The position numbers were made by a program, and so were the translations under genes. Source: Acytostelium subglobosum LB1 (taxonomy: Eukaryota > Evosea > Eumycetozoa > Acytosteliales > Acytosteliaceae). Taken from it: 64,000 nt of DNA. Below are positions 1 to 64,000 of the stretch, one piece after another. The stretch spans positions 310,001 to 374,000 of the forward strand of contig NW_012236511.1 in NCBI RefSeq assembly GCF_000787575.1. Direction: 5' to 3'. How positions within the stretch are numbered: position 1 is the first letter of the stretch; every line of letters starts with the position of its first letter. A model generated the notes under the pieces. It ran no database searches. It was not told the DNA's origin and worked only from the letters and a program-made list of their open reading frames with translations.

Positions 1-582
1 GTGATGTGTCATATGTGTTGCCCACATCCCTATGATGTTTATGGTCAGTATTGGATAACTTATATTCGAATATTATTTACCTACAGTTGATAATATGTAA
101 ACATCTATGATGCCCTGATTGAGTGATAATAAAAAAGGTTATTTTAAGTATGAGAATGATTGATTGTTTCAGCGGATATCAACTTACAATAGAAAGCAAA
201 GTCTACCAATAATAAACAAAATAAAGAGGCTAACTTGGAGTCTTCTGGAATGTCTACTAGTCGACAGTGCTCCCACATCCATATCACAATATAGAACTCT
301 GTAGTTACCAATAGACTACATGGTATTAACTTCTCGATTAAAATTGTTGATAAACCTGTTGATAGACTTTATATAAGGTAAACATTTGATTGATTGATTT
401 ATGGATTGATTGTCATCTAATCATTCATACCTTGTAAATGAATCGTTCCAAGAGTATGTATCATCATCGAAATAGAAGGATACAATATTCTCAACTATCA
501 ACAATGCTATAAACCAAGGTAGAAATCTAATAGAGTAGTCTGGAAATTGATAATCAAGTATATATTTATAACTATCAAACAT
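1..582 (-). CDS. Alkylglycerol monooxygenase-like membrane hydroxylase, 5' part (partial)
   Basis: This is the N-terminal part of a membrane di-iron hydroxylase of the fatty acid hydroxylase superfamily. It best resembles alkylglycerol monooxygenase (AGMO/TMEM195), which cleaves ether lipids using tetrahydrobiopterin. Exons are 431-582, 188-366, 85-114 and 1-29, continuing off the left edge; all introns are GT-AG and phases match. The start ATG at 582 is closely preceded by an in-frame TAA. Visible landmarks are two hydrophobic segments, the peptide WNDSFTSLSTGL, a VDFAFYWHHR stretch, and then WATHMTHH. The last two carry the first histidine clusters (HHRxxH-like and HxxHH) that bind the di-iron centre. 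About 130 residues are present of roughly 400-450 expected. A sterol desaturase-like relative is the main alternative. The frame was assembled by eye across four short exons, but the histidine motifs make the family call fairly firm. Confidence 0.72.
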
Positions 583-938
583 TATTATTTATTTCTATGT
601 ACATGTATTCTAATTAGAAGTAATGTATGAGTTTATTGATCAATCATGTCTCTCTCCTCTATGCTAACATTAGTTGTTGGAAACATTAAGTGAATTTGAA
701 CATCAAATTGTAGCCATTGAGGTCAAGCTTATCATACCCCCCAAAGAGCATGTCTTGGCATCCTTTGGACCAACCAGATTACAATCCTACACTATCACAC
801 ACACTCAAACATCTTTACACTAAATTGGAACATTGCCTTTTTAAGTAATTGTGTTGTCCAAACAGAGTAGAGGACTTTGGCATCGATTGGATCAACAACA
901 ATAAACTTAAGTTAAACTTATTATATTTTTATTATTGT
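583..938. other. Intergenic spacer between AGMO-like and Trm10 genes
   Basis: This is the upstream flank of the AGMO-like gene and the downstream flank of Trm10, both on the minus strand. An AT-rich stretch near 920-945 contains AATAAA-type signals in Trm10 orientation. No convincing coding or RNA gene is visible. Confidence 0.5.
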
Positions 939-2194
939 TTATATTTGATTGCGATCTGGTTGGATGAATGTCTCGGGATTGGTACCTAGTTTGGCTGTTG
1001 TTGTTGGTGTCTCGGATTTTGTTGTAGAAGGAGGAGTAGTACTTGTAGTAGATGTTGTTGTTGTTGTGGTTGTTGCTGTATCATTGGCTGTTGTATCATT
1101 GGTTGTGGATGTTGCACTAATGGTCGATTGGTCAACATTCTTGTCTTCGTTGTTGTTCTCTCCTTCATCCTCCTCATTGTAGTCTTCGTCCTCGCCTTCA
1201 TTATCTGGATCATCAGATATCTTCCTAGCAGGTATAATCTGCTCGAACGACTGTTTCCAATCTCCATTCTGTGTATATGCTAGAAGTATTTCAAAGACTA
1301 ATGTACATAATGTTAGTGGACCATTCCTCGTCATCACTCAACAACAATGTAATATCGTATCTTACCATGATTGACTGTCAACACCTTGCGTGATGATAAT
1401 GTTATATATTCACTGATTGGTAGACGAGCTGTTGCGATACCTTGATCAGTTGCCTTCTTGTATGTGTATCCTTTGTATCGATTGTGATCTACGAATGATC
1501 CAATGATATATCGCTTGGTTGGGTCCAGTGTCTGGATAGAGTTTGGCGAGTCGGATGTGAGGTAGACCAGCTCCTGCTTGTCAAACAGCTCCATGTAGGT
1601 CTCAGTGTGCTTGGTCAGCTTCCAGTTGGCCACGCCAGACATTGACTCCATGGTGTCGCGCACCTTGCCCGTGTAGCCGGTGATGTCCACTTTGAGTGGA
1701 CGGTCGGCCTTGTTGTTGGCGCCGTACAGGTAGCACACCTGGTTGATGAGACTCTTCTCCTCCTTTGATCCCATCAGATGCGACATCTCCATGTCTAGAA
1801 TGACATTGCCGCTGTAGTCGATGGTGCTTGGGTCGCGTCTCTTCTTCCTCTTTCTAATCTCCTTCTCCTTGCGCTGCTCAGGTGTCATCTCCTGTTTCTT
1901 CCTCTTCAACTTCTCACGCTTCTTCTCTCTAAAGTACTCCTTCCTCTGATCCTTCATTTGATTCCATCTTTCAGCTTTCAACTGTCTCTTCAACTGGCCC
2001 TTTGACATTGGTTTATCCTCTGTTGTTGTTGTTGTTGATAACTCTGTTGATGGCTCTGTTGTTGATGTCTCTGTTGTTGTTGTTGATGTGGTGGTAGCAT
2101 CACCAACATGCTGGTCAGCAATCACATCGGTACTTGATGTTGACGGTGTGATCGCAGTGTCAGACGCAGTTGTCGTTGTATCTGTTGTAGACAT
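939..2194 (-). CDS. trm10: tRNA (guanine-N1)-methyltransferase Trm10 family
   Basis: This is a SPOUT-family methyltransferase that makes m1G at position 9 of tRNAs. Exons are 1366-2194 and 939-1297 (intron 1298-1365, GT-AG), giving about 395 residues. The order is a Thr-rich low-complexity N terminus, a strongly basic Lys/Arg coiled region (about residues 70-125), then the SPOUT core. Diagnostic peptides include LVYLTSDSPN, YIIGSFVDHNRYKGYTY, TARLPI, SSRKVLTVNH, and, across the intron, VFEILL with DWKQSFEQIIPARK. The aspartate of the VDHNRYKG loop matches the family's proposed catalytic residue. An acidic then poly-Thr tail follows the core. I chose the ATG at 2194, in A-rich context; the open frame continues upstream only from a non-ATG codon. 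The family is usually 300-400 residues, so length fits. The call is secure; the low-complexity ends are the least certain parts. Confidence 0.93.
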
Positions 2195-2352
2195 GTTATT
2201 TGTTTTGTTCAACTCAATGACTAATGATTCTCGCGGGTCATCTTTTCGACAACTAACAGCCGCCACGAGCTTCAACACCAACTATGAAAACGAAGAGAAC
2301 AGATAAGTTATAACTTGAACTTTATTTATTATTTAAACGAACGAAACACATG

Positions 2353-2374
2353 ATATATATATATATATATATAT
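2353..2374. repeat. (AT)n dinucleotide run
   Basis: An uninterrupted alternating AT run of about 22 bases lies between the start of Trm10 and the 3' end of the large unrecognised gene. It is probably part of the Trm10 promoter or of the neighbour's 3' flank. Confidence 0.8.
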
Positions 2375-2413
2375 GATGTACATGTATATCTGTACAATCA
2401 ATCAATCAATTAA

Positions 2414-5400
2414 TCAAACAACAGGTAATGTTTGAACAAACTCATGCTCAATGTCTGATGAGTAGATCATCATTGTTGAGGGTTTGTTGAAGGCATCCGT
2501 TGGACACTCTTCCAATCTCATCCTTCTGATGTTACTCTGTACATAGTAGGATGTATCCATCATTGGTGTTGATAACCATAACACTCTCTTCAACAACATC
2601 AGCACCAACACCAACAGGTTGTTTATACATGAATGCTTGGAGCTGTGAATGAAGGTTAGTAAATACGTTTGAATGATTGATTGATTGATTGATTGTTAAC
2701 ATAAACATACCTTATATGATGGAAGATGTTTAGAACATTCAAAGTGATCATTGAGCTCGATGATGAGGTTGTCATTCCAAGACCAATAGATCATGTCTGT
2801 GTTGTCGACTACGAAGTACTTGGAAGCTTGGAGGATGGTGTCTTTACCTATGCCAAAGCACTGACAAGAGGTGGCACTTGCACATTTTGCGAGGTCATGT
2901 GTAATGCTGAACGTGGCACCATCGTTAAGTCTACGTAGGTGCATGATGCCTCCAAAGGTCCTCGAGTCGTGCTTGCTCATTGGACACTTAGCCGTATCGA
3001 TAACCCAATTAAAGTCTTTGGGTGAGCCATTGATTTGGCGCAGGATGTTGGCCAATGCATTGCCTGGAGCCTTGGTATGATTGCCGAGTGAAGGTATACA
3101 CTTCTGGAGCTGATTCATCAAGTGGTCCACTTCAACGGCCTGTTCGCCTTCAAGCGAGCAGTCATACTCAAAGATGTCCAGCCATGGACTAATGCTCGGA
3201 TGAGTGGTGTAGGTCACATCCTTGCTGAATCTCAACCAGTTGATCAGATATGGTGCCAATGGATGACAGGGCGTGTTGATCGGTCTCATGGCATCAGTGA
3301 ATACATCCAGGTTGTCTAGCAAATCCTTCAACGGTCCTGGTTGGCTGGCATGGTGAACAATCTTGCCAAAGAGTTGGCGACGGGCCACCACGAGGTCTGG
3401 ATTAACCTGGGACAAAGTCAATGCAAGTTGATTGATCAGGACATCATTGGAAACACCATTTTGGAGTTGAGCAATAAGGAAACTTGCCTCTCTTGCCAAC
3501 GAATGGATGGTGTCACTGCTGAGGTTTGCCTTGATGAGCTGGAGAGTGTCATTGCCCTCATCTTCCTCCAAGATGAACTGGTACAGGGTAACACACCTAT
3601 TCAAGTATCTGATTGGCACGAGGTCAGATGTGTGCGCCAATGTAGCCAAAGCATCCAAGATCAACTGCTTCCTCTCATTGCAAGAGTTGACACTCAGCTT
3701 GTAGACCTCTGTCGAACCTGATGGTCGATTGACTGTGACCTGGCGACACCAATCTCCTACCTTCCCAGCGACATACTCATTCTTACTGGTGTTGCCAACT
3801 GCTGGGAGTATGTTCAAGATCTCCACTGTGGAGAACAACTCCTTGATGCCGTCCAAGTTGTTCTGCAACAAATTTAGATGATCAATCTGTGGCGCAATGT
3901 TTGTTGGCATCCTCTTAAACATCTTGGAACAGAACTCTTGCGTGGTGGAAGGGATATTCATGCTGCCTGGAGTATGTGCTTCAATGATTGGTTGAATCAT
4001 TGAGTACAACTGTTGAATATCCTCCATCAGAGCGAACATTGTCTTGTCCAAGGAGAGGTGCGACTTTACTTTAGCACTGGTCTTGATAAAGTTGGATGAT
4101 GTCATGAAGCTGGCAAAGAACTGGATCAGGTCATGAGACAGATACTTGAATAGCTCCAAATGGGTGTACAACATTCCACCAACTTCATTCTGGCACTTGG
4201 TATCATGATCCTGCTCTCCATTGAAGTTCTTGATACACTGGACAATCCTATCATTGGCTTCATCAACATCAGTGATCATTAGCAGTGGGAACGACTTGAT
4301 AAAGTTGGTCAACATAGAGTGATTGTTGTGGTATCCATTGATGGAGATGACATTCTTGATGAACTTCATAATGAAGCGAGTGTCTTGATCAAACTGGCCG
4401 TCGGGTCTTAGGTATTTGAATCTAAATAGAGAGATAACTAGGTGTAAATAAATGATGGCCAGGAGTGATCAATTGTTGGGATGGATATAACTTACATGAA
4501 CACAAGGTCATCAGTGGTGCTATCTGGAATCTCGGACAATTCTTTATATAGTATTGGACTGACTTTGGTGGTCAACTTGGTGTTGATAATGTCCTCCATC
4601 ACTTGAATGGTCTGACTGCATACCATATCCATGTCCAACATGCCATCATATTGTTTGATCATATAACAAAAGATGATTGAGAAGACATTATTGGTCCTTG
4701 GTAGGGCCAAACCAAAGTGGGTAAGGAATTTCTGAGAGATATCATTGATCAAAGTGAATGAATCTTGATGTGATAATGCGTGTAACCTTGAATCCATCTC
4801 TTTGATTGTCATTGATTTCGGCTCTTCCCCATACTTGGAAATGTTGATGTGAATTGACAATGATTGGAATATCTCAGACATGGCCTCCAAAGTCAAATTA
4901 ATCTTTGTATATTACACCAACTTGTTACTGTGATCTTGAACAAACTATTAACACTTGACATGATTGAATATGTATCTCCAAATCCTTCAATACTCTGTTG
5001 AAAGAAAGCAATGCTTCCCTTTGGTCGGGCAGGCCAGTGTATGATTGGATGAATTTATCGACGTATGAATGGATTACATCCAAGATCTAAAGTAGAATAA
5101 TAATAATTAATTATTGATTGTAATAGATATGTATCTTTGATATAAGTACTTACTCGCGTCCTGCTCTAGCGGAGCTCCTGTAACTCCTCATTCCAGTGGG
5201 GCACTCCTTGATCTCTTGGCAATCGGACTGAAAGAATGGCTGAGATTTGGCAAAGGTTCAGTCCCTTCTTACTATCCTCTAGTATACTTGGTACAGTCTT
5301 TCTAACAAACAGAATGTTGAGCAAGGTTGGTTGGTTAAATCCTTTATGGTCTGGAACCAGGGCCACCATCTTATAAGAGAGAATTGAACATATTTGGTAG

Positions 5401-6605
5401 AATGTCTTGTAAACCTCCTTGGTCATTGGCACCCTGACAACATCTCGATGAGCTATCTCACTCTTGGTCAACTCCTCCAAGTTCTTAATATCCTAATAAT
5501 TTAAATGGTAGTTCATTGATTAATTGATTGATTAGGAATGGTTAAGTATTATAAATACTATAGTGGGTATTACCTCTAGTGCTGGCATCTGAGGATAGTC
5601 GTAAGTTGGACTCTTGAGGATGAATTGGATTCGTGAGGATGTTTCCTCTGTCTTGAGTATAGCTGATTGAATATATGATAGACAATTGAAATTGTTTGGG
5701 TTTCCAAGGGACAACAGACTCAATTTGTTTGCCATTGGTATCGAATTGAGTTCGTCCAACCAGTGAGTATTGCTCATTAGTACATGAAGGAATAGATGGG
5801 ACATAAACAAACTATTTGAATGGTTGAACGTAGGTAGAACAAATGTCAATATTATAAAGAATAGAATTATATATTATATATCTAGACAAGTGAGTTTCTT
5901 TCCATGTATCTAGTTTAGAGAATGATATATTGCTATTAATTTCTTGACCAACTTGTTTGAGTTGATCCTCTGTTAGAGTCTTGATGAAGTCAAGATATTC
6001 TTTGGGGAAGGACACAATGAATGTCCTGTGAATGTTGGAATTCCAAGTCCTCAGTTTGAACCTATTGTTCAAACTATTCAATGTAATCAACCTTTGAACT
6101 GAGGGGATGTTGACTTGGTTCTCTGAAAGATGGGAATAATATTGTTAGCACTGGCCATCATTGTTCTCAAAAGTATATGAACTCTGTTAAACAAAATATC
6201 TATATACATACCGATCTTCGAGAGATTAACTATCTTTATCATATCTATTGATTCATCTTCGGTATGGACTAGTCTGGATAATATCTCCAAATATTTTTGA
6301 TTGGCAACCTGAATAGTGCAAATTATAATTTTACAAAATTAATACAAAATATTAATATTAGTAATAATAATACATACTGTTGGATTATCTAGTTGGAAAT
6401 ATTTGATAAATTCTATAAGGAATGTGATCTTGTGTATAAGTCCAGGGAATGTTTGCACTAGTTCATCAAATATATAGAGTCTTTGGATGAATGCCATTAG
6501 CTCGGGAAATATAGAATCATTCTTCTTATCAATATATTGGAATGACATGCGAAGAATGAGGTTACACATATCACGATCGAGCCTTCTGCATCTTTGTTCA
6601 CTCAT
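2414..6605 (-). CDS. Large unrecognised protein, about 1,200 residues, with an in-frame stop and a frame break
   Basis: I do not recognise the family. A nine-exon model fits phase throughout: 6378-6605, 6212-6308, 5888-6122, 5574-5811, 5154-5492, 4955-5086, 4496-4902, 2711-4421 and 2414-2642. The product looks helical and globular, with no signal peptide or membrane span and little low complexity. Two defects stand out. A TAG lies in frame at 5166-5168, twelve bases before the GTAAGT donor that otherwise keeps phase. A TAA at 2532-2534 ends the last exon, but skipping one base there restores 39 further codons to a stop at 2414. The donor at 5887 (GTCTAG) is also non-standard. The start is uncertain: the frame is open upstream of the ATG at 6605, and an extra 5' exon may lie between 6718 and 6800. 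It could be a real gene with assembly errors or a decaying one. Confidence 0.5.
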
Positions 6606-6838
6606 GTTGATCAACAAGAACTCCTTGACCAGCCCTTCATATGTAGAGTCGAATGACCCCTAGCCTTTTTTCCAGAGTCTGAAAAGACACTCGCTAATTT
6701 CCATCCCAGAAAATCAATCAAGTAGACTTGTACTGGAGGCAGAAGCTGTCAACCTTCATAATCTGGGATAAGTTATTTTCAAGGTCACAGGCTGAAAAAG
6801 CACTCATAAACAGATAAAATATGTTGACGAAATTTGGA

Positions 6839-6909
6839 GGCTCTTTAGTTGAATGGTACAATATTATCTTAGGGTGATAGTGGTCTGGGTTCGATTCCCG
6901 GAAGAGCCC
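6839..6909 (+). tRNA. tRNA-Pro (anticodon AGG)
   Basis: A full cloverleaf folds from the sequence without an intron. The acceptor stem GGCTCTT (6839-6845) pairs with AAGAGCC (6902-6908), with C as discriminator. The D stem is GTTG/CAAT. The anticodon stem TTATC/GATAG encloses loop TTAGGGT, so the anticodon is AGG and reads CCT proline codons. The T arm is CTGGG-TTCGATT-CCCGG, which also supplies the internal B box for RNA polymerase III. A run of T residues near 6954-6962 may serve as terminator. It lies just beyond the 3' end of the OB-fold gene, which is on the other strand. Confidence 0.93.
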
Positions 6910-6961
6910 TATCCTTTTGGGCCCAAAACAGGGCCTGGAAGAAAAAACTGATCGATTTTTT

Positions 6962-9417
6962 TTATGTATCCATTCTCCAACAACTGTCAATCCTATATGT
7001 ATCCTTTCTCTCTGTTGATGCTCCAGAACGGCTGGATGTCAATGGTCCACTATTAGAAGTGGACAATGAAATTATAAATTGGTTATTGACTGCCAATGAC
7101 AATATCTTCTTCCTCTGATCAGTGGTTTGTAGATTCTCAAACTCTGCCTCTGTGATTCTTAATAATTCCTACTCGTGAGCATAATATTAGTGTTCAATCC
7201 ATTCATCAACCAATCAATAAATCAATCTACATACTCTATGTAAACCAGGCGAGGCTGGTGTTGCTTCAATCACAAAAGTATCATTGATTGCACGTAACTT
7301 GTAGGAGAGGTGGAATAGACGTTCCATATCATTTGCATCAACATAACATTGGCAATGTGGACATTCAAATCCATTGTTATTTGTCTTGCTCGGTGCAAGT
7401 AGTCTCTGACATGACTTGTCTAAAGTAATATGAGTTAGTGAGTGATTGGATGGATGGATGTATAACAGGTAACATACGGAATGCAAACAATGGATTCTGA
7501 CGTTGCTCATCGTAGAGTACCAAGTCAACAATCTCCACGGATACAACAGTGTTGTCCCAATCCTTTTGTTGTGATAATGATTGAATGGGTCTATATAGGA
7601 ATCTAGAGTTGAGTATTCCAATCAATGTGCTGACTATATAATCATTTTCAATATATGTTAATATCATCACTAGATTGATTGATTGATTGATGGAGTACAT
7701 ACTTGGATGAACTTTGGACTTCTTCTCATCATCACCATAGAGTCGCTTCTTCTTGTCTACTTCTGAAGCCACAAATAGATTGGAAAAGAAACATAGCTGG
7801 CCAACACGATAGTTTGACGTTGACCTTGTCAATCCTGCACTCAAGACCAATGTGATCGTTTGTCCATCTGAATCACTAAGTAACAATGGCAGACTATTGA
7901 TACCTTGCTCATTCAATTTCTGAACATTGATTGATTGAATGAGTGGAGTGAGTAAGAATGATTGATTGAATGATTGAGTAAGAATGAAAGAGTCGGCCGA
8001 CTTACTATCTTTCCAACATGGACTATCCTGGCCACTAGGGATACACTATGCATGCCACTCTCCAATTGATTGATCTTGACTCTGTCGGGGTAGTCACTCA
8101 TATCGCGATCTTCTGTATCTTGTAGTTGACTCTCTGTCATGTTACAATCCTTGACAGCAGGTAGTATGGTGCATATGACCGTTGTGGATGTCGCCTCAAA
8201 CACTCGTAGCAATTCAGTTGATAACCTTTGATTGTAGAATAGTCCATGTATGAGTAGTATATCATCCGGTTGGAATAGATTGGTCGACTTGCACATCATA
8301 TCCCAAAAGACTATCTTGATCTGCTGCTGTTGTTTTTGTTGTTGAGTATTGTCCACCGCCACAAGGTATACACATTGCTTGAGGAAGTACTCAAAGTGTC
8401 TGTCATGTGGTAGTTGATTGTTCCATTTGATCTCGTCGGTTACTTTGGTTGGATGTGCATCAATAGAGGTCACACGTAGTTGTAACCAAGATGTCAGAGT
8501 TGGATGTGACAAAGTGCCATTAATGTGACCAAACTGATAAAGATCTGGAATCGCCGTCCCTGATTTGAGGATGACACCAATGTTCTCAGTTGGAAGTGTG
8601 ACCAGCTTGCCATAAGACCTATCAAAGGGATTCATTGGATATGTTGTGATGATATTTGTCATTTGCAACTTGGTCTCCTGTTGATTGATTGAGTGTGAGT
8701 TAGGATGGAATGGTTCCAGTGCCAACAACGAGGGTGTATTTACGTACTGGTTTGATCATAGGGTCTGCCAACTCAAGCAAGATGTTGTATTTTGGATGAA
8801 GATAGTGATCAATTGATGACTTCTGGTCACCAATCTTCAGTCGATACAATGGTGTTTGTTGAGTCACGCCATTGTTAACATTGGTATTGGGCTGCTGTTT
8901 CTGTTGACTGCTATTGCTTTGGACAAAGCTAAAGTTGAAGCTCAAGTCATCTTGACTGACCTGGGATTGAGCGTTGTTGTTATTGTTGACTAATGAAGTT
9001 GTGTACGTCGCTACATCACCCAATCGATCAATCTCCAACACTGATGTTTCAACTACCATATCATAAGGTATTGCATCCTTTCGAAAGTATGAAGACAGAT
9101 ACCTTGTCTGCTGCGCTTCCTTTTTGTCATTTATAATAACTGTAGCATGTTGATCCCACTTTGTTTGATTGAGAATGAGCGAGTGATTGAATTATTGAAT
9201 TTACATTGTTTACACATACCATCAACTGTAACTCAGCTTTGATTATTGAGTATGTTATACCCTCTGGATGACGTATAAGTAATTGAATAAGGTTATCAGA
9301 TAACCAACTCCAATTAGTTTGTTTGTTATAGTTGATATTATTGTTGTTGGTATCTGGTAACCTCTTGCCAACTATGATGTTGTGATACAAGTCATCAACA
9401 ATCTCTTGGAATTGCAT
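6962..9417 (-). CDS. OB-fold protein with RPA1-type zinc ribbon, possibly SHLD2-like
   Basis: The predicted product of 681 residues probably binds single-stranded DNA. Seven exons keep phase: 9220-9417, 8748-9158, 8006-8677, 7703-7919, 7478-7633, 7235-7419 and 6962-7168. The N terminus (about residues 1-66) looks like a small helical or winged-helix unit. The middle, interrupted by Asn/Gln tracts, is rich in alternating hydrophobic residues as in OB folds. Near residue 555 a HKSCQ ... CPHCQC cluster is followed by FHLSYKLRAINDTFVIEA. That layout, a zinc ribbon inserted in a terminal OB fold, is known from RPA1 and from the shieldin subunit SHLD2. The length is near that of SHLD2, and canonical N-terminal RPA1 features are not obvious, so I lean to a SHLD2-like or meiotic RPA-like protein. 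The fold is inferred by eye only. Confidence 0.55.
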
Positions 9418-9604
9418 TATATAAAAATAACTACTTGTTATAACTACTACATATCAATGTATACAATCATTGATTGAGTGATAATGTATTATTTGTTTGT
9501 TTGATGAATGATTGTTTATCTTTATGTTTGGATTGGGAGGTGTTAAGGGAATTGATACCCTCACAAAAATGTTGAATGCTCTTTGGAGTCGCCTGCCCAC
9601 GGGC

Positions 9605-10127
9605 TCAGCAATAGTAAAAGGCGATTGGAGCGTACGTGATGAGCAGACGACAGAGCTTGAACTAACCATTTCGAAAAAACCCTGGTATTCACTCGAAAAT
9701 CATCATGCATACTTTATGGGTTGTGTGTAATATTGCTAATTCCAAAAAGTGAACTTCACGGCCTAAGATTGATTGAATGGTCATCAATGTGATAGATGGG
9801 ATAGTACTATTCTTAAGATGATACCAATATTGGATATTGGACCATTCATAGCTTGTTAGTTTAGTTGGAACAGATATAATTTGTTCTTGTCTTGATTGTG
9901 ACTTTGACCATGGGTCATTAAAATCGTCAACTAAAGTCAATCAAACATTCATTCAATATATCTATCAAACAAACAATCAATCAATCATTGTTTACCTGTC
10001 GAATAACATTCATTGTACACACTCAATACCATCAACAACAATAACAATGTGATGACGGTGCTTTGTTGTTATTCACATTCATCCAAAGAGTGTGATACGA
10101 TGTGATCAACAATAACAACAACTTCAT
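9605..10127 (-). CDS. Doubtful small protein with signal-peptide-like start
   Basis: A four-exon model keeps phase (10099-10127, 9996-10021, 9713-9930, 9605-9661) and gives about 109 residues. It begins with a short basic-hydrophobic leader (MKLLLLLITS) followed by an acidic, aromatic-rich region containing DDFNDPWSKSQ. I recognise no family. The exons are tiny, one donor is GTATCA, and an alternative splice (donor near 9828, acceptor near 9767) would end the protein earlier. The opposite strand also carries a plausible open frame at 9512-9730, so the coding strand is not settled. Treat this as a candidate only. Confidence 0.3.
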
Positions 10128-11098
10128 GACTCACAAACACATAATCGTACAGGTACTCAAAGACAACACCATCAATCAATCAACAACACCATATTTATAA
10201 ATAATGAATGAGGCGACTGTTGGCCCTCTGAAGCGGCATAACACACATCTCTCTTCGAAGCAACACACAAACAAATACTAACACTCAATCATAATCCAGT
10301 TAGAGTTATACGTGTACAAATCGGGGGAGGGGGAATCATCCTTCGACGGAGGGATACTGTGATGGATCAGAGAGTGGTGGCGATCAATATTGAGATGCAC
10401 TGCACCACCTTGACCTTCACCATCCCATCCTACCATACTTATTACTACTACTCCTACTTCTATTCACAACCTCTAATCAACATCGACACGTCGACAATGT
10501 GTGTTTATTTGTTACCATTGTTGGTTCAGCTTGTTTATCGACTGTTTGGCGATGTATTGGTATTTGCCCTCTCACTGCAAACCAGGCAGCAAAGTATGTA
10601 GTAATACTAATTGTTGTTGTTGTTGTTGTTGTAGATTGTTGGTCAATGTGTGAGTGAGTGTGTGAGTGTTGTGTGTGAGTGTGAAGAGTAGTTGTAATAA
10701 GTTTGTTACTCATACTTAGAGAGTTGAAGTTGTGTGAATGATCATTAGCACAAAGTCATTGGTAATTACATACATACATACTTGATTGCATACATTGGAT
10801 GTACACTACACATAGCACATATATAAATATACATATTCTACTCACTGCCAACCAACAACCAAACACACCAACCAACGTTAAAGAGGTAATGCCCAACAAT
10901 CAAAGAGATACACACCATAGAGTATTCCTTGTCAACATACAAATAACAAACATCACCAATAATTACCAACCAATCTTGTTAATATAATCATTCAATCAAT
11001 CATTCATTATTACTATTCCATACTTATAATAACTAGTAATAATTAAATAATAATATATTATATATATACATATAAATATATACCTTTATAAAAAAGAT
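10128..11098. other. Intergenic region upstream of the Ser-rich gene
   Basis: This is mostly low-complexity, with CA-rich and TCAA repeats, a G-rich patch at 10322-10333 and an AT-rich promoter-like stretch at 11020-11098. A 79-codon open frame (10362-10601) ends beside a GTATGT donor-like site and may be a leader exon, but its composition is not convincing as protein. Confidence 0.4.
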
Positions 11099-11896
11099 AT
11101 GATTAAAGTACAATCATCCAATATATTGTCAATATCGCCAGACATTGATACAATGTTTGTCTCACCAGATACATTACAACTGGCTTCATTATCAATCAGC
11201 AGTAGCATCAATGGAAACAACAACAACAACAACAACAACAATAGTGGGAGCAGTGGAAACAGTGGAAGCAATAGTTACAGCTCACCATTGTTACTCAATA
11301 ATAGTTCCTCGCCATATTTGTTTTCTTCAGCGGACTTTTTATCCAGGGATGTCTATTATCCACCTCCACTAGATATTGGCGGTGGAGGTGTATCCAGTGA
11401 CGACGACAGAAGTAGTAATAGTAGGAGTCCATGCTCAATAGCTTCACAGGCATCGCCACCAATACCAAAGTCATCATTGCTGTTGAGGAACTCAAATGCT
11501 TGTTCCTCATGCAACCGAGCCATTTCACTCTATATCGTCAGTTCGAGAAGTCGACGCAGGACTGGAAGCCAATGTGTAACATGTCGACGAATGATATGCG
11601 ATCAATGTAACATTTACAACAAGTGTGGCTTCTCTAGTAAGTCCTCGCCATCATATTCCTCTTATTCCTCCTCCTCTATACCATCCTCCTCTCATTCAGC
11701 GTCCTCAACTTCAGCTTCATCTTCTTCCTCCTCCTCTTCATCTTCAACGCTTTCGACCAACAACAACACTCATATTCCAATCAAACGATCACCTAGTCCA
11801 AAGTCAATATCAAAGCACAGTAGCAGCAGTAGCAGTGGCAATCGATTGACCTACTGTACAGCATGCATACCGAACAAGAAGTCATCGTCGAGTTAG
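11099..11896 (+). CDS. Ser/Asn-rich protein with a split cysteine cluster (possible zinc finger)
   Basis: A single-exon gene of 265 residues whose ATG is preceded by an A-rich context typical of dictyostelids. Long Asn and Ser tracts (about residues 40-75 and 180-220) flank a cysteine-rich core: CSSC near residue 134, then CVTC, CDQC and a further C by about 173. A last CTAC pair lies near 253, after the Ser linker. The spacing of four CxxC-like pairs recalls FYVE or RING-type zinc modules, but the basic RRHHC signature of FYVE is absent. Neither a signal peptide nor a membrane span is seen. A role in protein or lipid binding is a guess. The low complexity makes the antisense frames look open, but codon content and cysteine pairing favour this strand. 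Confidence 0.7.
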   Translation: MIKVQSSNILSISPDIDTMFVSPDTLQLASLSISSSINGNNNNNNNNNSGSSGNSGSNSYSSPLLLNNSSSPYLFSSADFLSRDVYYPPPLDIGGGGVSSDDDRSSNSRSPCSIASQASPPIPKSSLLLRNSNACSSCNRAISLYIVSSRSRRRTGSQCVTCRRMICDQCNIYNKCGFSSKSSPSYSSYSSSSIPSSSHSASSTSASSSSSSSSSSTLSTNNNTHIPIKRSPSPKSISKHSSSSSSGNRLTYCTACIPNKKSSSS

Positions 11897-12190
11897 TCAC
11901 TTGATGATGATCAATCTTAGATATCTCTCTTGAGTGTCCGGCCAGCGGGCTTGGATACTCTGGGAACAAATAAATGACCTCACATTGAACTCGTAGTTCA
12001 ACCAATACATCGGTTGGAACGAACGTTCAATGATTTCTTCAGCGCGACAATATCCCTTTACACGTATTACTAGCAATTTATCATGGTTCCACGTTTCAAT
12101 CACTTTGAAAGTTTCGCGAGATGATGATCATTTATTCAGATTCATTCGCTCATTCATTAATATAATACATATACATATACATCTTCAAAC

Positions 12191-12904
12191 ATGCTAAGCA
12201 GTAGGCTACATAGAGTCATTGCTGCTAGTAGTAGCAATGGTGTCAACAGATCAATGTTCTCATGCGCCCCGCGCCTTCATCAATTATATATACTACCACA
12301 ACAACAGCAACATTCAAGGCTAACACAACAACAACAACAACAACAAAGACAATACTGTACAAAGAACAACAACAATGATAACAATAATAATAATAATACA
12401 AAGAAGAAGAATAAGGAGGAAGATAAAGATGATGAAGAGATTGAGGACGACAAGTTGGCAAAGAACTTTGACCCAACATCTTATGATAAGATGTTCACTC
12501 AGTATAAGGAGAATACAACGGGTCTAGAGTCGCAGTTGAGGGAGCAGCTAGAGTTGATGAGAACGGCACGAGAGCGACACGAGAGGAACAAGCAGAGTAG
12601 ATGGCGCATGATGCTCAACAGACACGGCGACCTGGCCTGGGTCATTCTGGGCCTGGCCACATTCGGCATGATGTTCAAGTCGTTCGCCAACAAGAAGCAG
12701 CACAAATCCCTGATGGACCAGGTGTCTGTGCATCAACAAGGCACCAAACAAGAGATTGATCAATTGGACCAACTATTCGATGCGCTCGAGCAGAGGACCC
12801 CGGAGCAGCGACAACAACTGGCACAGCTACTGGGTGTCAGTGGCGGTGTTGCTGGCTCCGTCCAGCAACAGAAACAACTGACCGATATACTTAATAAACA
12901 ATGA
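12191..12904 (+). CDS. Probable mitochondrial single-pass membrane protein
   Basis: A single-exon gene of 237 residues, family not recognised. The N terminus is basic, rich in Ser and Arg and free of acidic residues for about 45 positions, as in a mitochondrial presequence. Gln and Asn tracts and an acidic Lys/Glu stretch follow (about 48-90). A helical, probably coiled-coil segment (about 105-140) leads to one membrane span (GDLAWVILGLATFGMMF, about 145-162). The Gln-rich C-terminal part contains a short helical hairpin around LDQLFDALEQRTPEQRQQLAQ. The layout suggests an inner-membrane protein with coiled-coil contacts, but this is inference. The gene lies downstream of the Ser-rich gene on the same strand, with a spacer of about 300 bases holding an AATAAA signal and a hairpin. 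Confidence 0.7.
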   Translation: MLSSRLHRVIAASSSNGVNRSMFSCAPRLHQLYILPQQQQHSRLTQQQQQQQRQYCTKNNNNDNNNNNNTKKKNKEEDKDDEEIEDDKLAKNFDPTSYDKMFTQYKENTTGLESQLREQLELMRTARERHERNKQSRWRMMLNRHGDLAWVILGLATFGMMFKSFANKKQHKSLMDQVSVHQQGTKQEIDQLDQLFDALEQRTPEQRQQLAQLLGVSGGVAGSVQQQKQLTDILNKQ

Positions 12905-13795
12905 AGTGGAAACGAATCGTGAAGTGAAGTGGAGTGATCGAGTGATTGGTTGACTGATTGGTTGATTGGTTGATTGATGTGTGTGAGTGAGTGGATGATC
13001 AACACTCCCGATTGATGGATCGTGCCATTACCCGTCACATGACAAGTTTGGTGTTGTGGCTCAGAAGCGATAACATCATACAGAGAGAGTGGGTCTCTGA
13101 ATTATTCTTCACCAATCAGGGCATCATCAGTGCAGATTTTTGAATTGTTTTGTGATTTGGTGTTGGTTGGTTTGTGTTTTTTGGATTCCTCAAGGCCTTG
13201 GTTTTGGTCCTTTGCAGGATGGCCATCAACACAAAAGGTGGCATTGAAGGGGCCATTCAATCTAACAAAGGACAAGACTTAGGGTCACACTCAATTCACC
13301 TATCTCCTATACTACCTTGCAGGCTGCCTTGCATCACACACATACATATACAATCCCTATTCTTTGTTTGTATGTAATATTTATTTATATATACACTTAT
13401 ACTTATATTTAACATTCATTCAATCAATCAAATACACAACTAATCAAAATCAAACAATCAATCAATACCGACTTGTTGGTGGCCCGATCAATCAATCACA
13501 CTCACACAACTGTCAACAGCAACATCACTCACTCCAATCAATCAGACACAGAAACAGAGACACACCTTAAGGGTTGACGATAGATCACACACTTCCCACA
13601 TCCATCTCATCCATCATCCACATCCATCAGCACACAACACAATCAATCATTCATTCATTCATTCACTCATCAATCCCCCACCCAACACAACTATAGTACA
13701 ACTCATCCCCAATACGACTCTGCGTCAGCAGCAGCAGCATCATCACTAAGGGTATTCAACATCCTGCATCTGCAATAGGTGCAGCATCATCCTTG

Positions 13796-13831
<36 letters not shown>

Positions 13832-14064
13832 CACACTCAAACATACAGGTTGACGAAGCGAGCAAGCAAGCATCAGAGATTATAAATGTAAATAATGAAT
13901 GAATGAATGAATGGATGGAATTGAATTGAATCAATAACAATCAATCATTCAATCTCAATCACTTACATTACTCTCCATCCCTATCTCTTTCACTCTTTCA
14001 CTCAATACTAGTTGTTCGTGTGCTCGCAGGCGAAGCGATTTATAGAGCAGTGACAGGACCAAAC
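12905..14064. other. Long spacer and leader of the DENN-LIM gene
   Basis: The stretch is dominated by TCAA, CATT and CA-rich repeats. Intron-like 3' ends (pyrimidine tract plus CAG) occur near 13218, 13850 and 14031, so non-coding leader exons of the DENN-LIM gene are likely. A short open frame from ATG 13220 is seen but not supported. Confidence 0.45.
13797..13830. repeat. (TCAA)n tetranucleotide microsatellite
   Basis: About eight uninterrupted copies of the tetranucleotide lie upstream of the DENN-LIM gene, just before an intron-like acceptor. The same unit recurs throughout the window. Confidence 0.9.
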
Positions 14065-17000
14065 ATGATGTTGGATGATACTCCAACTCAGACCTCTGGA
14101 TATCCAACCACTGGCGGTGGTGGCTCATTGAGTAGACTCCGTAGATTCAGCTCAAAGCACAACAATGGATTGTTTACCAAGTTCCTGACAACACAACTTG
14201 ATCCAACCAGTATGTTAATCCTCGGTTGACCTTTGATTGACCTTTGGTTGATTGATTACTCATGCTTTTCTTTATTTCCAGCTTTCAAACCTTCAATCAC
14301 ATTCAAATGGATACCAAAGGACAAGAAGGAGACAAAGGATGAGGCCGACGATTCAAAGATACAACAGTTCTGCTTCCCCGAGTCAAGCAGTGTGATGGAT
14401 ACTCTAATCAAATCGTATGTCATAGATGTTATTGGCTTAGGCTTGGACCTTGGCTTGGACTTGGACTCAATCACTAACTCACTCATTCATTCATTCAATC
14501 ATATTAGTGGCGTCGAGACTATTGCCAGCTTCTCTTTCATACTTACCAACTCATTTGGTGGCAAGACATTCGCATATTGTAGACGACTGATACGTAGTGA
14601 GCCTGTATGCTTTGTATTCCTCAGTCTAAGGTATGTGTACACACTCTGACGCGGGAGGACCCCGAAGGCCCCACCCCCCAAGGGACTATCCCAGCCTCGT
14701 GCATCACCCACTCACACATATACCCTTGCCAGGCCTCACTTCACATTGTTTGATGAACTGTTCGACTTGATACAGGAGAAATACTTGAGGAACTTGAAGT
14801 TCTGCATCAGCGAGATATTGACATCGTTGTTGACCTTCCCGCTGAGTACGAGCGGACTGGTGAGCAAGGTGAGGGTGTCGGCCAACAAGGCCCAGACAGA
14901 GAACTACGACATCTGCTACACGCCTCCAAACACAGAGTTTGATCACATCTCCTACGAAACTGTGTTCAACATGCAGACACAGCACGTCATCAAGCTGTTT
15001 GAGTCTATGCTCTGTGAGCAAAGGGTGATCCTCTGCTCCAGCAGTATCTCCAGGATATCCAATACCATCCTGGCCATTCATTCATTGATCAATCCATTCG
15101 TTTGGCAAGTAAGTTGATTGATTGATTGTGGTCCACGAGGACCTGGACCTTGGACCCTTGGACCTTCGTCCCTAACAACCTACCTCACTTGTAGCACATA
15201 TTCATCTCAATTTTACCAGAGCCTTTGATGCCGTATGTCGCAGCACCAATACCATTCTTGGTGGGCATATTGGATAGTTCGCTCAAGTCATTCTATCAAC
15301 AACCAACCGAACAAGTACTGATGTACAACTTGGACAAGTGCGAGTTCATGATCGATCCTGGCTTCAAGTCGCTACTCCCGCCACACATAGCCAACTACCT
15401 CGAGAACAAACTCAAGAGGCTGAAACAAGATCAGCCAACATGTAAGGACCACCCCCTCGTCTGGAATGGATTCACTCCAGCCTCGGCCCTCGCCCCACCC
15501 ACGCCCATCACTAACACTCAATGGATACAGATAACAAATCAATCGACCATTCACTTCGTAAACCATTCTACTCTGTGATCTATCACTTGTTTCAACATTA
15601 TAATCAGTTCTTTTATAAGGAGCCTGGCACGACAGCGACATTCACGTTCAACAAGGATCACTTTCTGCAACAGGCACACAGTGGCCAGACGAAGAAGTTG
15701 CTCGAGGCACTGGTGTGCTCACAGATGATCGAGATGTTCTTCAATCAGAAGGAGAAACGAGTTTACGATGCTGGAGGACACGGGCGTCTGCGCCTTTTTG
15801 GCCGACGCCAAGATCAACTGCGACATCATCCCCACCGTGTCCTCGAAGCGCCAGAGCCAGTACGACTGCCCGATCTGCATGGAGTCGACGGTGAGCCGCT
15901 CCACGATCGTCTTCTCGGACTTTACGTTGCACCACGAGTGCTTCCGATGCAAGAACTGCTCGGTTGGCCTGCACCAGGTGGAGCGCGAGAAGATCATCTT
16001 GAAGCGCAAGGACGGCGAGCGATTCCAGGTGTACTGCGCCGACTGCCGCAGCAGCACTTTCTTTGACAAGATCAAGAACACGTCCAATCAGCAAAAGCTC
16101 AAGATCTACAACTTCTTCAAGGAGTCCACCGCGCCCTCCACCTCGTACACGCCCTCGTCGTCGTTCCCTCACGAGTCAAACTCGGCCGCGCCCTCGGGCG
16201 GCGGTAACGGCTACCTATCCAGCTCCCCTGGCAACACATCGATACACGTCAGTGCTGTACCATCGTCGCCCAACCTCCGACCATCCTATCCCATCATCCC
16301 TGTCAAGGATGAGATACAGAATTTCAAGTTCAACAATGGCGGTGGTGGCGGAGGCGGCGGATACAAGCGTGCTCCAGCAGAGGGTCTCGGACCCAAGTCA
16401 ATGTCGATTGGTCGCTTCCAGACCGCGACCAGCAAGAGCTATCAATCGTCACACACATTGCCCACGTCGGCATCGAGCAATCACATTGATGTGGGAGCAG
16501 AGCTGCATGCGATCAACATATCACACTCACCTCATGCAGGCTCGCTGGCCACGTATCGACGACCTGAGCGATACAAGCCTCCTCTGCCACCAACGCCCAT
16601 GGAGAAGAAGGAGCGCGCGATGGAACAGATGAAGATAAAGAACATGCATCAGACAGGCATCGACATCTCGCCTGAGAAGGGCATCATCATCACGGCACCC
16701 GGCGCTGGGGGTATGTCCACTCACGATCCGCAGTCGCCAGAGTGTGGCACGCCATCCAACACGCCGCCCAAGTCAATGACTGCACCGATACCAGTGATGG
16801 AGCGAACGCGCCAATACTCAAAGGCGCTGCCCGACATCCCCTTGCAGATCTCAAGCAGGAATGTTAGCAACTCAGTCATGCTGGCGCCCAGTGGCAGCCA
16901 TCCACCTCACACTGGCCCTCATCACACTCGAGACAACGACATCTACAATCAACTGAACAACGTCAATCGATTCAAACGATCACAGATACAGAACAATCAG

Positions 17001-18032
17001 ACGCCCCTGCCGCCTCCGCCAAAGGGTCGCCCATTGCCAACCCCACCACAACCACAGCCACAGCCACAGACGACTACACAATCACAAACACAAACGACGA
17101 CACAGTCACAGACGACTACGACAACGACAGTACCATCTCCTACATTATCACATCGTACTCCACCAGTAGTATCACCACGAAACATACTTCCACCTGTACA
17201 ACAACAACAACAGAGCAGCAACAACAACAAGCCAACCCCATCACCGACCAAGTATCTCCGACCACCTTCACCAATGCCTCCTCCACAACTACCACCCAAG
17301 ACAACCAACAACAACAACAATGATGTACTAATAGATAACAACAGCAACAGCAACAACAGCAACAGCAACAACAGCAACAAGACACAAACATCGCCGACGA
17401 CATCAAGAGTGAATCTAGTTGTACAGCAGTTCAAACAACAACAGCAACAACCAAACAACAACAACAACAATGGACATGCACCAATGTTGCAAAAGAGGTC
17501 AGGATCAGAGATGACTATTATGCACAAGATACCAGGTGCTCATTACACACTTCGAACCGTACCCAAGCGCGACTCATCTGGTGGCAAGCAGACAATAGTC
17601 GTTCGCAAGAACGTCAGCAGCTCCAACCTTATGGCCCCGACCAACAGCAACAACAGGTTCAAGGTTACACCAGCTCGAACCAACTATGCATCCACATCAT
17701 CCACGTCTACGACCACGTCGACAACAACACAGCCACTACCAATTGCCACAGCGACTCACACGCAAACACGTCAATTGAACAAGTATTGTACGTCTTGCAA
17801 GGAGCAGCTATCATGCACGACTCAGTTGGTTGTGGTCAAGGGTCATTACTACCATAGAGAATGCTTCAACTGTGCTAAATGTCATCTGCCATTGCAAGTC
17901 AGCGACTGCACATTAGGAGGCCACGATGGCATGATGTCCTACCATTCATCATGTCTAAAGACTTCTGGTTCTGGTATTGGTGTTGGTGTTGCCACCTCAA
18001 TGTCCTCCATGGAAGGAGTCCTTCTTCGGTGA
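14065..18032 (+). CDS. DENN domain protein with two LIM zinc fingers (one frame break)
   Basis: The predicted product of about 1,174 residues joins a DENN module, typically a guanine-nucleotide exchange factor for Rab GTPases, to LIM domains. Exons are 14065-14209, 14282-14414, 14508-14630, 14733-15108, 15195-15441 and 15531-18032. The upstream DENN part has SFILTN and TFAYCRR. The core carries FESMLCEQRVILCS, INPFVWQH and PYVAAPIPFLVGI; the downstream part ends near KEKR. At about 15759-15762 the frame shifts by one base, then continues with LEDTGVCAFLADAKI. LIM 1 (about residues 454-516) reads CPIC, HHECFRCKNC, CADC; LIM 2 (about 1095-1155) reads CTSC, HRECFNCAKC, HSSC. Between them lies a Pro/Gln/Asn/Ser-rich linker of some 580 residues. 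The ATG at 14065 is the first in the exon; an upstream coding exon is possible. The domain calls are secure. Confidence 0.85.
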
Positions 18033-18333
18033 TCGATTCAGACAATAAATTACCAAAGTATGGTGTTTGTTTGAGTGCCAACGACATTCATTCATCCATT
18101 AATTAATTGATTGATCGAAGAGTGAGCGTGTGTCCACGAAACCACCTCTTGTCCTGAGAATGAGGGACAAACTCAACTTTTGTTTTTGGAATTGCAAGAA
18201 GTGGTTGATTCCTTCACTTTCTCGACCTTTCGCTCACTTTCATTCACAATCATTCACACACTTACTCACATTCATTCAATCAATATATATATTATATATT
18301 ATTATCTCTATTAAAACAAATACAATTACAAAG
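18033..18333. other. Spacer before the serine incorporator gene
   Basis: The 3' flank of the DENN-LIM gene with AATAAA at about 18044, then TC- and AT-rich promoter-like sequence ending in an A-rich start context. I see no other element. Confidence 0.5.
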
Positions 18334-19701
18334 ATGTGCGATATGGCTGCTTGTGGAGCAGTCACTTGCTGCTATGGTGTATCATGCTTTGGTAGTGTCA
18401 TCAAGAAGTCGACAGGTACAAGAATGCTCTACGTCATCAACTTTATGATTGTATCAATACTTTCATATCTCTTCAGTTCATATGCTTATAGTTGGTTCAA
18501 GAATATTGATGGTATGTGTACTACTCACTCTCTCAATCATTCAATCAAACGAATGAATCACTTACTCAATCAATCAAACAATATATAATATATAGTATTC
18601 AAAGTATGCTCTCATGATGATGAGTGTTATGGATCATTGGTTGTGTATAGACTTACATTCGCATTGGCTGTGTATCATATATTGTTGGGCTTGGTACTCA
18701 TTGGAGTCAAGTCTTCAGAGAATGGACGCGCATCCATTCAGGATGGCTACTGGCCACTCAAACTGTTGTTCTTGGCCGGCTTCACCGTGGTCACATTCTT
18801 CATCCCCAACAGCTTCTTCAAGTACTACGCATGGGTATCGTTGGTTGGCGCCGCCATTTTCATTCTCATCCAGCTGGTGCTGCTCATTGAGTTTGCCTAC
18901 TCAATCAGCGAGAACTGGATCCAAAAGGTCGAGGACGAGGGACACGTCACCAAGAAGTGGTACATCCTCCTTCTCATCTCCTCCATTGGCACAGTAGCAC
19001 TCTCACTGGCCCTCTCTATCACCATGTTGGTGCTCTGGTCCAAGACATCCAGTCTCAATCAATTCTTCATTATCTTCAACATGGGCATATCGCTCATCAT
19101 CGGTTTACTCTCAATCACAGAGAAGGTAAGTCATGATCAATCAACCGGAATCATTCCATTCACTCACTCAATCAATCATTATTAGGTGAGAGAATATAGA
19201 CCATCATCTGGACTCCTTCAATCTGGTGTTGTGATGTTGTACGCAGCATACTTGGTGTTCAGTGCTATTATGAGTGAGCCAAACATTGGTAGCTCAAAGA
19301 ACTACACTATTGTGATGGGCTCAGTGTTCACAATCATCTCGGTGTGCTACGCCGCCTTTAGAGCATCAGACTCGAACGAGCTGCTTGGAAGCAACAACGT
19401 TGAGACCATACCAATCGTCAACGGCGACGACAATGCCGATAACATAGAGGATGACGAGCGTGGCGGTGTTGCCTACAACTACACGTTCTTCCACATTACC
19501 TTTGCGCTGGGCGCCATGTACATTGGCATGTTGCTGACCAACTGGTCGACCATCACCGGCTCCACTGGCGGTGCCACGCTCAACATTGACTCGGGCATGG
19601 CGTCCGTCTGGGTCAAGATTGTCAGCTGCTGGCTGGTTCATCTGCTCTACCTCTGGACACTGATGGGTCCAGTGTTGATGCCCAACCGTGACTGGAACTA
19701 A
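18334..19701 (+). CDS. serinc: Serine incorporator (SERINC/TMS1 family) membrane protein
   Basis: A polytopic membrane protein of 407 residues from the SERINC family, known as lipid scramblase-like proteins with a proposed role in serine-derived lipid synthesis. Exons are 18334-18511, 18596-19125 and 19186-19701, all GT-AG and in phase. The N terminus is Cys-rich (CGAVTCCYG), followed by the conserved STGTRMLY. Later landmarks are VCSHDDECYGSLVVYR, DGYWPLK, ENGRASI, FFIPNSFF, and near the C terminus YNYTFFHITFALGAMYIGMLLTNW. About ten hydrophobic spans are visible. The family usually has 400-470 residues and 10-11 spans, so the gene looks complete. The start ATG is preceded by an A-rich stretch and the protein opens with MCDMAAC. 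Confidence 0.93.
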
Positions 19702-19837
19702 GTCCAAATTGTGTAATAAATATCCTTCATCAAGTTCGTCTTTGTTGTTACTCTCGCGCGCCAAATTTCATTTGATCACAAATGAGTGCACTCATTCAAT
19801 CAGCCGATCAATCGATCAACAAATACAGAATATCAAG

Positions 19838-21608
19838 ATGAATGACGCAAGCATGAGTGATGGGGATGAGTCCATGTCACTTGATCAGGTGCATATCGTG
19901 GACGACGACAGTGATGAAGACGACTTTGAACCATCATTCATCATTGGACAACTCACAATCGAGCAGGCTTTTAACGATCGATTGCTCCAAGAATGCTTTA
20001 GACGTGCGATCGATGACTCGGAGAATGAGAGTGAGTGCTGGCGCTCAGACAACAAGAACAGGACGATGATACAGCTGGTCAATAGGCGATGGTCATTGGT
20101 CACCAAGTCAATGTGCAAGCATCTGGCACTCAGCAGACACAACATGAATCGCTACGTCAACTTGTTCCCAACCGTGTTCAACGAGGTCACCACGCTGGAG
20201 GTCGTGTCAACAGGCGACACATCATTGTCGAGCTCAAATGACATTGCCACAACTGTAGCCACTATGCTCCGTGCGCTTACGAAGCAGACTAGTCTATCAT
20301 GCTTGGACCTCTCAATGAATGAGTTGTCATTCGACAATGTGGACACAATCATGGGTGCCATCAAGGACAACAACATAGTCCTCTCAAAGAAGCTTACAAA
20401 GCTGAACCTTCAATCAAATCCATTGGGTAACGATGGCATCAGTGCACTATGTAGCATATTCAGAGCACCATATACATCATGCATCACAGAGCTCAATCTG
20501 CAATGTATGTTATGTAGACTCTTTACCCGCGGGTACATTCTGACTTACATGTCACTTCATTTAGCTTGCGATGCAGTTGATGGACTAGAGTTAATTGGCG
20601 AGATAATATCAAAGTGTCCAACCTTGACAACCTTGGACTGGTCATGTATGTACTGTAGCATCAAATGTCTGTCCCAGACACTGACTTACCAAATCCAATC
20701 AATCAATCCAGACAACAGATCAGACTATACTAGTATGATGGCATTAAGCAATGGACTTAGAGCAACTAATAATATACGAACGCTATACCTCAAGGGATGT
20801 GATGTCGAGGGATGGGGAGCACTTAGCATTGGAGACACACTGAAACTCAATCAATCACTTACTCATATCGATCTGTCTGACAACTTCTTTGGCGACCGAG
20901 GCATCAACAACATCTCCACACCACTTGTGGAAAATCACTCCTTGACTCACCTGGATGTCTCTGGCAACAGCATTTCAGTGGATGGATTCAACTCCATATT
21001 CAAAAGTCTAGAGTTGAATCCTCCACTTAGATACCTTGACCTATCAAGGAATAGCATCGACTCACTTAACTTGAACAACCTTACCGAGGCTTTCTCAAAG
21101 AATACTACATTGGAGACACTTGTAATGTCTGAATGTGGACTTCAGAATCATCATCTAGACCTAATATCAATGGGTCTAAAGAAGAGTAGATCATTGACTC
21201 ATCTGGACATCTCAAGTGAGTTTGTTACATTGTTCCATGGAATTCATGACACCTTGGAATACTAACTTTCACTCTGGAATCATTCCAATCAAAATAGAGA
21301 ACCATATTAGTATTGTCCATCCAGTGTTGGCGATATTGACATCGAATAGATCATTGCTACATCTGAACTTGTCAAGGTGTCACTTCGATTACAATTCAGT
21401 GTATATAATGCTTCACTTCTTATGTAGAGTACCATTCCAGTTGTTGGATCAAGCACAAGGACAAGTTACACATCAAGTCAACAACGTAGTCCATGGTCTC
21501 AAGTACGTCAACCTCACCAGCAGGTCAAGCTACTCATCAGCCAACTATACCAACCTGAATAGGATTATCAAGCAATCACAATCACCAATGCTTCGTGTCA
21601 AGTTATAA
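19838..21608 (+). CDS. Leucine-rich repeat protein (ribonuclease-inhibitor/NLRC3-like repeats)
   Basis: A cytosolic-looking protein of 520 residues. Exons are 19838-20504, 20565-20645, 20712-21215 and 21298-21608, with GT-AG introns in phase. An acidic N terminus (DDDSDEDDFEPS) leads into a short domain with WRSDNKN and NRRWSLVTKSM, which resembles the F-box-like start common in dictyostelid repeat proteins. From about residue 140 onward there are repeats of the type LxxLDLSxNxxxxxG, for example LTHIDLSDN, LTHLDVSGN and LRYLDLSRN. No NACHT or kinase domain is present. Such proteins usually act as protein-binding scaffolds; the partner is unknown. The gene converges with the DDX60-like gene, with only 26 bases between stop codons. 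Confidence 0.85.
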
Positions 21609-21634
21609 AGATGGATGACGCGTTTATTTATAGT

Positions 21635-24600
21635 TTAGCGTTGGTTAAATGCGGCAACAGACTTGAACTTGTCATTGAACTTGCTGGACAGACGAAGGAA
21701 TGCCTTGGTGACGGGAGAAGTTGGATCGTTGAGCTCCAAGATGACACCTATGACCTTGAGGACGAGAATGAAATCCTTGACATTGCTGTAGATGTCTCCT
21801 TCCTGCATGTCATTGGCCTTCTTTAAGGTCTTGAGCTGTTGATGGCGGTAGAAGTCCAACAGATAGCTATTCAACTCTACGTTGTAATCACACATTGGCA
21901 GCAGTGAGTGATCAAAGTATGTGTCAACTGGGAAGTTCTTGGTGAGCGTCGACACTGTTGCCAGGTTGCTGGAGCCATTGATGGCAGCCACTCCACGTCT
22001 AACCATGCAAGACTCCACGTATGGTTGACAGTGGGCACTCCAGGTGGGTGTTGAGGCATCGGCTCCTCCTATTCCCTTGTCAAATGAGTGGCCAGGGAGC
22101 AGGGGAAGTAGGTTGTGCTTGTCAACTGTATGCTCCTGGTAGCATGACAAGTATCCCTTGAATGTATCGACAGAGGTCATGTTATGCTTGTCAATGCATG
22201 ACTTGGCATTCGCTGGTAGCTCTGGCAAGTAGACAATGGATGGGCAGAGATTGTTGTTCTTCATAAGGTACTTGGAGAAGACTATAAAGTGATTGATTGA
22301 GAAAGTGAGCGAGTGGGGACATGACAATCGATCGATTGATTGATTGAGTACTTACGCTTCTTCATTCTTGGTGATATCTCCACACGATCAAATAGATAGG
22401 AAAGAATGATGATGATGGTCTCTTCATGCTCTTTGGTCTCCTGGGTGTACTGGGAAAAGACATTGTCGCGTAGGAGTGATGCCAGGATGAAGTTGTAGGG
22501 CTCCAGGTAGTGAAGATAGGAGATGATGCCAGCGTAGCCAACACCTTGTCCATTTCTGTCGATGAAACCTTGACGATGTAAGTAGTCCAGTGAGAAGTGG
22601 AACATGAATTGATTCTGTGCTGGATTGTCGCGCAGGAAGAAAGAGTTGTTGATCAACTTGTTGGTGGCGTGCAACAGCAACGCCAAGTCCTGCTTCTTGG
22701 TCGCCTGGTCTTTCATCTTGTCCACAAGATTCAGGCGACTGAGTATCCTGAGTGTCAAGCTGGTCGACAGGACACTGTTGCCTACAATATCAGAGAGCTT
22801 CGAGTTGATCAGATGGTTGGCACGTGGCTGTGACACACCAAAGAAGATGACATGTCCACGAGGCTCAAATCCTCGACGACCAGCTCTTCCACTCAGTTGG
22901 CGGAACATCAATGTGTTCAGGTATGGACTGTCGCCTGCGATGACCACTGAGCGACAGGGCATGTTGACACCGAGTGCCAGTGAACCAGTGGCAATGATGA
23001 CCTGGATCTTCTTGCGTCTGAACAGCACCTCGACGTTCTGCGCGTAGGCTTTGCCCAGACCGCTGTGATGTATGCCAATGCCCTCGAGCAACATCCTCTT
23101 CTGGAGGGGGTTGATGCTGTCCTTGTCATCATCAACGTCGTCCTTGATGACAGTTCCATACTCTGCCTTTCTCGTCGTGAGGTAGCTGAGCTTGTCTTGC
23201 AGCTCGCGCAGGTCCTTGTAAATGGGGTCGTCTTGGACTGGCTTGGACTTCTTGATCTCGTCCTTTAGCTCCTGGATCTTGAACTCCAGCTCGGACACCT
23301 TGCGGTCTTTGTCCGGGTCACTGTGCTTCGCCTGAACGCTCTGGTAGATTCTCTTGGCCATCTTCTCGCAGCCGTGACGACTGAAGTGGAACACAATGAC
23401 TGGAAGCAAGTCCTTCTTCTTGAGATCCTCAATGAGCCCAGGAAGCTCGGACTCGATAGACCAGCGCGGGATCACTTCATACTCCTTGGATGTATATTTG
23501 CACAGTGCGTCGGCGATGTCCTCGCCGCCAATGATTCGCTCTTTCTCGATAAAGCCTTTCACGGCGGCCTGGTACTCGTAGACCTTCAACTTCTGCAGGT
23601 TGTACTCCTTCTCCACCTCGTTGGCAAAGTATTTGTATGGGTCCAGTTCATTCAACTCCTTGTTCCTGCCCTTGTACTTGGCCTGCAGTTGTCTGTACAG
23701 CGATAGCACCTCCTCGGGCAGCAAAAGCAGTAGGTTCGTCGAAGTCTTGGTACTGAGAGTGTCCATTGGATGGATGGGTCTGATGTATCTTGGCCTACGG
23801 AGTCCCTCCCCCTCTTCCTCGCGAGTGTAGTGGTACATCTTCAAATCATTGAATCTGTGTTGGTAGTTGATGTAGTGCACCTTCTTGTCGGGGTCTACAT
23901 GCTGTAGCCACTCGTAGAACTGATCTGGATTGGCAACAGTGGCGGACAAGGCCAGGAATGGCGCTGGGTTCATGAGGAGCAGCTGCTCCCACAGCGCTCC
24001 CTGCAAGCCACCGGCAATTTGATGTACCTCATCAAAGATTACATATTTGACACGGTGGATCCACTCAGAGTTGGTGACGGACAGCAGAAGAAGGTCCAGA
24101 CACTGGGGCACGGTGATCAGGACCTGGCAGTTCTCGTGATCAATGCGGAAGTCCCTTGTGAACACGCCAGCCAAGCGATATCTTGCGGCGGCATGTGAAC
24201 CAACGATGTTCTCATAGTTCTTCTCATATCGTCCAAGCACCTCAGAGTACATCTGATTGACCAATGCCTTGGTTGGTGACACGTACACCACAATACCATC
24301 ATTACATTGCTTCAATATCTTCTCGAACCTGTTGGAATATGAATGAGTGAGTGAGTGATTGATTGATTGATTGAGTGAGTGTGCGTTGCCAACCGGAATA
24401 CATACGCGTAGAATGAGATGAATGTCTTTCCACTGGAGGTTGGTGCGACGATAAGGGCTGACTCTTTGTTGTCGACCACGTCGAGCAAACGTCGCTGCCA
24501 TTCATCGGGTGCAAAGTGTTTGATTCGGTCATCCTTCATCTGCTCGGTACTTCTGATTAGTGTGTCGTGTGCCGTCGATAGCTGGAAGTCGATTGGATTG

Positions 24601-25212
24601 ATTGAGCCCTCCTCTGGCAGCATGACCAGGCCGAGCTTGAACTTGATGTTGAGGGCGTTGCTCAGACCATTGATGTCCAACAACTTGGACGCCTTGTGGA
24701 GACATATGAGGAAGTCCTTGTGATCTTCTGAGCCCTTGCCACGGGCCACAAGCTCAAAGGGCTCGTCCAGGTCACGTAGGAAGCGTTGGATCAGTTGGTA
24801 GAGTGCCTTGGAGTCGGATGCCTTGTAGTACTTGCTCATCCTATTCAGACCGATTGCGGCGTAGTTGAGATAATTTATGCCAGGCTGTGGATCGCCCAGC
24901 GCGTCGGTCAACTTCTTCAAGGTGTCGGCACTCTTGAGGTTGTACTTCAATGTGTCCAGCTCCTTCTTCTCCTTTGCATCCTTGACCTCGGTTGACAAAT
25001 CCTTCTTCTTGATCTTTACATTCTTGGAGTTGTCCTGTTTGTACACCTGATAGTTCTTCTTGGACTCCTCGCTCTGCTGCTGCTTCTTGTCATCATCCAG
25101 GTTGGTTATGATCAACTTCTTATTCACATCATATAATGTCTGAGCAGCCTTGAAGAACTCTGATTGATTGATTGATCGATCGATCGATCGAGTGAGTGAG
25201 TGAGTGAGTGAG

Positions 25213-25244
<32 letters not shown>

Positions 25245-27005
25245 ATGATTGAAACTAATCTATGAATGTACTTACTCAATGCACTTTTTTGTTTGCCCTT
25301 CTCTGAGTACTTTGATGATGTTTTGAACTCATCCTTGATGCTGATGGTGAAGGCATCTGGATGTGTCAGCAGCACCTTGTTGTGATAGTGAGTGATGGCG
25401 TAGAACTCTTGGTCATTCTCGTCCACTCGTGGCGGGAGGGCCTCGTTGGCCGTCACAAACTCGCCAACAGCCTCCATGTTTAATTGGTCCAGGAAAGGAT
25501 TGTGGATACGATGAAGCTTGGCCGTGAACTTTGAGTTGACGGCAGTGTTGTTGGCAATGTTGCTCAACACCTCCTTGGCCCATCGTGATTGATCATCTGA
25601 TGCACTGCCTTGAAGGAACTCACTCATTGCCACCGCGGGCCTTGGCATCTGGGTGAATATCGACCAAATGTCCTTGGCAGCTTTGACCACGGACTCGTCC
25701 ACTGCAGTCTCCATTTGGGTGCCACTGGCAACGTGTAGATGAATGAATAGTAGGTACTTGAGGTCGAACATATCCATGAGAATGAGGTCGTTCTGGTCTT
25801 CATTGCTCAGGAGGACGTCAAAGTTGGTGTGGGTGACCCAGTTGATGGACTCGGCTACCTTCTTGAACTTGTCAAAGTAGTCCTCTTGGTACTTTGATTC
25901 CTTGTTGATGCTGAGAGGTATGTCAAACGTTCTCTCGCGCAGTGGAACTACCTCCATAAGTGCGAGGTAGAGACAGAATGCGTAGAGCATGTCATTGTCG
26001 AGGTTAGCAACCTCTTTTTGGGCAGGCGCGTTGCGGATCTGCAATAGCCTGGCGACAGAGGCTATATGGAGTCTGGCCCTTGGTGTCTGTCTTGAGTATG
26101 CATTGCTGGCTTCCAGATGTCCAATGAACTCTGGCTCCATCTTGAATGCAATGTTTGTCTTTGACTTGAACTGGATTAACTGTCCCCTACCTTCCGAGCC
26201 TCCTCGGAATGTGTAGATGAATGAATGAGCATGCGAGCCTCTGAACGACAGAGTATGAAGCTCAACAATGTTCATAAAGTATGCTGTGCTCTCACTGATG
26301 AAGGCCTACATTGTCGTTGAAGAGTGAGTTAGAAGGGAGTGCAGTGAGGCGTGATGTACATGGATGGAAGGCATTGCACCTACCTTTAAAGCCTTGGAAT
26401 CATAGTAGTTATCTATATAATGCAATGGCATTAGAGTCATGAGGAACATGAAGTGACCCTGAGTAAAGTACTCAATGATGTTGTTAAGGACCTCCCGGTC
26501 GGTGTTCCAATCTCCCTCAAACAACTTGAAGTTGATATCTGGATGCGAGAAGCTACTGCCACAGTAGTGTTGGATACATTGCTTTCTTATGAGCAACTAA
26601 GACCAAAGATTGAATGATTAGTATGTATGTCTAATGTTGATGGGACAGTGGAGTACTTACAAGATTGTGATTCTTGTAGAATCGTTCATTGTCTTTGCAG
26701 AAGAAGACGGTGAAGCGGGTCTTGCGCGACCATAGGTTGTGGAGATACCAGTCGAAGCAGTGGAAGAAGAAGAGTGACTGGGTGCGGTAGTTGCAATCAA
26801 AGAGTTTGCTCTTTCCTTTGCCATGCACGGCTATTGCCAGGATCAGACCATCACCATCAATGACAAAAGGGTCTGAACGACCAAAGTCACTAAAGATACT
26901 GCCTGTAATCTCATCAAAGCCTTCATAGAAGCTTTTCTTATCACTAGCATTAGTATTGTTATTGTTATTGTTGCTGTTGTTTTTTAATAGGATGGATGTA
27001 TCCAT
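21635..27005 (-). CDS. DDX60-like Ski2-type DExH RNA helicase
   Basis: A helicase of about 1,653 residues matching DDX60/DDX60L in length (about 1,700) and layout. Six exons keep phase: 26661-27005, 26384-26596, 25276-26305, 24406-25159, 22356-24328 and 21635-22281. The N-terminal region (residues 1-530) has the DDX60-type FDCNYRTQSLFFFHC ... RFTVFFCKDNERFY portion. The helicase core has a Q-motif-like FAPDEWQRRLLDVV, Walker A APTSSGKT (about 767-774), box II DEVH (about 880), ALSATVAN, and, in the second RecA domain, GIGIHHSG, FATGSLALGVNMP-like and RQLSGRAGRRG. A helical Ski2-like C terminus follows. In vertebrates DDX60 is linked to antiviral RNA sensing and to a translation quality-control role; its job in amoebae is unknown. 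An acidic-basic Lys-rich insert (about 550-600) precedes the core. The call is secure at family level. Confidence 0.9.
25162..25244. repeat. Tetranucleotide repeat block filling an intron of the DDX60-like gene
   Basis: TCAA, TCGA and TCAC units (read on the coding strand) occupy most of intron 25160-25275, ending directly at the CAG acceptor. Confidence 0.85.
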
Positions 27006-28338
27006 TCTTAAATATTTAGATCAATTGTTTGATTGATCGATCGATAGATTGATTGATATGTTTTATCTGTATGTATGTTGTTATAATGTTTAGTATTAAT
27101 GAATTGAATGAAGATGACCTTTCATCAATATCGTTCATTTGTTAATTCAATCCAACAGAGGCCTGTCATTCAAAAGTCAGAAAACTGTGACTTCATTTGG
27201 ACCAACATGGCTCGCGAGTTTTCCAACTCACTCCACGATGGAAAAGTGGAAGAAAATAGTAAAGGAGAGAGCGAGGCGAGTCAATCAACATCCAGGAGGA
27301 GGTTTATGTTGTTATGGTGGACCGGAACAACATATTCCAAAGTTATTGATCCTCTTCATTTTGAAGACGACTAAACAGTTTCATTTTTATCTCAATGGGA
27401 ACAAAGACTGACCGGTCTAATATACCTCTATTAATATTAGAATTATTATTTCTTCCTCAAAAAGATAATATAGTTATAGAGAGATTCAGTCAAGTAAAGT
27501 GAATAAGAATGAATGAATGAATGAATGAATGAATGAATGAATGTATGAGTAGATACATTGAAAGGAATGGCAGCCAGCAATCGACTTCATTTTTTGAAAC
27601 ACACTCAGTAGTGTTGAGTGTATTTGAAAAAGTATTTATTTTAATTAATTTTTGAAAAATGAATGAAAGTGTGAGTTCACTTCACCAGGAGTGGGAGAGC
27701 AAGTTTGAGGAGGGAGCAGACTTCAACAACAAAGTTCTTCTTCATTGCTTTTCAATAGTTTCATTCTCCCTCATTCATCTCTCTCTCACGCACATACATT
27801 CATACACATATACGCACAAATAATAACTCACCCACTCACGAGCGCGTATCTCTCTCATCTCTCTCATCACTCCCTCACTCACCTCCCTCCTTCCCTCCCT
27901 CACTCCTCCACTCATCGACACTTTAAAACTCCCGACACTCACTACTCGCTTCTGCTTTGACACTCATTCATTCATTCATTCAATCATTCAACACAAACGA
28001 CACCGACGCCAAAGTCTTGCCTAGCCTCGCCTCGCCTCGCCTCGATAAAAATTACAGATACTCATTCTTTAGAGACAGCTCAGCTCGACTCGATATATTG
28101 ATTCAATTTACCCGATCAAACACTTATAACAAACAGACACTCGACACTCGACAAACAACAGCAGTAACAGTACAGGAGAATCAACATCCTCATCCATCAT
28201 CATCATCAACATCAACATCAAACTATCGCCAACCAATACATTACTCTGTATTTGCGACCGAACCATCATCAATCAACAAACATCATCATCACATCCTGAA
28301 ACCTTTACATCTTTAACCTCCTTACACACTCACACAAA
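27006..28338. other. Divergent promoter region of the DDX60-like and PTB-like genes
   Basis: This region holds a GAAT microsatellite (27506-27543), a small hairpin near 27600-27624 (ACACTCA/TGAGTGT arms), and a long CT-rich tract about 27740-27960 that probably forms the leader of the PTB-like gene. Two overlapping open frames (27114-27374 and 27139-27411, plus strand) have some coding character but no recognisable product. Confidence 0.45.
27506..27543. repeat. (GAAT)n tetranucleotide microsatellite
   Basis: About nine uninterrupted units lie between the divergent DDX60-like and PTB-like genes. Confidence 0.9.
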
Positions 28339-29847
28339 ATGAACAACAACCTACCTTTTGACAAGTAAGCATCGCATCTCATCTCATCGCACGTCATCAT
28401 TAATAGTTATTAACATCTCTCTCATCACTCATTGCAGCCAACAAGAAGCCCCATCTCCCGTCCTACATATCCGTCCAGTTCCACTCGAGGCAACCGAGAA
28501 TGACTTAATCCAATGTATTGCCCAGTACTCTTTTGGAACACCAATTAATGCTGGTAAGTACAACATTCAATCAATCAATCACAATCCAACAATGAACTAA
28601 CAACATCAATCAATTGATAATTATTATTTAAAGTCCGTATAATGCAGAAGTTCCAACAGGCATTGGTAGAGATGGATAGCATTGACACAGCGTCACGTGT
28701 GATCAAGTTCTCCCAGGACACGCCACCATTGCTGCTCGGCAAGCCGATCCAGATCAGCTTCTCCAGGAGCAAGTCGATCAACAGCCAGGTGCCCATTGGC
28801 AACGTGCTGTTGGTGACGATTGAGAACGCCATCTTGAACATCAACGTCGACATCCTTCACCACTTCTTCTGCTTCTACGGCGAGGTGTTGAGGATCGTCA
28901 TCTTCACCAAGAACGAACTGCAGGCACTGGTCGAGTTCTCCAACCCCGAGAGCGCCTTCAACGCCAAGAAGCACCTTAACAACGTGCCCTTGTACCAGGG
29001 CGGCGCCTGCCTGCTCAAGATCGAGATCTCCAAGACTGAGCACCTCAACGTCACCAAGAACACAGACCGCACCAAGGACTACACCAAGACGCTGCCCGTC
29101 GGCATGCCCTACTTCCAGCCGTCGGTGACGCCGCCCCAGCGCACCAGCGTCATCATCGTCTACGGCCTGGACGACCTCGTGACGTGCGACCGTCTGTTCA
29201 ACCTGTTCTCACTGTACGGCAACGTGCAAAAGATCAAGATGCTGCCCAACAAGAAGGGCGCCGCCATGGTGCAGATGGAGGACGCGCAGCAGGCCGACGC
29301 CATCATCAAGTACTACAACCAGGCCATCCTCTTTGGCCAGCAGCTGTTGATTCAGTACTCGAAGCATCTGTCGATCGCCGACTCGCACAACCAGGAGGCG
29401 CAGTCGCAGAGCCGCGACTACACGCACAGCCAACTCAACCGCTTCTCTCACCCCATCAACACGTACAAGCACATCTATAAACCCTCGCAGACACTGTACT
29501 TCTCCAACGTCCCCAAGGAGTACACCGAGCTGGCCTTCCACCAACTGTTCACGTCGATGAACACGCACAAGCCCATCGGTGTCAAAATCTTCCCTTCACA
29601 GCCTGCCACTCCTCCTGGCACCAAGCCCGGTGACACCAAGATCGTCGGCCTTTTGGAATTCAGCTCATCATCACACGCTCTCGAGGCATTGCTCATCGCC
29701 AACAATGCCCAAATCCCAGGTTCACACTCCACCATCCGTCTTTCATTCAGCAACTCCACCGTACTACCACAGCCACCCAGATCAGCCTCCTCCTCCTCAT
29801 CCACCTCGACCGTCAACAATGGTAGCAAGTCTGTTGTCCTCAACTAA
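28339..29847 (+). CDS. PTB/hnRNP-L family RNA-binding protein with four RRMs
   Basis: A nuclear RNA-binding protein of 451 residues, a likely splicing regulator. Exons are 28339-28364, 28438-28553 and 28634-29847, in phase, with an AAAATG start. The order of RRMs is about 18-95, 105-185, 210-290 and 325-410. Landmarks are VLHIRPVP in the first, NVLLVTIENAI in the second, VIIVYGLDD in the third, and TLYFSNVPKEYTE in the fourth. The spacing and the ALVEMDS and ALVEFSNPESA strands match PTB/hnRNP-L rather than SR proteins. A Ser-rich tail closes the protein. Third codon positions in the last exon are strongly GC-biased, as in highly expressed genes. The family normally has four RRMs, so the protein appears complete. 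Confidence 0.9.
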
Positions 29848-30499
29848 GAAGAAGTTAAGTTTGTTAGTTTTCCAGACAACAACATCAATGCGCGCACATA
29901 CCATACAATAACTTCATCATTCAATCAAGCAACGACATTACCCAGTATTATCATCAACATATCAAACTGTGCAACAACATTAACAACAACAACAACCATT
30001 CGTCGTCAAACCAACATCAGGTATGGTCCTTTTTGAAGAGGACCGTACGGAACCATCCATCTATCCAGCCATTCCAACTTCTTCTTTTTATCATCAACAT
30101 CAAACATCAACATCAGCATCAGCATCAGCATCAGAATCAAACAATCAAATACAATCCAATCCAATCACAGAGACCATCACACCATCATCATCATCATCAT
30201 CATCCACAATAAACAAACAAACAAACTCAATCTAATTAGAACTAAGATCTACAATTTGCAATCGTTCAGATAACGACGTTGTGAATGATGATCATCAGCC
30301 AGCGGATGTACTGGTAACCATCCTGGACTACTACTTTGGAAAATCAATGGATGAAGGAATGAATGTCCAATTCCAATGAAATGCTGGTTAATGATTCAAG
30401 AAGCATGCATATTGATTGTTATTATAAAATGAATGAAGACGACACGCCATGCCACGTGGAGTTGTTGGTTGTTGAGGTTACCTTTCCACCCACCCCCAG
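29848..30499. other. 3' flank of the PTB-like gene
   Basis: Low-complexity CAA, CATCA and Ser/Gln-type sequence, with a perfect-looking hairpin at 30021-30048. Short open frames here (30023-30235 and about 30235-30379) have weak coding character and no recognisable product. Confidence 0.4.
30021..30048. other. Short hairpin, 10-bp stem
   Basis: GTATGGTCCT pairs with AGGACCGTAC around an 8-base loop, with one G-T pair. It lies about 175 bases past the PTB-like stop codon, in its probable 3' region. No U-run follows. It may be an RNA structure in the 3' untranslated region or chance. Confidence 0.5.
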
Positions 30500-30811
30500 T
30501 CGACAGCAATCTTCAAGAAGGAGGACACACCTTTGACTGTCACTATGGGTGACGTCTGTACCCTCAAAACCATCATTGATTGGACAACTGTGGCATCACA
30601 AAAGGACTCCAAGTCAGTAATTCGTTTTTCCTAAAAAGGAAACTGAGACCACAACCCCCGACAGCAATCTTTCTTTGATTCTTTTAGCTTTCCAACGAAA
30701 ATCATTGGTCTGGGCGAAGGGACCACTCGGTCCATCTCCAGGACGACCTTTAAATTCCCAAATGAAGCTCGTCTTTCATTCTCACTCAAAGACTTGACGA
30801 CTTTAACATAA
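30500..30811 (+). CDS. Candidate small spliced gene, unrecognised
   Basis: Two open segments, 30500-30612 and 30688-30811, join in phase across an intron ending in TTTTAG, although the donor (GTCAGT) is unusual. The peptide includes KKEDTPLTVTMGDVCTLK and, after the intron, FPTKIIGLGEGTTRSISRTTF, and ends at TAA 30811. Base composition is richer in GC than the flanks, as in coding DNA here. The start is unclear: an internal ATG at 30545 would give about 64 residues, and an intron-like CAG precedes 30500, so a 5' exon may exist upstream. I recognise no family. Confidence 0.35.
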
Positions 30812-30928
30812 AGATATTATTACATTGCATTATACTATTACTATTATTACTAAATAATTACTAGTTACTTTATTTATTATTAATACTATTACTTACTATT
30901 ACTTACTATTATTACTACTATTTACAAA

Positions 30929-31761
30929 ATGGTTAAGATTGTTAATGGAGAATTGATCCGTGATGGACCCTCAACTTCGGTGAACCTGAGTAGTTCAATG
31001 AGAAGAAGGAATTCCATTTGTAATGAAGCACCAAGAGTATACAACCATTTGAATAGCAACTATATTCAATATGTTGAACAACAATACCATGATCTTCAAG
31101 GTCAAATTCAAAACAACAACAATAATAACAATAGCAATAATAATAACAATCATAATAATAATAATTACCAACCTATTAATAATAATACAAATAATAATAA
31201 TGTATTACCATCATCAACATTAACGAATAATGAATCCTTTGGAGAGATGATAAAAAGGAAGTTGATACCACTTAATCAGAAAGCGGTATTATGTGGGATT
31301 GAAGTCAAAGTAGGATATATATTCCTATCGATAATTATATCCCTATTACTAGGTGGAATACAAGGTGTATTGATCGATCTCTTACTTGTATACCTCGGAA
31401 CACAATTCAATAAGACACTCGATGGACATCATCAACACCAACAACAACAACAACAACCTTTATCACAACAAGTTGGACAACCAACTACTCTCCAACACAA
31501 CACTCCTCCATTAGGTCGTCACCAGACCCAATCGAAGCAACAATTGCCAACTTTGAGCGAGGAGTCAGGTAGCCCTCCTCCAGACTTTAGCGTAAGTACT
31601 TAACTCCTTCCTATTCTGTAATACATACAACTAATTCTAAATTATTCACTTTATCAATCAATCAGAGGTTGAACAGAAGGAGAGGATCATTCACAACTTT
31701 GGCCGATCTAAAGTCAGCAGAGCAACAAAGTGATATGGTATCTAATAAATATAATATGTAA
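30929..31761 (+). CDS. FAM241-like (DUF4605) small membrane protein
   Basis: A predicted tail-anchored-like protein of 252 residues. Exons are 30929-31591 and 31666-31761. It opens with MVKIVNGELIRDGPS, closely resembling the conserved start of the FAM241 family, then has a long Asn-rich insert (about residues 62-95). A hydrophobic region follows (VGYIFLSIIISLLLGG, then VLIDLLLVYLGTQF, about 130-160), as in the family's C-terminal hairpin. Gln-rich and basic tails extend beyond it, which is longer than in animals, where these proteins are about 120-130 residues. FAM241 proteins have been linked to the endoplasmic reticulum; the biochemical role is unknown. The match rests on the N-terminal motif and the position of the hydrophobic part. 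Confidence 0.6.
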
Positions 31762-31911
31762 TGTTGCGAGAAATATAATATATACTATACTACTTTATTG
31801 GTTTGGTGATAGTTGGATGGATGGTTGGACGACAGACCAAAGTGCGGCAGCACAGCCAATGAGTTGTCCTTCCTTAATCATAACTATATCTATATATATA
31901 TATTATTATTA

Positions 31912-34900
31912 TTACTTCTTCTGGTACTTCTTCAATTCAAACTTCAGCGAGTCATTCTCATTCTCCATGTCTGCCAGACCCATCTTGGTCTGAATGAACT
32001 TGCCCTCTAAAGACATATACTCTTGCTTCAACGACAGCAACTCCTCATTCGCTTGTTTCTGGAAATGAGATTGAATAATTGATTGATTGTTAGTGATGTG
32101 AAAGAGTGATGAGAGTGGATGGATGAAGTTGTTACCTTTAGATTCTCAATCTCGGCTTGTAGTTGTGCAATCTTGTTGTTGTAGTAGTCGGTGTCTTCCT
32201 CGGACTTGGCAGACTCCAAGGTCTTCTTGAGTAACTCTTGCTCAATATCCTTGTATGCTCTGGCATTGGTCTTCCTATTGGTGTCCGTTATCCTAATCAC
32301 ACCCTTTGGTCTGTAAGGGTTGTTATCCTTTGACTTGTTGCCCATCAATATCTCACAGTTGCCAAGCTCCACGCCCCAAACCAAGTCTGATTGATTGATT
32401 GAGTGAGTGTTAGTCCATGTCTATGTCCGTGTCAATTGATTGATGTACATACCTAGCTTAACCTTCTTGATGCCCTTCTTGATGTTGTCAAAGTCCTCCT
32501 TCTTCTCGTCTAGGGTCTGAACCATCTTGGTGATGAAGCTTTGGATGTCGGGCAACTTGAGGCCAGAGTTGGCACCCTTGGATGCTCCATGTGAACTGCC
32601 CTTCTTCTTGAGAACGAGAACTTGCATGCCTTGGAGTCGAACGTTGACTTCGGCCAGCCAGTCATCAAGCTCAGAGTCGACGGCCACTGTGTTGTTGGCA
32701 TCCTTCTTCTGACGACGACGGTATGTGATCAACATATTAGTGTTGTCTGCTTGACGCGACGGGATGTACTCGTCCTCGGGGACGGGCAGCGGACGCAGTG
32801 TGGTCGATGTGGTCAGCTTGGGATGCTCGATGCCGAGCGCCTCGAACGTGCCAATCTTGAACACGATGCTCTGTCCGTGCTGATTGTTCTGGAGCGCCAC
32901 GCCCATCATCTCAACCTTGAACTCTGTCAGCAGGTTGCCGTCAGACACTGGCGCGTTGGCCACGTCGGTGAAGATCTCCTGCATCTTGGACTTGGGCTCG
33001 AGGAAGTGCTGCAGGGGCAGATGGAAGACGCCCTTCTGTATGCACACATAGACGTTCCAGTGGTACTGCTGCAGAGTCTTCTCCACCTTGTTCTTGATGG
33101 TCAGCGTCTTGTCCATGTTCTGATTCTTCATGATGGCCAATCTCTTCTTGGCCACCGACTTGATCTTTTGGACGCGCGAGTGCATAAGGTCCTTCATGCG
33201 CTCAGGTGACAAGAACTTCTTGCCCACAAAGTCCAAGTACTGTGACTGGTCCTTCGTCATCCTATAGTTAAAGTCTGATGAAATGAATGATAGATCGATC
33301 TTTGGTATCCTCTGTGATTGAATGAATGAGTAAATGATTGATTGGTATCCACAGGGGTGGACGGAACATACCTTCTCATTCAACTGATAGGTTGATCTTG
33401 ATACTCTGAGGTAGAGGCTTATGGATGTTGGCTGAAGGATGGAGCTAGTCACTCCATTCTCAATAATAATACATGATATGTTCTCCATCTTAAACTAAAG
33501 GTGATTGATTGAATGAGTGAGTGGAATGGTCCAGTCGCGGGTCCAAACAGCTCCAAGGTCGCTCGCGCTCAACTGAACACTTACTGAGAATCTGTGGTCG
33601 AGACCGGAAAGAGTGACGGGCTCAGGGACGACGTTGGTGTCAATCATTTGAAGGCCATCGTAGAGGTGTGGTACGGTCTTCCAGTCGGAGTGATTGCGCA
33701 TCATGAATGTGCCAAGCTTGAGCTTCATGGCCACGGCCGTGAAGTCTGGATGCTCAGATGCGTCAGTCTCGGGTATGAACACCACCGTGTCGGAAGCCTT
33801 CAGTACGATCTTGATCTGATTCTTCCAGTTACTGCCCAACTTGAACTTGTTCCTAAACTTGTTCAACTTCTTCTTGCCTGACTCTACCATTGTCCTCTTG
33901 ATGGCGAATGGATCTGTCTGCTTTGTGATGCCACTGCTGCTCCTAACATTGTTGTTGTTGCTTGAGGCTGCGTCGAGAGGGATCTCCAACACACCGTTCT
34001 GGCCTTCCTGACCAGTGGACGCGTCCAACTTGGGATCGATGACCGAGGACGAGGAGCTCGAGTCGCTCTCAGAGTCGGTCTCGGCGTTCTCGGGTGGCAT
34101 GAGGAACGCGATCAACTGCTTCCAGGCCGGGCGGTCGGCCGTCAGCTTGAAGTGGTTGAGGTGCAGGTTAAGCTCGAGTCCGATGAGCGGCTGGAGCGGT
34201 CGGCCATCCGGCGCGACGAGACGCGCCAGTGGGTCGGGGTTATCGTCCGTGCTGATCGGCTTCCTAAAGATGAAGTTGCCCTTGAGCAGGTAGGGTCCCT
34301 GGTAGTGATGGATCTGAATGCGCTCGCTGATGCCGTCCGACGAGATCGAAGTGATCGTCTTGTCGTACTTGCGAAGCGTCTGGGTCTGTGGCGGGATGTC
34401 TTCGTTCTGTCCACAGAGCTCACGACGCACCACACGTCGCTGGAATGATTCCATCTCCTTGACCTGAAGGCTGTTCATCACCACCGACACTATACTCTCG
34501 CGGATTGGCAACGAGTAGATCACTGCGCCATTCTCATCTGTTGGTCTGTAGTTCACGTTTGATGCGGTGAATCCAAAATGTAGTCCATCGCCCTCAAACT
34601 GGAATCCACTGTCATAGCCTGTATCCTGTGTCTGATTGTCCACAAGGTCCAGTCTCCACTTGTCAATGTGGAAGTCATATGTGAAGCTGTGTGTCGCGCG
34701 AGGTTAGTGTAAGGGTTGGAGTTCTAGGGCGAGGGCGAGGGCGAGACTTACTCTGAGTGCTTGGGCACGGGAAGGTCGCCATCTCCGTGCGGGGTCTGTG
34801 GCGTACTGACCTCGGGCGGGTCAACGTTGCTGGAACGCTTGAGGGCTGGCGATGATGATCCGCTTTGCGTGCCAGGCGATGATGTGCCACTTGTCGAGGC

Positions 34901-35948
34901 GGGCGTAGATGATGAGGATGCCGAAGATGTCTTCTTGTGCTTCTTGGAGGCAGACTTCTCCCTCTTGGCAACAGCCTTGGGGTCTTCCAATGCGATAGGT
35001 GGGGGTGCATGACGCGCCAGTATCGTCTGGAATGTTGCTACCAACTCCGATATCAAGTGCCACTGTGACAAACTCCAGTTCAACTGCAAGAATCCAAGCA
35101 GTACCTCCACCTTTGCACTCAACTGTATCCAATCCTTGCTTCTCCTCTTGGATGAGAACTACATTGTTGATTGATTGATTGATTGATTGAGTGAGTGGAA
35201 TAGTTCCAATGATTGATTGAGTGAGTGGAAGAGTCTACATACCAACACCTTGAGAGGGATGTTGTCGATGACACTGTAGGTCATGCCGCCCATGTCTTGA
35301 ATCTTGATTGAGATTGACTTGGCAGTGATCAGTTTGAAGAGTGACTCGGTGCCCTGCTCCTTATCGACCGACTTGATCGAGGAGAGGTCGCCCGGTTGGA
35401 AGTTTGAGTTGGTCGACTGAACCAACACATCCTCCACGTCCACAATCAATGTCTCTCCGCGCATTGTCGACACAGACAAGTTCATCCTCTTCACTTCCAC
35501 CATCATATTCTCAGTGACCTCATTCCTCTTATTCTTATTCTTCTTCTTGAACCTGGTTGGTTGGTTGGTGATCATGTGATTGGTCAGTTGGTGATCGATC
35601 ACTCTCACTTTGATCAATCAATCAAACATACTTCTTTAACTGTGGCTGCATTGGCTCGATTGTTTCGGGCTCTTTGAGTTGGACGGTGATGGTGTTCATG
35701 GCCATTGTGATGGGCTCCTTCTTGTAGGAGGTCCATGGCACGCGGGCAGTGAGTGTGTCACAGCGAGCTAGTGTAACGCGTAGTTGTGGTGGCAAGAGTA
35801 GTAGCTCCTGGATGACATTCTCATTGAGTTGGAGGTCGACCAACTGACCCTCTCCCTTCAACAATGACAATGAGAAGTTATCCGGTGTGAAGTTCTTGAT
35901 GAACAACTTCAAGTACTTCTTCATCACCTTTAGTACTATTGCCTCCAT
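31912..35948 (-). CDS. BLTP3/SHIP164-like bridge lipid-transfer protein (chorein N terminus)
   Basis: A predicted rod-like lipid-transfer protein of 1,171 residues acting at membrane contacts. Eight exons keep phase: 35632-35948, 35243-35552, 34752-35158, 33585-34686, 33372-33494, 32453-33311, 32136-32386 and 31912-32058. The chorein-type N terminus is clear: IKNFTPDNFSLSLLKGEGQL and ARVPWTSYKKEPI. The pattern agrees with UHRF1BP1 and UHRF1BP1L (BLTP3A/B, SHIP164) rather than full-length VPS13, as does the length (about 1,170 against 1,400-1,460 in humans). The middle contains FIFRKPIST and GLELNLHLNHFKLTADRPAW, in keeping with repeating beta-groove units. Ser-rich inserts lie near residues 290-345. 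The last 100 residues form a coiled coil (KQANEELLSLKQEYMSLEGK), also typical of this family. BLTP3 proteins work on endosome-related membranes with Rab GTPases. Confidence 0.85.
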
Positions 35949-36564
35949 CTTATATCTTCTTCTTGTGATTGATCAATCAAAAGCAATCGAGTTCAATCCA
36001 AATCAATCCAAAGGTACTACTACACTGTGATGATGAACAAGTATATGTATATGTATAGATAATGAGAAAAGATATATGATATGATTTGTAATGTGATGTA
36101 TTTTGAATGATTAATAGTGTGTGTTGATGATCATCACACTTTGAGTGCACATTGATTGATCAACCCCCTCAACAACCCCGTTTTGAAAGTTCATGCGAAT
36201 GCCTGGTCTTCCTCATTAACTCAAGTTCCGAGACCTCGTTGTTGTCTTTGCATTGCACTCCAATTATAACTTTGTATCTTATATACTTTTTCATAACATA
36301 ACTTGTTAATCAATCATTCAATCATTCAATCATTCAATCACAAATATGAGATAAAGTAAAGTTAGATAAGAAGAAGAATTAAGAAGATGATGTTAAGAAG
36401 TTAAGAAGTATTAAGAATATGACTCTCAACCAACTCTCTCGAATCATGTGATATATATAACTGAATGAAGGTGTCAACGATCGTTGTTGTTTATACAAAC
36501 AAACATTAGCATACATCAAGTATTCTCAAGATTGATCGATGTTCTTAACACTCAAGGCACGAAC

Positions 36565-36583
36565 TTAAGAACGTAGTTCTTAA
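36565..36583. promoter_or_regulatory. Perfect palindrome TTAAGAAC-gta-GTTCTTAA
   Basis: Two 8-base arms separated by three bases form an exact inverted repeat upstream of the quinone oxidoreductase gene. A half-site GTTCTTAA also occurs at 36541-36548. The geometry (AGAAC-N3-GTTCT) suits a dimeric transcription factor; this is an inference from sequence alone. Confidence 0.45.
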
Positions 36584-36601
36584 ACGATCTCAAAATGGCT
36601 G

Positions 36602-36614
36602 GTTCTCAAAGAAC
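36602..36614. promoter_or_regulatory. Inverted half-site pair GTTCT-caa-AGAAC
   Basis: The same pentamers as in the 36565-36583 palindrome, with the same three-base spacing but the opposite orientation, lie 18 bases further on. The pair may form a composite operator for the downstream gene. Confidence 0.4.
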
Positions 36615-36878
36615 ACACGTTCATGTTTGACATGATTGGATCACGTAACTCAATCACTCTGCCGTCCATGTTTAAGAATCAAAAAGAAGGACCTGATCCC
36701 AACCCAAATGTTTAAACCATCGAGTCAACTCTGGTCAATGGTTGGTCTTCAATCAATATCAACATGTTGGTCAAACATTATAAATAAGGTCCTTCAACTC
36801 ATTCATTCAATCAATCAATCAAATATCCAATTCAATCAATCAATTATCCAAACAATTATCCAATCAATTCCATTAATA

Positions 36879-37883
36879 ATGTCAACAACAACAACAACTA
36901 AATCAGTATTATTCAATGAGTTTGGTGATGCCGACAAACTTTATGTTGGCCAAGTTCCAATTCAATTGCCAAAGAAGGGCGAGGTTGCCGTGAAGGTGGC
37001 CGCAATAGGCCTGAACCGTGCAGAGGTGTTATATAGGACCGGTAAATATTTGGATAGACCAGCAAGCTATCCAGCATCATTGGGTTACGAGGCTGCCGGT
37101 GTGGTCGAGTCTGTGGGCGAGGGCGTTGTCAACTTCAAGGTGGGCGACCGCGTTGCCGTACTGGTCAACACACAACAATCAAGACATCCCTCCAACAAGG
37201 TGCACGCAGTCTTCCCCGAGAACTCCCTGGTGCACATCGATGAAGGCCAGTCCAATGTCGAAGCCGCCAGCGTGTGGATGGCCTACCTCACCGCGTACTT
37301 TGCCCTCGTGGACATCTCCAACCTCACCGCCGGCCAGACAATCGTGATCACCGCCGCCAGCAGCTCGACCGGTCTGGCCGCCATCCAGCTTGCACGAGCA
37401 CTTGGCGCGACAGTCATCGCGACCAGTCGCACAAGCACCAAGAAGCAGCGCCTGTTGGACTTTGGCGCGCACCACTTTATCGCCACGGGCGAGGAGGATG
37501 TCGAGCAGCGCATCCTCGAGCTGACCAATGGAGTTGGCGCCAACTTGATCTACGACCCCGTTGGAGGCCCTCTGGTCACCAAGCTCGTGTCAGCCATTGC
37601 CTTGAGGGGCACCTTCGTCCTGTACGGTCTGTTGTCTCCAGAGCCCACGCCCTTCCCCATCCTGCAAGTCATGTCCAAGTATATCAACTTCAAGGGATAC
37701 ATCTTGTTTGAGTTCACCACTGATGAGGCTGCATTGACTCGCGCCACCACCTATCTCCGCCAACACTTTTCAAAATACCAATCCATTGTTGGCAAGGTGT
37801 TCAAAGGTATCGAGGCCACACCAGCAGCCCACGTCTACCTTGATGAGAAGGACTTGTTTGGCAAGGTCATCGTTGAGTTCTAA
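36879..37883 (+). CDS. Zinc-independent quinone oxidoreductase (medium-chain dehydrogenase family)
   Basis: A cytosolic NADPH-dependent oxidoreductase of 334 residues from the MDR superfamily, quinone reductase branch. It has a single exon; the ATG at 36879 follows an A/T-rich context and opens a Thr-rich MSTTTTTKSV. The catalytic half contains GLNRAEVLYRTGKYL, LGYEAAGVVESVGEGV and FKVGDRVAV. The nucleotide-binding half has ITAASSSTGLAAIQLARALGA and TSRTSTKKQRLLDFGA. Zinc-ligand cysteines of the alcohol dehydrogenases are missing, so it should be zinc-independent. The length is standard for the group (320-340). Likely substrates are quinones or reactive alkenals. Palindromic sites upstream hint at inducible control. 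A promoterless in-frame extension upstream of the ATG is ignored because it is TCAA-repeat sequence. Confidence 0.9.
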   Translation: MSTTTTTKSVLFNEFGDADKLYVGQVPIQLPKKGEVAVKVAAIGLNRAEVLYRTGKYLDRPASYPASLGYEAAGVVESVGEGVVNFKVGDRVAVLVNTQQSRHPSNKVHAVFPENSLVHIDEGQSNVEAASVWMAYLTAYFALVDISNLTAGQTIVITAASSSTGLAAIQLARALGATVIATSRTSTKKQRLLDFGAHHFIATGEEDVEQRILELTNGVGANLIYDPVGGPLVTKLVSAIALRGTFVLYGLLSPEPTPFPILQVMSKYINFKGYILFEFTTDEAALTRATTYLRQHFSKYQSIVGKVFKGIEATPAAHVYLDEKDLFGKVIVEF

Positions 37884-38808
37884 AGTACTTTAGTCGTTTC
37901 CTCCTCCTTTGTAGTATACATAACATTATAATAAATATTGGTAATCATTCAGTCAATTCCACTTATAAGGTTGGACATGTTTGATTAGTATGTGTGAGTG
38001 TGGGTATGTGATTGATTGGAATGATTCCAGGTGTGAGTGTTTGAGTGACCAAGTGATTGATCTGGAACCAACAATCAATCATTGAATCATCCATCCTTTA
38101 TTACTTTACCTTGGATCAATTAATCAATCCAGTTGTAGTTTAGAACTTGCAAGATTAACAAGTCCAACTCTCTTGCCCCCTTGCCCTCCCGCCCTCATCA
38201 CGTGTCATATTATCATGTAGCTGTACAATACATAAGTTACATTACATGTATCTACAACTACTAAGTTTAGGGCAATAAGTTAGGGATAGTGTTGGAACCT
38301 CACTAGATCACTCACTCACTGTTATTGACCGACCCAATCAGACATTCATGCCTTGTCTAGTGATCAAGTTCATTCAATCTATGATCTGTTGGTATGGCTC
38401 CAAAGTGATCAATAGAATGGCTTCAAGTTAACTAATCCGGTCTCCAGTCTCAGAGTCGTTCGGATGATTTATTTGAATTTCAACTTGTTTGATGGGACCT
38501 AAAACGAATGTTTGAGTGATCCGAGTTGTTTTGATTGAGTGAGTGGGGAGGGCATGGGGATGGAGTCATTCATTCAAAGTCGACCAAGGTGTTACACTTG
38601 TGGATATTTATGGCAACAATGAATGGACACTTGTAAAGAGATAGATGGTCCAATTCAACACCAATAATGTGGAGCCATTCGTCTGAATCCCTGCAAAGAT
38701 CTATTCAACTTGACCTTCTAAGCCTTCTAATATCCAATCATATAAATACAACAACGATGTAATTGTATTCATAATGTTAAACAAATATAACAAATAAAGA
38801 TAACAAAG
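37884..38808. other. Intergenic spacer
   Basis: The 3' flank of the oxidoreductase (AATAAA at about 37931), short TCAA repeats and an AT-rich upstream region of the next gene. I see no gene or RNA structure here. Confidence 0.5.
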
Positions 38809-41205
38809 ATGATCAAAGTATGTATATCCTGGAACTATTCCAGCCTCAGCCCTAGCCCTCGCCCCCGCTCACACTCCCGTACTCAAACATACTTTAGCAC
38901 CACATTTACACAGCTTTGCTTGTCACTCTTGCAATGATCTGCATGACCAGGTCAGTGATGGGAGGCATGCTTGTGCAAAGCTATGATGGACCTGTCAGCA
39001 GCGCAGAGTTAACATCATTCTTGAATTACTTGCCATCGTTGGTGCCAGACCCCGACAACATTGACAATGGCTGGGCCCAACATGACAGTGGCGAAGCGAT
39101 GAAGGCCATGGGCCTCGTCTACGAGATCTCCCAGAACGTCGGCATCCTGGCCCAGATGGTCAGGTTCTGCGACGCCCTGCTCTCCCAGCGCAATGACCTG
39201 GCGCCCGCCCCCGTCGGCCAGAACGTCTGCTGGACCAACCGCATCGACCCCATCTGGCCCAACGTGCCTGCCAACGAAACTCGCGCCGACGGCACTGGTG
39301 GCGAGCAAGGTGATCCGGTCGGACACTTGGCATACACTGCGCGTCTGATCCTCCAGTCGCCCGCCATCTGGAGCACAGTCGTCTCCATTGGCGACCCCCG
39401 CGGCTACGGCGCAACCTACCTGCAGCGCGCCAAGACATACATCCAAGGTGCGGAAGTTGCCGTCTTTGGCCACATCCTGCGCTCCCAACTCGACATGTCG
39501 CGTAACAATCAAATGTGGTTCAGCGCCCCCAACCCATACAAGGGAGGCACGCCAGTGCCCTGGAACCAAGTGATGATGTTCACCTACGCCTTCCAGAACT
39601 TGGCCACTGCCCACGATATCCTGGGCGTGAACCAGACTCGCGCCAACTACTACCGCAACATCGTCCAAGTCAACATGGACTGGTTCTTCTCCACTGGTGT
39701 CAAGCGCATCACTGACGCCAAGGGCAACCCCGCATACACCTGGGGCTACTCACTCCCCAGCACTGATGGCGAGGACGTCAACCACGGCAACTTGGACTTT
39801 GCAGGACTGTACCGCGCTTACCTCACGGGCGAGTACACTGGCATCACTCCCGCCTCGCTCACCCCCATCGCCAACACATACGTGGACATTGTCATGCGTG
39901 GTCCAGGCGACTACGCCGGCAAGTTCAACGGACAGGATGGCAGCGGCAACGCATCGCCAACCAACTATGTTCGCTCGCCATACTTCTCGCTGGCCGAGTT
40001 TAGACCCGACGCCTACTCACAAATGATGGCCGACGGTCGCATCAAGTTGGGCAGCACCAGCAACACCCGGATGGACGTTGTTGGCCGCCTGTTCTTCTGC
40101 AGGAACAGGAGATACCAGAGCTACACCGTGTCAGCCGTGGCTGTTAGTGGCCAGACCAACACCTACAATGTGGGTGTGAGTGCCAAGGGTGCCTGGGCCT
40201 CGCAGGTCACTTTCAACCTCACCGGCCTGCCCGCTGGCGTCTCGCCATCATGGTCCAACGGCAACAAGGTCACTGGCAGCGGCTCGACGGTCCTCACACT
40301 CACCGCCTCGGGCTCGACCCCATCTGGTACATACTCAGTCACAGTCCGCGGCTGGGCTTGGGGCCAGGTCGTCCAGGTCGCCACAATCTCACTCGTTGTC
40401 CAGAAGCAGGTGGCCATGCCAACACTCAGCCTGGCCAGCGGCACATACATCGCCGCTCAATCAGTATCAATCAGCACATCAGAGAGTGGAGCGACCATTC
40501 GCTACACCCTCGATGGAACCACACCGTCCGCCACCAATGGCGTGACCTACAGCGCAGCGTTTAGCGTCGCCACCACCGCCACACTCAAGGCAATTGTTAC
40601 CAAGTCTGGCGCCAACAGTGCCGTCGCCACTGCCACCTACACAATCAAAAAGATGGTCTCGACTGACGTTGGCACTGTCGCACTTGCCGGCTCGACCAGC
40701 CTCACCGGCGCTGGTATCACAGTCACAGTGGCTGCCAGTGGTGCCGACATCTACACTGCCGCCGACCAGTTCCGCTACAGCTACGTGTCTGCCTCATCCA
40801 GTGGAAGCGAGTCGATCTCAGCTCGCGTCGTCTCTCAGACCAACACCAACGTTTGGGCCCAAGGCCGGAGTCATGTTCCGTGAGAACACTGCCGCTGGCG
40901 CCGTCAACATTGGCGTGTACATCACACCTGGCAAGGGCGCCAGTCTCCAATACAGGAATGGCACCAACATCCTGGCCTCGAACGGTCCCAACACAGTCGG
41001 CCCAGTTGCCCCATACTACGTTCGTCTGGACAAGTCACAATCCCAGTACACTGGCTACATCTCTGACGATGGCATTACCTGGACCATCATCGGTGGACCC
41101 TACACCCTGGGCACATCCGCATCATCCATCACCAAAGGTCTTGCTGTCAGCAGTCACAACAATGCAGCCCTCTGCACTGCCGTGTTTGACAATATCATAG
41201 TCTAA
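38809..41205 (+). CDS. Secreted multidomain protein with chitobiase-C-like and ConA-like domains (one frame break)
   Basis: A secreted protein of about 771 residues in a small exon (38809-38817) plus a long one (38898-41205). The join supplies a signal peptide (MIKHHIYTALLVTLAMI...). Residues about 30-400 form a helical domain, Trp/Asn-rich, with NGWAQHDSGEAMKAMG and WGYSLPSTDGEDVNHGN; I do not recognise it, but it resembles alpha/alpha-barrel polysaccharide-active enzymes. An Ig/Fn3-like module follows (about 405-520), then a chitobiase/hexosaminidase C-terminal-type module (ATIRYTLDGTTPSATNG), then a concanavalin-like module (VMFRENTAAGAVNIGVYI). At 40858-40860 one extra C breaks the frame; removing it restores WAKAG and reading to a stop at 41203. 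Domain types are common in bacteria and the exon is unusually GC-rich, so ancient transfer is possible. A role in polysaccharide binding or breakdown is likely. Confidence 0.75.
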
Positions 41206-41914
41206 GTATGGTATTAGGTCGGTATTGATTGATTGTGTGATCAATCAATCACATTCATTCAATCATTCAATCAATCCAATAAAGTATGGTACCATTCATT
41301 TGAATGGCCAGTGTATCCTTCCTTCCAACCCAGTTGTTGTTGTTGTTGCCAGGTGTTAGTGTTGCCAGTGATGTTGGTGCACTTCATTCAATCACACAAG
41401 TGAGGAGATGGCGATGAGGTGCGCGCAATCAATCATCCAAGACCAGGACCGCACTCACCTCGATGACCAGGCATTTGCTTGTTTTTTGAAAAGGTGTGTG
41501 TGATGCAATTGCCCTGGTTCCAAAGTGTGTTTCGTGCAAGCCTTCGATGACTTATGAATGAGTTGCAACTGGGGAGGGGAACTGTTTGTTTGGGTGAATG
41601 AATGTGAATGAACCAGGTTCACATCGGACCAGACCTGACCCTAAAATACCCTGTCTAGGCTAGTAAGCCCGAAATATCCTTATTTACAAATCCAATAATA
41701 CGTCACCCTTTGCTCGGCTTCCCAACTCTGGATGGATCATGTCATATCCCCCCGAGTAGTCTGTGTGTTGGCATTGGTAGTCTTAAGTCTGGGGGTGTCT
41801 GAAGGCATTCATTCAAATTGACCTTCAAGATCTGCTGCTACATTCATTCATTCATTCACTTCTACTCAACTTGATTGAAACAGATATATATATACATTCA
41901 TATACATTCATAAG
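41206..41914. other. Intergenic spacer
   Basis: TCAA and CATT repeats, AATAAA at about 41278 behind the multidomain gene, and an AT-rich TATA-like stretch at 41883-41892 ahead of the next gene. Nothing else is supported. Confidence 0.5.
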
Positions 41915-42712
41915 ATGTTCAACACAAAGTATTTCTTGTTCTTCTTTGCTGCCTTGTTGGTCATTGCCTCGGCTCAAGACCACCGTTGCTCAAACACCCC
42001 AGGTTACCAATCATGGTTCCAAATGACCTCCTTCAATGCCATGTTCCCATCTGGCTCTGGCTCGAACGTTGCACTCTCATTCTTTGAGGGTATGTATATT
42101 GATTGATTGATTGATCGATCCAACATGATACTCATACTCATACTCATACTCAAACTCAAACTCAAACTCAATCAATCAATCAAATATATTATAATAGAGG
42201 GTAACTCAACTATTGACTTCCATGGACAGAGAGAGAGAAGCGACTACAGGATCGTGATGACTGAGGGTGTTGTTGAGGGTTCAATCTGGTTGTTTGGAAA
42301 GACTAGCGAGATGTACGTTCTCCAGGCTGGTCAGTGCACCAAGATGCCACTGAACTTCCCAGTGCCAGACGGATTCCCCATCGGACCAAACAACTACATT
42401 GGCAACACCAGACTCGGCCAGTTCTTTGTCGAGGCCTACTTCCTCACCGACCAATCGCCATCGACCGCCCTCAACCAGACCATCTACTACGACGAGAAGT
42501 CCTGCTCGGTCGTCTCCTCGTTTGCCGTCAATGCCGACCCCGCCACCCCAGGCAACAGCATCATGAACTTCTTCAACTTTGAGGACCGTTTCCACGAGTC
42601 TTCATTCGATCTCCCAGCCGCCTGCACCCAGACCCGCGCTGTCCTCCACCGCAGACACCAGCAGATCGTCCTCCCCAACCACATCCACATGCTCTTTGGT
42701 GCTAGATTCTAA
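41915..42712 (+). CDS. Small secreted ependymin-like protein
   Basis: A secreted protein of 229 residues. Exons are 41915-42089 and 42198-42712, with the ATG in an A-rich context. A clear signal peptide (FLFFFAALLVIASAQ, cleavage near residue 20) is followed by a beta-rich domain with spaced cysteines: HRCSNTP, GQCTKM, KSCSVV and AACTQT. The arrangement, including the YVLQAGQCTKMPL segment and the length, resembles ependymin-related proteins, which bind hydrophobic ligands or act in the extracellular matrix and lysosome. Potential N-glycosylation sites are present (NST, NQT). The last third has strong codon bias, which suggests high expression. The intron contains both GATT and AATC repeats, so it may fold on itself. 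The family call is tentative; secretion is secure. Confidence 0.6.
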
Positions 42713-43249
42713 AACATCCCTCTATCCTCCCTCCCCCCTAGGCAATCAATGTTGTTTCTGTTACCATGCTAGTAGCCTTGCAGGCCAACCCTTTGGTCAC
42801 CTTGATATCTTGATATAGTTTACCAAAATAAAGTGAAGACATTCAATTAATCCAATCAGTGATTCAATCAATCAATCAATCGACCAACCAATCAATCAAT
42901 CTATTGAACCTTGATAGAGAATGAATGAATGAAGTCCTTTTGAACCATCACTTGTATTGGATGTTGGCAAGGCAAGGTCGTTCACTGATTCTACCTCTGG
43001 ACATTGATGATGCCAGACGCCAGATTTATCCAAATTAGGTATTGTTCAATTCAATCACTACACTCACTCACACACCACTCTACAACCACAACACTCTTGG
43101 GGGTCGCATGATCAACAACCCCAACTAAACATACCCCACCACGACTCAACCTCAGATTAATGACTCTGTTCAAGTTCATTCATTCATCTTCAAATCATAC
43201 CATACATATAATAAATATCTCTAATATAGATAATAGATAAGCTTAAGCA
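42713..43249. other. Intergenic spacer
   Basis: AATAAA at about 42825 ends the preceding gene; TCAA repeats, CA-rich patches and an AT-rich promoter-like stretch follow. No coding or RNA gene is seen. Confidence 0.5.
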
Positions 43250-44531
43250 ATGTCAGATAAAATACACATAACATCAACATCAAGCAGTGTCGATCACTCG
43301 ATTGAAGCATTGGGTCATGCAATGGCTGGAGGTCTGGCAGGAATGGCAACAGTAGCCCTCACATATCCATTCTCTACAGTGTCAACTAGACTACAAGGTT
43401 GGTGTTGTTTGGATTGAATGAATGAACTTGACAACTCATTAACACATGAATGAATGTATAGTCCAACAAAAGGCAGCGTTTAGACAACAGCAACAACAAC
43501 AACAGGGTGGACCACAACAGAACTTACCAGTGCCTTATAAGGGTACATTGGATGCATTCAAGAGGATAATTGAGGAGGAGCACTGGACTTCATTGTACAA
43601 TGGTCTAAAGTCTGCGATCGTTGGCATTGGCTGCTCATCATTCGTCTACTACTACTGGTACTCTCTGTTGAAGTCCATCTCACTCAAGGCTCAAAACAAA
43701 CAAGAGCTTGGCACCATTGAGAACCTATTCATTGCTGCTCTCTCTGGTATGATCATCATTATCATACCCATGTCTCATCCTTCATTCACTCACTCAATCA
43801 ATCTTAATCAATCATTATAGGTTGCGCCAATGTCGCTACGACACTACCAATATGGGTTGTGAACACTCGTCTCCAGCTCAAATCCAATGCCAACAACAAG
43901 AAGGGCATTGTTGAGATGTTCAGAACGATCATCAGAGACGAGGGTGTCAAGGGACTCTACAACGGATTGATCCCAGCTCTCATTCTCGTGTCAAACCCCT
44001 CAGTCCAATACGTGTCCTACGAGAAGCTAAAGTCCTTGTGGAAGAGAGAGGGTCACAGGAACAAGTTGGTATGTTGTTTCCACGCCCAATCAATCATGCT
44101 CAATTACTCACTCCAATCATCCTATCCATACATTAGACCTCAGTTGAGATATTCATGCTTGGAGCATTGGCCAAGCTGATTGCTGGTGTTGTTACCTATC
44201 CATACTTGTTGGTTAAGAGCAGACTCCAGGCCACAGCCAGTTCAGAGTCACCATACAAGGGTACTTGGGATGCCATCGTCAAGATATTTAAGTATGTTAT
44301 AATTTGATTGGTCGGTTGGATTCGAATGAGCACTGACACAATCACTTCTTTCGTCATAATAGGGCTGATGGATTCCTTGGATTCTTTAAGGGAATGCCAT
44401 CAAAGATGGTGCAGACTGTTTTGGGAGCAGCCTTTATGTTCCTGGTCAAGGAGAAGATCGTTTACTACACAGTCTTCTGTTTGTTCTACTTGAAGAGCAG
44501 AATGCTCGGTCAAAGAAGAGTCAAGATCTAA
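43250..44531 (+). CDS. SLC25 solute carrier, PMP34/ANT1-like (peroxisomal adenine nucleotide type)
   Basis: A six-span carrier of 334 residues with the three-fold SLC25 repeat. Exons are 43250-43397, 43462-43746, 43821-44068, 44137-44291 and 44363-44531, in phase. The signature motifs of the three repeats are PFSTVSTRLQ, PIWVVNTRLQ and PYLLVKSRLQ, each in its expected odd-numbered helix. The second motif with Trp, followed by LYNGLIPALILVSNPSVQYVSYEKLK, is typical of SLC25A17/PMP34 and yeast ANT1, which carry adenine nucleotides, CoA or FAD into peroxisomes. A Gln tract sits in the first matrix loop (about residues 55-66). The C terminus is short and basic. Dictyostelids have many carriers of this type (mcf genes), so the exact substrate cannot be read from sequence. 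The first donor (GTTGGT) is weaker than the others. Confidence 0.85.
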
Positions 44532-44815
44532 GCATCCATCCATCCATCCATCATCCATCACTGGGTATATATATCAACTTGGATTGATTAGAGGGTTGAA
44601 TAAATGGAATTTATTATAATAACAGATAGGGGAGGTGGAGGGGAGGGGAAGGTGATTGATTGGGTTTGGTTGATTAGTTGATTGATTGACTGATTGATTG
44701 AGTGAACGAGTGAAAGTGATTGACTGGATTGGTTGAGTTTGGAATGAGTGAGTTGCCAAGGCAAACGACAACTACGTACTCACTGCCTGCCTGACTACAA
44801 CACAACTACATCCAA

Positions 44816-47065
44816 CTAAGCCATGAAGCACAGTGAGCCATAATGGAACTCGGCATAGTGTGACAGTAGTAATACTTTGGGATTCTCAATCTTGGTTGGA
44901 ATGATCTCGATGAAGAAATGACTGGTGCTCTCCACCGAAGAGATGATACTGATCTTTGCCTTGTAAATCTCTGCCGCTGCTAACAATGTCAAGTGATCGC
45001 CCCAAATTCCGCTCTTTGACATCTCATTGCAGTAGTCATCCCAACTTCCATTTACAAATTGACACAATGTTGCTCCGTTGGGCTATTGGTATACATGTTA
45101 GTGGATGTCCGCGTCGTCGTTGGTTCATTCTAATGTCAACTACTTACGAAAGCAAAGTCCTTATTCTTTCTTAACCAATCTACAATAGTCTTTCTAATCT
45201 CTGGACTACGAGTCAGATCACCATAGAGTTGATCGGACAAAGCATGCATCTGGCAGTTGCCATCACCTGGGATCTCTTTACTATTCTTTAACTGTGTGGA
45301 AGGTAATGAAGGAGGAGCATTAGACACATGACATTCCACGTTGTCACTTTGATTGATTGAGTACCTACCATGTACAAGTTCAAACGCTCTCCCAGTCTCT
45401 TCTTGGCGAGCTCGGCTTCCTTGGCCTCGGGAGGCTGAGTCATACTGAGTAGGATGACAGATGAGATGAGCATTGAGTCATTGTTCATGTTCTTGTGAGA
45501 GAATCCATCCACGATGATATTCTGTTTGAACTCATTGTACTGATTGTTGTTGTTTGTGTTGTTGTTGGTGATGGCGCCAGTGTTGGCGGCAGGTACAGAG
45601 TTGCCAGAGTTACCAACTACAACTGGTGATGATTGAACCAGCTCGAATTGGTGGTCGGCTGGCTCGGACTTGATCAGGTCAGACTCAAAGTCGGCCATGA
45701 CCTTCTCCATCATGATCTGCTTTTGCTGCTCCTGTGCGATCTGCTGCTGGAGCATCCTCTCCTCCTCCTCCTCGATCGACTTCATGATCTCCTTGTACCA
45801 TGTCTTGGTGTGGAATGGTACCAGGTCTGGATCAGTGTCCACAATCTTTGCCAATTGCACTCTATTGCATGCCTGATTGATAAACAATTGTATCCAGCTA
45901 TATGCCTTTTCCTCATAGTTTAACAAACAACATGTCTTTGCATATATGAACCAATACTCTGTTTGATTGATTGATTGATTGGGCGAGTTGAGTGAGTGAT
46001 CAAACTTGAATAATTAAGTTTAAAATAACATAACATACCTGCATTGTTTGCGTGTCTATCAAACTCACTCTGGAAACTATGATTGGAATGCTTGAGATAG
46101 GTGAGCATGTGACCGTAGATGGTCTGGTCGAATGTTGGATTGGTGTGGAAGTTGAAGAATTGTGGCGTGCTGATGTGGTAGACAGTCTTGTACATCTGGA
46201 AGTAGGAGTAGCAGAACGATCCCATCGAGTAGATGAACTTGGACTCGGCGGGATTCTCGTTGGCCACGTCGGCCAGCAGCTTGTACACAGGGTACGAGTG
46301 CTTGAGACGCTCGGCGTCGTCCAGGAACGGCATGTCCCAGTAGCTGCAGTGCAACAGTGAGAAGAGACGCAGCGCCAGCTGGTGCTTGACCGTTGGCTCG
46401 GCCGGCGCGCTCTCGTAGCAGTAGGCCTGCATCTTCTTCAGTGCCTCACACTCGCGCTTAAAGTGGTCGATCAATGGGTTGCTCGCGGCGGTTGTGGTTG
46501 GCGACGACGACGAAAGCATTGGCAGCTTAAGGAGATGTTCGTTGAGCTTGCTCACCATGAGGTTGACCTTGGCCATGTACATCAGGACGGTGGCGCGCAT
46601 GGGGTTGGACGCTGCGGGATTGGTGTTCATCGCCGGACACTGGGAACGGCCCGCCATCAGACAGCCAATTCCATCGATAAAGTATTGCAACGCCGAGATC
46701 ATGGTCATGTTGGCGGGCAGGGACTTGACGTCCTGGCCCGGGCGTGGCATGGCAAATGGCACCAGGCCAGTCTTTATGTGCAGGTCGTACTGCAAGTCGT
46801 ACACTGCCACACCATACTCCTTATCAGTCGGTGGTGTCAACTTATAATACAAGACACATTCTGATCCAATATACTTGTTTGAGAACTCTTTGAATTTCTC
46901 GTGCAACACATTGACCTGTTGTTCAATTATATCAGGTTGCTGTTGTTGTTGGGTCGTCTGTTGTTGGGTCGTCTGTTGGGGATGTTGTACGACCTGTTGT
47001 TGCTGCTGTTGGTTGTGCTGCTGTACATATTGATATATGTAAGGAGTACGTTGTGGTTGTTGCAT
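44816..47065 (-). CDS. OTU-domain cysteine protease (deubiquitinase)
   Basis: A predicted ubiquitin-removing protease of 675 residues. Exons are 46039-47065, 45369-45958, 45148-45291 and 44816-45082, in phase. A Gln-rich start leads into a conserved, helical domain of about 300 residues that I do not recognise (it contains [20 protein letters not shown]). A linker with a Glu/Gln coiled coil ([17 protein letters not shown]) and an Asn tract follows. The C-terminal OTU domain (about residues 540-675) has the catalytic Asp/Cys motif [12 protein letters not shown], then [26 protein letters not shown], and the catalytic histidine in [11 protein letters not shown]. All three catalytic elements are present, so the enzyme should be active. 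The large N-terminal domain probably supplies substrate or partner specificity. Confidence 0.85.
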
Positions 47066-48297
47066 TTCTTATCCTATCCTGTCCTATCTATCGATTGATG
47101 ATTGATTGAATGAATGAATGATTGAGTGAATGTTATTGATTGATTGATTGAATGTTGTGCTGTATGTCTTTGTACTATTATTATTATTATTATTTTATTC
47201 AATATCAACAAAGTAAATAATCATAGTATTATATATATCTATCTCTCTAATATAACTACAAGAGTACAACTGACTTGACTTTGCAACAACAAACCTCAAT
47301 TTACTCAAGATTGGTGTGTGTTCCGCACTCTTTCAAGAACTCACTCTCTCACACACACACTCACAAACACCCCTCATGTCACTCTCTTTCTCTCATTAAT
47401 TTATGATTAATTTCTCTCTCCATGATGTCTTTGACATCATCACAACTTACTATTGAGTCATTCCCTCATTCCTTTTAATAATAATAATTCTTAAGAGTTG
47501 TTGTCAGTTAGTGAGTGTAATTGTAATAATTACTACTTCAATATCAAAATAATCTACAAAAGTGAATGGTAGAGTTGTCAAGTAAATCCCAACGAACTAC
47601 ACGAAGTCTCAACAAAACAGGAAATTGAATTGTTGGAGGGTTTTTGGGTGCGACCAAGACAAAGACCATTCGTTCAACAATGATTTTGAGGATTTCGAGC
47701 AGGTTTTTTTTTGATCACACCTCATCCCACCCATCAATCCGACAACACAATCCAATTGGATGATGGATTGATCAGACCTGCAACTTTGCTTCTGACATTC
47801 ATACTTCATTTTATAAGTTATAGATATATATATATAGAAGAAGTAGTAGTATTAGATCACTCAGTAACCCTCGAACTTGATAAATCAAATCACTTGGGTG
47901 TAGTGTGAGAGGAAAGATCTAAACACAAGCTCACCCCACACACATACACACCTGGACCACTCACTCCCCACCTTCACATTCATCCATCTCTACTCTTGCG
48001 CAATAAGGACTTGTTAGAGTGCAACTCTACTTTAGAGGGGGCAATAACTTGTTCAACAACCTCCAGCAACAACAACATTGTAGTAACAACAGAAACAACA
48101 ACAACAACAACAACATAACAAACAGGAATATCAAGTTGTTGGACGCCACTATTCAATCAAACAGAAACAGAAACAGATAACTATCAAGCTTGGAGTTGAA
48201 TTAGATCAAACCAAACCAAGCAAAGCCAAAGAAAAGTCCACAACAACTTACAAGAAGAAAGATCTTTGCAAACAAACGCAACATAATACACACAGAC
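47066..48297. other. Long divergent spacer between OTU and TOM1-like genes
   Basis: AT-rich near 47180-47250 (OTU promoter), pyrimidine- and CA-rich at 47340-47400, then CAA-rich leader-like sequence up to the TOM1-like start. A T-run at 47705-47712 is present. I see no supported gene. Confidence 0.45.
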
Positions 48298-49550
48298 ATG
48301 TCAAGCGGTGGCGGCGGAATATTCATCGATCCTGCATTTGATATATCTCATATCATACTGTCATCATTCTATTTGGCATTGATGATATCAGCAGTGGCCG
48401 CATCAATATATTGTAAAGGACTACGTATGTATGAGTATTGATGGATGATTGATGTTGGATGGATAGACTTGCTAACATATATAATTTGAACAGATTCATT
48501 CGCAAGCCTTGTATTCTATATACTTTTGATTGTAGGATGTGCATTGAGGGCAGCATTGTTTATCATATACATATTGGTAGTTGAACAGTTGGCCACACTG
48601 GAAGACCCAACTGCTGACCTCCTAGGTACACTACCATCATTCTTCTTCTTTACAGTATACTCTGTAGCATTAATATTAGGGTAAGTCACATCAATCAATC
48701 AATCAATATATGATCAATCAAAGTGGACTAATCAATCAATCAATCAAACATGTATAATATATTATATAGCACAAAGGTAGTGGACGACCATCTACCAAGC
48801 ACAGCCAAGTTCAATATTAAGTTGATTATGCGAGTTATTATTATTGGCAATTTTATAATGTACTTCATGGCGACAGTATTATATATTCTGGATTATGTAT
48901 TTCCACATCCATCTGGTACAGGATCACTGAATACTCCAATGACTCTTATTGGTCAGATCATTCAAATGCTTGTAGCTGTAATCTACGTCATTGGTTCCGT
49001 ATACTTTGTATATACACTGTATGTTATATATATAACAACATTATTGATTGATTGATCAATTTGATCACATGACACACTCACTTACTCACTCATTCATTCA
49101 ATCAATCACTGGATTGAATCATTCCAATCAATCAATCAACTCAATTCATCACTGGATGGTACCATTCCAATCAAATTCATTCATTCACTCAATTCAAGAT
49201 CCATTCATTACCTGAGAAATTGGAAAGAGTTTAGAGCTGCCACACGTAATAATGATACAGAGTTGGAGGTGATTAGGAAGATGTTCTTGGCAGTGTTTGG
49301 ATATTCGTCACTGAGCTTTATAGTTCGTGCAGTGATGACGGCCGTCACAACATTTGTTTCCATCACAAGTTGGAGCAAAGACATATTCTACTACACGGTG
49401 CTCGAGGTGCTGCCCATGATGCTGCTGCTCATCATCATGACACGACGAACATCACTCATCCTATTGTATCAACAGATGCTGTCACTCAACCTCTTCAGTT
49501 GTCTGACGCGCAAAAAGACCGAGAAGACTCCACTAATCACCAAGCCATAA
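48298..49550 (+). CDS. Seven-pass membrane protein, THH1/TOM1/TOM3-like
   Basis: A polytopic membrane protein of 304 residues. Exons are 48298-48424, 48494-48680, 48770-49018 and 49199-49550; all joins keep phase. Seven hydrophobic spans are visible, with LGTLPSFFFFTVYSVALI and a later LRNWKEFRAATRNN loop. The spacing of spans, the PSFFFFT motif before the fourth and the RKMFLAVFGYSSLSF span recall the THH1/TOM1/TOM3 family, GPCR-like proteins found in plants and amoebae that in plants sit on the vacuolar membrane. A generic GPCR-like protein is the alternative. The C-terminal tail is short, with several Lys (TRKKTEKTPLITKP). Intron 49019-49198 is unusually long, made up of TCAA/CATT repeats. 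Confidence 0.6.
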
Positions 49551-49594
49551 ACAGAAAAGTAAAGTAAAGTATAAGTGATCGATCACTTTATTAT

Positions 49595-50983
49595 TTACTT
49601 CTTCTTGATGACCAGGACTACTACCAGTGTGACTATGATTGCGCAGCCAACGATGGATCCAATAACTATACCGGCAATGGCACCGCCACTTAGACGTCCA
49701 CTTTTGCAGACGTCAGAGTTGTCACCATTGATTGAACATGTGCGCTCGTCACAGTTTATCAAGCTGGCGCCATTGTTCACAACATTGTTCATTGTGATCG
49801 ATCCGACTGTGCACTGAATCAAATGATTTGATCCGTTGGCGTGGATGTTCTGGTCAATTACGACGTTGTGCAGGGCAACTTGTGAGCCATCCATGTCAAT
49901 GGCCACAGAGTTCACCAGCGTGTTGTGGGACATTGTGCTGTTGGACACCACAACGTTGCTGAGCTGGCCAGACACCAGACCACCCTTGACTACCAGATTG
50001 TTGGTGATGGTCGTGCGCTGAATGGTCATGTTGACGCCACGTCCAATCAGGTAGGCCGTGTTGATGTTGCCGTCCAGCACAGTGTCGGTCACGAGCAGTG
50101 GACTTCTATTCTTGATCAAACTTTGATAGCTGGTGAGGTTGGTACTAGAGCTGGCAGTGTTCTGATTGATGGTGCAGTTGGCAATGATTGATGGATAGGC
50201 CTTCTCGTCGCCAAGGTCAATGAGGTTGTCGACAAACTTATTGAGATGGATTGAGGCGCCAGTCATTAAGAAGTTTGATTGGGTTGAGTTGATCAAAGTT
50301 TGAATGGAGTTGTTGGATATCATCACATTGATCAATGACAGGTCGACTCCGTTGGAACTGATCAGACATGTGATATTACCAACAAAGTTGGAGATTGATC
50401 CTCCATTCATCCTGAAAGATGGGCGCACTGATCCAATTGTACCATTCAAATCTATTGGTATGTTGGCGACACTTGACTGGCTGCTGGACATTATAACATT
50501 GTTGAGAACAATTGATCCAGATTGATTCTTGGACATGATCCTTGCATCAATCAACTTTATATTATTGATTGTCAAGTTGGTGATACAAGTTGAAATAGAT
50601 GTACTTGGAATCATGATGAATGTGTCAGGTGAATGACTAAAGTCAAGGGTGGTCAACTTGTCAAGTTGGGATGACCCATTAATAGTGATGTTGTAGCATG
50701 ATGGGTTGATGTTTGTGTTGCCTGGCGTTGGTTTGTAGATACCAAGATTGAGTATGATATTAATTTCTGAGTTGATGGGATTGGGTATCAGATTGTTGTA
50801 AGATGTGATTGAGGCTGATATTGATGGACAAGCATTTTGTGTTGATGAGTCCAGTCCACATTTTGTTAAAGTATTCGTCGATAATGGATCAACATAAAGT
50901 GTTGTAATTGTTATAGATTGTCCATTATTAACGTTAATAATTATAAGACTTATTATAAATATAAATATTATTTTTCTAAACAT
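49595..50983 (-). CDS. Beta-helix-like membrane glycoprotein, family member 1
   Basis: A predicted type I surface protein of 462 residues, single exon. An N-terminal signal peptide (IIFIFIISLIIINVNNG) precedes the family motif TTLYVDPLSTN and a CGL...C pair. The main body carries short repeated strands with many Asn (LTINNIKLIDA, SGSIVLNNVIMSS, NVVVSNSTMSHNT), as expected for a right-handed parallel beta-helix, and at least a dozen N-x-S/T sequons. Near the end a Cys-rich unit (CDERTCSINGDNSDVC) leads to the SGGAIAGIVIGSIVGC membrane span and a short basic tail (VIKKK). No catalytic residues of pectin lyases are identifiable, so a binding or recognition role is more likely than enzyme activity. 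It shares this layout with the genes at 55820, 57797, 60076 and 62902, from which it differs by orientation. Confidence 0.8.
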   Translation of the reverse strand: MFRKIIFIFIISLIIINVNNGQSITITTLYVDPLSTNTLTKCGLDSSTQNACPSISASITSYNNLIPNPINSEINIILNLGIYKPTPGNTNINPSCYNITINGSSQLDKLTTLDFSHSPDTFIMIPSTSISTCITNLTINNIKLIDARIMSKNQSGSIVLNNVIMSSSQSSVANIPIDLNGTIGSVRPSFRMNGGSISNFVGNITCLISSNGVDLSLINVMISNNSIQTLINSTQSNFLMTGASIHLNKFVDNLIDLGDEKAYPSIIANCTINQNTASSSTNLTSYQSLIKNRSPLLVTDTVLDGNINTAYLIGRGVNMTIQRTTITNNLVVKGGLVSGQLSNVVVSNSTMSHNTLVNSVAIDMDGSQVALHNVVIDQNIHANGSNHLIQCTVGSITMNNVVNNGASLINCDERTCSINGDNSDVCKSGRLSGGAIAGIVIGSIVGCAIIVTLVVVLVIKKK

Positions 50984-51681
50984 TATTGAAATTATTATTT
51001 TATATATAACCTGTATTTCTTTGATTGATTTATTGATTGAATGAGATTGAATGAATGAGTAGTATTGAGATAAAATTGAACAGTATTACTGTCATTTTAA
51101 TCATCGGGGAGAGTCGTGTCCCGATGATGTATTCAGGGAAAATGACACACTTTCAATCAATTTAACCGACCCGTCAATCATTCGTTTTTAGATAGTAAAT
51201 TTCCAAAATGGGACGTCCAATTTTCATTGATTCACAGTCTTAAAAGACACCTATTTTCATTGATTATATACCCTTCCAATTGTCTCTACTAATACCCAGT
51301 TACTCAACAACACCCTATATGATTGATTAGCTCACATTGTCCCGTCTTTTAATCAATATGAGCCAGATCGTTACACACTCACATTTCTTGAGACTTATAC
51401 TATTACACTAACTCTCCCGACATATACTGTCTTTGACTTCTGGCCTTTCCCTTCCCAATTACTAATATGAAATGATCCTTGCCCTACCCTAACCCTTGCC
51501 CTTGCCCTTACCCTTGGAAGACACACCAATGCATCATGTTTTTTTTTCAAGACGAACTTCTCAAGAATGATTGAAGTTGAAGATGAACATGTGGGTGTGA
51601 GTTCAAGTGATTCGTTCAATCACTCTTCATTCTCATTCATTCTCAAAGAGTTTAACATCAATATATATTTATATAAGTAGA
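50984..51681. other. Divergent spacer with a large hairpin
   Basis: Between the first beta-helix gene and NOMO. It contains an AT-rich start region, the two-part inverted repeat at 51091-51146, telomere-like CCCTAA/CCCTTG repeats near 51482-51512 and a T-run at 51540-51547. Confidence 0.5.
51091..51146. other. Two-tier inverted repeat (hairpin)
   Basis: Outer arms GTCATTTT (51091-51098) and AAAATGAC (51139-51146) enclose inner arms ATCATCGGG (51100-51108) and CCCGATGAT (51120-51128), with an 11-base loop. One side has a 10-base unpaired bulge between tiers. It lies in the spacer between divergent genes, so it could be a folded RNA or a transposon footprint. Confidence 0.6.
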
Positions 51682-54600
51682 ATGAGATCATCAATATTGA
51701 TGATGTCCACCATCGTCATGACGATGGTGTTTATTGTTGCGTTGGCACAGGTCACAATGGCACAGGTCGACGATGAGGTATTACTGTGTGGTGGCTTCAT
51801 TAAGCGTGCTGCCAACCTGCCACAGCGTCAAAAGATAACCGAGAAGATAGAGATATTGTTGACCAAAGATGGTCGCATCAAGGAGCGCGCAGACATATCA
51901 CCAAACTACGACTACGTCGTGCCCGTCTACGAGCGCGGCAACTACATCCTCGAGATCGAAGGACCCGAAGGATGGACATTCGGTATGTTTGTTAATGGAC
52001 ATAATTCAATGAATGAATGAATGAGTGACTGACACAACAACACAATCGAATAGCATCAAAGCAGATACCACTCAATAAGGATGGTTGCAAGGATAATGAG
52101 GAGTATAACTTTGAGTTGAGAGGATTCAGAGTGAGCGGAAAGGTGTCGAGCAAGGGTTGCCAATCGAACAAGGCACTCGAGGGCATTAAGGTGCAGCTGC
52201 GAAGACGTGGATCGCACGAGGTGATCGCCGAGACATTGACCACCAGTGACGGACAGTACCGCTTCGAGAACATCGCCCCGTCCAGCGAGCTCGAGGTCGT
52301 CGCCCAGCACGCACACTGGTCGTTTGCCAACAGCCCACTGGCCATCAACGGCTTTGACTGGGGCAACTTCCAGATCGCGCAGGACCTGGCCATCGTCGGT
52401 TTCCCCGTGTCGGGCAGCATCGTCTACGATAAGGAGCCCATGCAAAACGTGGACTTCCAGCTCAAGAGCGCATCGGGCGCTGTCAAGTCGATTGTTGGCT
52501 GCACCACCTCTGACAAGGACTCCATCTGCACCGTGCAGTCGGGCGCAGACGGACGCTTCCTGTTCAAGAACGTGCCCTGTGGCGCGTACTCCATCGTGCC
52601 ATCGCACAAGGGTCAGACCAAGTACGACGTTGCCCCTGTGCACCAGGAGATCAAGGTTGATGCCGGTGGTCTGGACATTGTCGATGGCTTCAAAATCGTT
52701 GGTTTCTCTGTCTCTGGACGTGTTCTCAATCATGACGGTGGTCTGGCTGGCGTGTCCATCCTTGTAAACGGCAAGCAAAGAACTACAACAGATAATGGAG
52801 GGTAAGTCATCCATTCACTTTCTCGCTCAATCACTCAATCAATCACTAACGTCACTTGTCACTCAGACACTACACTTTGGACAAGATCACGACTGGAACA
52901 TACAAGATCGAGGCACAGAAGGAGCATTACATCTTTAGCTCCCTCCAGCACAAGATGACGCCAGTGACCCCAACACTGCCAGATATCAAGGTGACCAGCT
53001 ATCACCTGTGCGGTCAAGTCTCTGTCCCAACACCACCCGCTGGTGTCATTGTCAACCCAAGGGAGATCACCCTTACCAACAGCGAGAACAAGCAAGAGAA
53101 GAAGTATGTGATGTCCCGTCCACATGTATCGATCAAACATATGACTAACACATCCTCAACTACACAACAGGCACACAGACAACAATGGCAAGTTCTGCTT
53201 TGAGGTTACGACTGGCACTTACAAGGTGTCGATCTCGTTGAGCACACAGGAGCGCGCCAAGGGATTGCAATTTGCCTCGCAGATCATTACGACCTCGATC
53301 ACAAACAGCCCTCACCTGGACATCATTTTCTCTCAGTCTCGCGGTTCAATCGCAGGCAAGATCAGAGCGATGAAGCAGATCACATCGGAGGTTCCTGCCG
53401 GTCTCACCGTCACCTGCCAGCCTACATCGCGCAGCGGTGACTCTATGCAAGCCTCGCTCTCACTCACCAAGTCTGGCGACGTCTCCTTCACCTTCCGCGA
53501 CCTCCTCCCCGGTTCCTACAAGATCTCTCTCCACTACGCCCAGTGGTGCTGGTCATCAGCCGAGAAGACCATCGATCTGTTGGTATGTTGGAACAGTCCC
53601 TGACGCCCTGGCCACACTCAATCACTAACTAACTCGCTCACTCAATCTTACAGAACACTGAGGATAAGAATGACATCGAGTTCACACAGACTGGCTACAC
53701 TTATGAGATCACCTCGCCACACGATCAGGTGTCGCTGATTCATGAGATTGGAGAGAGCACCAAGAACATTCAGTTGCGCAAGGGTTTGAATGAGTTGTGT
53801 CTGGCAGAGGCTGGCGTGCATAAGTTCACCGTCAAGTCATGCTTCCAATTCGAGAAGGACACCTACACCTACAACACCAACCAGGCATCCAGCAACAAGC
53901 TGGCTCTGAAGATCCAGAAGATTCAGTTGGCTGGCTCGATCAAGGTTGCCCAGTCAGCGGCCGTCGACGCCATCCAGCACATCGACGTCAAGGTTATGTC
54001 CAGATCATCTGAGCAACCACTGGTCGTTGTCAAGGCTGTGGCCTCAGAGGCTTCGCCCGCCGTCTTCACCTACAGCTACATGGCATCGCTCGGCGACGAG
54101 TTGGAGTTTGTGCCCAGCGTGCCCAAGTCTGTGAATCTGCTGTTCTACCCCGCCAGCCGTCTGGCATCCGTCAACACCGAGAGCTGCCCACCATCGCTCG
54201 AGCTGATCGACGCGCGTCCCGGTCTCATGATCAACGGCAAGGTGAACAACAACATCGCTGGCGTCGCCATCAAGACTTACAACGAGCGCACTGGCGACCA
54301 GTTTGGCAGCGAGGCACTGACCGACGCACAAGGTCTCTACACCGTGGGCCCACTGCGTGACGACGTCGAGTACACGCACAAGGCATCCAAGGCCGGCTAC
54401 CACTTTAAGAAGGAGTCCAACAGCAACAACTTCAACGCCATCGAGCTCGGCTCGGTCGTCTTCAACTTTGTCGATTCAGAGTCACGACAGCCCGTGCAAG
54501 GCGTGCTGCTGTCGCTGAGTGGTGAGGGCTACCGCACCAACCTTCAGTCGGCCGCCAACGGCTCCATCACAGTGTCGCAGCTCTTCCCCGGCACCTACTT

Positions 54601-55553
54601 TATCAAGTCGCTGCTCAAGGAGTACACCATCACCCCAGCCTCGCACACAATCGAGTTGATTGAGGGTCGCGAGACCAAGCTCGAGCTTGTTGCCAAGCGT
54701 GTGGCATTCAGTGTCTTTGGCAGCGTGCGATCATTGAACAACGAGCCCCAGAACGGCCTCATCGTGCAGGCAATCACCGCCGCCGGCAAGGTTGCCGAGG
54801 AGTCCAACACGGACGAGTCTGGCAACTATAGAGTGCGTGGTCTGTCCCCAGCCGAGACCTACCGCATCACTGTCGTCAGCCAGGCGTCCGCCGAGAGGTC
54901 GACTCCCGCCGAGCACAGCATCGTCATTGGCAAGGCAGACGTCAAGAATGTAGACTTTACCATCATCAGCTCGCAATCAAACACGTTCGACCTGACTGGC
55001 AATGTGCGTCTGAGTGGCGAGGTTGCTCAGCAGAAGCATCTCACGATGTTGCGTGCCAACCTATACAACAAGCGCGACAACTCATTGTACCGCTCGATCG
55101 ATCTTGGCTTCAACTCGTTCTTTGACTTTGGAGCGTTGCCCAAGTCAAACGAGTACGTCCTCAAGGTTGAGCAGGCCACCGGTCAGCGCAACCAGGGCTC
55201 ATCCTATGTGTTCACTGTTGAGCCAATCCAGGTTCGCGTCGTCCAACCAGAGGACAAGCAACAACAACAACTATCAACATCATACATTCAACGTGGCCGT
55301 GAGCAAGTCATCGATCATTCATGATCAGGAGTCTGTTCCTTACACTGGTCTGATCTTCTTTGCCCTGGTCGTTGTGAGCGTGTTGTATCCTGCCAAGGTG
55401 TGGAGCTTCATTCTCTCGGTCAAGAGTGGACAGCTGTTCCAGCAAAGCAAGTCATCTTCGTCCTCCAGGTCATCATCCAATAAGAACAACAATCATGAAG
55501 ACGATGACTACATCCCAAAGGAGTTGAAGCAGAAGAAGACAAAGACCAAGTAA
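51682..55553 (+). CDS. nomo: NOMO-like ER membrane protein (Nodal modulator; one frame break)
   Basis: A large ER-lumenal protein of about 1,198 residues, near the 1,222 of human NOMO1. Exons are 51682-51982, 52054-52801, 52867-53103, 53171-53582 and 53654-55553. A signal peptide precedes LLCGGFIKRA, the family start. The body is a chain of Ig-like carboxypeptidase-regulatory beta-sandwiches with recurring VSGxV units (GFRVSGKV, GFPVSGSIV, GFSVSGRVLN) and GTYKIEAQKEHY. A C-terminal membrane span (PYTGLIFFALVVVSVLYPA) and Lys-rich tail close it. NOMO is part of the multipass translocon with TMEM147 and nicalin. Around 55258-55275, in a CAA tract, the frame shifts by one base before the span. 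Skipping one base gives the expected length, so an assembly error is likely; an intron 55228-55324 is the alternative. Confidence 0.88.
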
Positions 55554-55819
55554 AGTAAACTCTCATGATTGATAACCACACGACCTTTCATTCATCTTAA
55601 GATCAAGATACTTTTTTGAAGGTTGCCAAATTGATCAAAACAAATATCTGGCGAATGGTAGTTCAATCGCCTGGACCAGTAGGGCACATGATTAGTGGAA
55701 AGGGTTTGGTGGAGGACCTGGGTTTGATCGCTTTGATCCTTAAGCTCAAGCAACATAAAATCAGTCATTTCAATAAATCAATCATTCATTCCTAACTTAC
55801 TATCTCTAATCTTATAATA
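55554..55819. other. Spacer between NOMO and the beta-helix array
   Basis: Mostly unremarkable. Around 55655-55735 there are fragments resembling D-arm and T-arm sequences of a tRNA, but no acceptor stem closes, so no tRNA is called. Confidence 0.4.
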
Positions 55820-57355
55820 ATGATGAAGGGCAATATCACTTTTATTTCAATCACTTTGATATTGATGACATTTGTTATCAATTGTCGTCCAATCAATGCC
55901 AACTCAATCACAACACTTTATGTCGACCCATCATCATCAAACAATTCATCATTCTGTGGACTTGACCCTGCCAACAATGTGTCCTGTCCAAACATATCAG
56001 CAGCACTCACAACATATCAACAACTCAATCTAACATCGTATAATGACTTGTTCATCATCCTCGCACCAGGTATTTACCTTCCACTTCAACAACAAGTAAA
56101 CAACACAATGGTATTTGGTAATGGAAATATCAATCCATATGGAATCAACATTACACTTGGTCCATCACCTGACTCTCAGGGCCAGGTCATCTTTGACTTT
56201 TCATCTTATACCATTCCAAATTGGGGTCAACTTCAATTTATATATCTGAAACCAACCAATTACAATGACGATGTACTGCATACTAGAATAACATTGAACA
56301 ACATGACATTGATTAATGCCCCGATACATTCCATATCTCAATATGTCAACGTAGTGCTGAACAACATAAACATCACATCAGTTTTCGTTCGTCAACTGAC
56401 ACCAATCTCAGTCCTACCGTATTCATACACTCCAGAGTCATCATTGACAATCAACGGAGGCAGTATGTACAATATCCAAGGCTCAAACGGAATTCCAATG
56501 ATCATGTCGTTGCCATGTGATCTTGTGATCAATGGAATGACATTCACCAACAACACTGGAGATTCAATCATCCATGCGCGCAACTCAACAATGATCTTGA
56601 CCAACTTGTCGTTCAGCGGCAACACCATCTACAACTATATAGTTGGAACAACAGTTCCTCGACCATCATCATCAATCTCCAACTGCTCATTCACCAACAA
56701 TAATATGACTGGAGGTACATTTGTCTCATTTGCCGGTTTGATCAGTCTGAAGCAAGCTCAAGACCATAACAGTGTAGTGCCAATCTCCGACACTCTTTTT
56801 GACAGCAACTATGGCGTGTACAACTTGGTGGCCATGACCTTTGGAGAATATGTTATGGACAATGTAACAATCACCAACAACACGGCGATAGTAGGTGATA
56901 TGATCAGTGGAGCAGTGGTCACATTCAGCATGAACAACTGCACAATGAACAACAATCACTTGTTCAATAATAGTAATCCAATGGGTTATTATAATTCAGG
57001 CATCACGCTCACTGATGTTGTACTTGGACCATTCTCAAGAAACTATTCAATTCCATCGGAAGGCTTGTATAACATTGAATGTCATTTTGGAAATATAACA
57101 TTTGTAAATGTTAGCAATTATAACAATGGATCTAATCTTATGGATTGTAGTAATCAATTACAACGATGTGAGATCATTGGAGAAGAATCACAATTATGTC
57201 CAAATCCACCAAATCATCATAGTGGACAACTAAGTGGTGGAGCTGTCGCTGGAATAATCATTGGAAGTATTGGAGGAGTCTTACTCCTACTTATCATTGC
57301 CTATCTTGTCAACAGAATGTTGAGGAGCAGGTCGCGCTATCATCCAATACAATAA
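55820..57355 (+). CDS. Beta-helix-like membrane glycoprotein, family member 2
   Basis: A single-exon surface protein of 511 residues and the longest member. It begins with tandem ATGs, a signal peptide, then TTLYVDPSSSNNSSFCGLDP. The body repeats Asn-rich beta strands such as LTLINAPI-like and VVLNNINITS, with SSLTINGGSMYN marking the family's central motif (also in members at 49595 and 62902). More than twenty N-x-S/T sites are visible. The Cys pair near the end (CEIIGEESQLC) is followed by GQLSGGAVAGIIIGSIGGVLLLL, a membrane span, and a basic tail (RMLRSRSRYHPIQ). No enzymatic motif is seen. The AT-rich promoter and lack of introns match the other members. Best explanation is a cell-surface recognition or adhesion protein, inferred from architecture only. 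Confidence 0.8.
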   Translation: MMKGNITFISITLILMTFVINCRPINANSITTLYVDPSSSNNSSFCGLDPANNVSCPNISAALTTYQQLNLTSYNDLFIILAPGIYLPLQQQVNNTMVFGNGNINPYGINITLGPSPDSQGQVIFDFSSYTIPNWGQLQFIYLKPTNYNDDVLHTRITLNNMTLINAPIHSISQYVNVVLNNINITSVFVRQLTPISVLPYSYTPESSLTINGGSMYNIQGSNGIPMIMSLPCDLVINGMTFTNNTGDSIIHARNSTMILTNLSFSGNTIYNYIVGTTVPRPSSSISNCSFTNNNMTGGTFVSFAGLISLKQAQDHNSVVPISDTLFDSNYGVYNLVAMTFGEYVMDNVTITNNTAIVGDMISGAVVTFSMNNCTMNNNHLFNNSNPMGYYNSGITLTDVVLGPFSRNYSIPSEGLYNIECHFGNITFVNVSNYNNGSNLMDCSNQLQRCEIIGEESQLCPNPPNHHSGQLSGGAVAGIIIGSIGGVLLLLIIAYLVNRMLRSRSRYHPIQ

Positions 57356-57796
57356 ATACCAGTAGTCGGACTTCAGTCTCACGAATGTTGATCAAATTGA
57401 TGACAGTGTATCTCTGATCACCATAATAACTTATTATTTCACTGCATTTAATAATTCAAATCTATTCAATAAAGATTACTAGTTATCTGATTGATGCTTA
57501 TTCAATCATTCGAAAAGAATCGGGAGTAGCTTAAATCCAAGCGAGTGATTTGGAACAGAACGAAACAATGTCTCTTCGGAAGTTGAAAAACCAGGTTATC
57601 CTAGGAAAATCTGATCACTTATTGAATCAGGAAAACCCTGGGCCTGTGAGGACTAGCATTGGGCTTGTAGGGCCTCCACAAATCACATTCGGTAATTGAG
57701 GTAACAGACTACATCTTTTGTTTCTTTGTCGTATTCATTCAATCCATCAATCATTCAATCATTCAATCATACAAACAAACAATCGATCATTCAAAT
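57356..57796. other. Spacer within the array
   Basis: AATAAA at about 57468 ends member 2; CATT and TCAA repeats precede member 3. No other element seen. Confidence 0.5.
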
Positions 57797-59120
57797 ATGA
57801 AGTTATATTTATCAATATCTTTCTTTGTAATAATCATACTTGTACTAGGATGTTGTGTTGAGGGCCGGACAACAATCACTACAACAACACTTTATGTCGA
57901 TCAAGCATCAACCAACTCATCAATAGTATGTGGATTGAGTTTAGATTATAATATGGCCTGTACCAACGTCACAATGGCACTTAGAAGTTATAGATCGCTT
58001 GTTGGCTCACATCCTGTAAGCTCGGAATTGAACTTGTTGGTGGTGCCAGGTGTCCATACTCCCGATGCCCACAAGGATCAATTAGGATTCAGTCCAATAT
58101 GTCTCAATGTCACCATTGGACCAACAGTCATCAGTGATACCGACCCACTAGTGTTCGACTACAGCTCAAACTCCAATCAGTACNTTCATGCTCATGGCGC
58201 CCACTCATTTGGACAAATGTCAAACTACTATTACATTCAACAGTATGACCATGATCAATGCTCAAGTACTCTCAATCAACAACAAGGTCACAATGGTTCT
58301 GAATGATGTGATCATGACTTGCGCCTACCTTCCCAACATGCCACCTCTGCTCGAGATGAGGCCAAACGAGATGGAAGCCGATCAATATGGTGCTCGCACT
58401 CTGATCATCAATGGTGGAGCAGTTGTTAACTGTACTCTACGTGATACTTACTTGATCATTGTGGATGGTGCCAACTTGGTGATTGACAACTTCCAGGTCT
58501 CAAACAACAATGCTAACAATATGCTCCAGATCCTTAAGTCCGTGACGACCATCACAAACACATTGTTCCATAACAACTGGGTCGACTACATCATGTTCGT
58601 TCTTGACAACACTCTGGAGACCGTGTTTAGCAACTGCACATTCAGCCAGAACCATATGTCCACAGTTACAGGGCTCACCATGATCCAACATGCGATTGGA
58701 CCATTGACCATTACCGACTCGGTGTTTGAAGGTAACTACAACTTGACCATTTTGATCGATGTGTCGGATGGGGAGGTCAGCATTCAAGATACAACATTCA
58801 TCAACAACAATGTGATAGGTGGTCCTCTGTTGCAAGTGTCGTCAAGCACATTCAACATGACCAACGTCACTTTGACATCGGACCAATATGAACAGGTACA
58901 ATATATAGTAGAGTTTCAGTCGACCAAGGTCAGTCTGACCAATGTAGTCTTTGACGACCAGCCATATGTAGTTAAAGACGTGATAGCATGTTACGAAGGA
59001 GACATCACATTCAACAATGTCACCAACAATGTTGGTGGCTCAGGATTGATCGATTGTAAATATCCAGGTCTATGCACAATCCAAGGTGATCAACCTAACA
59101 TCTGTCCCCAACAACATTGA
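57797..59120 (+). CDS. Beta-helix-like secreted glycoprotein, member 3, without membrane anchor (contains one N)
   Basis: About 440 residues once the single N at 58184 is disregarded; the N adds one base and breaks an otherwise continuous frame (YFMLMAPTHL). The layout follows the family: signal peptide (LSISFFVIIILVLGCCVEG), TTLYVDQASTNSS, CGL...C pair, VVPGVHTP, strands such as TMVLNDVIM, TLIINGGAVVN, and the spacer unit LTITDSVFEGNYNLT. It differs at the C terminus: after the final Cys unit (CTIQGDQPNIC) it ends with PQQH and a stop, exactly where relatives enter the membrane span. It may therefore be secreted or the gene may be truncated. No span-coding sequence is found just downstream. 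The gene and the broken copy at 61740-62385 are each other's closest relatives here. Confidence 0.75.
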
Positions 59121-60075
59121 ATAATGATAAATAAATAATACAAGTATTCCATTCATTCATTAACAACAACTTACATTTCTTGGAAGGCTGTCTGTTCTGT
59201 GTGTGAGTTGGTATTCACTTCCCTTCAGCTTTGACAATACATTCATTCATTCATTTACATTCAAACATACAACATGTAATCTTTATCTATGTAGGTGTAA
59301 TAGGATCTTGAGGTAAGCTTACCTAGAAGTCAACAACATAGTCAACGTTGAGCAAGTGTTTGACTGGTTACATTGGCTCCAATGATTCCGGAATCATGGT
59401 TACATTGACTTACTGACCGTTCGTTTCATTCGTTCTTTCAATCGATCGATGGACAACTCATCGAGTTAGTGGTCTTGGGACCCAAGACAAGTCAAAGCAT
59501 ACCCAGTGTAACATCGACTCTTCATATAGACAACACTTCTTACCAGAGTTCATTCAATGACTACTCGACCCTGGTCTAATTAAACGAACCGACTAAGGAC
59601 CTAACCAACTTGTCTGTTCATCCATTCAACCATCCATCCAGGGAAACAAACACATGCATGGCTGTCAGATAGTGTCTCTTGCATCTGTGTCTCTTAAATT
59701 GAAGAAACGACCCAGGATTCAAAAAAACATCACTTCACACACCCACCTCAGCATCAAAATGAGCAACAATCCTGGTCTGTGCTAAATCCAAAAGACATGG
59801 AATACTCGGGTATGAAACTCTTAAGTTCATTGGGTTGTCAATATGTCGGTGTTAGTCAACGGACTATTCATTGTTTACCACCCCATTACAATGGATTCAT
59901 TATAAATAGATTCCAAATGATCTTCAAACCATCCATCATTTCATGTTCAATCAATCATTCAATCAATCAATCAGTCATACAATCAATCCAATATTCCCAT
60001 TATTCAATCAATCAATCAATCCATCCATATAATCAATCAGTCAATCTATTAATCCAAACAAAAAAAATATTAATT
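59121..60075. other. Spacer within the array
   Basis: CATT and TCAA repeats, scattered GATC-palindromes near 59440-59460, and a repeat-rich leader before member 4. A 99-codon in-frame extension ahead of the next ATG (59779-60075) is repeat-derived and not supported as coding. Confidence 0.45.
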
Positions 60076-61518
60076 ATGAATTTATTTTTAATTATTTTCC
60101 AAATCATTCTAATTTTGAAAGTTGGTTCCATCAGTGGACAGGTGGCAATGACAAAGGTCACACTTTATGTTGATCCTGCATCAAACAACACTTCTCCAAC
60201 ATGTGGTTCCCAATTAATTGGTAACTACCCCTGCCATAGCATTGGAGCAGCATTCGCCAGTTACCAACACTTGTTTGCCGTTACCACCGACTCTGAACTC
60301 AGCATCAAGATTGTGCCCAACACCTACTTCCCCTCTGACCGTGACTTTGGATTCAACCCAATATGCCAAAATGTGACCATTGGTTCAATCTACGATGGCC
60401 AAGAAGTTGTGTACAACAACACTGTGAGTGGAGAACCATACTTCCTCTACCTTCATACTCAGAATGACATTGAGGTGAACTGCACCACATCTCTCACAAT
60501 CAACTATATCAAGTTCATCGATGTGAAGAGTGTTTGTGGAATCAACAACGTCACGTTTACTCTCAATGGTTGTTCGTTCATCGGTGGAAGTGCGGCCAAC
60601 CCTTTGATATACCATCAACTCTCAGTGTATGATACAACTGGTGTTGTTGGATCAACAGTGTTCAAGATGTCAGGTTGCAGCATCTCCGGATCAGAGGCAA
60701 TGTTATACACGCCCAATGTGTTTGTCAGCAATGTCGAAATGATCGTGGACAACTCTTCATTCTACAACAACACGGGTTCCAATATCTTCTACCTCGAGAA
60801 CAGCACTCTGGCATTGAGCAACTCGATCTTCTACTCCAACTTCATGAGGTTCAACTTGATCCAGTTCAATGAGCCCAGGTTCCCCGTCCAATCAGTGTTC
60901 ACCAACGTCACTTTCAATGAGAACAGAGGCAACAGCACCGAGTTGATCCTTCAGCGTGTTGGAGTTTTGACCATCAAGAACTCAGTGTTCACTGGCAACT
61001 GGTTCTTAACCAGCTTGATCGTGGCCATGACCAACCTGACCGTCGAACATACAACATTCGCCAACAACAGCTTCGCGGCCAATAGCTCGATGATTCTTGG
61101 ATTGAACGCCAAATCTCTCACTATGATCGACAACACTTTCACTGGCAACCACTTTGGTCCACAGTCCGGCTTTGTAGGCGCAGTCAACACACCAGTCAAC
61201 CTCACCAACATTGAGTTTGGCGCTAATGACTTCCCCTGGGGTCTCACCCAAACCTGCCAAGTCATCAAATGCTCCAACAGTGGCGTCACCTTCAACAATG
61301 TGATCAATGACAACGATGATATCAAGTGGATCTCGTGTCACAGGTGCTTGACCTATGGTGATTATCCAGGAATGTGTCCACCCGATCATCATCTCAGTAT
61401 AGGAGCAATCGTAGGTATTGCCGTTGGTGGCTTTGCCGGTGTATGCATCATTGTAGTGTTGACTGTTGTGCTTGTCAAGAGATCAAAGAGGACCCAGTAC
61501 AATACCATCCAACACTAA
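60076..61518 (+). CDS. Beta-helix-like membrane glycoprotein, family member 4
   Basis: A single-exon surface protein of 480 residues. The ATG at 60076 begins the signal peptide (LFLIIFQIILILKVGSISG), after which come TLYVDPASNNTSPTCG and the second cysteine (PCHSIG). The body has the family's repeated strands, e.g. FTLNGCSFIGG, FKMSGCSISG, LTIKNSVFTGN and NLTVEHTTFANN, with extra Cys compared with members 1 and 2. The C-terminal Cys unit (CHRCLTYGDYPGMC) is followed by IGAIVGIAVGGFAGVCIIVVLTVVL, a membrane span, and a basic tail (KRSKRTQYNTIQH). Numerous N-glycosylation sites are present. No catalytic motif is recognised. Expression and ligand are unknown; the anchor and glycosylation point to the cell surface. 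Confidence 0.8.
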   Translation: MNLFLIIFQIILILKVGSISGQVAMTKVTLYVDPASNNTSPTCGSQLIGNYPCHSIGAAFASYQHLFAVTTDSELSIKIVPNTYFPSDRDFGFNPICQNVTIGSIYDGQEVVYNNTVSGEPYFLYLHTQNDIEVNCTTSLTINYIKFIDVKSVCGINNVTFTLNGCSFIGGSAANPLIYHQLSVYDTTGVVGSTVFKMSGCSISGSEAMLYTPNVFVSNVEMIVDNSSFYNNTGSNIFYLENSTLALSNSIFYSNFMRFNLIQFNEPRFPVQSVFTNVTFNENRGNSTELILQRVGVLTIKNSVFTGNWFLTSLIVAMTNLTVEHTTFANNSFAANSSMILGLNAKSLTMIDNTFTGNHFGPQSGFVGAVNTPVNLTNIEFGANDFPWGLTQTCQVIKCSNSGVTFNNVINDNDDIKWISCHRCLTYGDYPGMCPPDHHLSIGAIVGIAVGGFAGVCIIVVLTVVLVKRSKRTQYNTIQH

Positions 61519-61739
61519 AATGAACGATCACTAACTACTGATGATCGATCAAACACACAAACCAATAAATCATTCAACTAAACTCTCTCATTGTGCCAAA
61601 CACATGACCATGGTATGATCATGATGTTCACAATCACCATTCAAAGCTTCAAGCTTTAGGTACTCTTAAGTATAATATCGCTGCGATCACTATTACCTAA
61701 TCAGGAAGACCCATAATGTGCTTTGGCTTTGGCTTCCTG

Positions 61740-62385
61740 CATCAACTATTCCCTCAACTCCTATCAACTCCGAATTGAACATATTGATGGTGCCAGGTGT
61801 CCATATACCAGTGACAAACGACAATAATCTTGGAATCTCAATCTAACCATTGGACCAACAACAACTAGTAATCGATTACAGTATACTGATCAATACTTCA
61901 TATGGATTGTACCTGATACCCCAGTGATCGGGCAGAACATCAATCACACTCAATAGTATGACATTGATCAATGCAGTCGTGAGCTCAACAATGTAACGAT
62001 GGTATTGAACAACGTCACCATCACCGACTCTTTGTTTGAGGGCAACTACAACTTGACCTTACTGATCCAAGATACAAGCATACCATCAACATATGTATGG
62101 ACCTGTGTTACAGGGCTGGAATGGCACATACAACATGACCAACGTAATAATGATGTCCAACAATTTGGACAAGTATTCTTGTGTTTGTCGATTCCAAGAC
62201 CAGTCTTTGATGATGATCAATCAAGTGTGACCGACATCATTGCTTGTTTACAAGATGTCACCACACTAAACAATGTAACAAACAATGTCAATGGTGCAGG
62301 TATGATCGATTGTGATATTCAAGGTCTATGCATTATTGAAGATGATCAACCAAATAACTGTCCACTCGATCGAAGATTATTGTAA
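61740..62385 (+). pseudogene. Broken copy of a member-3-like beta-helix gene
   Basis: Sequence between about 61760 and 62385 matches member 3 in order but not in one frame. It starts without a signal peptide, at a region matching SELNxLxVPGVH, then contains several stop codons (for example near 61832, 61924 and 61996) and frame changes. Recognisable pieces include a SMTLINAVVSS stretch, the repeat-like TDSLFEGNYNLT at about 62019-62055 and, in the last part, TDIIACLQDV, NNVTNNVNGAGMIDCD and CIIEDDQPNNC. It ends with PLDRRLL and a stop at the same point where member 3 stops, ahead of the missing membrane span. The copy looks dead, with a large central deletion. Confidence 0.75.
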
Positions 62386-62901
62386 TTATCTGTTATGTAG
62401 TGTCATTCAAATAAGCATCCGATATCGTAATGGTAGGGTACTGAGAAATATCACAAGTGAGTAGAGTGGACCTCGCAAAAATGATCAGATGGCGAATCTT
62501 TGGTATTTGGATCAATTCCAAGGAGGCACTACTTTTTTTTTGATGAACCCCCAAATCATGATCTTTTTACTTTCGAAGTCAATCTTTGACATTCTTGCGA
62601 GCTTGCTCCAACTATGCGGGTTGTTCTTTAGTATCTTTGACTGGGATACTTTGCATGATTGACCTGATGACATCATGGATACTTGAACGAAAGATGACGA
62701 CTTTAATAATCGATTTTATTTCCTCGTCTTTTTATATCTTTCGAGCTATATCTGTAACTTATCCCATTAATCAAAGTCAAAGACTCGTCCTAGGATTAGT
62801 CCAATCATCTTGAGAGACTGGTCAATAAATACTACAAACAGATCATCCTCATTCATTCATCCATTCATTCAATCAAACAAACATATATAAAACAAATAAT
62901 A
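62386..62901. other. Spacer within the array
   Basis: Flank of the broken copy and promoter of member 5, with a T-run at 62532-62541 and CATT/TCAA repeats just before the start codon. A 75-codon open frame (62586-62813) has no family resemblance and is not supported. Confidence 0.45.
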
Positions 62902-64000
62902 ATGAAATTAATAATTATTACAATTATTTTATTAATAGTACAGATATTTGGACTATCAGTAAATGGCCAGACAATTACAACTACCACATTATATGTTGAT
63001 CCAGCTTCAAATAATTCGTCACCTAATTGTGGATTGACTAGTGATAACGATGCTGTTTGTCGCACACTATCTCAAACATTGAAAAGTTATTACAATATTG
63101 TTGGTTCCAAACCAGTCAACTCTCAATTGAACATTGTTATGGCAGCTGGCCTCTACCTCCCTGAACAAGTGCCCAACTTTGGAAATGGACAGCTCAACCC
63201 ATTCGGTCTCAACGTGACCTTTGGACCATCGCCACTAAACAACATTGGTGGTGTTATAATCGACTTTACATCATACATCTCACCAGATACCTTGCCACTA
63301 CCCTTCATCAATCTGATTGGATATGGACCATCGACCACCAACATCACCATCAACAATGTCACATTGATCAACGCCGTCATCACATCAGTATACTGTGATG
63401 ATGTCTCAATGATACTCAACAATGTATCAATCTCTGGTTCCGGATCAGAGGATCTCAAACCAATCATGTTTGCTCCAGCCGTGTACACGCCCTCATCGGT
63501 ATTGACCATCAATGGAGGTAGCATGGCCCATGTCATTGCTTATNGGATCAAATCCAATCCTCGATGCTTCAAGATGTGATCTCACCATCAATGGTGTAGA
63601 GTTCTACAACAACACTGGATTCACAATGATCAGCGCCTTCAACGCAACTGTCAAGATCGAGAACTCATATATCCACTCCAACACGTTCACCAACTTGCTC
63701 ATCGGCTTCATCTTCACCTTGCCAGGCTCATCCATCACCAACACCACCATTGTCAACAACGACATGTCATCTCTCGCAGTCCAGATGGGATCCATCATTG
63801 AGGTATACCAGGGATCTTCATCATTGATCAACTCTACACTCTCTGGCAACCATGGATTGTTCAGCCTGTTCCACATGCGCTTGGCCGATGTGTCCATTCA
63901 GGAGACCAAGATCACCAACAACAGTGCCACAGTCAGCTCATTGATATATGGTTCCGAGTCATCATTGGAGATGATCAACACCACCTTCACATCAGATCAT
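62902..64000 (+). CDS. Beta-helix-like glycoprotein, family member 5 (partial at right edge, contains one N)
   Basis: At least 365 residues are present; the 3' end lies beyond the window. A signal peptide (IIITIILLIVQIFGLSVNG) is followed by TTLYVDPASNNSSPNCGL and a second Cys. The body includes the same landmarks as member 2, such as FGNGQLNPFGLNVTFGPSP and SVLTINGGSMAH, so members 2 and 5 are close relatives. The single N at 63544 adds one base; ignoring it, the frame passes on through GSNPILDASRCDLTINGVEF to the window edge. Many N-x-S/T sites are visible (NITINNVT and NTTIVNN). Whether this member has the C-terminal membrane span cannot be judged from the window. Confidence 0.78.

Follow-up and report, generated by a model that had tools for sequence, protein, structure and literature searches.

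The DNA analysed here is a stretch of 64,000 nucleotides from Acytostelium subglobosum (the window), which corresponds to positions 310001-374000 of a contig that we call C35; coordinates without this prefix are window positions. Measured in 2-kb steps, its G+C content lies between 0.36 and 0.52. Between positions 49595 and 64000, the window carries five genes of one family and one decayed copy with common motifs. Gene 1 (49595-50983, minus strand, 462 amino acids) codes for a hydrophobic, signal-like N-terminal stretch, an N-terminal cap with the motif TLYVD..CGL..C, a predicted beta-helix, a C-terminal cap formed by a cysteine unit, a transmembrane segment with a glycine zipper (GAIAGIVIGSIVG; 49607-49690, minus strand, limits approximate) and a short basic tail, KKK, which lacks a YxxPhi motif. 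Gene 2 (55820-57355, plus strand, 511 amino acids) has the predicted beta-helix, for which an AlphaFold2 model was made, a transmembrane segment with a glycine at every fourth residue (57233-57310, plus strand, limits approximate) and a C-terminal YHPIQ, recognised as a YxxPhi signal in the analysis of the C-termini (57338-57352, plus strand). The product of gene 3 (57797-59120, plus strand) ends in CPQQH, is devoid of a transmembrane segment and is probably secreted. Gene 4 (60076-61518, plus strand, 480 amino acids) again combines a predicted beta-helix and a transmembrane segment with a tail ending in YNTIQH, identified as a YxxPhi signal in the same analysis (61498-61515, plus strand). It is followed by the decayed copy (about 61741-62385, plus strand), which is interrupted by stops and frame changes, is nearest to gene 3 and lacks a transmembrane segment, and by gene 5 (62902-64000, plus strand, open to C35:374234), which also lacks one. 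Genes 3 and 5 contain one N each, at 58184 and 63544, the only two in the window; since the reading frame lines up on either side of both, they are best read as intact genes carrying an assembly ambiguity.

Genes 2 to 5 and the remnant are arranged in direct tandem, and gene 1 lies inverted on the other side of a NOMO gene, whose identity is backed by Pfam NOMO domains. A six-frame scan of the window found T[ILMV]YV[DN] at exactly five positions, and in every case a pair of cysteines follows. The first-pass annotation had described five genes and one broken copy with shared motifs, four of the genes and the pseudogene in tandem and one gene inverted beyond NOMO; the open reading frames, the motif scan, the Pfam domains and the paralogue matches given below confirm this description, and the differences in length, cysteines and anchoring that it noted are borne out by comparison of the genes.

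The genome searched comprises 30.73 Mb on 56 contigs. Paralogues of gene 2 were found with E-values down to 1e-82, i.e. beyond chance, and six-frame searches with four different copies as query gave at least 29, at least 25, at least 40 and at least 38 matching stretches, respectively. At least 17 copies or fragments, with neighbouring pieces merged by hand, lie within 180 kb of C35 (292 to 472 kb), and a hand tally gave 19 copies or fragments on ten other contigs (C25, C30, C37, C38, C42, C48, C50, C52, C53 and C54). The tandem array continues past the end of the window at 64000 to about C35:382000, and additional copies on C35 are found at 292-294, 407-410, 422-424 and 468-472 kb. Fourteen full-length open frames were aligned, with 25-40% identity to gene 2; one of them (C35:292613-294109) has no in-frame ATG ahead of its signal-like stretch. 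Many copies outside this set are disrupted by stops or frame changes; introns may explain some of these interruptions. Judged from these sequences, this is a large and old family of putative glycoproteins with a predicted extracellular beta-helix. Single-protein scans, which reach close relatives only, retrieved no relative of gene 2 among viral contigs and none of a part of gene 3 among genome contigs. The beta-helix family is not in the table of notable lineage-dependent family expansions of the A. subglobosum genome paper (PMC4334915), none of six search terms occurs in a paper on dictyostelid family expansions (PMC8535579), and searches of open-licence papers turned up none about the family, judged by titles and selected passages.

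The beta-helix fold proposed in the first-pass annotation, together with structure prediction as a way to check it, is supported by AlphaFold2 and Pfam. Using alignments of window proteins only, gene 2 (pLDDT 82.2, pTM 0.79) and the second part of gene 3, after the N (pLDDT 88.1, pTM 0.89), were both modelled as confident beta-rich solenoids. The Pfam family Beta_helix (PF13229) matched the same part of gene 3 with 30.2 bits versus a cut-off of 25.9, and 3 of the 14 full-length copies (best E 1.2e-6) but not the other 11. When the two models were compared with the PDB using Foldseek, most of the best matches were lyases and hydrolases with a beta-helix, tailspikes or the adhesin PfbA, and a few of the matches listed were pentapeptide-repeat solenoids. 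Since all TM-scores were below 0.5 among the 50 best matches listed per model and only 4 and 7 matches, respectively, reached E 0.001, the likeness is one of kind rather than of detail and does not single out one subtype of the fold. A search of a library of viral models matched mostly proteins of the phage tailspike type and some giant-virus proteins, with TM-scores up to 0.54. By sequence, a single protein gave nothing at E 1 in the PDB, and a profile of the 14 copies matched only the transmembrane region of APP, syndecan-2, integrin beta-2 and similar proteins (best E 0.048). Taken together, a right-handed beta-helix or pectin-lyase-like fold is supported by the predicted models.

In the alignment, six cysteines are invariant in all 14 copies, two near the N-terminus (46 and 56) and four ahead of the membrane (421, 443, 450 and 460). 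The invariant asparagines include 181, 245, 268, 294, 330 and 379, and the middle of the alignment is its most variable part. None of the residues D, E, K, R and H is invariant across the 14 full-length copies, although D36 in the YVD motif comes close. This speaks against a common enzyme active site. The copies carry 12-22 N-glycosylation sequons each, in total 225 compared to 158 in shuffles, an excess of only 1.4-fold; the sequon at N110 is present in 14/14, and nine sequon columns shared by at least 7 of the 14 copies hold 83 of the 225.

In order to describe the C-termini, we selected 33 of them by hand and called transmembrane segments by a hydropathy rule. Such a segment was found in 28 of the 33, the other five being those of genes 3 and 5, the remnant in the window and broken copies on C50 and C53. 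In 26 of the 28 anchored C-termini, the 30 residues ahead of the tail contain GxxxGxxxG, compared to a mean of 2.1 and a maximum of 8 in 3000 rounds of shuffling. The segments have three to six glycines, with a median of four. In Dictyostelium, a glycine-rich transmembrane domain is sufficient for surface targeting dependent on Phg1A/TM9, efficient targeting of such domains needs Phg1A/TM9, and five glycines gave dependence while three or four gave partial dependence (PMC4510845). Only 10 of the 28 segments reach the five glycines that gave full Phg1A dependence, which counts against a TM9-assisted export step. The TM9 family (PF02990) is present in this genome.

A YxxPhi motif lies at most two residues from the C-terminus in 20 of the 28 anchored tails, and in all 20 the tyrosine is 7-12 residues from the membrane edge as defined here. 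The spacing of the tail signal to the membrane is said to matter in Lamp1. Shuffled tails had the motif with a mean of 1.1 and a maximum of 5 in 5000 rounds, and it ends 8 of 105 other open reading frames of at least 200 amino acids at the family loci, a background that includes antisense frames and leaves out six late loci. Since the copies are paralogues, the counts for zipper and tail are not independent and show conservation rather than independent events. The signal is present in 13 of 14 anchored C-termini outside C35, where only a truncated fragment on C54 lacks it, and in 7 of 14 on C35. The absence of the signal from eight of the 28 anchored C-termini (the C54 fragment and seven on C35) counts against the cycling receptors proposed below, as does the distribution of the signal on the tree, where it showed no clustering beyond shuffles (145/500 as low). 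Three changes of the tail signal are forced by starred branches and six are placed on the tree, which makes the number of losses uncertain. The tail of the C52 copy ends in SYQTIN; C-terminal YxxPhi signals are known from lysosomal LAMP1 (GYQTI) and LAMP2 (YEQF), and signals of this type are read by AP-1, AP-2, AP-3 and AP-4 (PMC5297682). The AP-mu family (PF00928) is encoded in this genome. The first-pass annotation did not mention what we judge to be the most informative part of these proteins, namely the transmembrane segment with its glycine zipper and the tail with YxxPhi.

Gene 5 is a mosaic, in which a membrane-type body is joined to a C-terminus resembling that of the anchorless gene 3. 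Up to alignment column 393, it shares 134 informative sites with its downstream membrane-type neighbour (C35:374830-376302) and 16 with gene 3; after this column, the numbers are 6 and 20, respectively. Among the 105 triples of seven genes that were tested for recombination, this switch was the strongest (chi2 59.8, 0 of 5000 permutations as high). In four more triples, all involving gene 5, no more than 7 of 5000 permutations scored as high (g374: g365 vs g373; g373: g365 vs g368; g373: g376 vs g368; g374: g376 vs g373), and several others reached 17-40 of 5000, which is partly explained by the 105 tests. At the DNA level, the identity of gene 5 to the neighbour is 0.71 and 0.68 before the switch and 0.53 after it, compared to 0.44 and 0.47 before and 0.66 after it for gene 3. 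With the switch point near 63953, some 400 bases away from the N at 63544, the mosaic is not simply due to this ambiguity. In the tree, the second part of gene 5 is sister to the membrane-type neighbour (100/98); elsewhere its resolution is poor, and 8 of the 23 inner branches are starred. On the terminal branches, the median is 1.11 changes per column, and the third-position identity between gene 5 and the neighbour is 0.54-0.62 in their similar part, so that dS would be near saturation. By eye, no remnant of a transmembrane segment was seen downstream of genes 3 and 5 in three forward frames of the stretches examined. The best reading is that the array in the window is shedding tail or anchor. 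The gain and loss of copies expected in the first-pass annotation thus find support in the genome searches, the tree and the mosaic gene.

These results lead us to propose, with about an even chance of being right, that the proteins are receptors cycling between the cell surface and the endolysosome, perhaps binding food particles or glycans. Each would be a type I glycoprotein with a signal peptide, presumably cleaved, a right-handed beta-helix between two cysteine-rich caps that may contain disulfides, a single transmembrane helix with a glycine zipper, and a short tail. Its beta-helix would offer a long variable face, probably for carbohydrates or other repeated ligands of food bacteria or the surroundings; we infer ligand binding, on food bacteria, from the variability of the capped solenoid, the large number of divergent copies and the dictyostelid way of life, and the proteins may have a role in feeding or defence. 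The glycine-rich transmembrane segment, the tail motif and the presence of TM9 and AP-mu genes suggest that the proteins are exported to the surface, retrieved through their tail and passed on to the endolysosome: the glycine-rich helix would promote pairing into dimers and TM9/Phg1-assisted export, and the C-terminal YxxPhi would be read by the mu subunits of AP complexes, bringing the receptor with its cargo into the endolysosome. Copies of the window array without the tail signal would be expected to remain at the surface, and the two anchorless genes, 3 and 5, to yield secreted, soluble binders. The first-pass annotation had favoured surface recognition, adhesion or prey binding. Its beta-helix, tandem arrangement and copy gain and loss stand, and a capped solenoid that varies in its middle would suit a role in surface recognition, but the zipper and the YxxPhi signal point to cycling instead of an adhesion protein confined to the surface.

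With regard to the tail, YxxI/L also fits ITIM/ITAM-like motifs, and it could thus be a tyrosine-phosphorylation motif for signalling instead of a sorting signal. Tyrosine-kinase-like proteins occur in Dictyostelium (PMC9197732), but all 20 signals lie 7-12 residues from the membrane edge and no more than two residues from the C-terminus, a C-terminal position known for LAMP1 and LAMP2 (PMC5297682), and we regard a phosphorylation motif as improbable. A function as secreted or membrane-bound polysaccharide-degrading enzymes of the pectin-lyase superfamily appears slightly more improbable still: most of the solved structures nearest to the models are polysaccharide lyases and hydrolases, and the predicted fold and conserved asparagines are as in right-handed beta-helix or pectin-lyase-like proteins (PF13229; PfbA, phage tailspikes), but no catalytic Pfam family was matched, and unlike pectin-lyase-like proteins, with their conserved catalytic acid and base residues, the 14 copies have no conserved charged residues and possess cysteine caps, a transmembrane segment and a sorting tail. 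We rejected the enzyme for its lack of invariant catalytic residues in the alignment.

LAMP1 and LAMP2 share with the family a type I layout with one transmembrane segment and a short tail. The tails of the family also end in YxxPhi, as in these lysosomal membrane glycoproteins (PMC5297682), and, together with the density of sequons and their shared columns, N110 above all, this would be compatible with a resident, heavily glycosylated coat that lines and protects the membrane of the lysosome or phagosome and has no specific ligand. Such a coat is unlikely in our view, given more than 30 divergent copies or fragments whose middle part varies, the existence of anchorless copies and the eight anchored C-termini without signal. 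Unlike in LAMP1 and LAMP2, the ectodomain is a predicted beta-helix and the family is large and divergent; the LAMP luminal domain (PF01299) is not among the 20 Pfam families matched by any of the 14 copies, and a search of the whole genome for it gave no match, but neither did the control search. Somewhat less likely than the coat is cell-cell recognition or adhesion during aggregation and development, in the manner of the Tgr allorecognition proteins, with the secreted copies as soluble partners. A divergent tandem array, a mosaic gene and a mixture of anchored and secreted forms are what this would lead one to expect; the IPT/TIG domains of the Tgr proteins, however, had no Pfam match in the window proteins or the 14 copies, nor was any other adhesion domain found by Pfam, and the signal in 13 of 14 anchored tails outside C35 argues for constant retrieval.

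Compared with other membrane proteins of Dictyostelium, the cycling receptors that we favour resemble the Sib adhesion proteins in their type I layout and in a glycine-rich transmembrane segment of the kind served by Phg1/TM9 (PMC4510845, PMC9197732), but unlike these they have no VWA domain by Pfam and no NPxY in the 28 anchored tails. None of the 14 copies matches the CD36-type Pfam family of LmpA/B/C, the scavenger receptors of class B, as judged by Pfam alone. The putative trafficking code of zipper and tail signal is new here for this family. A wider, rather doubtful extension would be a dictyostelid innate repertoire, in which dozens of beta-helix receptors are exported by TM9, bind bacterial glycans and return to the phagolysosome through YxxPhi, and tandem recombination swaps C-terminal modules to give soluble opsonin-like or decoy proteins. 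In D. discoideum, the molecular identity of only a few phagocytic receptors has been established (PMC5758549), and a large family that combines a predicted beta-helix ectodomain, a glycine-rich transmembrane segment and a lysosome-type tail provides a testable set of candidates, for which the anchored and anchorless neighbours of the array are natural comparisons.

The window's only two ambiguous bases, N at 58184 and N at 63544, each fall within a different gene of the predicted beta-helix glycoprotein family. The reading frame is continuous on either side of both, and these positions look like assembly joins. Elsewhere on the same contig, an open frame of the family was located at C35:292613-294109 (3613-5109 of the extracted locus L009, minus strand). 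In this frame, no in-frame ATG was found ahead of the signal-like stretch, and an ATG in a different frame lies immediately upstream.

A small second array was detected on another contig of the genome (C54:1480434-1485965 and 1490297-1490482). It comprises a single intact copy, another that is interrupted by in-frame stops, and several fragments distributed over both strands. We regard this array as a cluster in decay. Further PF13229 beta-helix proteins with stronger matches are encoded in the genome, among others at C52:571804-572559, C53:1195339-1196346 and C54:585455-585967; these proteins were absent from the matches listed for the four family queries.

Also in the window, a 661-aa open frame (38898-40880) carries chitobiase/beta-hexosaminidase C-terminal and Fn3-associated domains (Pfam), and what looks like a gene of several exons encoding a putative protein with multiple membrane helices (48500-49550) adjoins the inverted family copy.
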